A program made the translations under genes and the position numbers. 64,000 nucleotides of DNA, taken from NCBI GenBank assembly GCA_963930775.1, contig OZ005695.1, positions 1,178,001 to 1,242,000 of the forward strand, given 5' to 3'. Positions within the stretch are counted from its first letter, which is position 1. Every line of letters begins with the position of its first letter. The notes under the pieces are model-generated. The model was not told where the DNA came from and did not search any database. It saw only the letters and a program-made list of their open reading frames with translations. The DNA comes from Cliona cf. orientalis. Taxonomy: Eukaryota; Porifera; Demospongiae; Clionaida; Clionaidae. This document shows, piece by piece, positions 1 to 64,000 of this stretch.

Positions 1-171
1 AATCGTTGTGCACTATGATAATATGTGTGCTTCATGTCTTTCCCCCTCCCTCCACAGTGATTAACAAATTAAAACTGCTCAATATCTATTCCTAACTGAA
101 AAAGCACATAAAAACTCTACTTAAAACTAGAACACACAATATCAAAGACACGTGCACACACACACATTCAG

Positions 172-6218
<6,047 letters not shown>

Positions 6219-6492
6219 TAATTATGAACAATTTTATGTTTTTATTTGTGCACACCCCATAAGGCAGTTGTCCCAGGGGCCATTATCCATAACACTCTTC
6301 ACCAGAAAAAAAGCATTGCAATGGGTTCTTCACACACGTGTTCAACACATTGCCTGTAATAACAAGGAGTACTATAGTGTGTACATGCGCATGCTAATTG
6401 CGTCAACGTGCTCACCATGTGCACTGCATATGCGCTGCACTTTGATCTGGTCACACGATGACGTCACATGGCGATCGACTGATCGTTCGTCG

Positions 6493-6499
6493 TATAAAA
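6493..6499 (+). promoter_or_regulatory. TATA box of the small gene at 6831
   Basis: TATAAAA lies in the short gap downstream of RNASEH2A. A transcript starting about 30 bp downstream could splice from the donor ATT|GTAAGT at 6617/6618 to the acceptor AACAG at 6720, giving an untranslated first exon for the ORF at 6831. Confidence 0.45.
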
Positions 6500-6830
6500 A
6501 CTTCTGGACGGTTCATCGCTCCAGTTCAAAAAAGTAAACAGGCTATCCTTCTGTGTGCTGATCGCTTCTGCTCTTTTTTTTTTCCAGAAGAGTGTCGTCT
6601 TTCCGACTGTGCACATTGTAAGTTGGAGTTTGGAATTGCATACGTCAGCTAGTGCACGTATATGTATACAAGCATATTATACGTAGGTGCTATCCGTTGT
6701 ATGATAATTTTTGTAAACAGGAGATATTTTGTACAAGAACCCAAACGATTTATTATGATAACCCCCTCCTCCCAACCAATGCATACACTATCGATACAGC
6801 ATCGAAAGTGAAAAGATAAACTTCAATCAA

Positions 6831-7151
6831 TTGACAATCGACTCTTCTATCGTCCAAATCTTCAGCACTCGCAAGAAAGTGAATATTAGAGATATACTTG
6901 AAGCCAGAAAAATGTCGTTACAAGACGTGGCAACGAAAGTATTGGCAGTTCCCTTGAACTTGTTGATTGCCATCTTGCTACTGCCAATGATGGTCATAGA
7001 GTACCTTCTAGATGGACTGAATTTCGTAGCTAGTATTGGATCTTTTCTACAGTGTGAGGATAAAGCTACGGCATTCAAGTTCATCACAGCTTATCAAACT
7101 GGTGCACTGTTGAAGACCAAATTTCCTAACAGTATAGCTGTCAGATCATAG
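6831..7151 (+). CDS. Unrecognised small protein with a hydrophobic segment
   Basis: An ORF of 106 codons that I cannot assign to a family. Translation could start at 6831 (MTIDSSIVQ) or at 6912 (MSLQDVATK). The middle carries a hydrophobic stretch, VPLNLLIAILLLPMMVIEYL, long enough to span or dip into a membrane, followed by a more polar tail ending in IAVRS. It sits between RNASEH2A and the 3' end of the homeodomain gene, behind a TATA box and a plausible untranslated exon. Coding status is a guess from this context and from length; no homologue came to mind. Confidence 0.4.
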   Translation: MTIDSSIVQIFSTRKKVNIRDILEARKMSLQDVATKVLAVPLNLLIAILLLPMMVIEYLLDGLNFVASIGSFLQCEDKATAFKFITAYQTGALLKTKFPNSIAVRS

Positions 7152-7414
7152 TACACAACTTTTTTTATGTATGTGTGTGTGTTGTGCTCTGCAAATTATT
7201 AATCTCCATTGTATCACTTGGGTCATTGATGTTTTGTAATCCATCAAAAATCATAACTCTCATGTAGCTATTTTTTATGGCCCAAGTCTGTCAGTCGTTC
7301 TGTACATGCGCAAGGCCATGTTGTATGTATATGTCCCCACCAATTTGGTGCCCCTGTCATTAACAGACCTTTGATTATAATCACAGTGCTGAAGATTCCA
7401 ATTATTGCCTGTGG

Positions 7415-7420
7415 TTTATT
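7415..7420 (-). terminator. Poly(A) signal candidate for the homeodomain gene
   Basis: The minus strand reads AATAAA about 400 bases beyond the TAG at 7819-7821. It is the nearest canonical signal seen. Confidence 0.35.
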
Positions 7421-7818
7421 TGTTGTTATGAATATCTTTAAAGATAATTGGCCATTACGTAATCATTATGTAATGGAAGTCAGGAGATGATCTTGAATTT
7501 GAAACATGAAGTACAATGTATGCGATATCAAGAATACAATTATTCTTGGCGACATGCATAATTATGCATAGAAAAATTGAAATTGAAACATAAATAGAAC
7601 AGCAATAATAGATGGTAAATTTTACCTGGCTGTAGTCCTGTAAAATTGAAAATAATATGTTCACATGTAGCAAATGTGAAAGTCGGCCAATAGTGAAATG
7701 TATGAGATTTTTTGCTTTCACTGAAGCAGGGGTATACTTTCTGATTGTAAAGTGACAGTGGAAATTACTAGTGAGTGAGTGACAGCATTGCTTGAAAATT
7801 ATGATAATCTCTTTTTTC

Positions 7819-10800
7819 CTAGTGTAATCCATTAACTTGATTACCAGGGGTTCCCCCTCCAGCCACCACGTTGGTCAGTTCGGGCATAGACACGGGACCA
7901 TCGGTCGTCAGAGCCGCAAGTAGTCCGTCACTCTCTCCTCTCAGACCTCCTAGGCCGTGACTCCCCCCACTAATGCTCGCCCCTGACGTAATGAGAGTTA
8001 AATTACTAGTCGTTGAAGCAGCGGCAGCAGCCAAGGAGAAAGGGTTGACCGTTAGCATGGTCGTGATCGGAGGAGGGGTGGAGTTGGGGTTCGCACTCGA
8101 GCTCACGGCTGCCGATTTGACAATGATCTCCAACTCTTGGCCTTCCTTCATGCGCTGGACGTCCTTGTCTTTCCTCACCCAGACGTTGGGTAGTTTGCGA
8201 ATCTTGGCTATCTCGTGCGGTACCAGTTCCAACTCCTCGCAGCAAGACTTGAGCAGAGAGGAGTAGCTCAGAGAGGGTACCTCAACTTCGACGAAATCAC
8301 TCTCTCCACTCCCTGAGACACGAACTTTCACGAGGAGTGACTCTCCCCCCGATCGTTGCTGTTGCTGGTGCTGTTGCTGCGATTGGGAGGAAGAGTTGCT
8401 ATTGTTCGAGGCACTACTAGTGCTGGTGATGACCGTCTGTGGGATGGCCAGAGAGGACGAGGATCCAGATGTCGACGACGATAGCAAGGGCGGAGTGAGC
8501 TGCAGCGCATGATGGGAGGTGGCCAGGGACGACTGGGGCGGCAGCTGGGGCTGGGGGATGGATACGGAGATGCTGTGGCCGTGATGATGATGCTGGGGTT
8601 GAAGTGGCGGTGGAGGTGGCTGTGATGGAGGAGCCTGCTGTTGAACTGGTTGAGAATGGGGTACGGGAGGAAGCTGGATTGATAGACTGCCAGAGACAGC
8701 TGCACAAAAAGAAGGGGGGAGGAGAGTATAAAGGTGAAGAAAAAGGATAGAGGAGATTAGAGAGGGGGTTAGGGGTGGGACAAAGGGAAAAGAGAAAGGG
8801 AGATTAGAGAGATAAAGGGAGAAGAGAAAGGAGAGGGGAGATTAGAAAGGGGGTTAGGGGTGGGACAAAGGGAGAAGGGAAAGGAGAGAGGGGGATAGAA
8901 AGAAGTTGCATAAATGAGGTGGGCCATGGGAGAGTCAGTAGGAAAGTAGGAGGAAAGGATGGGTGGAGCAAGAAGGAAAGGGAGGGGCACCAAGCCTGAA
9001 GTGGGTGTGGCATAAATTAGGGCCACACTTAGAAAATGGGATGGTCAAATAAATTAGGGAAACACTACACCAGGATAGACTAATGAGGTGGTGATGAAAT
9101 CATCAGTGCAAAGTATAACAATAAGAACATTCAAAGATACTGGTCAAGAACTAGACAGAGTGGAGACTTAGTCTGCAGGCAACTAGCCCCACTTATTTGC
9201 CTACAAAGGAGATAGGGTGTACAGAAGGCTGGGGGAGGGGAAGGGGAGAGAGAGAGCCCACAACTTCAGACTTGCAGATTTCACAACAATACTGGGATAG
9301 GGAGGGGGCAGTTTAAGACACACTATTATTAAGTTGGGAATTATATCAGCAGAGAGAGAGAGAGAGAAGGGAGAGGAGAGAGAGAGAGATAGACCGTGAC
9401 TAAAGTAACTGTGCCTACAAAAGATCTGGGACACTTTGGAGTGGGCACACAAACTATTAAGTTCCAACAATAATAAAAAAGATTGGTAAGTTCCAAAGGT
9501 TAGTAGCTGTTTCATTGTCACCCAGACTGGGAATTTTCAACAGAAGCATGCAGAGAAATAGCCCATGACTAAGACACTGCTTCCACAAAATTCCAGGGTG
9601 CAGAGAAAATTTCTAAGATATACGTAGTTCCTCTTGGTACCAGACATGAATTGTGTCATATAGCTATACTACAGTGATTTCAGGCAGGGAGGGAGGAGGG
9701 GGAGGGAGAAAGAGCTCAGGAATAAGGACACTGACTGAGTCCACAAAAGACAGTGGTGCATAGCAGGCAGGGAAAATTTCCAGTTCCTATAGGTACCAAT
9801 TATTATGCCAGGGATTTTTTTTAAAGCAAGTTTGCAGGGAAGGAGGGGGAGAGAGGAGAGAGACAGGCCATGACTAAGATACTGTGTGTCACAAAAGATG
9901 GGGGCATTTTGGAGTTGACAGGGTAATTTTGGGGACCACATCGCAATAACAAACAGGGAAGTTTCAAAGTAAACTTGGTGAGGAAGAGGGGGAGGAGAGA
10001 GGGGGGAGAGGAGAGAGATCGGCCATGACTAAGACACTGTATCAACAAAAAATGGGACTTATAGGGGACATTACCATCATAATGTGAGTGAGTGAGAGAG
10101 AGAGAGAGGTCGCCTATGACTAAAATACAACACCTATAAGATAATATTATGTAAGATTTGAGTAGAGCAGGGACGTTCTGACCACTATTATACTGATAAG
10201 ATTTCAAAGCTACTGTATATACAGAGAGAGAGAGAGAGAGGAGAGGAGAGACATCGCCCGTGACTAGAACACTATCTATCAAAGATTGCAGGCATGGAGC
10301 AGAACGGTACAGCTTTCAAATTCAACGGAATTTTATAAGGGGCAGTGAGGAGAGAGAAGATAATTTAGTCAATGATAAACCTCACAACAAAATTAACATA
10401 CACAACAATTAATAGAAGAGTATTCTTAGAATGAGAGCAGCTAAAAGTTTCAAGTTCTTTATGCAAACATATTATTTTAAAGCGTGTAGAAAGGGGGGCT
10501 AATTTTCACTCTTTTCCTGAACAAGGATTAAGATCTGGATATACTACTCAAGTGATCAAAACAGAGTTAAACCAATAGTAGTACCTTAGTGATTTTGAAA
10601 TGAAAACACATAACAACAAGGCTTCTCTCAAATCTTCATCACTTTGGCACAGGTGACCAGCAATAATTTTATCTCTAGGGTTTCTAATTTCTCAGTGCAA
10701 TAACCTAATTAAATCAATACCAATGCTCAGGTGACACACAGACCTACACACTTGCATCAGCTAGGATTTTCGGCGCACTTTTATCACAAATGAGGGGGCG

Positions 10801-13800
10801 GAGAGCTAGATGTAGGTAGCTACGTAGACGAACGGACACAGTGTGTGGGTGGGTGTGGTTTTGCCTGACATGGCCATGGGAGCACATCATCTATTTGGAA
10901 TTCCATGATATTCAAGCGCTAATACTCAGAGGTCATGAATTTAAAAAAAAAGTAATAAGATGAGTGGGCCTCCTGTTAACTGTCTGTGATAAGGCTCCTG
11001 GTTACCTCTCCCCAACAATGGACAGTAATCATATTTGATCCCTCAGAGTGGGCGTAGCTATTTAGAAGCCAGGCTCCTTGATTCTGCCCATGGGGAGGGG
11101 AAGGGTCTGGGAGTTGTGTCTCTGGGGTTATTTGCAGAGAAGGAAGAGAAGAGGCAGAAAGGCGTGAGGTAAGATGATGGGGGGCATACATGTGTGTGTA
11201 CATGTCATTGTGTGGCCTACAGGATCTGCTCAGAGACACCGAATATTTACCAGACACTCTGACAGAGTTACATGTACAGTACAGGTAATTATAAGCTTAG
11301 AGGGACAGGTAGTATTGTAGTTACACAGCTATCTGAGAAAATGCACCCTGCGGTAGACAAAATGATTACATGTAGGGAGCTAGTACCTACATCCTGCCCG
11401 GCTGGCCTCTCAAAAGCTTGGGCTGATAAATACAGGGATGGTGAAGGAGACGGGCTAGGTGGCTCGCTGGAGTGGGGAGGGGGGGGGGCAGCAGGCGCCT
11501 GCCTAGAGGACTCGGAGGAAGGATTCTCGGAGACTCTATTGTCAAGCATTGACAGTGACGCATATAAAAGGCTAGGCCACATGTATAATACATGCACATA
11601 CATGTATGTTATGTACATGTACATGTACATGTAAATGTACATGTAGGCGAGAGAAGCGAAGAAAATATAGTATGGGATAGAGATGAAATAACCGTTTACT
11701 CGAATAAAGAGCTCCATCTCTAGTAGCTTTAATAATTATTATGAATAATTAAGTGTTGGTTGAATAATTAATTAAAAGGGCTGTGATTTCGCCAGTCCCA
11801 AGAAGGTGGATTAATTGGAGCGTGAGACACCTGGCGAAGTTTTGACGGAAAGGCAGAGCGAGGGCGGCAGGGAAAGGACCCGGAATATTATGTAAATAGC
11901 AACAACTAGGATAGACAACTTGCTTGAGAAAGTGACGGTGACTTCAGCTATAAACCATGCCACCCTATACAAATGAATAAGAGTACAGATGCAGGGATTT
12001 ATTTTGAGGCTGGGAAGTGCTGCCATTTCCCACCCACTGTGGTCGATTCTCTGTGCATATGGATTTCTCAAGTGTACATGGAGAATAGTACTAAGTTATT
12101 CATTGAAATCCCCCCCCCCCCTTCCCTCGATCCTAAAGAATCAACAGTTGACCGTCATGTAACAAGCCCTGTACGTACATGTACATGCATCTATGGATGG
12201 ATCTACACTACTATACTACATGGGAAAGTGGGATAATAATACAGGCCCGGTAAAATAAATTGAAATTTAGGCTCAGAATAGAAACAAAATCCCCCTCTTC
12301 CCTGCAGTGGTCAGGGAGCTCACTTGAATTGAAAGAAGGACAAGGATACTACTACATGCACCAACCAAGCCCCTACCAGTACAGCCACCAGGTGAGATGA
12401 ATGGACTAGCCAGGTTTCAGTTTAGGGGAGGCCAGAGTAGTGAGTGAGAGAGAGAGAGAGATAGAGAGAGAGAGAGGAATGAAAGGACCTTGGGGGAAAT
12501 GAAGCAGCCCCAGGTGAGTGGGCCCACTTCCAGGTCATGGCTGTGTCAGTGAAAGGTGAAGGGGTAGGTCAAGTGAGGTCAGTGGAGATGGCATGCATGG
12601 GGCCAGTCAAGTCATACCTATGGCTCCAGGTTTGTTATGTCAGCCCACGTAAGCTTGGGTACATGACCTCTACTGGATAGATCTGGTCAGCTATAGTACA
12701 TGTAGAGATAGTGCTTTGGTATGTTGGATGAAGGGAAGTGTGTCATTTGGTAGAGACAGAGTTCTCTCCCTCACTTCCTTCCTCCTCCTCTATCTCTCTT
12801 TCTCTCTCTCTCTCTGTCTCTCTCTCCCTCCCTCCCTTACATCACAAAGTCAAACATTAATTAGCTAAGCAGCTTACCTGACTCAGTGCACACTCTCTTG
12901 GGCTCAGGTAGTGATAAATGAGTTGCCAATGTCCGGCCAAGACTAGACAGATTAGATGTACTAGGTTGCGCCGATGACATCACCACCGACGAATCAGAAG
13001 ACAGCGCTGACGGAGTCGACAGTCCCATTGATGTCATGTTAGTGGGTAAACTTGGGATGTTAGGAATGGTGGGGACTGGGGGTAGATTTCCTTGTGAGAT
13101 TTTTTCAACAAACTTCTCAGCCGATTTCACTGCAGTCGGTCTTCTTCTATTGCGAATCCAATTCTGCATTATGCATGGATGAGGAGAGAGAGAGATAGAG
13201 AGAAAGAGAAATAGAGACAGAGAGAGAGAAAGAAAGAAAGAGATAAAATGAATGCATTTACGACGTACGTACTTGCAAATGTACGAGTGTTGTGTGTTTG
13301 TATAATAGAGATTTCAATGGTAGATTGTTCCATTGAAAGAGGACCCATTCATACATTGTCTCTGCATATTTCGACGCTGTACGTAAGGCCTTATCTCTCT
13401 ATTCTTGTAAAACAACATTGTAGAAATCACTCAAACGCATACCGAGCCCCCAACATACGCAAATGTACACATGTATGGCTGCATGCAATCACTAAGCAGT
13501 TCAAATACATAGTAGATACCGGACACTTGCATAAATCCAAAATTAACACACAATAGTCACTACTACTGGCGCTGTTAAACTGATGTCAAACATCATGTAC
13601 TTTATGCATGCATGCACATGATATTATAGTATTAACTAGATGTAGATGACATTAGCGATTCGGGAAGAAATTTTTGTGTATTTTAGAATCATGCAGGTTT
13701 AGCTAAACTCCTAAAAAACTTCAATTTATTGGCTGCAAAAAGTAATAATTTTGGCTACGTAGTGATCTGCTCAAATGTCTCATACCTTGTTTTCTTCCTC

Positions 13801-15004
13801 TTCGGTGAGATGATTATGCTCGTGCCTACAACTGGCGATGTAATCGTTGACCGTACTGATCCGAGCCTTACAATCGAGTTTGACGCATTTCCAGAAAACT
13901 CGACCATTTTCGCCATTTCGCACTCTATAGTAGGCATATCCGTTATGCATGAGAGCATTGCCCCCCTTACGGGTAGACACATACTTGCAACGCTCTCTAG
14001 TAGTCATGAAGCACAATTTCTTAATAATTATTTATAAATAATAGTATACTCCAGTAAGCAGTAACCAGTAGCAGAATAGCAATAATAATTATTCTTTCAT
14101 CAGCAACAATCATAGATTCTTCAATTCAGATCTTGCTTCCATAGATTCTAGCATGACTTATTTTATGCTGAATCAGGTAAATCTTCCTTGACTGAACTGT
14201 AGTTAGTACTAAGAACTTGTCCTATTAAATATACACACTGCTAAGTGTACTCACTATGACCTAGTCAAAGCTCGTTTACACTAGAACTACGCTATTTAGG
14301 CTGATTCGATTGCACTAGCAACTGCGTGGTGGACGCGGACAACGGTGCAAAGATGAGATGATGACACTGGCGCACGTATACTGCGGTTACTCTATATAAT
14401 ACCCCACGTTGGTTTTGTGGGGGTAGGTTTCTGGGGAATCACCGCCCACCGGTTGAACCCCGATCGATTGATACCAACTGACCGCTAGATTTTCGATGGA
14501 ATGCGCGCACCGAGCTAGAAAGTGAAAACAAACTACAAAAACGCAAAAACCGCCCCAAACTAGCCCATCGCATAGCATCGCATCTACAATACACGCATGT
14601 ACCTTCACAACGGATATGTCCAGGCCTGTCTTTTCGGCTGCAGCCGTGTGAAGGTGGTTGAGCATGAGCGACGCGCTTGTCATTCCGCAGCGATAGAACT
14701 CCTCCAGGATGGTCCGCTGGTAGATGTTGATCAAGGTGCGCCTGCGTACGTCGAAGGTGATGTTGCCGGAAGGTAGCAGCCCGTGTACGGAACCGCCAGC
14801 ACCGCCGCTCGAGACCCCGCTCTCGTCTCCGACATGCTCGATCTCGATATCTCCCTCTCCTTCGCTGCTTTCCCCGCCAGTGCCACCCGCGCTGCTGCTG
14901 GCCGATCCCTCTCGATCGCCAGCTAGCGCCGCGGGTGGGTCGTCAGTATCTTCGATCTCTTGCGTAATCACAGTCAACTGTACTTTCTCTGGCTCCTTGG
15001 TCAT
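7819..15004 (-). CDS. Divergent homeodomain protein with ANKRD40-type C-terminal domain
   Basis: Three exons on the minus strand, 15004-14603, 13163-12878 and 8699-7819, give 522 codons with matching phases. Residues 1-86 are acidic and Ser/Gly-rich. Residues about 87-146 form an atypical homeodomain, split by intron 1 inside helix 3: LEEFYRCGM, then VVK|NWIRNRRRP, keeping W136, N139 and R141 at the canonical W48, N51 and R53 positions. The loop region is about five residues longer than in a standard homeodomain. A His/Gln/Pro/Ser-rich linker follows. Residues about 351-424 (DFVEVEVPSLSYSSLLK, IRKLPNVWVRKDKDVQ) are clearly the C-terminal domain of ANKRD40, and about 80 percent identical to that of the neighbouring ANKRD40 gene. 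It is probably a nuclear DNA-binding regulator. The combination is one I do not know from other genes. It shares a 162-bp head-to-head promoter with ANKRD40. Confidence 0.8.
8755..8895. repeat. Imperfect purine-rich tandem duplication
   Basis: Two copies of a segment with GATTAGA-AGGGGGTTAGGGG and TGGGACAAAGGGA, starting at about 8755 and 8840, in an intron. Confidence 0.7.
9345..10290. repeat. Degenerate ~150-bp intronic satellite, seven units
   Basis: Each unit has a GA-rich block followed by a conserved core close to GCCCATGACTAAGACACTG and then ACAAAAG. Cores are anchored at about 9397, 9566, 9717, 9871, 10026, 10117 and 10261. Spacings are 144-169 bp, except one of about 90 bp. Units differ by many substitutions, so the array is old. 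Confidence 0.75.
13780..14007 (-). CDS. FLYWCH-type zinc-finger exon inside the homeodomain gene's first intron
   Basis: On the same strand as the host gene, an exon-like ORF starting at ATG 14007 encodes one FLYWCH zinc finger. The features seen are ALMHNGYAYYRVR, FWKC, a following C, and the pair HEHNH. These fit the F-L-Y-W-C-H pattern and its C2H2 ligands. A donor AAG|GTATGAG at about 13788 is in phase 0, so it could join the second host exon (NWIRNRRRP, also phase 0). A transcript starting here would then carry a FLYWCH finger instead of the N-terminal part of the homeodomain. TATAAATA lies about 25 bp upstream of the ATG. FLYWCH fingers also occur in MULE transposases, so it may be a transposon remnant or an exapted piece. 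The sequence does not decide between these. Confidence 0.55.
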   Translation of the reverse strand: MTTRERCKYVSTRKGGNALMHNGYAYYRVRNGENGRVFWKCVKLDCKARISTVNDYIASCRHEHNHLTEEEENKV

Positions 15005-15166
15005 CTCTCACAACAAATCTCAACACTTTCTTACGTGGCTAGACAAAAGTAAGGATCTCTGATCTGTGTCACACCGATTGAACATCAAACCGTAAATGTG
15101 CTGTTTCGGATAAATAGAGACATTCCAGTCTTGTATGGTAAAGGTCGTCAGATCTGGGCCTGGATC
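15005..15166. promoter_or_regulatory. Bidirectional promoter, homeodomain gene / ANKRD40
   Basis: Only 162 bp separate the two start codons, which point away from each other. Both promoters must lie here or in the 5' UTRs. I see no TATA box. Confidence 0.65.
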
Positions 15167-15579
15167 ATGGAGTCAGAGGAAGCCCTGAGGGAGGCAGCCT
15201 GCATTGGTAATCTAAAGGCAGTCAAGAAACTGATTAATAGTGGAATAGGTATCAATTCTCAAAATGCCATGAATGGAATTGTGAGCATCAGAATTCAGTC
15301 CATGGCTGGCGCCATTTATTAAAATTTAATAATTAAGGTACCATTTAATTGCGTGGGCGTGAGCGTCAGGAATGGCTAATTCAATTAGCGAATCGTGAAG
15401 GGGCGTGGCCGAAGAGGCCATACGAGTGCTTTTGGTCGAAGGTGGGCGTGTCCAGAATCGGCCAGGGATGATTATGCGCGTGTAATTAGCGACCGGAAGT
15501 GGCCCCTGAAGAAAAGGCCGGTAATTGCCCACATCAAAGCAAGATCAAAGCATTCTTGCTTAACTATTAACCGCAACGA

Positions 15580-15619
<40 letters not shown>

Positions 15620-17100
15620 AATAGGCCTAATTAAGCGTGTGGGCGTGTTCCTGGCACTGTGTGGAGTGTGTGCGTGTGCGTTAATGCAGGTTTTATTGCT
15701 TCCGATTGGGCGTGGCTTCACGGGCCAGTGCTTGGACATCGGCGCCTGGGACTTGGCCTCGGCGATAGGTGGGCGTGTCCCGGAAGCGGTGGTGACCTTT
15801 GAACCCCGCGAGGAGGCTTTGGGGGCGTGGCAGGAGGTCAAAGGTGAGGCCATGTCTGTTAATGAGGCACTGTACGGCGGTGCGATCGAGGGGCCTGTAC
15901 GGCTGGACGGAAGCTGACGATGGTTTGAAGCGGATGTGGTTGCGATGACGTGTTGTTGCCCCGCCCACACAGGAAATGAGGTGAGCTCTTGCGTGGGCGG
16001 TGTGGCAGAACGGCCTCCAAGTGTTTGTGTGTGTTTTGGCCTTGAGGAAGCTGTGTGTTTTAATTGGGATTGATTGTGGGCTTCCGGTGGACATCCGGTG
16101 GTTAGTAGGCACTTGATTGAGAATGGTGGTCCTCGGGGAACAGGGTGGGGCTGTTTTGGGCGTGGCCTGGCCCCTCCCTTCCGGCTCGGCTTCCGGTCCA
16201 TGGAGGATATTAAATGAACACTTCCGGCTCTAGCAGCCACACCCCTGAGACCTGTGCAATTAAAAGGGCGTGGTTACACAGCATGCACCTCACTAATGAC
16301 TTTGATGTGGTTTAGGTGTCATATCCCCCACCTCACGCCCACGCAATTTAATGGTACCTTAATGGCTGACTATTTTTATCTCCTATAATATTAGGACTGC
16401 ATTGCACTGGGCTTGCAAACGGGGGCATGCAACGATTGTCCAAATCCTCCTTCAGAGTGGTGCAGATGTCAGCGTAAAGACCTTCAAGGGGGAACTCCCC
16501 TATGACCTCACCACTTCAACCGAAGTCCTAGCAGCACTAAAGATCGAACCAGACGAAGAATTCACCAAACGATGTTCGGAAGGGACGAGCCACTTGCCTA
16601 TTGTGCCCAACTACTTGAAAAGTCCTACGTTTCCATACGCTACCCAAGATTCAGATGACCTTGATACTGCAGCACAACCCTTCTTGTCATCACCTAAAGC
16701 AAGCATAGAAACTGATGTAAAGTCAACTAGCAAATATAGCAGCTACAAGTCGGAAAGAACTGGAGATGGTGTTGCCCACAAGTCTGCAGTAAGTGAGAGG
16801 AATGGTCATGGAAAAGATCTTGCTAGTATAAAGCCAAGCACTAATGTGACGACATCATCGATAATCATTCGAGCACGAGTCGCTGGAGGGGATACTAGTG
16901 TGGTCAATGATTTCGTTGAAGTTGAGGTGCCATCACTGAGTTACTCCTCTCTGCTCAAGTGTTGCTGTGAGGAGCTGGAAGTGCCACCTGAAGGTGTAGC
17001 CAGGATTAGAAAACTACCCAACGTGTGGATCAGGAAGGACAAAGACGTCCAACGCTTAACTGAGGGTCAAGAACTGGAAGTAATTCTCAAAATAGAATGA
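15167..17100 (+). CDS. ANKRD40: Ankyrin repeat domain-containing protein 40
   Basis: Two exons, 15167-15280 and 16395-17100. Exon 1 gives MESEEALREAACIGNLKAVK and continues through the first ankyrin helix pair to INSQNAMNG. Exon 2 starts TALHWACKRGHATIVQILL, a second ankyrin unit, followed by a polar Ser-rich linker. It ends with the diagnostic ANKRD40 C-terminal domain (DFVEVEVPSLSYSSLLK, IRKLPNVWIRKDKDVQRL) and TGA. The human protein has the same order. One oddity is that the visible donor ATT|GTGAGC leaves the frame one base out relative to exon 2, so the real junction, or one base of the sequence, is uncertain. The intron is almost wholly an inserted element. The cellular role of the protein is poorly known. 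Confidence 0.85.
15333..16362. mobile_element. 1-kb non-autonomous element with inverted ends and TTAA flanks
   Basis: The unit at 15337-16358 is bounded by about 27-bp inverted repeats starting GGTACCATTTAATTGCGTGG (one or two mismatches) and flanked on both sides by TTAA. A TTAA target site is the piggyBac rule, but the termini are not a typical piggyBac start, so the family is open. Inside are many GGGCGTGG words and a run of 33 A at 15583-15615. No transposase is present. It sits in the ANKRD40 intron, which would be only about 90 bp without it. Confidence 0.75.
15583..15615. repeat. Poly(A) homopolymer
   Basis: 33 consecutive A inside the TTAA-flanked element. Its position within the element does not suggest a retroposed tail. 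Confidence 0.95.
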
Positions 17101-17258
17101 TAATTATAATACACACAAAGAAGTAGAATCTGATAATAATGATGGCATGGTCATGATAATATCATTCCTATTTATAATATAATATATTAGGTGATATTCA
17201 AATCAATGGATGAAGGATAATATGGCATTCTTTGTCGTGATTAATACATCCTTAATAA

Positions 17259-17264
17259 TTTATT
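17259..17264 (-). terminator. Poly(A) signal candidate for SLC25A10
   Basis: The minus strand reads AATAAA about 10 bases beyond the TAA at 17274-17276. It implies a very short 3' UTR next to the convergent end of ANKRD40. Confidence 0.5.
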
Positions 17265-17273
17265 GAGCTCTAA

Positions 17274-18524
17274 TTATTTTGGAGGCAATAGCCTCCTCAG
17301 CTGTTCCAAGAAGATGAATGTCAGTATAGTATGGGGTCCAAGTCGGATGAAGGCCGGAATAAAACCCTATGTGCATGAATCAAAGATATTATAATAATAA
17401 TTATATTATTATTAACTCGTAGGTAGCACCTGGGCCATATTGTATGTGTCATAGGACCTACACTATACGTATTCAGTCTAGTAGAGTTATCTCTCTTGCC
17501 CCATTGTGTGGCTATGAGCGCAAAAGACAATGTCAAGATAGTGTTTCACTTGCCTTGAAAAACCCCATGGGGCCAGTCCTTGCGGTGTAGAGGAAGCAGT
17601 GAGTGATTGACCTGTACTCTCCCGGCTGGGAGTTCATCATCCTAGTCTTGAGAACGTCCACAGGCTGAGTGGCTGCGGTGGCAACTACGCCCTGTGGCCC
17701 ACGTGTGAGAGAGAGAGAGTGGGGGAGAGACAGAGAGAGAGAGAGGGAGAGGGAGAGAGAAAGAGGGAGGGGAGAGGGAGGGAGGGAGGGAGAGAGAGAG
17801 ATAGAGGTGTTGGTATGACATTGGGTACACTTATAGGCTGTCTGGATACTAAGAGCAGTGTGCTTAATGATTAAAAATGACTTGGGTGGCAGGCAATATT
17901 CCTCTTAACCCCATTACTTACATGCACAACTTACAGCGATAATACTAGCAGAGAAATGTGTTATGACATTGTCCTCAAAGTATCGAGTTCCCAATAAAAT
18001 CTGCTTTGTCTGCTCATAAAATGCAATCTGAATAGGCAAAAATGTCAAGTTAAAAAACCATGACTCATTATTGTTCTCTGTGCATGGATCTTACTTGGGA
18101 TAGTGTCATCAAGACTGCTCGAAGGATGTTCAGTGAGGCACCTCTCCACAGCTTGAAGAAACCCTCTATATGTAGCAAAACAAAAAGAAACATAATCTAT
18201 TATCACCGATCATCACATAGGCTGTGTCAGAGTTTAAAGAATTAATCATACCATCCATTGTCACTCTCCTAACTCCATCCACTACATGCTTATAGCTGTC
18301 AAGAGTACACAAAGATAGATAAAAATGAATAATAATATTATTATCGTAGCAGATAGCTTACTTTCTACGCTGTTCAGGTGGTAGCTTGACATCATTCTGC
18401 ATCCTAAAAATTGGGATTGAACAAATGAGAACAGATCATGAAACTTAGAATAGAGTATCATTAGTATTACCTTATGTTGATCACATCGAAGGGACTTCCA
18501 ACTATACCACCACAGAATCCTGCC

Positions 18525-18613
<89 letters not shown>

Positions 18614-20124
18614 ACACTCAAGTACAAATCCACTGCTCTGGCCACTAATCTAATTGCACTATAATTATTCTACACATGTGCATTAAAGACATTGGCCAGG
18701 TTTCATTCATTGTCTATGCCGCATGGGTATAGCTAAGCTGCTTTAGTGCTATGGATGATAATTTACTGGGGAGCTTAAATGATACCATTACTGATTTGGA
18801 ATACAGGGATTACTATGAAAGAGCTCCATAAATTTAATGATATTCATTGGTATAAGACCACTACAGTCTCTGATGTGGTGCTGAATTTCCTTATGGGATG
18901 TGTTTCAAGAGCATTCACTGCCAGTGCAAAAGGGGCACTATATAGTAGGATTCAATGACTGGGGTGAACCAGGTTCAGTCATGTATTGCCACAAACCTGA
19001 CCCAGTCCATGACCCCAACTCTCAACCCCCAAAACTCATACAGCATAATATTATTATTCCAAAACCTTATTATACTGCAATAGTTAAGGTACAGTACAGT
19101 ATAGTGCAGTAATCTTATCCACCAGACTATAATAGACTGGAGGTCTACAATGGCTTACCCCCTGTGGCTCCAAGAAGGATCTTCTGGTAAAATGGAATAC
19201 TACCTGCAAAATTACAAATTTAGCCAACTTCGCATGAAATTCTCACAGTTATAGCATTGTGGTTGGCATTGGAGGGCATGGTCTGCCAACCAGAAACATA
19301 ATAATTATGATCACATGATCACAACATTGCCACAATTAAATGGCTGGTCTATATCATATCAAGGACTGATAGACTCCTAAAATAAGCCCTTGATCGTAAT
19401 ATTATTATAATTGATCATTTTATTCTCACCACATACTTACCTCCATCCTTAGGTACCAATCTCGGTCTTAGAATTTCATATACACCAAAACGAACAGAGG
19501 AATATGTTAACTGCAAGGACAAAAACACACACACACACACACAAAAAAAAAAAAAAATTAATGGACTCCCTACAATTAGGGGAGGGGGGCCTCTCCAGAT
19601 GACAACAGTATAAGAGGTAGATGCTCTAACATTACTATCTTTACCTGTCTAGTTAGTGAGGCAGTGAGTCCATTGTAGAGAGAGAGAAATCCTCGGGTCT
19701 TGACCGCCTGAACAGCCATCCCCACAAACCCCTTGCTCACCTGCTGCTGGGTCTGAAGATGGACCTGTTATAGAAAATACATAAAAATTTTATTATCCAT
19801 TCTCATCTGCCAGGCCACTTGTATAAACAATTTTAAACAGTAGTCATCTTGCGGAAATATTAATTTTAGGGGAATATATTATTAAAACAGCCCAACGTAT
19901 TCATACAAATTATACTGATAGTCCTAGACAATTAATATAAATTTGGATGCATTGTACAGCAAGGGGCTGGCCCGCCAGACTATATGAATGCCCTGATTAT
20001 TAATTGATATAAATTTGCAGCTGCTTATCACCTTGAGCAAGTCCAGTGGATGGGTGACGCAGGCAGCACCGGCGGAAGCTACGCCACCGAGATACCACCT
20101 GTGGCTCTTACGTTTGGGAGCCAT
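17274..20124 (-). CDS. SLC25A10: Mitochondrial dicarboxylate carrier (11 exons)
   Basis: Inner-membrane carrier exchanging malate or succinate for phosphate or sulfate. Exons on the minus strand are 20124-20032, 19764-19645, 19510-19441, 19203-19159, 18519-18471, 18403-18362, 18295-18252, 18165-18095, 18027-17935, 17691-17554 and 17366-17274, totalling 285 residues; the human protein has 287. Three carrier signatures are present: THPLDLLK, SPFDVINIR and TQPVDVLKTR. The SLC25A10 blocks RWYLGGVASAGAACVTH and RMQNDVKLP are also clear. The intron after exon 10 has a GC donor (AAG|GCAAGT), a rare but accepted GC-AG type. A GA tract (CT on the sense strand) of about 85 bp forms the pyrimidine tract before exon 5. 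The start is the first ATG, 220 bp from the UTP6 start. Confidence 0.95.
18527..18611. repeat. (GA)n microsatellite at a 3' splice site
   Basis: About 85 bp of AG dinucleotides. On the sense strand of SLC25A10 it reads CT and leads straight into CTGGCAG, the acceptor of exon 5. Confidence 0.95.
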
Positions 20125-20344
20125 CTTCTAATCACCTCGTAAGAAAACTTAGTCGTTCAGAGTACTCTCTCTGTCTCATCACCTCATTTTTAATATTGCT
20201 TCCTGAAATCGGACACACCAACGATCATTTCCTGTCATCATATTGAAGGTCGAAAGTCCAAAGGTGAAAGTTCAAACACGTGGTCGTGATTCTGGAGAGA
20301 GAGAAGCAGGCTTTTTGTGTGTGTGAGAAGGAGAGGGGTTCAGA
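20125..20344. promoter_or_regulatory. Bidirectional promoter, SLC25A10 / UTP6
   Basis: 220 bp between two diverging start codons. No TATA box was seen. Confidence 0.65.
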
Positions 20345-23300
20345 ATGGCTGAGATTGTCCACAGGAACCTGGAGGCGATGCTCCCTCAGCTGGAGTCGCT
20401 AGAGAGCTCGGGAATATTTTCACACGATGAAATCAAGTACAAAAGCCAAAAATTAATGATCTGATAATAGGGGGGGGGACCCTCCAACACTATTAGTGAT
20501 ATCAGAGTGCATATATATATGCATAGCTAGTGTAGCATCGTCCCCCAGGTGTCCTGATCTTTTCACCTGGGGACGAGGCTATAAGTCAATGTACGTATAT
20601 TAAATTTTGCGTTTGGATTTAATATGATTTGGTGCAGGATGATCGTTCGTCGTCGTCGTAACCATGAGTACAAGCTGGTGAGGCGGCCGGCCAGGAAGGA
20701 GGATTACCTCGCAGCCATACAGTATGAGGTTCACCTCGACATGCTCAGGAAACACAGGAAGAGGGTATATAAGTGCTCAAACATCAGTAATAAGTATGGG
20801 GATGACCCTGCTGATTTATTTTTCCAGAAATTTGGAATAGCCAAAACTCGAAAAGATGCTGACAATGGAATTAAGAATCGCATTCATGGCCTGTTTAGGG
20901 TAAAAAAGAGTAGAAAAATTAAATTTTTACATTATTGTAATAATATTATGATATCTGTTGTATCCTAATATCCAGCGTGCCCTAAGAAAGTTCAAAGGTG
21001 ACTTGAAGTTGTGGCTTCAGTATATTGAGTTTGCGAAGAGGTGTGGTCACAAGAACACACTCTCCAAGCTGTATGGGCGAGCTCTGGCAATCCACCCTAA
21101 CAAACCAGGTACGTAAGGAAATGAAGAATATACTATATTACTGCATATATGATTTATCCAGAAATATTCTAAAAAAATCTGGCACAAAAAACAAGTTTTG
21201 CCCAAATTTTCTAGCTGTGGACCCACTTTATTCCTATTAATTAATTTAGCATAACGTTATATTTTGCAAGGATTTAGAGGTGAAGAATTTTCAGTATCCT
21301 TATTCTGTACTTGTACTAGCGCTGTGGGTGATGGCCGCCAAGTTTGAACTGGATGAGCTCAACGATGTCTCAGCTGGTAGAGTGGTGATCCAGCAAGGAC
21401 TGAGGGCCAATTCCAATTCCAAGCATCTCTGGCTAGAAGTGAGTTCGTTTGTTTCTATGCAGATAATCAATAAAATTAGCGAGAATGATATCACTTCATT
21501 GTAGTGCATCGTTATATATTTTACGAAGGAACACAGTATTTGTTACAACTATAGGGTAATGTAGGTATTATAAGGTATTGTAGGTCAGGAATCTGATTGG
21601 TCAGTTGGAGGTCCACTATTTTGCTTTGCTTTGCTCAGGATGCTACAGCCTCGGACCTCTGAGTGACCAATCGGATCACAGTATTTGTTACAACTATAGG
21701 GTAATGTAGGTATTGTAGGTATTGTAAGGTATTGTAAGGTATTGTAAGGTATTTGGGGCGAGCCTGAGCGAGCCCCACATAGACGAGGTGAACGCTCGCA
21801 ATCCATATATTATTATGTATGGTACGTCCGTCACGCGAAATTATATACCCAGTGATCTCTACGGGCATAAACGCGAAATATTCTATTGCGCAATCTCATG
21901 CTTGGGACACGGGCCGTATATACGTCGTTCTGATTTAGCGAATTGCAAATTTACACTCGTGCTTGCATTGATCAAGCAAGCTCAGTGCGTGCAACATTGA
22001 GAACATGACGGGAGCCTGGGGACGAGGCTACTCAGTGCCGGTACCGTACGTGTACTGCGTCGTACTAAGAGAAGGCTCCAAAAGAGGAGAAAGCGAGGCA
22101 GAGCTCGTTATCAGCTCAACAGCCCAACGGGACCAGCTATTAAAGAACGCGATAAAGATAGATTAGACGTGCTGCTCACTGATGACTCTGAAAACAGAGG
22201 CAGTCGGCACTGTAGGATGGAGGGGAATAGTCTATCGTACAGCTGTAGACCTACAGGCCTACACGACACTATATGAGACTGTCTGTCATTGTTTGCTTGG
22301 ATCTGTATCAGTGGTCTTCAAGATCTATCGTGCTATGGCTTTATTAAAGTTTTCTAGTCGCAGCTCAGCTAGACATTCAGAGGCTCAGCTCAGGCTCGCC
22401 CCAAACAGGCCCTGCATGACACTAGTATAGGGTAATGTAGGTCAGGAATCTGATTGGTCAGGTGGAGATCCACTATTTTACTTTGCTTTGCTCAGGATGC
22501 TACAGCCTCGGGCCTCTGAGTGACCAATTGGATCACAGTATTTGTTACAACTATAGGGTAATGTAGGTATTGTAGGTATTGTAGGTCAGAAATCTGATTA
22601 GTCAGTTGGAGGTCCACTATTTCACTTCAATTTGCTCGGGATGCTACAGCCTCAGGCGTCTGAATGACCAATCAGATCACAATATTTGTTGGTGAGGCAG
22701 GCTCCTTGTTTTAATATATTTTTATTTTTCCTGTAGCATTTCCGATTGGAGCTCATTCATGCTGATCAGGTGGGCTAGCTGTGCTTACGTTGCGTGTATA
22801 GCATGGATTTTCATTTTGATGACCCAATCCTCTCCTTGTGTAGGTTCGGAAGAGAAGAGCTGCGTTGGATTTGAAGGAAGGTGACGTGGCAGCACCAGTG
22901 TCTGACGACTTTCTAGCCTTCAAGACAGCTCTCCTCGTCTTCAAAGAAGCTACCAGAGTCATGCCAGGTACCATGATCATTCCACCATGGCAACAGACCG
23001 ACAACTGTATCACATATTTTCACTAGATGATGTTGAATTTCATGTCTCATTTTTGCCGATCGTGCAACTCTTTGAGGACACCAGCGACCTACAATCAGAA
23101 ATTTATGATAGGTACTTGATGACATTGTACTAATGCTAAATTTTACATGCCAGTACACATATTATTATTTTTTGTGATTGGTATACTATAGTTTGAAGTC
23201 GACTCACCCCACCCACCCTTTGACTTGGGATGCCCTAGCGAGGAGGCACTGGGTCGATGTGGACACTGTTCTGCTGGAAGGTGAGCTCTGCGCTGTCGAA

Positions 23301-25402
23301 CGGTATAGTGTAGCATGGGTGCAGTGGATCTTACTTTTAGCCTCGTCCCCAGCCCACTCCCAGGTTTTCAATGTTCTCTACATGTAATACATGTATGTTG
23401 AGAACATGGATAAGGCTATCTAACTTTCACATCTGAGGTTTTTAAGTTGATTTTATATTTTTTTTCTTAAAAGACAATCAAGTTGCTGAATTGGAGGAGA
23501 AATCTGTGGAGGTATTCACTGAAGGACTGTCTGTCCTCGCTGGAGGTCAAGAAGTCAACTCCACGGCTACTTGGAGTGAGAGGGAGCTATGGACAAGGTA
23601 CATCAGCTGGTGTGAGGAGAGGCAGCAGGATAAGAACATCTCAGAACCTCTGAGGAAGAAGGTGAGTGCTTTATGATAATATTATCTCTTTAGCTAGCTT
23701 CTTTGAACTACTATGATAGTACATTTCACTATCTTTAATTTTTGCGACTGACGACAACCTTTGCCGTAATATTATAGGCTTGTACTGTTCATCCATTTTT
23801 TTTGCAGCTTGTGCTATGATAATAAAATTTAATTAATTTTCCTGATCATATAGTGCACTCTTGGTAATGCATTGTGCTATGATCATTTTTTTTCTCTCGC
23901 CTTCCTTTACTCCCAGAGCCTAACTAGGTTGCTGGAAGCCTACGACACATCGCTAAGGAGTGGCAAGCTCTCAGAGGAGATGTGTAAGAGATATCTAGAC
24001 ACTCTCAAGACGCTCGGACACGATCATCACGATGCTGCCCTAACTGCATCTTCGCTGGCTACAGATCTCCACTCAGGGTCAGTGGAGCTATGGCAACTCA
24101 GGCTGAGTGTAGTGGCCGGTGGGGGTGGAGAAGGAGGCGGGGCTGGGGGCGGAGTCAGGACAAGGAGGTCAAAGGTAACCAGAAAGACGGGAGGAGGAGG
24201 AGGAGAGGCGAGAGTGGGGGAGGTGTGTCGGGAGGCACTGGAGAAGGTACCCAAGAAGGTAGGTGGTCTCTGCTGCTGGAATAGTAACTGTTTGTGTTCA
24301 TGATACCGTAAATCTGGAAAATTTTCGTTGTAAAAATATTTTCGTAGTCGATGGCGGCTACGAAAATTGGCATGCACTATTAACGCTTATGCGGTAAGGG
24401 GTCGTTCCTACGAAAAAAAATTTTACACGCAAATTTATCATACGAAAATTTCTTTACACAAAAATTTCCAGATCTACGGTACTTACATAACATCTATATA
24501 ATATGACTCATTAACCCTCGAGCAGCACATGCGCTGCAGGGTTACGGTACATTCTGTGTGTCTGTCTATTAACTCTCTAACTACTGAACATACATTAAAT
24601 GGCTAAACAACTCGTGACAGAGAGTGTTGTGAACCGGGTGGGTAGAGAACCAAATTAAAGATGTAGGCACATTCAGTATTAAAGCGTCCTATCACCGACT
24701 GCTGGGTAGCCCTTCAAATGAAGAACAGCTGGCCAAGTTCAGACGTGCGCGGAGGAAGATATCGGGAGTTGGGGGGAGGGCAACTAGTAACATACTTTGA
24801 ACCACTGGAATTTGTAGTGTATAATAATATTATAGCCACATGTACCCACCCTTAGAGTTCAACCACACCAATTCTTGACCAAGACACCACAACTCCTATA
24901 CTCTAATAATAGTAATTTACACACACAAAATTAATATCATTCTGAGCAGCCCCACCTACCTACATACAAGGCCTATATATTATGGCTTGGCATATTATTA
25001 TGGTAGCTACTAATATGTACATGTAGTTTGCAGAAATCAAGCTGTGTAATGTAATTTTAAAAAAGAATACTACTTTTCTTTGACAAAAGCTACAAATTAT
25101 ATCAGAGTACGAGATCTAAATTTTATGATCGTGACATCCTCCATGGCGCCATTAAACCTTCAACGACATTACTAATACCATACAACGCGCTGAGGATTTT
25201 GTGTTCTAGAGAGCTCTTGTTATATTATAGTTATTGAGCTTCCAAAGACAAATAAGAGAACAGGACAGAATGCTATCTATAATTAATTGCATAATGCATA
25301 TGGGGTCAGAGTATTAATTAAGGGTGATAGGTTGATTACTCAACATGTAGGGTAATTCCCTTAAATGTTCTCCACTACCTACCCATTATCATTAACAATG
25401 TG

Positions 25403-25462
<60 letters not shown>

Positions 25463-26684
25463 AGGAGGCGCTGCCTTTGTGGCTGTTTTGGGTGGAGCAC
25501 CGGCTTAAGAGTGGAGCCTCGGAACAAGAAATAGAGGCTGTGTTCGAGGTTAGCAGTATTGAAGTATGAATGCATGTCACTGAACATACCCACTCTAAAT
25601 CTCCTGGCAATATAATTATAAACATCTTACATCCAGTCTTGAAGTGGGTGTCTGTTGTATGCTGTCTGTCGTAATAATTGTAGCACATGTGCATATTATG
25701 TATAATAGTGGTTCACATGTATGTTAGTAAGTACTACGATACTATTATAATAATTATTATGATATTTTGAGTATATAATATAATATTATTTGTGTGCATG
25801 CACATAATATTATGTTCTCTCAACCTCTATATTATCTTCTCAGTCTGGGTTGAGGGGTGGTTCTGCTGAAGAGGTGGTGGAGGCCTTGTCCTTCAGGTAC
25901 CTGGACTGGTCAAACCAGATTGGTGGCATCCAGAGAGCCAGAGCTGTTTACAAAAGGTCAGTGGGTTCATACAAACTCCCACATCTTACACACAATGACT
26001 CTGTGTACTGATTAGAATCATATCAGACTGCAGAGCACTGCATACATGTGTGTGATGGTTATCAAGATAGGGTACTGCCCCACCCGTTGTCATGTCAGCA
26101 GCTCTAGGAGACACGCCCTTTCTCTTTTCCTTGGGCTGTATAATTCTCTGTCATTAGTTATAAGGCAGATATATACTGGGAATACGATTTACATGTACAC
26201 ACATACACACACACATCTTTCAGATTGCTAGAAAAACATCCCGCTCCACTGTCTTTGTTCACCAAGTGCATCCAAGTGGAGAAGAATAGCGGTGAGGATG
26301 GCAATATTGCTAGGATAAGAAAGCTCTACGATTCAGCTTTGAGGGAGCATGGCTCCAATCAACCTGGTAAGTAAGGGAGAAAGAGAGAGAGGGGGGGAGA
26401 GATGCACTCATTGCTCAAATTAATTATTAGTCAACACTGTCCTAACACATTAGCCAAACCACTTTTATCTGCAAAGTGCAAAATTATTCACCAAAGAATA
26501 TTTAATTTTTTATTTCTCTCTTGCTCATACAGGTCTATGGTTGGACTATATCAAGACAGAGCTGTCTTATCCAGAGGGTGACCCGGGCAAGGTGGGTGGC
26601 CTGCACTGGAGAGCAGTGAAAGAGCTTCTGCCCGAACGAACTGCTGAATTCATCTCACAGTACTCTCTTCTCCACCTCCATTGA
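20345..26684 (+). CDS. UTP6: U3 snoRNP / SSU processome protein UTP6 (14 exons)
   Basis: HAT-repeat scaffold of the small-subunit processome, needed for 18S rRNA maturation in the nucleolus. Exons: 20345-20436, 20638-20899, 20976-21108, 21320-21438, 22737-22769, 22844-22967, 23027-23111, 23192-23280, 23474-23661, 23917-24258, 25465-25548, 25844-25956, 26224-26366, 26533-26684. Phases sum to 652 residues, against 597 in human. Diagnostic parts are MAEIVHRNLEAMLPQLESLE, ARKEDYLAAIQYEV, LWVMAAKFELDE, FHVSFLPIVQLFEDTSDLQS and HPLTWDALARRHW. Exon 10 encodes an extra Gly-rich, Arg/Lys-containing segment (VVAGGGGEGGGAGGG onward) not found in the human protein, which explains much of the extra length. 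A CT tract precedes the exon at 25465. Confidence 0.95.
20533..20581. repeat. Short foldback of the GCCTCGTCCCCAG family
   Basis: About 49 bp with inverted arms TAGCATCGTCCCCCAGGTG and CACCTGGGGACGAGGCTA. The same arm recurs at about 22016-22030, 23338-23352, 26832-26846, 56325-56340 and 56919-56995. Confidence 0.65.
21541..22700. repeat. Three-copy palindromic repeat array interrupted by a mobile repeat
   Basis: Three units of about 130-150 bp in UTP6 intron 4, starting near 21541, 22428 and 22550. Each contains inverted arms AATCTGATTGGTCA and TGACCAATCGGATCA around GGATGCTACAGCCTC, and a linker ATAGGGTAATGTAGGTATTG. A 684-bp dispersed repeat (21753-22436) separates the first and second units. 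The linker also shows short TATTGTAAGG slippage repeats. Confidence 0.75.
21753..22436. mobile_element. 684-bp dispersed repeat, copy 1
   Basis: Nearly identical to 56056-56738 in the same orientation: only a handful of substitutions and two small indels seen by eye. It begins TTGGGGCGAGCCTGAGCGAG and carries the inverted counterpart GCTCAGGCTCGCCCCAA about 30 bp before its right end (CCCTGCATGACACTAGT). No transposase is present. High identity means recent mobility or recent duplication. The family is not known to me. Confidence 0.8.
23337..23420. repeat. GCCTCGTCCCCAG family copy
   Basis: TAGCCTCGTCCCCAGCCCAC opens the copy, and a decayed inverted arm (GGATAAGGCTA) follows about 70 bp later. 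Located in UTP6 intron 8. Confidence 0.5.
24304..24481. mobile_element. Tc1/pogo-type MITE with TA target site
   Basis: A 174-bp unit (24306-24479) in UTP6 intron 10 is flanked by TA. Its left end CCGTAAATCTGGAAAATTTT pairs with the reverse complement of the right end (CCGTAGATCTGGAAATTTTT). The CCGTA start is shared with the pogo-like transposon at 59698. Confidence 0.7.
25406..25459. repeat. (CT)n microsatellite at a 3' splice site
   Basis: About 54 bp of CT leading directly into CCATTAG, the acceptor of UTP6 exon 11. Confidence 0.95.
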
Positions 26685-27342
26685 TCCTAGCTCAATAATC
26701 ATTATAGTGCATGACAGGAGAATTATTTTTGCAACCATTTCCATTCTCTTATCCAATCAACGCTGTTGTCTTCTCATTGGGGTCAACATAGCCGTACATC
26801 TGTACACATGTAGTCAGCATGCAAGGAAGGATCTGGGGACGAGGCTCGACCAGATGGTCACACAAAGCTACCCCACTCTGGTTGTGGTTTCAATTATAGA
26901 AAAAAGTGTTGGCTATTATCTCTAGTATGATTTATGGGCAATAGTATCCCTCCCCCTTCACTATGTATGGGAGTGGAGGACTTTTCAGCATTAATTAATT
27001 TTTTTATTGTCGACAAACTGCATGCCTCTGCCTGTGTACAGCTGAATCTGCTGGCTCACACTTGACTGAATTAGGTCCTAATAGAGGCACCCACTTGGCT
27101 ACCATTGTTTAATTTATTGAATTTTACTTTACACTTTAAACTCGAGTAGATTACAAGCATGCATACCAGTGAGGCAATAGTTGTTTTAATCTACGGGGGG
27201 GGGGGGGGGGGGGGGGGGGGGGAGGATACAGTGTCTCCTATGAATTTTCATCAAATTCTCAGTAGATTTAAAAGGGTCACCTGTTGTGTGTGTACCTAAG
27301 TACACAATATTATTTCATTTTTGGTTGATCAGAGATTTTTTT
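26685..27342. other. Intergenic, UTP6 3' flank
   Basis: Contains one GCCTCGTCCCCAG-family arm (26832-26846) and a run of about 28 G (27195-27222). No canonical AATAAA was seen for UTP6. No gene is supported here. Confidence 0.5.
27195..27222. repeat. Poly(G) run of about 28
   Basis: An uninterrupted G homopolymer able to form a G-quadruplex. Its exact length is prone to sequencing error. Confidence 0.9.
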
Positions 27343-27504
27343 TCATATGAAACTGATTACAACATAAGCAGTGAACAATACACACAAAAACATGACAAAA
27401 ATCAGTGTGACAAGGAAGAGGGTGAGGAGGGCTGTTCTTAGAAAATCGTGAGTTTTAGGGGGCAAGTCAGCGGAGGAAAGGGAGGAAATAAAAGTTTGTG
27501 ACAT
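27343..27504 (-). CDS. Possible tail-anchored microprotein (53 aa)
   Basis: From ATG 27504 the frame reads MSQTFISSLSSADLPPKTHD, then a strongly hydrophobic C-terminal helix (LLTLFLVTLIFVMFLCVLF and on) and stops a few residues later. This is the layout of a tail-anchored single-pass membrane microprotein. A 3' splice-like site (TTGCTGTAG) lies about 45 bases upstream of the ATG. It sits 300 bp downstream of the LDAF1 stop on the same strand, so it could also be an alternative last exon or 3' UTR. I do not recognise the sequence. Confidence 0.35.
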   Translation of the reverse strand: MSQTFISSLSSADLPPKTHDFLRTALLTLFLVTLIFVMFLCVLFTAYVVISFI

Positions 27505-27814
27505 GTGTCCGATTTCTAGAGGGGGCCCTCGTAACCTACAGCAACGAAAAAAGGTGTACTTAACTTGACGGGAAGTGGTGATCTTCACAAAAACAATTAA
27601 GATAACTAATACCTGGGTCACACAAAATTAATAATAAAAAACATACTTGTGTACATGTGATTCTGGGTTGCAATGGGGGGTTTTGACAACAATAACAAAA
27701 AAAATAGCTAGCAGCAGTAGTTGTATACAGCTTTTGCAGTCTCTGAATTTACAGCAGCTTTTTTTTTTCCCTCACACATACACACGGAAATTTTACTGCA
27801 AGGTCACCACCTGC

Positions 27815-28234
27815 TTACTTGCTCTTGTCGAACGGTTCATCGTCATCGTTATGTTCCGAGAGCCGGCTGGGATCGGGAGGAGGGGGGTGGCGGTAGGTCG
27901 GTGAGGAAGAAGACCAGCTCTGGCGACTCTTTCTCAGCTTCCAGCTACAATTAGCCGCCACGAGGACATAGTAGAATGCCATGGCTATCGACGTCACGCA
28001 CACCGTGGCGCAGCTGACAAAGACGAGAACAAAGGCGAGCGCTATTATGCCGACCACCAGCAAGAAGAGCTCCAATATGATGGCCCCGATGAGGCTTGCG
28101 ATGATCGTGGCCACGGAGTAAGCGAGGAAGGTAATCACCGGCACGCCTCCTAGCGTCGTGAAGGTGGCGAGCGCGACGAATTTTAGCGGGTGCTCGGTGG
28201 CGTACTTCATCATCTTGTCCTTGATGTCTCCCAT
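27815..28234 (-). CDS. LDAF1: Lipid droplet assembly factor 1 / promethin homologue
   Basis: A single coding exon of 139 residues from ATG 28234. The core HPLKFVALATFTTLGGVPVI followed by a long, nearly continuous hydrophobic region (about residues 20-95, with ILELFLLVVGIIALAFVLVF) matches the promethin/TMEM159 hairpin domain. The human protein has HPFLAFTLLVFIVMSAVPVG at the same place. Known role: it partners with seipin in the ER to set sites of lipid-droplet formation. The tail is Ser/Pro-rich and acidic (SSSSPTYRHPPPPDPS, DDDEPFDKSK), longer than in human. An acceptor-like site (TTTCTCCAAG) just upstream suggests a spliced 5' UTR, so the ATG choice rests on alignment with the family. Confidence 0.8.
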   Translation of the reverse strand: MGDIKDKMMKYATEHPLKFVALATFTTLGGVPVITFLAYSVATIIASLIGAIILELFLLVVGIIALAFVLVFVSCATVCVTSIAMAFYYVLVAANCSWKLRKSRQSWSSSSPTYRHPPPPDPSRLSEHNDDDEPFDKSK

Positions 28235-28517
28235 GCTGTTCCTTTCGGGTAAAAGGTAGTCTTGGAGAAAGAAGAAACTACTCACACAGTAGCTCATCGA
28301 CACGTACACACCTGCCTGATCTGATCTGACAGCTGCTTCTCGATTTAATTTGCAAGGTGAATGGGCGTGGCTATCTCGCATGTGATGTGATGTGATGACG
28401 TATCTATATACGCATGCGCAGTACTTGACATTCGAGTATAACAGTTGAGAAGTGAATACTGCCACAATAGAATAGGTGTACATGGCCGTATAAAGGATTT
28501 CTTGTGTATATAAGCCT

Positions 28518-30215
28518 TCATGAAGTCCATAGGAATTTCTTGTCTTGTAACAATTCTGCTAACAGTACATTGAATGGTCTATAAAATGTCTCGAGCATGT
28601 GTCTAGTATCGTTTCTCATTTGCAAACTGGGACTTGTCTTGTAGCTGATAGATTCCTGACTATTCTCGTTGCAGTCTGAGCTTGCTAACTCTGCTCCTCT
28701 CTGGATATCAGCAGCACTTTGCTTGATACCTAAGAATCTAGATATACTGGTAGCAGTTTGGACAGGGTCTGCTATGAGTTCTTCGAGGGTTAAAAATAAA
28801 AATCTCTCCTTTGGTACAACACTGAGCCACTTACGGACGTGGGCAAAGTAGATTCCCATGGCAATTCGACTCCGCCCACATTTTGGCAAATCGTTGCCGA
28901 AGATATTAAAGTAGATCCTATGCACGCATTCATCCAGCAAGTGCAACCGCTGAGTAATGCAAGATGCATAATTGGTATCATTGACCGAACACTCATAAGC
29001 AATAGCTGGATCACTCTTGTCTCTCATACAGTCATGAAACATATTCAATTTCTCTTCAATTCGATGATGAAATAAGGTAGGCCCTTTGAGCTGAACGCTA
29101 GGGGAGAGCCTAATGCCGTACATTGTGCATGAAAACCAAAAGGCAGAATAAAGCATCTTTACAGGATTTCTCATGATCACAATAAATTTGGCCGAAGGTA
29201 GAAAGTGTGGCAGTGTAACTGGTATGAGACAGTAGTTGGCCAAATCATTGTCTTCTTTGTTGAATCTAGGCCAGTTGAACATCAAGTTGGGACTTCCATC
29301 CATTAGACTAACGTTGCCACTTGCACAGGTATCTTTCTCGATCAGTGAGATTCCCCTGGCAAAATTGAGAACATAGTTGCTAAAATCGGGTGCTGATGGT
29401 TCCCTGAAATGCTTAAATGCAGCAGCATCGATCCAGAAGTGTGGCTCCTTTTCTGCTTGAATACTCTCAGATTGATGGAGGAGCCTGTTCATGAAACACC
29501 AGAGAAAGCTTGAGCCACATTTCGGAAATCCAGCCAAAAATATCTTCGGCAAGCAGATGAGCCTAGAGGAGAAACGATTATAGAACTGTCTACGAAGTAC
29601 TTCCACAGCTTGAGTTCTAAATATCTTCATTCGCTTATCAAATGTCACATTCCCAATGTGACCTTGTAGGTTATCCAGTCGTTTCTTAATGCTGTAGTCT
29701 GTTTCCCAGCAATGATTGGAAGGGCAGCTGTCCAGAAACTGATCACTGGTGGGGATGACCTTTCTGTACTCTTTCACGTAGCGAGCAGCATTCACTTTAG
29801 CCACTTCTAAAGGTGCTAGCCTGTTAAGGTTTGTGATCATCATACATCTCTCAATGTTGTCCAAAACTGCATCTAGATCTATCTCAATCTGATCTCGATC
29901 ATTCGCGGCCAAAGCCATAGCTTTTGGCACAGAATCAGTTTTGGAAAGTTTTGCAAACTCAGCTTCATCTACTTGATTTTCTTTTCCCATAGGTTTCTGT
30001 TTCTCTTCTATGTTTACCATCTTTTCACTATGGGGTGTGTCCTTCTCTTCCAGATGACGGTTCAGAGGGTCTTCATGCATGAGTTTGATTGAATCGAAAC
30101 CCGCCAATTTATCTCCACTTGAGCTGGAAGGATTGATATTTCCATTGAACACCAGGTAGCCGGCAAAAATGATCAATAAAACGATGCCTGCAAGCGTTTT
30201 CCACTTTCTCTTCAT
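28518..30215 (-). CDS. Golgi-type carbohydrate sulfotransferase, single exon
   Basis: 565 residues from ATG 30215, chosen because MKRKWK is followed at once by a signal-anchor helix (residues 7-25, LAGIVLLIIFAGYLVF), as expected of a type II Golgi enzyme. After a Ser/Glu-rich stem, the catalytic domain shows the PAPS 5'-phosphosulfate loop FLAGFPKCGSSFLW (about residue 248) and the 3'-phosphate site VIMRNPVKMLYSAFWF with R-x-P-x5-S spacing. EKEPHFW and DGSPNLMFNW resemble CHST15-type enzymes, but the exact acceptor (a chondroitin-like or other glycan) cannot be read from the sequence. The lack of introns is unusual among its neighbours. It stands head-to-head with the ANKFN1 gene. A 5' UTR intron is possible (TGCAG just upstream of the ATG). 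Confidence 0.85.
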   Translation of the reverse strand: MKRKWKTLAGIVLLIIFAGYLVFNGNINPSSSSGDKLAGFDSIKLMHEDPLNRHLEEKDTPHSEKMVNIEEKQKPMGKENQVDEAEFAKLSKTDSVPKAMALAANDRDQIEIDLDAVLDNIERCMMITNLNRLAPLEVAKVNAARYVKEYRKVIPTSDQFLDSCPSNHCWETDYSIKKRLDNLQGHIGNVTFDKRMKIFRTQAVEVLRRQFYNRFSSRLICLPKIFLAGFPKCGSSFLWCFMNRLLHQSESIQAEKEPHFWIDAAAFKHFREPSAPDFSNYVLNFARGISLIEKDTCASGNVSLMDGSPNLMFNWPRFNKEDNDLANYCLIPVTLPHFLPSAKFIVIMRNPVKMLYSAFWFSCTMYGIRLSPSVQLKGPTLFHHRIEEKLNMFHDCMRDKSDPAIAYECSVNDTNYASCITQRLHLLDECVHRIYFNIFGNDLPKCGRSRIAMGIYFAHVRKWLSVVPKERFLFLTLEELIADPVQTATSISRFLGIKQSAADIQRGAELASSDCNENSQESISYKTSPSLQMRNDTRHMLETFYRPFNVLLAELLQDKKFLWTS

Positions 30216-30432
30216 GATTCCTGCTGGCGTCACAAGCCACACCCTGCATAGCAAAGAAGAGGCGTGGTTTGAATACGCGTACATGTGGTGGGCGTGGTTA
30301 TCAAATCAAATGACGAAAAGTGGGCGTGACGGAGCGAATCTGGCCAACCTGGTCTGGCCTAGGCCGAGTGTGTCCTCGTGTACCACAAGATCGTTAGTGT
30401 TTCTTTGATGTCTACCCGACTCTGATTTCACG
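30216..30432. promoter_or_regulatory. Bidirectional promoter, sulfotransferase / ANKFN1
   Basis: 217 bp between diverging start codons, with several GGGCGTGG words. No TATA box was seen. Confidence 0.6.
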
Positions 30433-33400
30433 ATGTCGGCGAGACCTCAATCTACGCCACCTCCTGGAGCCAGGTAATAACAAAGCTACGCGCGATACGT
30501 AAGCTGCTCAATTTTGTTATCGCCGCATCTACCGCGTTGCTAATTGGTTTGCATTCACCACCTGCAAACCGGTGTCCTAATTAGCACTTCCACAATCTGG
30601 CCAGTGATGCAGGAACCCAAACAGTACACACGCACCGGTACTATCGGTACTCTAGGTAGTGGTAAATAGTAGATAGTGCTCGCGCAGCAGTTTTGTCTCT
30701 CAGGTGCAAATGGAGTCACTCAGCGCGGAGATGGAGAATGCACCCGGCTTCTTTGTGGGCAGTTTGAAGTGAGCCTTGCATGGCGTTTGATGTGTGATAG
30801 CACAGATAGTGACAGCATACACATAGCAGATGATCAGAAAGCCCGGAACTTCAAGGAGGTCCCATATTATGTATCAGGTTGCATCTTTCCCGCGTATGAT
30901 ATCTGGCTGCCTCAAATGGAAGGTCTTACTTACAGCAATGCTTCACAGTGATTAGTGTTTATCCAAGGATTGTGTTCCTAGTTGACATAGCTAACAGAAT
31001 AAGGACACTTTTAATAATATTCTATAGTAGCAGTCAAAAAGAGAAGATAAAAGTTTCTTAGTGAATATAAAGTTGACTATATTGTAAGATTGATGCTGTG
31101 CTGTGGTTGTCTTTTGCAGTACCAGTGTGGACTACCGCTGGTATGAGAGTGTTTCTCCAGAGTCTCCCAGCTCTCCCGTTGAACAGCCAGTCTACTACAG
31201 AGAACCGACAGCTGGTGTCACAGCTCCGGCCCACTATCCTCCCCCTCAGCACCCACCTGCTTTCGGAAGAAGCACCAGTGGCGGTGGAATGTCTACAGCT
31301 GCCACCTCTGCAGCACCAAATGTTTACAACTTGAACGCCTTCCCCCTCCCAAATGGACAAGATCGGGCAACGGCGGGTTTATTAAGTTCATATCCCGTCG
31401 CTGCACAGCCACATCACCATCACCATCACCATCACCATCATCACAACCGTCACCAGCCTCACCACCATCACGTGGAGCACTACAGCAAACAAGGGAGCAC
31501 TCTGCCGCCGCAACACCACCATCAACAAACCAGGCAATCGTTGCAGTACCACAACTACAGCCACACACAGAGAGGAGGGGTGAACGGTGGAGCAATGCCA
31601 GAGAAGGAGAGACTTCGTCGAATGAGTAGCCCGGAGATGCAAATGCAGCCACCGCCTCAGCGAGCTCCACCACGTGGAACCCATCGTAGTACCCATCGTA
31701 GTACTCACTCAAGCGCTAGCTCTAGTTCCACTCACTATTCCAAGGTTATTCTGAACGAGAGGGGCAAGCAAATGCACCAGCAGAGAAGTAGCAACGATGT
31801 AAAGTACAGAGAGAGGCCGGCCAGCGTTGGGAGCCATGGTGCAAGAAGAACCGCCAACTATCAGCGTATGACTGCTCAGCGATCCGAGGGCTCTCTACCC
31901 TACAATTCATTCGATCGTGGCATGATATTCAACAGAGATGGCAGCAGTATTGATCCAGCAACAGTGCAGGAGCAGCAATATCAACCGCAACAACAGGGTG
32001 GAGAGTGGGCGCCGCATCACTTTTCTCCCTCGGGATCACGATCAGAAATGAGATCCCCTATATCTGAAGAAGAGACGGACGATCCCAGGAAGGCTTATGA
32101 TTCACTGGAGGGATATCAGAGTAATGGTTTTGTACCAGCTGATGAGCATCAGCATCAAGTGAATGCTGAAGAGCAGAGGTGAGAAAGGAGAAAGGGGATT
32201 ACTGCAGTACATATGTTTAGACTACGGATCAACGATTGTGTTGTTGAAATTGAGAAATAAGAAAGGTGGTTCATCTCTGCTGGGAATAGTAGTGTTTGCA
32301 AAATTTTGAGCCTCATGCATGGATCTGGTGTAAACACTTTTTTTAGGTCATCCCTCTGAAATTGAATGATAATAATTGCTTTCTCAAAGTGCAGCATGGC
32401 ACTGTAACAGTTCCGCTAAGTTTAAAAATTTGGTTCCTTGATGTTTTCCGACAGCCATCCTATGTCACGGGAATCACAAAGCATGTTTGAAACAGCTTAA
32501 TAACAATTTGTAGTAGACGTGTTACACCAATTCACTTGTCTACCATTGTTTAAAAAGCCTAGCTCTGTCTAGTCATGCAACAGGTGGCCAGCCAGCTGAG
32601 AGAGTGTGGTCATTTGAAGTGGTAGTCTGCGGCATAGCTAAAAGCTAAAAAAGGTGTTTTAAGTCTCCAATTGTCCCTTCTTCTTCTTCTCTTCAGGGTG
32701 CCACAGGATCAAAGGCCGAGTTCCGCCAAAACCAGAAAAAAATCTACATCCTCTCACGTACAGAGACGAGCGATGACTCCGAACCCATCCCTCATACACA
32801 ACAGAGGTATGTTCGAGTATGCACGCAACTCGTTAAACATTACCTACATGCACCAATTTGTCAAATTTCTGTCAAGTATGAGTAGTTGTGGCTAATTAGG
32901 GCGGTGGAGGTTTTGCCCAGGGGGAGCCATGCTAATTATAAGACGACAGCAAAGTCGTTCATAATTGACGGTGTTATCATGCCATTCTAAGTTTGTTAAC
33001 TCGTGTTGTTTTGCATCCGTAATGATATTCAGGCTTTTGTGCAGCCGGCGTTGCCTTGGCAACACACTAATAGTATGACCTATGAATAAGCTTCGCTAGT
33101 CATGAGTTCGTTGTTCCAGGCTATATATAGTATGTATCACTCAAGGGGAGTATAATTATACCGGTAGAAAGGAGTAGCTGCTTGCTTACAGGAATGTTGA
33201 CAATGAATTATGTTGATTCAATTCCGAGCCAAATCACATATATTACATTATGCCTTTGATATTCTTCATCTTTACATGGCTAAGGAAATTTTAACGGGTC
33301 TTGGCACTGTGCAGTGATAGCGTGATGAATTTAATAAACTGATACTTTGATGTTGGATGTTTGTACTCTGAAGTTGTGACTTTGGTCACCGATGCATGTG

Positions 33401-36400
33401 TACTAGTATTAAACCCTTAGTCCTTGCTGCATAGTATACATATGTACGGTATACATGTATAGCTATGTAAGGATTCACGAGTAAGTACAATTATTACAAT
33501 TGTCCTCATTATAGTGACATTGTTTTCAGTTGCTATACATCTGAATAAAAACAATTCTGTGGACGACTCAATTATTCGGTAAACTTGCCGATATTTACTG
33601 AACGGTTGAGTTGTCCTCCAAGAATCTTCGTTGTTTCTATGTACCGTATAGCCGGAAATATTGGTGGTTGAGCCCAAAATCACTATTGCAAGAATATTAG
33701 CGGATTTAAATTTGGTGGTTCGGTATGGGATTGCCATACATATAATTATATACGAGTAGAAAATTTTTGGCGGATTTTAATTTGGCGGTTGTAATATAGA
33801 CCGCCAAGCTGCCAAATTTTCTGGCTATATGGTATATCCTCATTATCTCTCATACTATAACATGCATAGGGGAGGCGTGGTATATCGAGGAGGACTCTGA
33901 CAGTGGTGTTCCCCTGTCCCCCATGAGCGGGGTCACCGTAGGTCACATGGACCACGCCCTCCTGCCACAGAAGCTATACTTCTCTACCTCTCCGCCCCCT
34001 CCTGCTGTGCCCGTGGTCTATCACACCAGCTCCACGTCCCAGCCAACCCCTGTGACCAGCGGTAGGTCTGGTACCATTGCAGCAAACACACGCATCAAAT
34101 TTTAATGATAAGATCTGCACACATATTTATATAGTACCAGGGGTACCAGAAGCTTATGAAATATTGTAATAGTATTGCCTATATACCACTGCTGACATTG
34201 AAAGCAGGTTGTAAAGGCAAATTTGCTACCAGCAGCCAAAGTAAAGTCAACAGTAATCTGGCTAGTGCGTAGGGAATCCCAGCATACTGTATAATATGCA
34301 CTCCCCCATATCATGATAATTATTGTACATCCTCGAAAACATTTAACAGAATACGTGTGTGCAGCCATTTAAATAATGTACGTTTAATTAACAAAACAGT
34401 GTACACTTAACTCAATCAGTTACTTAGAAATCAAAGCAGCTGTACACACGCTCCACACAGTGTGCATCACTGACAGTTATCTGATATTTCATTGTGTAGA
34501 TTCCAGTGCTGTTAGGGGGGCCACCACTCCAAAACGTCACAGCCTCACCGAGCCTCTGACTGCCTCTGGTGGCCACGGCTCTGGTTCTCCCTCTCACTCT
34601 CGCTCTGGCTCCTCAGAAGGCCACTCTTCTTCGAGGAGGTCCAGCCGAGATTCCGGAAGAATGGTGGTCAGCCCCTCCCACCTCCACGCCCACCATCATC
34701 ATCATCGCTCCGCCCACCAAACCTCGTCGGCCAGTGTATCCAGTGGGGAGAGAAGCTCCACCTCTCCAATACCTGTCCACTTATCGTCAGCCTACGAGCA
34801 AATGCTTCTTAACGGTAGCTCTAGCTATAGAAGAAGTCCAAGCCAGCAACAACAACCCAGAAACGTGGTGGGTCGATCCGTCTCTTCACCCGATCATGAA
34901 TTAACCTCTGGAGCTACGAGACGAATTGTATCCATTGCTAATCAACCATCGCCGGCTGCACTGCAGCAAGGTTACCATAATCGGATGATGTCTTCGCCCG
35001 AGACTACCGCAAATTCCCCTTCGAAGTACGTCAGAAAGCCACACAAGTATGACGTCGTGAAGTTTCCCCATGGCTATGAGGAGGTTGAGTTTACGGAGCA
35101 AGGTGTGCGGCCGGTATTCTCCCAGGCGTCAACGAAGAGTGAATCCAAGCTCAATTCCACCAAGTGGTCTCGCTTCGGCAAAAGAGGCAGCTCAGAGAAG
35201 AGACCGAGTCAGCCTCCGAACATGCACTTGAGTGACACACGCCTGAATAAAATCAGTCGGAGGAGGGCAAGCGATAAAGCGGGGAGTACAAGGAAGTCTC
35301 CAAGTCTGTCGAAGAGATTCTCCACCGGTGCTGTGATGATGGCCGAGGGAGGAGGGGAAGCTAGAAGAAGGCGACACGAGAACTCTCAAGCTTTCGTCAA
35401 AGCCAAGTACCGCGTCTCAAATCCGGAGCCTTTGGGCTCAGAATTGGTGGGGGGTCAGCGGTTTTCCAGCATCGATGAGTTCGCAGCTGACGGCCCTGGT
35501 AGAGAGATTTTGACTGAGGAAGATGTTTTTCTGACTTCTGGCGATTTTGAACAGGTAAGAAGGATGTTATTATCATTGAAATTAATACATGTGATGTACA
35601 CATTTCCTAGTTAATTTGCAGCATGTTTCATGAGTCAAATATACTAATTTTACCTCCGATGAAAACAGAAATTTTTTGCAGTTGGTAGAATGTTGCCCTA
35701 TAATAATATATTACCTCCGATAAAAACAGAAATTTTTTGCAGTTGGTAGAATGTTGCCCTATAATAATATATTATGAATAAAATCATTGGTAATGAGCTG
35801 CATGCCTCCAATACGTAAATCTAAAAAAAGGATCGATCACGATGTGTGCATGAACCTCACTTTGCATCAACCAACATGCCTGCAGCTGTAGCTAGCTCTA
35901 ATCGTAACTATAACCATCAAAGCCAGAAGGAAGGAATATCAACATACCATCAATACGATGCCTGCCTATGGAGGACATCCTGTCAGTGTGGTATATAATT
36001 ATAATGATATTGATACATGTACACATATTATGGTTGATACCGAAGCTGCTAAATTTCACTTTGAAATCATACAAGTGGGCATCGATCTGTGGCAATTTCC
36101 TTGCTAGTAATAATTGTTATTCCTATTCATAGCACTGGCGTAAGAAGCAGGGGGGCTGGGGGGGGGGGGCTGTAGCCCCCCCCCCCCCCCCCCCCATCTT
36201 GTCAGCCAAGTGGGCCTAAACTTAGGAAGATATTTATTCTACTAGACCTTGACATCTTGAAATTTGTGATGTAAAGTCTGCTTTACAGCCAAATTAGCAC
36301 AAAAATGGGCATGGTTTGAAGGCATATGGTGTGATCCAAAAAATTTTTGCGCGCCTTGCGCACAATTTTATTTACAGCCCCCCTGTTCAACAATATCTTC

Positions 36401-39400
36401 TTACGCCACTGCATAGTATTATTTATTTTGTGTACCTGCTGCAGCCATCTAGCTGCTTAAGGTGTGGATTGAGTGAGTATACTGCAACTGATGTTAGACT
36501 ATATCATTACATATACGCTTGTGGATATATACAATGGGACAAAATTAATAACACACACACATGCATGCTAGCTTGATGCAACTCTACACCATATATTATT
36601 ATACTAGTGCTTCATGCAGGCAGGCAGTTTGAACATGGCAACTACCAAATTTGGTGTAACCACAAGTCATAACGTTAATTGAAATCTCCGCCGCATGCGC
36701 ACGTGAGGCTAATGATAATTGTTATGAAATTGAGCGCCAACCGCACAAAGGGGGTTCCCTTAGCACTGGGACCCTAACAAGGATGTGTGTGACACGTAGC
36801 TATGACATCAAACATGTGAGATAGTAGCTACAAATACTCTGTGGTCCAAATGTAGATTTTATGTCATGTACTTCTAAGGTCTGTGTTTACACCGAGCAAA
36901 GCCGTATGTGGAAATGGACGCACTTTTGAACAACTTACCTGGCTTGGCAGGCTGTTGTGAATATAAAGCCTATTTCCTCCACTTGCAGCTCAGTTTAGTC
37001 AGTGTTCACTTTGTTTCTCTATCTCTAGATCTAGCTCTGTCTCTTCTTAGTGATCTATTGAACTAGTTATTCAGTGCATAGCTGCACAGCTCTAGAATAT
37101 TGTATTATGTTCGTGTAGTATATGAACTGAAATTGTATGTAGTGGTCTAGCCTCAAACCCAGGTAGTCATGAAGCAAAACCACCAGACTGAGTAGCTAGT
37201 CTCCAGTACAGTGATTTATTGCTTGAGTGAGTGAGCAAGATTTGGTGTAGCTATATACCCTAGTATGTTGTTGAACTTCAGTACTACCATCTGATATCTC
37301 CAATTGCAAGTCTCTATTAGTCAACTAAACATCACTTAAAAGTCTGCTATACTATAATATATTGACAAATAAACGAACATTTAGAATCCTGTCTAAAGCC
37401 CCAGTATTGTCGAGTACTAAGGATTTCACACATTCTGCGAAGAGATCTACGTAACTTCTCCGCCTTACACACGGTTACCATGATGCGAACGCAAATGCAT
37501 ACCATATCCTCCAAGGGATACGCTCCGCTGGAAGTTGGTGACCCAGATGAAAGTGATCTAGACTGTCCACTCGGTGCTGCGGGCAGAACTAGGGCAAGCA
37601 GTCTGAGCATTCTCTCGCCTAGAATGAGCAAATTTTCAGCAAGGTTTAGCTCGAGGAGGACACGTAGAAGCAGACTAGCTAGAGACCTCTGTGACGGATC
37701 AGTATCTGGATCTGGAACCCCGAAAAGAGAGTGCAGTCCTCCACCAATCATGTTTCAGAGGACCATGTGCGACAGTCTAGAGTTTGAGTCCAGCAATGGC
37801 TGCTACAGAAGGACACCTCCGTCACTGTACCAGAGGTGTATGTGGAGCAGTGTAGAACTCGAGTCTATCAGTGGTAGTAGCACTAGTTTGCCAGCTGCCA
37901 CCACTACTACTAGTGCGTATACTGGTAGAAGGTTGGAGCGGTTTGTTAATAGCTGGGAAGGCGTGTTGGAAGAATCAGTTGATGAGACAGAGACAGCTGA
38001 ATACTCATTCAGACTTCGAGTAAGTGTCAGTAGCTAACTATGGAGCATCATAAAAGCCTGCGACTATGAATAATAGATACATTTAAATTATAGTAGTCTA
38101 CAGTCGATTGGCGTGCCGGCCAGACTTCTGGTGGCACTCTCAGTCCTGGCCTTATTTATACACAAGAACGAATCATCATAGTTAAAGATTTGGATCGGCA
38201 GCATGGGCTCCTAAGCTATGGTGCAGAGAATGGTTCCCGTGCCAAATAGTATTATACAAATAAGATCGGTTAATGATTGTGTAGGCGACCAAATGATTCA
38301 AATCATTTGCATCCAGTTGGCACGTTGCATTTTCAGTTGAACGCCGGCTCCTAATTTGCAGTCCACTTGTTTGTAGTTGTCATGGTTATGATTGTTCTCC
38401 TATTGTTACTTATGTATTCATATCTTCTCCTTTCCCTGCATGTGGTCTCTCATGTGATCTCTACCATTTGTCATGTGACTGATGAAACCTGGCAACAGAG
38501 TGATTCGGATACTGCAGCTAACATGCACAGGAGGTGAGTCACATTCCAATATTTCCAATCTGCATTCCACATCCTGTCACAGGTCTATGTACTTTAGCAT
38601 AACATTATACATCCTGGTACATATATTGCATGCATGTATACATGACACTGTCAAATTGAATATGATTGCAAAATATTTACAGTCAGATGGCCCTTATCCA
38701 TCACACACAAAAGGCTGTGGTTTTTGGGGTGCCATGGAACTGTCACAAGGATACTCAATATGTCAACAATACTTTTGATGTGGCAGTACTATATACAGCC
38801 AAATTCCTGGAAACAGCTGAGGAATGTGTGACATGGTGCAATACTCAGCTGAAAAATCAGTCATGAGCCGTGTTCTTACATGGACACACAAATACTGAAA
38901 TATTTGCCCACAACCGTTCAATGAAAATACCAGCGGTGGTCAAGTGGTTTCTTGCAGAATGCAATTATTATCCCATAGCTTCCTGATTGCATGACATCAT
39001 CCCTGTGCCTAGCCTGATGCAGCCTGGTTGAAAAAAAAGAAGCACTTGTAGTCACTTCCAGTCCTTGGTAGTGTAGGTTTTCAAAGGTTATAGTATCTAG
39101 GAAGGTAGCTATTCAGCTTTCAGTCTGGTGCTGATACTGTTGAGGTCAAGTGGTGTGCAGAAGGTGCATAGCTATTAGTACTAAGGCTCAGTGTGTAGCT
39201 ACCAATATTGAAAAGTGAAATTTGACAAGACAGAGTGTGATAACTACCTGGCAGGTGTCATCTACAAAAGATCACTGACTGAGAGGATACTGTCGTTTAA
39301 CTAACTGCACAACTTGGAAAAATTTGTAGCCAGTCTGCAGAAAGCAGCACTGTTGGCTCAGGCTGGACTCTTGTAACTACCTAACTGTGAAACCTGAGAT

Positions 39401-42351
39401 CCTGAAAGACACAATTTTCTGAAATCACTGGCCTATATTATTATTATATAGCTGCCTAGCTATATCTATGATCTATATTATACTGAGAGTACAGTATAAT
39501 CAGTCTGGGCTTACTCAGTTTTGGTTTGTTTTTACTGTATCAGCAGCCGGTCACTGTTCACATTTCTTTGCCAAACAACAATCATCCTGTTGTTTGTACA
39601 GGACTAGAGAAGTGTATAACACAAGGCACAGGTCTATCTAACTGGAGATTGAGTGTACACAGCTAGCTGTATGAATACAGTGTAGAACTTAAGTCAGTTT
39701 TGCTTGAACTGCTGTCAAAGAATCTGCAGTTTGTTGCACATCGTTGTCACTTGCTCACAGTATAAATATTATAGCTAGCAATGAGTCAGTTTGAAATTCT
39801 TGTGACAAACTGTGAAAATAATCACACCACCGTGCCGCTCGATGCTGACTACACACAGCTTCGCCCAAGGAGCTACACGGAGAACTCTTGTGACCTACTC
39901 TTCACAAGACTTAAGAGCAAGAATGCAGCGTTCTCTTTCGATGGAGTCACTACATACAGTGGTGAGGTTAGTGACTCAGAGATGGCTGGCCACTCACACA
40001 CTAATAGAGCACCGCTGGTGAGCAGAGACCCTCAAACTAGTTCTCTAGATCGATGCTCACCAGATTGTCGTCCATTTTACCATCAAAGTCCAACGCCAAA
40101 AAAGTCACAGAAGCAAAAGAAGACCATTCCTTTCTTTTCCAAGCGAAAGAAAAATCGGTCAAAGTCGGCCCACACTTCTCCACTTCACTTAGCTGTGCAA
40201 CAGCAGCCACGTCCACTTAACTTTGCAGCTGTTCAAGATTTTGGCAGCTCTGATACCGAAGATCAAATTGAGAGCAACTTGGACTTTGGTTTTCGAAGCA
40301 GAGATGCTAGCTGTTGGGACGGAAGCAATGAGAGCTTTAGTGACCTCGATGGAGGAATGACTCGATCTAACCTTCTGAGCCCAAACAGCTTTCGGACGAG
40401 ATCTCTGTCATGTAGTAGTTACTCTCAAACGGACACCGAGTTGAGTAGAAGTAGCGAGTCCATTAATCAGTGGGCCAGTCAAGTCCACTGTACCAACGCT
40501 GGCAGCTACAATAGCTACTGCACCAGCTGCGCTTTGCGAAAAAGTTGCGAGAATGTCTTCGCTGCCGTGGCAGCTGCTAAAAGGTTTAAAACCTCTTCCC
40601 TGTGTAGGATTGGTGGCCAACAGAACAAGTCCTCTGGCGGATTGATAATGCAGAAGTTCTCAAAGAAGCTGAGCAAGTTGAGCAGCTTTGGAGGAGGAGG
40701 AGGTGGAGGGGGAGGGGGAGGAGGGAGCGGAGGGAAGGGTAGCGAGAAATCCGGGGGAGGTCTGAAGAAGAAGAAAGGCCGTGCTAACAGCACTTCTAAT
40801 CTGGAGGGCGGCGATGGGTGAGTCTTTCACTTATGGTTTAACTATTATGCATGTACACGTAGTGCAATGTGTGTTGGCCACAGTGATACTGTTTATTTGT
40901 GATAGTTCAACTACACCAGGAAAAGCTTTTTGATTGCCTCAGCCTCATACGTTTTGTATTTAATCAAACTGAAACACAAATTGACAAATTTACCTAATGG
41001 GAACCAGGGCATGTGGAAAAACATGGGGATTATTGTTCTTCCTGTAATTACTAATACTGGATTAGTTGTCTCTTGTACACATCTGCTTATAAGGAAGATT
41101 ACAGTGAGTAGTGTAATGTTTTTTTCTCGTTTTACCCCTGACCACATGGACCACACTGGAACCACAGAGATCGCCACATCCATGCACGTCATGCACGGAT
41201 GCATTAACAGTCACTGTGCAATATTAATTATACATGTAGCATGTTTACAGATCGGTATTGATACACACTCAGCACTTGGGTGATAGATATTCCCAGGTGG
41301 ACTGTTTTTTCGTATGTTCTTTCGTTCCGTACATACACATGTATGTACACGTACGTATAGTTATAGTATGATGGCTTTTTCAAGTCTCAGATTTCTAATA
41401 AACAAAGCAACTGAGGTGTAGGAAGGAACAGTACACAGAAAGAGAGAGAGAGAGATTGAGAGCATGTCGACATCGTGTCATGTGTAGACATTGTCACGTA
41501 CACTCATGCGCATACTCATGTAAATGTACATCACGTCATATTATGCTGTAATTCACATGCACATCCATGTACATGCACATTTACATGTACACGTACATTT
41601 ACATGTACGCATATCCACTCACAAACCCCACAGTCGCCTAACCCAGAGCATGGAGCAGCTGAGTCCCCTCCCAGTGGACGAGAAGGAAGGGGTCAAAGGG
41701 TTCAGCACCCCGGGAGTCACGCCCGTCGGGACCCCGCGGATGCCTCGTTCGAGGTCAAAGTCCAAACTCACTCGAAGGAGCAGCGAACCGGATCTGGAAG
41801 GAGCTCGTGAGTTTCTTGTGAAAATACATTCCCATATATAGTAATAATATCGCTGCTCAATTATTGATAATTATTGATAATTATTGTACATGGCTACATA
41901 CATAATGTTGTAGTTCTGCGCACTAGTTCTCTTGTGTATTACATGGTATTTGTATTATACCGTTAATTCTGTTCCCATACTCACTCATCCATGAGCATGC
42001 TTTGCGTAGTGAACAAATTATGTCATTCATTGTAGGCCCTTAGAGAAATGGTCTCCCCATTCAACTCGAGTGCTTCTCATGAAAGTATCGCATGTTAGCA
42101 AGTTATGCATGTACACTCCTACATTCATGTACATACATATTATTATTATTATTATGCATGTACGCTTACTTTCAACATGTTGTAGACAGTATAATCCGTT
42201 TAAATCGTCAATCGATTATCTTGTTGTGAGCGTAAGTTGCCTCTATTCAGAATGCACTTAGGTGGAGAATTGAACACGATCAGCGCATTTGATACTGTTT
42301 AATTTGTGTCATATTACAATATTTATTGAGAGTCAAGGTGTGTGTGCGTGA

Positions 42352-42394
<43 letters not shown>

Positions 42395-43763
42395 CTCTCA
42401 CACTTTGGGTCACTTAATTCTGTTTGTTATTTATTGAGCTTCTAGTTAATGACCTTGTTCAGATATCCGTCAATACAAGCATCGTGGTTTTCTTAAAGAT
42501 TGGATTTCTAGTGGTGGACATGTAGGTCCCACCTATAAATACAATATAGTGAAGTTTATAGGTTGGCAGTTGTAAACACCATGTGTGGCAAAGGAAAAAC
42601 CAGATACATGTATATAGGCTCATGGCTGATATTATTATGGGATGCCTAGGGTACCTGTACAAGTAGTGATTCCATGAGCTACTAAGTGAGTAGTTTTACT
42701 TTTCCTGTGATTGCCCCAAAGCACCACAAAGGGTCTAGCTCTCTTCTGGTATGGCCAGCTTATTATGCTACTGGGGTTCCCCACACTTAAGCCAAATTAG
42801 CCACTTGCTACTGTAACTGTATTCACTACTTTGGGTGTGCCTACTAGTCCCCTGGATTGAGTATGAGGTATTTTTTCCATTAATACCTGTACTGGGTGTC
42901 TACTACTGGTCTTGATGATGATATCTAGTGGCTATCATTATTAAGATTAATTTTGTAAGCTTTCGGAATCCCTATATATTATGCTTGATTATGCACTTTA
43001 CAATCGTGAATTACCTCATTTCTATCTGGCTTCATGACATCTTCATGATCTCTTGATGATGCCATGCTCACACTTTTGATCTTCAAATATTCGTCCCACT
43101 ACAGTGTTGCTGCATGTTGACAACATTGCTGCTTTTTTTTTATTTTTCTCACAGTGTCGACGTTATTCAGGAGTGGAAGTAAGAAGAACCTCGCTCAAGA
43201 TGCTGCCGAAGGTATGTATTTAAGAAAATATGTCTGTCAGTTTCATAAACGTCATTATTGGGTTCAGTTTGATGTAGTTAGGGTGTTTGTGAGGTTGCAA
43301 ATCATCTGATGTACATGTACCTGATGCATAGAATAGATACGCATAATAATAATTATTCTTGTCATGAAACTATGTCAGCCAGCAATCTCAACACGAACAG
43401 CTACTACTGACCTCCACGTACCCTTAGCTTTGAAGCACCCTTACACAAACAAGTCCAGCAAGCACTTTGACATTTTCCATAACCGTTCATGCATAACTAT
43501 ACAGTATAATGCTATGTGTCAACAATTGACTAGCTACCCATACTATGGTACATAAATGCTGTATTCTTTGGTGTCACTTGTCGTACAGCTCTGTTCAAGG
43601 CCATAGAGCAGGACAGCAGTGAAGAGGTCCAGCAACAACTGAAAGTCAGCGGTGCTTCTCTCCTCAACATGTAAGTCGCCGTGAGTAATTAAAAGCTTAT
43701 GATACATTTCACTTTCCTGCATGAAGTTTGTCCATATTATTATTATGCATAATTTTAATGTCT

Positions 43764-43802
<39 letters not shown>

Positions 43803-46800
43803 CATATGTACCTAAGACTCTGTGAATGAATCTGTATTAATTTTGTGAGAGTTAGAGTACTACTGAAGACATTGATGACTCTACCCCTGGCTAGCTAACC
43901 TAGTGTACAATAATGATTATTATAATATGTACTGTGTATATAGCTCCAGTGCTTCCTGTAGTGTCATTAACCTTGTTTAAACACTACTGAAAACATAGAC
44001 TTTACTCATATTAAAACCTTCCTCTTTCCTGCATAAAAATCTAATTTTTATAAAAACCTTGCTTACTCAATTGTGTGTGGCAGTATCCCCCCCATGACCA
44101 GGATAGGAGATTAAACGGAACCAATAATTTGTGTGTTAATAATCATTTCTCAGCATGGGTATTCTCTTGATAATGAAATGATTATACTTTCTCAAAACAT
44201 TGCCTAGTGGGGGGTTGGAGTTCAAACAACACTGCAGATCTATGGATGATGCAGCACATCGGGTTATACATAAGTCCAGTTAGAAGATTAATGCTATAGC
44301 GCTTATATATACTCTTCCCTAGAAAGCTTAGGTGCCACTCAGGCATAAAAATTCATTTTAATAATATTATTGATGTGTGTTATATTATTATATTATAACA
44401 ATCACCCACAGGACTAATGAGGATGATTTCTTACCCGTTGACCTGGCGGCCATGTTGAACCACCAGGCGATTGTCAGACTGTTGCTGGAAAAAGGCGGCA
44501 AGGACAGTGCAAAGTGTAAGTACTTAAGTGAAAACAGGTGCACAAATATTACATGCAGCATCGCTACACAAGCTCCATTGAAAATTATTATTATTGTACC
44601 TTTCTACTTGAATTCATACATAGTCTGTCGAGATCCATTTGCTCGTTTCTCCCGCATCACTACTCTGCTGATGGAGGCCGAGAGAGAGCTGGACCATCTC
44701 AAGTGTGAGCTAGTGACGCAGAACGTCGGCGGGAACAGCAAAGTGAAGGAGGACCTTCAGAGGCGACTGAGAGAGTGGGAATGGAAGGCACGGATCCTAA
44801 GAAAGATGAAGGAAAACTACGAAGAAGCTAGTGAGTACTCAGCTTGTTATCTTGAAGTTTTCGACTGGGGGATTCATAACAATTAAGCTCAATGTTTGCT
44901 TTGCATTCCATGAAGGTTACTGTATGACGTAAGATGATGTAATTCACTATTGTTTGTTACAGGTATCCCAGGCCCTCCGTCCAATGTCTGTTTGCATGTG
45001 ATTTCGAATAGGTCTCTCATGGTGACCTTTGGTGAACCGGAGGACATGAATGGCGCCATGGTTACCAGATACAAGAGTATGTTCCTCTAATTAAACATAA
45101 ATACTGCCACACTCTTTTCATGTGCTCTCTCTCTCTCTCTCTCTCTCTCTAGTTGAGTGGTGTCGCAGTGACAAGTTTACTCCCATCGTTGGCGACTTTG
45201 TGATGACAGACCTTCGTAGTATGGAGTACACCATCCCTGATCTGAATAAGGTGAGCGACGGAATAGCTTCATAAGGTAGCGATGATTATTCTTGAATTAT
45301 AGAAAAACTACGTCCGGTGTCCACATTTTAGCTACACATCCATCCCATATATTTGTAATTGTATATGGAATTTTTGGAGTATTATGTAGTGGTTAATTGT
45401 CTCCTAATTATTATAATCTGCCTCTCCGCATACCTCCTATAGCTGCTGACCGCTCATGCCTCTCTTTGTGGTTGGTAGACAACGCTAATTCCCATGATAC
45501 TACTTGAAGCCCGTGGCATACTCTCAATGATTGATGGCACACATCTGTTAGGCTGTCCATCACAAGGACGGGGTGGTTGCAGATCAAATAGTTTGGATGG
45601 TTACGAGTAGTCACAGCTAACTCAAACAACAGTCCTGGAATGGACCACATTAGTCAATACAGTCATACGCCTGACGCAAATAATGACAGAGCTCTTTTGT
45701 GACAATAAAGGAGGAAAATAATAGCCTCAGTTATCCTCTATCCCCCCTCCCCCCGGCCCCCAGCCCCCGGCACCCCCCTGGCCCCCCAGCCCTCCAGCCC
45801 TCCGGTCCCCCTCTCCCGGGGAATTGAGCCTATGTGACTATAGGAGGAGTCTGATGGTCTAGCTAGCCTACTTTAGCTATGTGGTCAGGATTAGGATACA
45901 AGGAGCTGTATAGACAGGAATACAATGTCATGATCATATAGTCTGGAGCTGCTTTACTCACAAACCTTGTGTAGCTTGCATACAAAAGTCAATGACACTG
46001 TGCAGTCACTGTGTAAGTTGTCGTGTTCATTAGTGTGTAAGTTGTCGTGTTCTTTTGAATAACGTGTTTGCATAATAGAACAATGCCTTAATGTAATGTA
46101 CTCCTGACAGTACCTATAATGTATGCATACATCTGGATGCTAGTCGTGACTATTGTTTAAGTAGAGCTACATTGCTTCCTGTTGTTGTAGGGAGAAGCCT
46201 ACTTTGTTCGAGTTTATGCCTACAACATGAAGGGATTTGGCCCCGCCCAGATGGCCACGCCCAACTCTGCCATGCCGTCCAGCTGGCATGACATCATCGG
46301 CTCCAAGCCTCGCTACGACGGCGCCACGTACAGCATGCAGGTCATCGCAGCACAGCTCAACAATTTATTATCCTCAGTTCCTCCTGGTAAGTTATACTAT
46401 CCACAAGAGAAATACAGTGTAACCTCAGTGAATGGTACTATGGAGAGAGAGAGGGAGAGAGATACAGACAGAGAGAGAGCCTACTGCAGTATTTGGATTT
46501 TGCATGTAATTATTTTGGCAGCTACAAAGGGCCGCTAATAATTATTTTCATACTTCTCGCCTGCAACATTGAAAATAATATGGGAAGGCTGGCCTAGCTG
46601 AGTACGCTGGATAAAAGGCTATGGCATTAGTTTTCATTTAATTAAGTGCATGCATGGAATGGTGTGAGAATTACCGCCTCGTGTGTTGCACCATCCAGCC
46701 CCCAACGGAAACCCAACAACCAATAAGACTTCAAAGACAACAGTGAAGAAGAGCATCTCCAAACTCTTTGGCTCAACTGTGAAATTCCACAAGGCCCTCA

Positions 46801-47117
46801 AAGCGTGAGTTTGCTGTATTGAGTTGTATAATATATACATGATATTATAGTACTACATGTATCTCTTGTTCTCATATATTATAAATGGCTGGCTCAGAAT
46901 TATTATTTTGAAACACTACACATAGCTTGATTCCTAATTTCATTTCAAAGCATGCAAAGTGTTTTTGAGACTTGGGAACTGTAGGTGGCAACTGCTGCTC
47001 TTCTGTAGTGCTGCAATTAGTGCTCACTATTTGCAAACACATACACATACTTCCACACATGCACACCAAACATGATAGAAAATGTAATTCTCAACCCATT
47101 TTTATCTCTCCATACTC

Positions 47118-47157
<40 letters not shown>

Positions 47158-50013
47158 TCGCACACAGTGGGGTGTACATATCATCGCTCATGTACACCAA
47201 GGACGACAAGATCCTGACCACCGTCGACGATCAGATTCCCATCGTGGAGGTGTCCGATTCCCATTCCAGCAACATTGGTTCCGATTTCGTCTGGCTCGCC
47301 AAGGTTGCCTGTACGTGGAAGCACGTCAAGGGTATGTCCACTGCCACCGAGAAGTACGTATCCTCACCGGCCGTCCAGTTTCGTCACAAGCTCCTCTGCG
47401 CCATTCTCGAGCTACAAGCAGCTCTTGGTGTCCCGAACCTTGGCCTCCTTCACCCGATCCCCTTCAAGGACTCGCAGGGAGCGATCGTATTTGTCATCGT
47501 TCATCAGTGCAACGATCCAAACAGTCTACAGACGAGAGGATCTCTGAAGTGGTCCAATTTGCCTCGGTTGAGGAGAAAGAGGTTGCAGCCTCTCTTGTCA
47601 AATCACGGGACCGTCTCTCCCGAGCAGATGGAAGCGTTTCCTGTGTCGGATCGAATCATGGTGGACGCCGAAGATGTCATTGCTCACCACAAGAACTCCA
47701 CCAGCACCCTGACTAGGTAAATTTGTGTGATTAGCTCTAGTGTGATAGTCAAAATTTAATGGTAAGCGAGCGTCATCCCGAGGCCTATATAGGCTCCCCA
47801 GTCTTTTCAGTGCACCTCTGCACTGCACTGCATGGGGTCATGCTGGGCTACTTTTGAGACTTTCTCTATAGTGCAAACATAATATTTTATCGCTATCACT
47901 TTGTTATTGCTTATATAGACTTATACTGAATCTATAATAACAATTAATGTAAACCTCTTGGAGGTGAATTAAACACCACACTGTAGCATAGTAAGCATAC
48001 TGTAACTGTACTTCTTGTATCTTACCACATGCACATACGTTGTAACTTGTATCCATCTACCCACCTACCAACGATCAACAGAGGTCTCTATCTCGGCTAC
48101 CTGAAGGGAAGGAGTAGCGTCGCCTCGATGAGAGTGATCTGCTCAAGGGAGTACCCAAACGTCCTTCCGCACCACAAGATCAGAGACAACCCAAACATAT
48201 CAAGGTACATATACATATGTATGGCCTGACAGGTGTACAATTGTTTATGTTAGATTGGCAGCACATATCCACAGCTTTTTTAGCATGTGTGCTATAATAT
48301 TATATATAATGCTATAAGTTAATGAGATTGTGGTTGCTCATGCAAGTCTTTGAAGCTCATTGACTGTCTTACAGTACACGTAGATCACTGGAACATGTAC
48401 ATAATAGTACTGTTGTTTTAAACTTTGTTTGTCAACTATATACACTGTACCTCTCAATGCAGCGAGGAATGGCAGTGGTTGAAATCACTCTCCTCTCCTT
48501 CTCCGGCACCCACTCCCGAGACGTCCCCTAGCCACGCCCACAGCCCCAGCCCCAGCCCCAGCCCTGGCCCCTCCCCCAACCTGTTGTCCTCCAGCCCTCT
48601 CTCTCTCCAACAAACCCTTCTTCCGGCTGTAGACACGTTTCTTCACAACCTCGGCATCGATAGGGACGAGGTGGAAAAGCATCAGCTCTACTGTCACGAA
48701 GCCATCGAGCTGAACGAAGACATCACACTACTGCTGGTCATGCCTTCACATGATCACCTTTGCACTCCGCCCGGTAGCTCAGATCACTTTGCCAAACTTC
48801 CCAACTTTGTACCACTACCTATTAACACCTTTGAGATCAGTAAGACCCTCTTATTATTATTATTATGGGCATAAATTTGATTGTACTGTTGTTGGTTTTG
48901 TGCAGTGCAACTATTCACTTATCAACAAGCATTCATGGCCAATTATTCCGTTGTGTCCGCTCGTCTTGAAGTGGAGTTTCTTGCCTCGCAGCAGAGAATG
49001 AGGGAGGCCTTCTCCAACGCGGAGGGAGCTGCTGCAAAGAAGATGCACAAGGAGCTGGAGGACCTTCAAGAGGTTTGTCCTCTCTCTCCCCCTCTCCCTC
49101 TCCCTCCCCCCTCTCTTTCTATCTCTCTCTCTCTCTCTCAATCCACTTAACTTCTCCCATAACAACTATACATTTTCAGAAAACAGAACTGGAATGGAAA
49201 CAGATGAGATGGATTGATGATGCAGTACAGAATGGGCGTGACGTTGCTCTGGGAACAGAAATCCTCCTTCCAGTCAAGACAATGAGGGAGGCAGTGGGCA
49301 AGCAACAAGAATACTATGCCAAGAGGCAAAGAGAAAGTAAGCCACATGCAAGTGTACCTATACAATATAGTGACTCTAGAGACAGCTGTATATAACTATT
49401 CCCAAATCCCTAAAATTTACTACACAAAAGTGCCCAAGTTTAGAAAATTACACATGTAAGTGAAATAGGAAATCACTGTTTTGTTAAATTTGGGGACTCC
49501 CGTATTAATAATAATAAATGACAAGGATGATACATCAGATATCGATACATAATAATATTATTGTATAGTTGTATGTATAGTTTTTTTTATTGAAAATATT
49601 TTTTCTGCTTTTTGTCTACAGTTACGGCAATGATCCCATCCCCCCAGCACCACGGCATGTCCCCGGCCTCAGGCTATCTCCGGGTATTCCCCGCCTACAA
49701 CACAGGTCTAATCAAAGGAACCAGCGTCAAACTCTACATCACGATCATGACCACTACCAGTGATGTGATCCGATTGGTCGTCCACCAGTTGGAGAAGACG
49801 AGAGTGGAACGAGGGATACCTGGAAGCATGATAATGGAGGACGATTTAAATGATTTTTACTTAGTGGCAATCAGCGGGAATCAGGAATGGGTTTTGAATG
49901 AGGACTATAACCCACTCCAGCTCCAGCAGCAGTCTCAGGCACAGAAGTGCCATCTCTATGTTCGCAGAAAATCAGAACAGCTTAGATTTACAGAGCAAGT
50001 AACAACAGTATGA
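30433..50013 (+). CDS. ANKFN1: ANKFN1 / Wide awake homologue, long isoform (21 coding exons)
   Basis: Exons: 30433-30473, 31120-32178, 32697-32806, 33870-34061, 34500-35554, 38499-38533, 41634-41806, 43155-43211, 43589-43670, 44412-44515, 44624-44830, 44963-45076, 45153-45250, 46191-46386, 46699-46804, 47168-47716, 48082-48204, 48463-48839, 48906-49072, 49180-49336, 49622-50013. All phases agree, giving 1797 residues. The first ~820 residues are low-complexity (His runs, Ser/Arg). Then come ankyrin units (ALFKAIEQD; PVDLAAMLNHQAIVRLLLE), a coiled segment (DPFARFSRITTLLMEAEREL), one fibronectin III domain (IPGPPSNVCLHVISNRSLMV), and the long ANKFN1-specific region (DDQIPIVEVSDSHSSNIGSD). A Ras-association-like C-terminus follows. 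It ends in VTTV, a class I PDZ ligand. Relatives act in asymmetric division and sleep regulation in flies. Confidence 0.9.
33642..33834. mobile_element. Second CCGTA-ended MITE with TA target site
   Basis: A 189-bp unit (33644-33832) in an ANKFN1 intron, flanked by TA. The left end CCGTATAGCCGGAAATATTG pairs with the reverse complement of the right end (CCATATAGCCAGAAAATTTG). Internal segments are also inverted (TTTGGCGGTT against GACCGCCAA). Confidence 0.7.
35650..35773. repeat. 61-bp tandem duplication
   Basis: Two nearly identical units beginning TTACCTCCGAT, with starts at 35650 and 35711. Each includes CAGAAATTTTTTGCAGTTGG. Confidence 0.9.
36133..36411. mobile_element. 279-bp inverted-repeat element with poly-G and poly-C runs
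   Basis: Ends CACTGGCGTAAGAAG and CTTCTTACGCCACTG are inverted copies with one mismatch. Inside the left part, a G-rich stretch (36151-36169) faces a run of about 21 C (36176-36196), which can fold back. The direct repeat CATAG flanks both sides. The ends resemble the CAGTGGCGTA termini common in hAT-like MITEs, but the short flanking repeat does not match the usual 8 bp, so the family is uncertain. Confidence 0.6.
36962..36968 (+). promoter_or_regulatory. TATA box of a candidate internal ANKFN1 promoter
   Basis: TATAAAG lies about 500 bp upstream of the ATG of alternative exon 1b (37480). An initiator-like GCTCAGTTTAGTCAGTG lies about 30 bp downstream. Confidence 0.4.
37480..38019 (+). CDS. 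ANKFN1: ANKFN1 alternative first coding exon 1b
   Basis: A 180-codon ORF starting MMRTQMHTISSKGYAPLEVG and ending TAEYSFRLR at the donor CGA|GTAAGT in phase 0. The next exon (38499, starting SDSDTAANMH) begins in phase 0, so a transcript starting here would join it in frame and give a protein of 1158 residues lacking the His/Ser-rich first 819. The exon is Ser/Arg-rich with SRRTRRSRLARD and two similar tandem motifs, MFQRTMCDSLEFESSNG and LYQRCMWSSVELESISG. It could instead be an internal cassette exon only if an in-frame acceptor existed upstream; I saw none that is convincing. Confidence 0.6.
39781..40817 (+). CDS. ANKFN1: ANKFN1 alternative first coding exon 1c
   Basis: A 345-codon ORF from ATG 39781 (MSQFEILVTNCENNHTTVPL) to the donor GATGG|GTGAGT in phase 2. 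The short exon 38499-38533 also ends in phase 2, so both can join the common exon at 41634, giving 1312 residues from this start. Visible features are a basic run KKSQKQKKTIPFFSKRKKN, a Ser-rich middle, GGLIMQKFSKKLSKLSSF, and a run of 12 Gly. It carries no known domain. The exon's length, clean phase and position support an alternative promoter; a TATAAATA at about 39763 is too close to the ATG to be its TATA box with a normal leader. Confidence 0.65.
42353..42390. repeat. (CT)n microsatellite
   Basis: About 37 bp of CT in an ANKFN1 intron, not adjacent to an exon. Confidence 0.9.
43767..43801. repeat. (TG)n microsatellite
   Basis: About 35 bp of GT dinucleotides in an ANKFN1 intron. Confidence 0.95.
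45125..45150. repeat. (CT)n tract forming a 3' splice site
   Basis: CT dinucleotides run straight into TAG|TTGAGTGG, the acceptor of the exon that carries the middle of the FN3 domain. Confidence 0.95.
45251..46190 (+). other. ANKFN1 intron inside the FN3 domain
   Basis: A 0.94-kb intron with a C-rich stretch at 45741-45817. No gene or element was recognised. Confidence 0.5.
47121..47153. repeat. (CA)n microsatellite near an acceptor
   Basis: CA dinucleotides directly before CATACTCGCACACAG, the acceptor of the 549-bp exon. Confidence 0.9.
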
Positions 50014-50308
50014 TTTCAATTATAGTGTTCTAGTTTTGCATGGGGGTCATGTCTTTTTATAGTACATGTACATGTATGTGTGTCATTATTATCAACAGTT
50101 ACTACAATGTCATGATCATACATAATAATAATAATAATATTATAGTATGATTGTACTATGACAGTTACAGGTTTGATAAAATTAATATTATAACATGATA
50201 ATATGAATTGTGTACTTGTGTATCATTGGTTATGTATATCTAAACCTCAAGTAATAGAACTACTACATCATAATACTATAGTTTCAGTTTCTGTACGCAT
50301 TTTAAGTA

Positions 50309-51699
50309 TTACTGCAATTTCTGCCTTTTTGCCGACTGATTCGTATACATTGTGCTGACAAGATCTCGTAAAAGATCAATGCTATTCTGAACATCTTCCC
50401 ATTTTTTGGTGCGTTTCACCTCATCTCCATGTTCATTGACGTACAGCAAAGCATTCCTCTTGAGCTGCTCTGCCTTGCAAGCATCAGCAAGAAGCAGTAT
50501 CCTGGCTGCATTATCAACCTGAAGATCATAGCTAAGCTGCTCTTCACACAAAGCTTTCAAATGATCCAACTCGTACTTTTCAGCATGGTATATGAGTGAT
50601 TCAGCGAGCTCTTCTATTTTGGGGTATTCACCAGTGTAGATGTAGGTTAAGAGCTCTTTTAAAACATCTGACTCGATGTCTGGTAACTCAACGGCTTTAT
50701 TTGCACTCTCGAGCATGTCGTGTGAGAACATTGCCGCAAAAACTTTTGACCTCATGGCAAGCACTGCTTTGTGAGCGTAAAATATAGGGGTACCATCAGA
50801 CTCCGTGTGCTCAGTAGTAGCAGCCATAAGCTTGACATCGCAAAATTTCGTCTTACTCTCTTCTTCATTGAGTGCTAGCATTGCCTTAAGATCTTGCAAT
50901 AGAGGACAAGGAGGGACAGATATTGGCTCTATGAGGTTAAGCGTATGTTTCACTAGAATGATTTCCACATCGATGTCAATCTGATCCCAGTTGCCGAGTT
51001 TCATTGGATGAATTACAATCGGTGATTCACGTGAGGAAAGAGAAACTTGATAGTTGTTCTTTCTCAATACCAATGGCTCCTTCAATGGTACTGATTTTAT
51101 CAGTGTACTTGTTGGGTCATCATCTATGAATAGTGTGATGTTTCCTGGAACAATCCAAACATCACCTAATTTCTCTTTGAACTCGGGCTGGGGCACCAAT
51201 TCAACTGAGAAAATTAGCAGTAAGTACTCCGCATATTCGTTGTTAATGGTTTTGCGCTGTATATTCCACTCTAATTGTAGCTTCCATTTCATAGAAAGTA
51301 GTTTGCGGAATAATTTTGGTTGTTTTCCAGGTGACTCCCGGAACAAACACGACAAATTACCAGGTTGATAGTATCTGCAAGGCAAGCAACATGATATTGT
51401 TGTCATAAGTGGACACCACAGTACTAGTGAAAGTCTTAAGTCTTGTTATAAATGACTATTTACCCTAGTCTGGGGTACCAGCCCCTTCCTCTCTTTTGCG
51501 AAGGGGCTCAGTGGCCCGGGTATAATCCCCGGGCCATGATACGCCGCCCAACAAACTGTATTGTGCCGCTGGCCGTGGCCGTGACTCTGCACTAGATCTA
51601 TACTTACGATTTGTCATTCCTTATTAATGATAGTGACCGAAACACAATAAAAGGCCTCACATCAGAATCAGCTCGAGCCACTGTTGATCTGCTCGCCAT
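50309..51699 (-). CDS. SPOP/TDPOZ-like BTB-BACK protein, copy A
   Basis: Two exons, 51699-51608 and 51374-50309, 385 residues. Exon 1 encodes MASRSTVARADSDVRPFIVF. Exon 2 has a divergent MATH-like part (about residues 50-175, EYAEYLLLIFSVELVPQPEF), a BTB domain (FCDVKL, FYAHKAVLAMRSKVFAAMFS, VLKELLTYIYTGE) and a BACK-like part (LSYDLQVDNAARILLLADAC). It ends in the basic SAKRQKLQ, much like the SPOP tail. By family, such proteins are substrate adaptors of CUL3 ubiquitin ligases: MATH binds the target, BTB binds CUL3. It is the first of four tandem copies on this strand. Confidence 0.85.
51513..51535. repeat. GC-rich perfect hairpin
   Basis: GGCCCGGG-TATAAT-CCCCGGGCC sits in the intron of BTB copy A, next to a second foldback, GCCCCTTC with GAAGGGGC. 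It may be the remnant of a small foldback element. Confidence 0.6.
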
Positions 51700-52215
51700 T
51701 CCTAGGAATGATTCTCTCTCAGGTTCCTTCATAGCTTCCATGATCCACCCCCTTTAGGCTTTAGTTCATTGATCATGTGACTGACCAGGAGGGGAATATA
51801 TACTGGGAATATATATTGTAATAACTGATACTAATGCAGCTAAATTAAACTGAAACAGGATGCTTTACTGTACATTATATTAACGAGCATAGCGATGAAG
51901 TAAAATGAACTGAGGATTGGAATGATGTGCACCTTAATTAATTTTGATGTAAGCCAGTAACAACAGTATGATTTCACATGTCTTTTTTATAATATTATTA
52001 TATAATGTCATGCATAATGTGTGTCATATCAAGTTACTACAATGTTATGAATCATCATGTATACATAATAGTATTGATGACAGCTAATACAGGTTTGATA
52101 TTAACATAAACTGAGTGTACTTATGTGTCACTGATTGTGAATATACCTAACCTAAAATTTAATATATGGAACTACTACAACATAACAGTTTCAGTGTCGG
52201 TACGCATTTTAAGAA

Positions 52216-53608
52216 TTATTCCAATTTCTGCCTTTTTGCTGACTGATACATTGTGCTGACAAGATCTCGCAAAATATCATTGCTTTTCTGAACATCTTCC
52301 CATTCTTTGGTGTGTTCCACCTCCTCTCCATGTTCATTGACATACAGCAAAGCATTCCTCTTGAGCTGCTCTGCCTTGCAGGCATCAGCGAGAACCAGTA
52401 TCCTAGCTGCATTGTCAACCTGAAGATCATAGCTAAGCTGCTCTTCACACAAAGCTTTCAAATGATCCAGGTCGTACTTTTCAGCGTGGTATATGAGTGA
52501 TTCAGCAAGCTCCTCTATTTTGGGACATTCACCAGTGTAGATGTAGGTTAAGAGCTCTTTAAGAACATCCGAATCGATGTCTGGTAGCTCAACGGCTTTA
52601 TTTGCACTCTCGAGCATGTCGTGTGAGAACATTGCCGCAAACACTTCTGATCTTGCAGCTAGTATTGCTTTGTGAACGAAAAAAGTAGAAGTATCATCAT
52701 CATCTTCTGTCTGCTCAGTGGGAGCAGCGCTAGCTATAAGCTTGACATCGCAAAATTTCTTCTTACCCTCTTCTTCACGGCTGAGTGCTAGCATTGCCCT
52801 AAAATTTTGCGACAGAGAACAGGAAGGGATAGACACTGGCTCAATGATGTTAAACGTATGCTTCACTAGACTGATTTCACATCCACGGTAATGTGATCCC
52901 AGTTGTTTAGTTCCTCTTTGGGAACTCTGATCGGTGATTCATTGGAGAAAAGAGAGACTCGATAGGAGTTGCTCTTTCTCAATACCAATGGCTCCTTCAG
53001 TGGTGCTAACTTTGCTAGTGTCCTTGCTGGGTCATCATCTACATGTAGCGTGATATTTCCAGGAATGATCCATACGCTACCTAGTTTCTCCTTGAAGTCA
53101 GGAAGAGGCACCAGTTTAGCATAGAGCAGCAACAGTAAATAGTCTGTTTGTCGATTGCCAACGGTTTCACTCCGTTCCACCCACTTCAATACTAGTTTCC
53201 ATACCATGGAAAATATTTTGTGAAACGACTTTGGTTGTTTCCCAGGTTTCACTTGGAACAAACGTGAAAACTCACCAGATTGACGGTGTCTGCATGCAAG
53301 AAATAGGGATATCATATTATCTATGATACCGTGTATAGGCAATACATGCATACATAAGTTAGTGGTTTCCCGTAGTATCGATTACTGTGGACCTTGCCCC
53401 AATTATAGTCTAGTATACTAACCGGCTGTGAAAATAAACACGTGCAGTGCCCAGGCTCTATTAGTAAAGCCGGCGCAATGCACTAGATCCGGCTAAGCAT
53501 TACAAATTATGAGAATAGGGGGAAATCTTTCTTCAATAATAGTGACCGAAAAATAATGTGGGGTCTCACACCAGTATCAGCTTGAGCCACCGTTGATCCA
53601 CTCGCCAT
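52216..53608 (-). pseudogene. SPOP/TDPOZ-like BTB gene, copy B, broken
   Basis: The same two-exon plan as copies A and C. Exon 1 starts at ATG 53608 (MASGSTVAQADTGVRPHIIF), and exon 2 runs from 53289 to 52216. Two defects are visible. First, the exon-1 donor seen in A and C is absent and the frame stops soon after KKDFPLFS. Second, exon 2 lacks one base near 52877-52880 relative to A and C (DVEIILVKHT there, DVKSV and stop here), so the MATH-like half and the BTB half lie in different frames. Both halves remain highly similar to the paralogues, so the loss is recent, or the single-base change is an assembly error. The downstream frame on its own (from 52866) could encode a 216-residue BTB-only protein. 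Confidence 0.75.
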
Positions 53609-54189
53609 TCTCCTGCTCCACAGGGGAGTAGCAACCAAAAATTCATTGGTCAGGCCACGGAAGCAACTGATCGATGCACAACGCGGCATGTGCATGTGTT
53701 TAATTGAAATAATAATTACTATTATTGTTGACATTGGTCATCTTAATTCACTTAATCTATCTTTTAGTTATTTAATAGTAGTATTTGCATGTAGCAGCAC
53801 TACAATATATCAGAAGTACACTGCATGCAGTTTGATACTTATAAATGTCTGGTATAAGTTAGAGACTTCTTTTGTTTTATAGCTGCTATAAGCAAGCTGG
53901 TGCAAAAACAGAGTCTATTGATTTATTATTACAGTATTGGAGAAATAGCCACTAACCAGGAGTGTTGGAATGAACGTTTCACTGCTGTCTTATCATGCAT
54001 ATGACTCAGAGAGTCAGATAATCATCAGGGACAGAAATTAGTGGCCATGTGCACTCTCAATGCCTAAACGCGTCTGCGCGTGCGCGTGCACTCCTCTTGG
54101 ACACACCCACTTCGGACGAAAATATTGGTCAGGCCATGGCCTGACTGGCCTGAGCGGTTGCTACGCCCCTGCTCCACCTGCACCTAGTC

Positions 54190-54315
54190 TAGCTAGTCTG
54201 GCGCGCGCGCCAACCTCGTTCCCAGACCCCACCCCAAAAAGGTTCGTACGCGGAAATGGTACGGGGTCGACACTTCGTATGTTCATGTGGTCATCAAACA
54301 TGTAAAATCACCAGC
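54190..54315. repeat. Duplicated intergenic block, copy 1
   Basis: CTCGTTCCCAGA, CACCCCAAAAA, GGTACGGGGTCGACACT, ATGTTCATGTGGTCAT and AATCACCAG occur in this order. The same series recurs at about 57150-57270. Both copies sit between one BTB gene's start and the next gene's 3' end, so they travelled with the tandem unit. Confidence 0.6.
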
Positions 54316-54518
54316 TGGAATTTTTTGAAAGCGTTAGCAACATTTTTAATCCATTAAGTATGATGATTATAATACGACAGTTACAGGTTTGATATTAATA
54401 TAAGTGATAACATAACTGAGTGTACTTACGGTTGTGTACATATTACTATAGCTATCTAAACCTAAAAGAAGTACTACAGACTCAGTATATAGTTTCAATT
54501 TCCGTATACGTTCAAGTA

Positions 54519-57101
54519 TTACTGCAATTTCTGCCTTTTTGCCGACTGATACACTGTGCTGATAAGATCTCGCAAAAGATCATTGCTTTTCTGAATATCT
54601 TCCCATTCTTTGGTATGTTCCACCTCCTCTCCATGTTCATTGACATACAGCAAAGCATTCCTCTTGAGCTGCTCTGCCTTGCAAGCATCAGCAAGGATCA
54701 ATATCCTAGCGGCATTGTCAACCTGAAGATCATAGCTAAGCTGTTCTTCACACAAAGCTTTCAAGTGATCCAGCTCGTACTTTTCAGCGTGGTATATGAG
54801 AGATTCAGCGAACTGTTCTATTTTGGGGCATTCACCAGTGTAGATGTAGTTTAAGAGCTCTTCTAGAACATCCGAATCGATGTCTGGTAACTCAACAGCT
54901 TTATTTGCACTCTCAAGCATGTTGTGTGAGAACATTGCTGCAAAAACTTTTGACCTCATGGCAAGCACTGCTTTGTGAGCGTAAAAAGTAAAAGTATCAT
55001 CATCTTCTGTCTGCTCAGTAGGAGCAGCCATAAGCTTGATATCACAAAATTTTGTCTTACTCTCTTCTTCACTGAGTGCTAGCATTGCCCCAAGATCTTG
55101 CAATATAGGACAGGGAGGGACAGACACTGGCTCAATAATGTTGAGCGTATGCTTCATTAGAATGATTTCCACATCCATGGCAATCTGATCCCAGTTGCCG
55201 AGTTCCTCTTTAAGAACTGCAAATGGTGATTCACGTGAGGAAATAGAGACTTTATAAGAGTTGCTCTTTCTCAATACCAATGGCTCCTTCAGTGGTACTG
55301 ATTTTACTAGTGTCCTTGCTGGGTCATCATCTACATGTAGCGTGATATCTCCAGGAATGATCCATACGTTACCTAGTTTCTCCTTGAAGTCAGGAAGGGG
55401 CACCAATCTAGCAATGAGCGTCAGGAGTAAATACTCTGCTTGTCGACTGCCAATGGTTTCATTCCGTTCCGCCCACTTCAACACTAGTTTCCATACCATT
55501 TTGTGGAATGACTTTGGTTGAGTTCCAGGTTTCACCTGGAACAAACGTGAAACATCACCAGAGTGACGGAATCTGCAAGAAATACATGACAAGGGATATC
55601 ATAGTATTACTTCAAGCTATGATACTATGATTAAAATTACTAGCATTTTGTCGGGCCCTGAGAAACATGATAGTTATAATAATTAATATAATTATACACG
55701 TAGCAGTAGCCATCATGGTATATAGCATCACTATAATTATAGTTCTAGTACTTTTCTTGTCTATTAATGCCTTAGCTATCTCTTTTTCTATAGCTAGCCG
55801 TCTACTCGAGCTGGATGCGAGGTGGTGAGCTACATTAATTTTATAGGCACATAGCACGCAGCTATAACGATAATATCGTGATCTTTACCGCAATGACTAT
55901 GCGCATGCGCATATGTGCGCTATGCGCTAGCAAGCACGTGGACGACATGGGTATGGGTATAGTGCTAGGATCGAAGGCATAAATAAGTGCAGCAGTTTCT
56001 TGTAGTACCCCCATTTATAGTAGGACTAGCTCTTTTGCTGATATCAGACACTTAATTGGGGCGAGCCTGAGCGAGCCCCACATAGACGAGGTGAACGCTT
56101 GCAATCCATATATTATTATTATTATGTATGGTACGTCCGTCACGTGAAATTATATACCCAGTGATCTCTACGGGCATAAACGCGAAATATTCTATTGCGC
56201 ATTCTCATGCTTGGGACACGGGCCGTATATACGTCGTTCTGATTTAGCGAATTGCAAATTTACACTCGTGCTTGCATTGATCAAGCAAGCTCAGTGCGTG
56301 CAACATTGAGAACATGACGGGAGCCTGGGGACGAGGCTACTCAGTACCGGTACCGTACGTGTACTGCGTCGTACTAAGAGAAGGCTCCAAAAGAGGAGAA
56401 AGCGAGGCAGAGCTCGTTATCAGCTCAACAGCCCAACGGGACCAGCTATTAAAGAACGCGATAAAGATAGATTAGACGTGCTGCTCACTGATGACTCTGA
56501 AAACAGAGGCAGTCGGCACTGTAGGATGGAGGGGAATAGTCTATCGTACAGCTGTAGACCTACAGGCCTACACGACACTATATGAGACTGTCTGTCATTG
56601 TTTGCTTGGATCTGTATCAGTGGTCTTCAAGATCTATCGTGCTATGGCTTTATTAAAGTTTTCTAGTCGCAGCTCAGCTAGACATTCAGAGGCTCAGCTC
56701 AGGCTCGCCCCAAACCGTAGGCCCTGCATGACACTAGTTATATAGCTGAACGCTGCTGTGGGAGTGGTCTAGTCGCTCGATCGATATCGAGCGTACATGG
56801 TGGTCACGTGATTGTGGCTTTAATTTTCTTTTTTTGGAAATCTCCAAAAATACAGTCAAGATTCAAGAAACATGAAATTGAATTGATGTGGCCCAATGAG
56901 AATAATATTATACACTTACGTAGCCTTGTCCCCAGGCCACTCCCAATGTTACGTATACACGTTGAAACAGATCGGGGAGACTGGGGACGAGGCTAGTAGC
57001 ACTTACGCGTGATCTTTTTTCAACAATAGTGAACGAAATGTAATGTGGGGCTTCACACCAGTATCAGCTTGAGCCACCGTTGGCGTTGATCCGCTCGCCA
57101 T
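54519..57101 (-). CDS. SPOP/TDPOZ-like BTB-BACK protein, copy C
   Basis: Exons 57101-57007 and 55572-54519 give 382 residues. Exon 1 is MASGSTPTVAQADTGVKPHI with an added TP relative to copy B. Exon 2 holds the MATH-like part (DYLLL-type strand AEYLLLTLIARLVPLPDFKE), BTB (FCDIKL, FYAHKAVLAMRSKVFAAMFS, YIYTGECPK), BACK and the KRQKLQ tail. The intron is 1.4 kb, against 0.23 kb in copy A, because it contains the 683-bp dispersed repeat (56056-56738) and a small foldback (56919-56995). It is otherwise very close to copies A and B. Confidence 0.85.
56056..56738. mobile_element. 683-bp dispersed repeat, copy 2
   Basis: Same as 21753-22436 apart from a few substitutions, an extra ATTATT-type slippage and a CGT insertion near the right end. 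It lies in the intron of BTB copy C, on the antisense strand relative to that gene. Confidence 0.8.
56919..56995. repeat. Foldback of the GCCTCGTCCCCAG family
   Basis: TAGCCTTGTCCCCAGGCCAC opens the unit and CTGGGGACGAGGCTA closes it, about 76 bp in all. It is the most complete member of the family in the window. Confidence 0.7.
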
Positions 57102-57149
57102 TCTCCTACCCTAGTCTCGTTCCTAGTCGAGTCTGGCGGGCCAGCCCCT

Positions 57150-57345
57150 TAGTCTCGTTCCCAGATCCGGCACCCCAAAAAAGGTGGCTATCTACCGGCT
57201 AGGTTTATATGGTACAGGGTCGACACTAATATAATGTTCCTGTGGTCATATCGTATAAATCACCAGATTGATGGAATCTGCAAGAAATACATGATGAGCT
57301 ATATAGGGATATCATAACTCATTATTATAATGATGATTGTGCAAA
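57150..57345 (-). pseudogene. Relic of a BTB exon-2 start and duplicated block, copy 2
   Basis: On the minus strand, TTTCTTGCAG then ATTCCATCAATCTGGTGATT (about 57260-57290) is clearly the acceptor and first bases of exon 2 as in copy C (ATTCCGTCACTCTGGTGATG). The similarity soon gives way to the block shared with 54190-54315. It marks a truncated extra copy or a duplication breakpoint between copies C and D. Confidence 0.6.
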
Positions 57346-57416
57346 ACATGATATTTAAATGTGTGTTGCAATAATAATAATAATATTATTATGCCATGGA
57401 ACAGTGCAGTATGACC

Positions 57417-58737
57417 TCAAAGCAACCTTTGTCGTTTAAATTTGACACAAGGATCAAACATTACATCCAGCAAGTTATCCAGCAACTCGGCGTTTTTCTT
57501 CACATCGTTCCAATCTTCAGTTTGTTTCACTTCCTCACCATGCTCGCTAATGTACAGCAAAGTATTCTGCTTCAGTTTCTCCGCATTGCAAACATCGGCG
57601 AGTATCAATACTCGAGCAGCATTATCCACTTCTAGGTCATAGCTTAGACGCCGCTCGCATAGTATCTTTAAGTGCTCCAGTTGGTACTTTTCGGCCTGAT
57701 ACAGCAGAGATGATGCATGCTTCTTGATATTGGGGCTCTCGGTCGTGTAAATATAGATCAAGAGCTCCTTCAGTACATCAGGATCAATGTCGGGTAGACT
57801 GACAGTATTGACCACACTCTCCTGCATGTTGTGCATGAACATTCTTGCAAAAACAGGTGACCTAACGGTTAGGATTGCTTTGTGAGCAAAGAATTTGACA
57901 CACGTCTCAAGTTCACCTTGAGATTGCAAAACTGGTGCAGTAAGCGTTACATCGCAAAATTTCTCTCGACTTTCTTCTTCACTAAATACCAGCAAATTTC
58001 CCAAGCTAACAAGGGTAGTTGGTGATGGAACACAAATCTCTTCGATGGTATCAAAATGGCAATACTGAACTACAATGTGTGATTCAACAGTGATTCCTTC
58101 AGAGTCCACATATTCATCAAATTTCATCTTGGTACTTTCTGAAAGAATCTTGCACTTGTAATTTTTTTGTTTTTTCAATGTAATGTCTTTCCCACTTTCA
58201 GTAGTAAGTATCATTTCAGTGCCGGGATATAGATAGCCCGTGCTGTGATCTATATTCACACTGCTCAGTTTATCACCAAATTCTGGGGAAGGTACTAGCC
58301 TCAGGGATAATGTCAATACAGACAATGGTGCAACGCGTTCGGGCGGGGTGTACATCACTCGCTCCCATTCTAACTCCCACTCTGATGAAAACAAATCGTC
58401 ATAGCACCAAGGACGCTCCGCTGGTGGCACTTGAAGTGTAGTAGTCACAGTTTCACCCCTCGATAATTTGGATCTGCACAAAATACATAACTGAATTATG
58501 TGCTCAGGTCATAATTTTGTGCAGTTTTTTCAATACAAGAGATGTACGGAGTGCCTAGATATTATATTAAACCAGTGTACCCGTACCCCCACACATAAAA
58601 TTAATTATATTAAAAACGTACAAATCATCCCTCCACAGAGGAGACTGGAGCACAATAATTATTGTTGGTTGTGGCGGATTTTGCTCAATGGTGGCTTGAG
58701 GTGACTCGACCTCCAGGATCCCCGGTCCGCTCGCCAT
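57417..58737 (-). CDS. SPOP/TDPOZ-like BTB-BACK protein, copy D (divergent)
   Basis: Exons 58737-58622 and 58473-57417 give 390 residues, with the same two-exon, phase-2 plan as the other copies. The BTB and BACK parts are conserved (FCDVTL, FFAHKAILTVRSPVFARMFM, LIYIYTTESPN, LSYDLEVDNAARVLILADVC) and the tail is KFKRQRLL. The N-terminal half is much changed from A-C (SLRLVPSPEFGDKLSSVNID). Exon 1 keeps only MASG in common. It is the oldest-diverged member and presumably binds a different target set. Confidence 0.85.
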
Positions 58738-59313
58738 GGATATTGATATGGTCAGTGTCTAGCTCTAACCTCGAACCAAGGCTCACCTATGTCTGGTCAC
58801 GTAGCTAGCTAGCTAGCTCTAGCTCTAGCTCTAGCAATCTTGCATGTGCACACGTGCGCAATGTCCCTTTTCGCGCATGCTCGAGCTCAGATGCGGACGC
58901 TAACACGTGAAAAACCTGTCAGACCAGTTTCAACCAGCAGGTAATAGCTGGTTGGCTTAGCAAGAGTAGGCAGGAATCGCGCCATTCCAGGCAGCTAAAA
59001 TTAGTCACTGCAGGTCCTTGCGCCATTCAAATCCACCTTCTTTAAAAGCTGTTCATCGATCGGGAGATCGTGCCGTGCTGAAAGACCACTTCGGAAAAGC
59101 CGTAAAGATGTATATTCATGTAATTTCAACTGGTGTATTCGTAAAGAAGTACTCCTTCGGTTGAAGGTGGCTAATAGGAACTTGTCGAGCCGAACTTCTC
59201 GCTCGCCTTTAAGTAGCTTAATTATTTATAGTAGTTATACCTTCTCTACCCCGCCGGCTGATTCAAGATGGACTGCTAAACTGAACCAACTTTCCTCCGC
59301 GCCGAAGCTGGAG
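58738..59313. promoter_or_regulatory. Divergent intergenic region, BTB copy D / SLC25A38
   Basis: 576 bp between diverging starts. It includes an AGCTAGCTAGCTAGCTCTAG tandem stretch at about 58804-58836. No clear TATA box was seen. Confidence 0.5.
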
Positions 59314-62300
59314 ATGTCGTCGCCCGCCCGTCCCCTTCCCTCGTCCATCGCTCGCGAGTCCGTCTCGCAAACACCATCCAGCGCACCAAGCCGTACCATC
59401 GCTTGCGCTTCAAGTATCGACAACAACGGCAGCAGCTCTGCCAAGAACCACCACCAAACCGGACCAACTTCTACCGTTGCCGCCGCCAAACAACTCGGAA
59501 AGACGACCCTAATTGCCTTCACGGCTGGGGCCGTGAGTGCGTCGTGCACAACCATCTGCTTCCAACCTCTGGACCTGGTCAAGACCAGAATGCAAGCACG
59601 CGCTCTATTCCCAGCGCCAGTCGGAGCAGGCTCATCCGTATGCCTGTAAGTTTAATCTTTAATGTGTGTACTTCTACTTAGGTAAATTGAATTATTACCG
59701 TATCCGATCTAATTAACGCGCCACTAAAAAATAATTACCGATCTTGGGTGGCGCCTAATTAGAGCCCGGAAATTAATGCTCAGGTCCAGGTGGCGCATCT
59801 TTTAGAGAGGCGCGTTGTAATTAGAGCGAAATCGAAGTGTTGAAAAAAATGGCTTCTAGCACCATGGAGTTCGAGTCAACTGTTCGTGGTTATCATGTCT
59901 ATAAGAGAACGTGGACACCTGTTGTTGGTGAGAGCTTGACAGCTGCAAGAGAATTTGGTAATATCCACGACATGACTGCAGTAGCCTTGTTTCGAGGAGG
60001 CGTGAAAGTTGGTCACATTCCTATGAAAATATCTCGACTTTGTAGCTCCTTCATAACAAGAGGTGGTACAATTGAAGCGGTGATCACAGGATCCAGACAA
60101 TTTGCAGCAGATCTACCTCAAGGAGGGCTAGACATCCCATGTAAATATATTTTTTCTGGAGGAAAGAGGCTTGTGCGAAGGCTGGAACGTAGACTTAAGG
60201 TGCATGTACTTGCTGCCTAACTTTCACAGTTGCTATCTTTACATTTTACGAATCATGATCACCATTTGTGAATTGTTTTTAAATATTTCATCCATTGTAA
60301 AAATTTTAATGTTAAAAAGCATGAATCAGCAGTGGATAAAATTAAAATAAAAAAGCATGAATCAGCTGTGGATAAAAATGAAATTATGAATAGTGCAAAA
60401 AAAAATTAAAAGCATAAATCCCATATGAACCGTACATGTACATGTAGACCCTTGGAGCAAGCATGTCACTGGTCAGTTGCTATCACAATCTTCCACTTCA
60501 CTGCTCGTATCTGAATCATTCTCAGAATCAGAAGATGCTAAAGGATCGGAGTCGGTACTCAGTGTTGCATCACCAAAAATCTCTGCCATCATGTCGTCAA
60601 TTTCAGCCCGTAGATCATCATTGCGGATCAATGTCTCTTCCCATGTCCCTAGAGCATTGCTGATTCCAGTAACGTAAAATGATTTGACGATAGCAGGACA
60701 CCTGCATGAGAAGTCACGCCAAGCATCTGCAATCCAGTCAACCAATGTCTGGCGGGAAGGAGGAGGAATCTTACTAAATTGCCGTGGATCATCACTCTTT
60801 TCTCTGGCAGCCTCAAGCTCTTCTGTCTTGTCAAACATGTACTGCTGCCAGTGCCGACGCAGAATACTCTTAAATGGTTTGTTCAGGGAAACATCCAATG
60901 GCTGTAAGATCGATGTACACCCACCAGGAATGACCACTGTGTGAACCTTTTCGCGCCTGAACTCTGCTGCTACAGCTTCAGTGGTGTGAGCACTAAAAGA
61001 ATCCAAGCAGAGAATTGACTCGCTTTCTGTCTGTTTCTCATCGCAGATCTTCTTCACATGCTTCGCCCAGATTTCCTTGATCCACCTCTTCATCAAATCT
61101 TCATCCATCCAGGCCTTTGGTTGATTTGCAATTATGAATCCATCTGGGGCCTTCAAATTGCGAGTGGTGCGATCTGTTTTTCCTACAAAAGGACATTACA
61201 GTAGCTATTGTAGTTACTTCAAGTAATCGTGGTTGCTAATAGTCATACCTTTGAAAATGATCATTGGAGGTAAAAAGTCTCCCATTGCAGTACACCCAAG
61301 CACCACTGTGATGTGCCTCTTTTCCGAGCCAGTTGTTCGAACCTTCACTGTCTTCACCCCTTTACATTCGATTGTTTTACCTGGCACAATATCAAAATAA
61401 ACTGGGGTCTCATCCATGTTTCCAAGGAATCTACACAGTTTATGATTTAAAGTGAATACCATATACAACAAAGCAATAGACACTTACAGGTGAGCTATGT
61501 CTGTCGACCTCCTTAGATCATACACCTTCTTGTGAAATGACTCTATCTTTTCCTCCAGATCTCGGGGAAGCTTCTGGGCCAAGGATGTTTTTGCTCTCAG
61601 AACAAGAGTGTGTCGACGGAAGAACTTCTGTGCCCACCCATCCGATGCTTTGAAATTGGGACTTACTGGGGTGATAATCTGCTTTGCACGTAACTTCAAC
61701 ATCTCTTTTGTTACAGCCAACTGTAAATCACGCTTCTCCAGCACCCACTGCAACAGCTTCTCATCTAGCTCCACAGGATAGCTCAGCTTACGTCCTTGTC
61801 CCTTGTTGTTTTTTCGCTTCTTCCTTCCCTTCATTGCGTCCAGGTTCTCCTTCAGCCAACGTCCAATATTTCGACGGTGCACACCAAAATGACGTGCTGC
61901 TGCCCTTGTCCCATGGTGGCGTGCATACTCTGCAACTTTCTTTTTCTGGTGAGCACTATACATCCGGTGAACTGAGTGTCGTGCTGATGGACTACCCTGA
62001 GAATCTCCTATAATAAATGCATACACATCATAATAGAATTGTCTTGATTGAACCTAGCTAGCTACACTGTATTACATACTCACTACTGAGCACAAAATAT
62101 ATTATAGAGCCAAGTAACTCGGCAGGCCCAACGATACTGCCTATTTTCTTACCATCATCTCCCCCCAAAGGTGAGCACAATGGTACCTCATCATCATCAT
62201 GATCAAGGGGCCGCTTTCTTGGCCGACCAACGGGCCTTTTGGAAGGCTTCCTAAGAGGAGGTAGCCTAGAAGATAGTGGCTGTGTAGGAGGGCTTGCAGG

Positions 62301-62926
62301 TCCTGGCTTGAAGAATTCGGTAATTTTCCTGCTCGCCATTGTCGCGGCTGCAAAATCACACGTCCACAAATTACACTGGTACCGCTCTAATTAGAACGCG
62401 CCTGAAAAAAATAATTAGCATGGCCACATGGCGCTTAAATAGAGCCCGAAAATTAGGATTCAAGCGTAGGTGGCGCGTTCATTAGAGAGGCGCCTTAATT
62501 AGATCGGATACGGTAGCTCTAAGTAGGTAACTGCCTTTGTGGCACAATTTTGTGGTGGGAGATGTTATCATATCTAGTGGTCTTGTCTTATCGTCAAACA
62601 CATGTTCTCGCAGGTCTGCTGGCATGTTCTCCACATTCAACACTGTTGTGCAGAGGGAGAACTTTATCGCTCTGTGGAAAGGCACCTCACCTGTAAGTCT
62701 CTCATTATCTGTTACTCTAGCATGCTCACAGAATGTGCTAATTTTGTGAAATATTAGAGCCTTGCCTGATAATCGTTTGTGTGTTATTCACATGAAACAT
62801 GGTGCAAAATTTTGAAGTTGTTAGAGCCTCAGGGAATTGTTTGTATTTTCCGTTTGTTGTCATGAGTTACCGTATTTTGCTAGGGGTGTCGATTTTTCTT
62901 TCTTATGTAACGCTTGTTAACTCGTC

Positions 62927-62957
<31 letters not shown>

Positions 62958-63297
62958 TTTTTCATGCACACAGTCTCTCCAGAGGTGTGTACCAAGTATT
63001 GGTGTCTACTTTGCTACCATTCACTTCCTTAAATCATCATTAGGGTAAGCGTGTGTGTGTGTGTGTGCACGTTAGCTAGCACATTAGTACCCTTTCACGT
63101 GTTCTAGGATAATTCAATACCCTTTTGTATGAATTGTTACTAACGCTATCTCGTTTCTTTGTCCCTTTTGCGATGAAACCTGCAGGAAAGCCGACGGCAC
63201 GATTGGACCACTGCAAGCCCTAGCCATCGGTGCTTCTGCCCGAGCCTTTGCAGCGAGTACCTTCCTGCCAATCACAGTCGTGAAGACCCGCTTTGAA
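59314..63297 (+). CDS. SLC25A38: Mitochondrial glycine carrier, 5' part (four exons, continues past the window)
   Basis: Exons 59314-59645, 62614-62692, 62974-63044 and 63186-63297 join in phase. The first ATG in frame (MSSPARPLPSSIARESVSQT) gives a Ser-rich N-terminal extension of about 66 residues. Carrier segment 1 follows: CTTICFQPLDLVKTRMQ. Later exons read NFIALWKGTSPSLQRCVPSI and STFLPITVVKTRFE. The human SLC25A38 blocks [32 protein letters not shown] and SPITVIKTRYE are the match. The family imports glycine into mitochondria for the first step of haem synthesis. No further exon was found by 64000. Intron 1 holds the pogo-like transposon. A CT tract forms the pyrimidine run before the exon at 62974. 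Confidence 0.9.
59849..60220 (+). CDS. HIRAN-like domain protein carried by the transposon
   Basis: 123 residues from ATG 59849. STVRGYHVYKRTWTPVVGES, AREFGNIHDMTAVALFRGG, VGHIPMKISRLCSSFITRGG, and LPQGGLDIPCKYIFSGGKRL follow the HIRAN fold pattern (RE..N.HD..AV, VG.IP..IS, and a final IPC..F.G strand). In HLTF this domain binds 3' single-stranded DNA ends; whether this one does is inference. It occupies nearly the whole protein, with no helicase or nuclease attached. The gene starts about 150 bp inside the left end of the element, and an AATAAA (60346-60351) lies beyond its stop. Presumably it is an accessory protein of transposition, or a passenger. Confidence 0.7.
   Translation: MASSTMEFESTVRGYHVYKRTWTPVVGESLTAAREFGNIHDMTAVALFRGGVKVGHIPMKISRLCSSFITRGGTIEAVITGSRQFAADLPQGGLDIPCKYIFSGGKRLVRRLERRLKVHVLAA
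60346..60351 (+). terminator. Poly(A) signal candidate of the HIRAN-like gene
   Basis: AATAAA about 125 bases after the TAA, within an imperfect duplication of AAAAGCATGAATCAGC (60315-60385). Confidence 0.45.
60473..62339 (-). CDS. Pogo/Tigger-type transposase (four exons)
   Basis: Exons 62339-62153, 62007-61488, 61430-61249 and 61182-60473 give 532 residues with matching phases. The N-terminus MASRKITEFFKPG contains a PIP-like KITEFF motif. An AT-hook-like KRPVGRPRKRP follows. Next are a pogo-type helix-turn-helix (AAARHFGVHRRNIGRWLKEN) and a CENP-B/Tc5-like second DNA-binding domain (ELDEKLLQWVLEKRDLQLAV). The DDE_1 catalytic core shows D242 (NMDETPVYF), D357 (LCLDSFSAH) and D393 (ILQPLDVSL), a DDD triad with 35 residues between the last two. 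The tail is acidic and Ser-rich. Three small introns are unusual for a DNA transposon. The gene is antisense to SLC25A38. Confidence 0.88.
62924..62960. repeat. (CT)n tract at a 3' splice site
   Basis: CT dinucleotides followed by T-rich sequence and CACACAG, the acceptor of the SLC25A38 exon at 62974. Confidence 0.85.
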
Positions 63298-64000
63298 GTG
63301 AGTTCCCAGTAGCCCTATATATACACTGGCCAAATTACCCACTTGCTAAATAATAAAGGCCTTCATTTTGGCTACTAATCCCAGGACTGAGTGGCCAATT
63401 TTCCCTTCCTTTAATGTCGGCAATATCTGAGAGAAATGGCTTCCAGATTTTGTAAGCTTCAGGAGCCGTTTCTTTTAATGTCGGCAATACCTTTGAGAAA
63501 TGGCTACAAGGTTTTATAAGCTTTAGGACTAATGGGGCGAATGTTGTGGCAACAATGTTGTACCTCCATTAGTTCCCTAGTTACCTGGCACGTGGGGTGG
63601 GGGATGTACTTGTGCAGTAGCGGCACCCTCATTGTATGTTTGCTAAGTGGCTGTGTGGCCCACTACAAAGGCCTGACTGTGGGTGTGTGGGAACATAGAA
63701 GTGTGGATCCCTTCCATTAGCTACTGAGACTGATTGGGATCCCAGGAAGCCCAGTGGTGGCCTGATTAGGCATCATTTCTCAGCTTCTGTCTTCCCACAA
63801 CCGGTTTTGCTGGTCAGGATAATCAAATATCTAGACCCTCCTCCCCTCATCAGAGTAAAATCAGTGCTTGAAATTAGTGAAAATTAATATGGCAATTACT
63901 AGAGTAGTCTACCCCTACCTCCAAGTAGATGGGATGGGGGGCTGTATGCATGCTACATGTAGGTGGTGGGAATTAGGAGTACATGTTATGGTACAGAGTC
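63298..64000 (+). other. SLC25A38 intron to the window edge
   Basis: No exon was recognised. There is an imperfect tandem duplication of about 63 bp (TTTAATGTCGGCAATA at 63411 and 63474). The rest is featureless. Confidence 0.5.

Follow-up and report, generated by a model that had tools for sequence, protein, structure and literature searches.

The DNA examined here, a 64-kb stretch of the genome of the sponge Cliona cf. orientalis (hereafter the window), contains a transposon that is identified from its sequence as a member of the pogo superfamily by a Passer-type set of domains, a TA target site and inverted ends. This first-seen copy is one member of a diverse, recently active lineage of two-gene pogo elements in the sponge. 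The second gene encodes a HIRAN protein and is a standing part of the element, being both kept and inherited together with the transposase. We hold the identity of the element and the co-inheritance of the two genes to be practically certain. In its two-gene form, the element encodes a DDD transposase and a HIRAN protein in two usually convergent genes, each starting near one end.

The element in the window and its two genes

The initial annotation had described perfect 19-bp ends at a TA target site, and these are indeed found: the terminal 19 bp are exact, the inverted repeats extend over 30 nt with 93% identity, and a TA stands at each outer end (Table 1). Within the 64 kb, the 19-bp end has only two matches at up to three mismatches, with a chance expectation of 0. 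The element interrupts an intron of a mitochondrial-carrier gene (flanks 59161-59649 and 62537-62749), two successive parts of the carrier profile being matched by the flanks, positions 5-36 (E 1.5e-6) by one and 42-77 (E 0.001) by the other. The two genes start 151 bp inward of the left end (HIRAN, plus strand) and 174 bp inward of the right end (transposase, minus strand), and are therefore convergent inside one element, as had been claimed.

Table 1. Coordinates of the window element, its parts and the related loci mentioned in the text (positions without a prefix are those of the window)
Feature	Position	Strand	Remarks
Complete pogo (Passer-like) transposon	59698..62513	.	2816 bp; from ends, TA and domains
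TA target-site duplication, left	59696..59697	.	from sequence
TA target-site duplication, right	62514..62515	.	from sequence
Left terminal inverted repeat	59698..59716	+	exact 19 bp, part of a longer imperfect repeat
Right terminal inverted repeat	62495..62513	-	exact 19 bp
Subterminal repeat, left copy	59749..59816	+	direct repeat, 76% identical to 62429-62496
Subterminal repeat, right copy	62429..62496	+	partner of 59749..59816
Stand-alone HIRAN gene	59849..60220	+	123 aa; ATG 59849, stop 60220, open; adjoins left end, points inward
Transposase exon 1	62084..62339	-	predicted splicing; starts MASRKITEFF; alternative donor gives end at 62153
Transposase exon 2	61488..62007	-	BrkDBD and HTH_Tnp_Tc5 DNA-binding domains
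Transposase exon 3	61249..61430	-	DDE domain begins here, with its first D (GNMDETP); DDE_1 match weak (E 0.05)
Transposase exon 4	60473..61182	-	DDE_1, second and third D (D-35-D), acidic tail
PIP-box-like motif RKITEFF	62310..62330	-	transposase N-terminus; from sequence
DDE_1 lineage with Ulp1-like frame	C14:2584150-2586040, C2:8096007-8097897, C10:1743196-1745083		
Long Ulp1-like frames, examples	C1:34306980-34307555, C1:20917230-20917817		

The open, spliced DDD transposase of the initial annotation can be read as four predicted exons from 62339 to 60473 on the minus strand, coding for 555 or 532 amino acids, the donor of intron 1 being ambiguous; the splice sites are predicted from sequence, not from RNA. 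The exon-4 frame matches PF03184 (DDE_1) with E 7.5e-23, the DNA-binding domains match PF03221 (HTH_Tnp_Tc5) with E 1e-12 and PF09607 (BrkDBD) with E 5.8e-8, and 35 residues separate the second D from the third. The motif RKITEFF at the N-terminus of the protein resembles a PIP box.

The HIRAN frame scores just below the Pfam cut-off for PF08797 (23.8 against 24.7 bits, E 3.9e-5), and at least 97 places in the genome match this profile above the cut-off among the best 150 of 186 candidates. When a profile of the window protein and 20 relatives is compared with the PDB, five HLTF HIRAN sequences rank first (E 0.0012-0.0019), and the predicted fold of the window protein (pLDDT 87.8) matches the HLTF HIRAN domain along its whole length, so that the HIRAN-like identity proposed initially holds also at the level of structure prediction. 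A comparison of three proteins with NCBIfam gave no match.

The HIRAN domain of HLTF is described as binding the 3' ends of single-stranded DNA (PMC4666394, PMC11237066), with Y72 and Y93 stacking on the DNA (PMC4666394). In the alignment of the transposon HIRAN family, the pocket residues N91, D94 and H110 of HLTF are kept and N90, Y72 and Y93 are not. The Y72 position is mostly I or V, the Y93 position is H in 65 of 143 sequences, the R71 position is R in only 19 of 139, and the Y73 position is W in 137 of 139. The three kept residues, N, D and H, may belong to the HIRAN fold in general. The family also shares a conserved segment, DLPQGGL(D/E)(I/V)PC.

Copies, ends and co-inheritance of the two genes

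The genome searched comprises 216.8 Mb in 149 contigs; the assembly odCliOrie1.1 is given as 217.17 Mb in 307 scaffolds (PMC12639293), and the difference is probably due to short scaffolds missing from the searched sequence. With the window HIRAN as query, at least 150 matches are obtained (the best 150 of 363 candidates), and with the transposase exon at least 87. After merging, 53 of the 83 transposase-exon loci have HIRAN within 5 kb, compared with 0.57 at random. Wider profile searches place HIRAN within 4 kb of 60 of 174 DDE_1 loci (rotation mean 1.3, maximum 15); the other 114 may belong mainly to other pogo clades. The 60 pairs are convergent in 42 cases, divergent in 12 and on the same strand in 6, and pairs are present on all 19 chromosomes. 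Control transposase families are found near HIRAN at only 2 of 117 loci (Harbinger; 117 of 143 rows, neighbouring fragments of one locus being dropped) and 3 of 150 loci (Tc1-type). All genome counts are lower bounds, because the searches score only the best candidates: the best 150 of 210 for the DDE_1 profile, 119 of 638 (121 matches) for the protease profile, and the best 150 of 161 and of 548 in two further searches. The pairing count took in the HIRAN-bearing protease rows and some protease-only rows (59 of 121), so that protease counts are partial.

The ends place the paired genes within elements. The motif TACCGTA occurs 153-332 bp upstream of HIRAN in 25 of the 37 matches examined, the reversed control motif in one. 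Both ends enclose HIRAN and DDE in 13 of 36 HIRAN regions, representing about 11 distinct lineages, many of the 36 stretches being too short to contain both ends. Twelve of these 13 copies were re-checked and all have TA on both sides; the thirteenth, on C19, also has TA on both sides and differs at 4 of 24 end bases. The 3.1-kb copies on C4, C18 and C8 have ends identical at 24 of 24 bases, and those on C4 and C18 share 99.84% identity, which points to recent transposition. In the C8 copy there is a gap of 10 bp, and the HIRAN-protease frame is interrupted.

Copies with only one of the two genes also occur. Among eight regions that seemed to contain a transposase alone, four have weak HIRAN or HIRAN-C48 remnants and four have none; the element at C9:3224164-3226235, with matching ends and no detectable HIRAN, speaks against a universal rule. 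Conversely, L091, an element of about 600 bp, has its two ends and codes for roughly the first 70 residues of HIRAN. Of 13 HIRAN-only loci in the 26.9 Mb of chromosome 1 that were listed, 6 have an exact CCGTATAGC end no more than 600 bp away (random rate 0.0043), compared with 0 of 8 HIRAN-plus-DDE loci there. At least L091 and these six therefore look like internal-deletion copies, and for them the first impression that HIRAN-only loci are a different, non-pogo type of element was dropped. At C1:24758563-24759554, next to a HIRAN fragment, CCGTATAGC ends recur at a spacing of 80-81 bp, each inverted relative to the one before, and the end of L091 is a similar nested palindrome.

The window end itself (59698-59716 as probe) has 546 matches in the genome (control 10) and the CCGTATAGC end 2304 (control 0), of which about 100 and 100 places, respectively, were listed. 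Among 30 window-end places examined, 22 have a paired end; they correspond to 19 elements, three short ones having been counted from either end. Fifteen of the 19 measure 216-229 bp, and 14 are flanked by TA on each side. The abundance of paired elements of about 223 bp shows that the window family has many short copies, presumably non-autonomous.

The initial annotation had named two outcomes that would speak against a two-gene element, namely that other copies consistently lack the HIRAN frame or that HIRAN is mainly a host gene. Neither is found. The two genes co-occur in further copies, as the 53 of 83 loci demonstrate, and the 25 HIRAN matches with TA and CCGTA upstream, together with the deletion-like loci, place HIRAN inside elements. 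HIRAN does occur in host-type genes, HLTF and Rad5, which is what might favor an accidental capture of a host HIRAN by the window copy alone, without any role. Such a capture is refuted by dozens of copies on all 19 chromosomes, by co-inheritance, by purifying selection and by the family controls, and we consider it next to impossible; a captured host gene is likewise rejected on the copies, the pairing, the TACCGTA ends and the controls.

HIRAN and DDE distances between elements are correlated, with r of 0.82 for 28 elements and 0.69 for 21 non-redundant ones, and none of 5000 permutations is as high. This comparison covers the 28 of 44 regions in which both matches are long enough, one region with two elements being left out. 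In that region, at C2:6953883, the HIRAN is very close to that at C4:4853528 and the assigned DDE match is far apart.

The midpoint-rooted transposase tree of the 28 elements consists of two clades with full support. In the clade of the window (clade A), 11 of 11 elements have HIRAN without protease; in the other (clade B, 17 elements), 6 have HIRAN alone and 11 have HIRAN with a protease, the fusion being restricted to this clade. Accordingly, HIRAN either predates the split or was acquired on two occasions. The tree contains only elements of one genome, all chosen for having HIRAN, and for this reason speaks only to HIRAN-bearing elements and says nothing on how often HIRAN is absent.

Between lineages, a strong synonymous excess in HIRAN is observed for 9 of 17 pairs chosen by hand (p < 1e-8, simple count test); for eight of the nine no omega can be given because synonymous sites are saturated. 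Copies of one family give omega values between 0.10 and 1.28 (1.17 for the window and C13 copies), which suggests that single copies partly decay after insertion.

The fused Ulp1-like protease and relatives elsewhere

In the 3.1-kb group, the second gene codes for about 300-340 amino acids, composed of HIRAN, a linker and an Ulp1-type domain. The C4 fusion matches PF02902 with 24.1 bits (cut-off 20.7), and the C6 fusion has no match at E 0.1. Among 40 HIRAN-C48 relatives, PF02902 is recognized in 20 and PF08797 in 36 at E <= 0.001; H251, Q301 and C307 are invariant and D269 is conserved in over 90%, and we take these four residues to be the catalytic H-D-Q-C set of C48 proteases. In the PDB, the protease profile finds a ULP-protease protein (E 3e-4), SENP1, SENP2 and SENP5 (E 6e-4 to 0.002) and, weakly, yeast Ulp1 (E 0.06).

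The protein searches give 269 HIRAN-C48 relatives; another sponge, Halichondria panicea, is the one species named among the 120 listed. Among the matches listed, HIRAN-C48 and transposase hits come from contigs of equal length (3054, 3294, 64303 and 540595 bp), which suggests that the pair travels together elsewhere. P0003, which comes from a different record, joins a close HIRAN to the antisense of the transposase exon (73% over 70 aa), as would be expected if part of such a two-gene element had been deleted internally. Scanning viral contigs twice yielded no relative, and a viral origin was rejected on this ground.

Ulp1-like frames are also observed in other settings (Table 1). In a different DDE_1 lineage, with a frame of about 620 aa, a 369-aa Ulp1-like frame lies on the same strand at less than 1 kb, with no HIRAN match near; this may represent a second pogo-like type equipped with a protease gene. 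In addition, mostly on C1, there are dozens of long frames (up to about 1150 aa) with an Ulp1-like domain about 31-38% identical to that of the HIRAN fusion; they probably represent another mobile element family.

Possible role of HIRAN and relation to known systems

Cut-and-paste transposition by a DDD transposase exposes 3'-OH ends at the element, and the outcome of the event presumably depends on host repair. To our knowledge, few DNA transposons bring a repair-domain protein of their own. HLTF is reported to find 3' ends via its HIRAN domain and to remove Cas9 from cut DNA, and the isolated domain (residues 1-180) is reported to be dominant-negative, inhibiting both Cas9 removal and end resection (PMC11237066). 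The fused Ulp1-like domain would fit an earlier proposal in which repair factors are the targets of transposon Ulp1 and OTU domains (PMC2836005). By analogy, the HIRAN protein would grip the 3' ends set free by the transposase in the element or in the target. The gripped ends would then be shielded from host remodellers of the HLTF/Rad5 type, which strip protein from breaks, or be handed to repair, and SUMO or ubiquitin-like marks would be cleaved off there by the fused protease.

As a whole, a two-gene pogo lineage in which HIRAN acts in transposition is the best explanation of the data, and we give it about an even chance. The handling of 3' ends by the transposon HIRAN is consistent with the fold and the kept pocket residues, and is weakened because the DNA-stacking Y72 and Y93 are not kept; it is a tentative reading, somewhat less probable than not. 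The predicted structure would suggest that the sponge elements bring their own DNA-end-handling protein. More specifically, the lineage could encode a decoy of HLTF, in which HIRAN holds 3' ends and protects the transposase-DNA complex, and one clade additionally brings a deSUMOylase or deubiquitylase to the break; in this full form the proposal is rather doubtful.

We have also considered that HIRAN and a PCNA-binding transposase steer jumps to replication forks or daughter strands and so raise the copy number in S phase, HIRAN recognizing nascent 3' ends as it does when HLTF reverses a fork. The hint of such a link comes from the transposase N-terminus: the window protein starts MASRKITEFF, and among 79 full-length relatives of the C4 transposase (clade B), 48 have a hydrophobic-x-x-aromatic-aromatic core, compared with 1.9 in shuffles and 10 of 1333 other windows. 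The Pogo transposase of Drosophila reportedly binds PCNA. The motif is weak, however: the usual PIP consensus has a glutamine, which is mostly lacking here, the core is missing from the first 25 amino acids in 31 of the 79 relatives, and open-licence PMC papers yielded nothing on pogo transposases and PCNA. We regard this reading as unlikely.

Alternatively, HIRAN could be a subunit of the transpososome, a DNA-binding helper that loads the transposase and recognizes ends or subterminal repeats of its own element, in the manner of the MYB-like second protein of Harbinger elements. The location of both genes inside the same ends, the correlated divergence expected if proteins and ends co-evolve, and the subterminal repeats at each end of the window copy would fit; yet the predicted fold is that of HIRAN, which in HLTF is described as binding 3' ends of single-stranded DNA, and the transposase already has two DNA-binding domains, making this quite improbable. 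A role away from transposition, in which the protein counteracts host defence by blocking HLTF/Rad5 or SUMO-based silencing, would have its clearest form in the fusion with a protease carrying the complete H-D-Q-C set, and Ulp1 and OTU protease domains are described in DNA transposons such as Ginger1 and Mutator (PMC2836005). Since clade A, including the window copy, has HIRAN without protease in all 11 elements examined, and the target is only putative, we regard this role as distinctly improbable.

Should the HLTF decoy be correct, a stand-alone HIRAN would be a transposon-made switch of repair choice. The lineage offers a natural two-gene system with young, near-identical copies and diverged versions with and without the fused protease, and the reported inhibition of HLTF at Cas9-cut ends by the isolated domain (PMC11237066) is a precedent that makes the steering of end processing by a transposon testable in cell lines. 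Pogo elements are, moreover, described as the source of the host genes POGZ, POGK and CENPB (PMC7386202).

The initial annotation knew of no described pogo family with a HIRAN gene, and we found none either: a HIRAN gene inside a transposon is not reported in the titles and abstract openings listed for open-licence PMC papers, and the word HIRAN does not appear in the available text of the pogo surveys PMC7325037 and PMC7386202. The element sequences may already be catalogued, for instance in Repbase.

Among known systems, Harbinger elements carry a MYB-like second gene and resemble the sponge pogo elements in having two genes, one for an accessory DNA-binding protein (putative in pogo), whereas both the transposases and the accessory proteins are unrelated. 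Stand-alone HIRAN proteins such as lp_0118 of Lactobacillus plantarum (3k2y) are not known to us from any transposon; the window HIRAN lies inside one. In HLTF/Rad5, HIRAN is joined to a SWI/SNF motor and a RING domain, whereas the transposon HIRAN is stand-alone or fused to a protease, does not conserve Y72, Y93 and R71, has W in place of Y73, and is marked by the DLPQGGL(D/E)(I/V)PC segment as a feature of the transposon family.

The fusion clade shares an Ulp1-type cysteine protease with the DNA transposons Ginger1 and Mutator, as these are described in PMC2836005; in Ginger1 the protease forms the C-terminus of the transposase, whereas in the sponge pogo it is encoded by a separate gene, behind HIRAN. 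Closest is the Passer family, characterized in PMC7386202 by BrkDBD and HTH_Tnp_Tc5, DDE_1, DD35D, TA and inverted ends: the window element has the same domain set, the same DD35D and TA, and its 2.8 kb are within the described range. The family as described there has one or two ORFs for the transposase, to which the present lineage adds a HIRAN gene, either alone or fused to C48.
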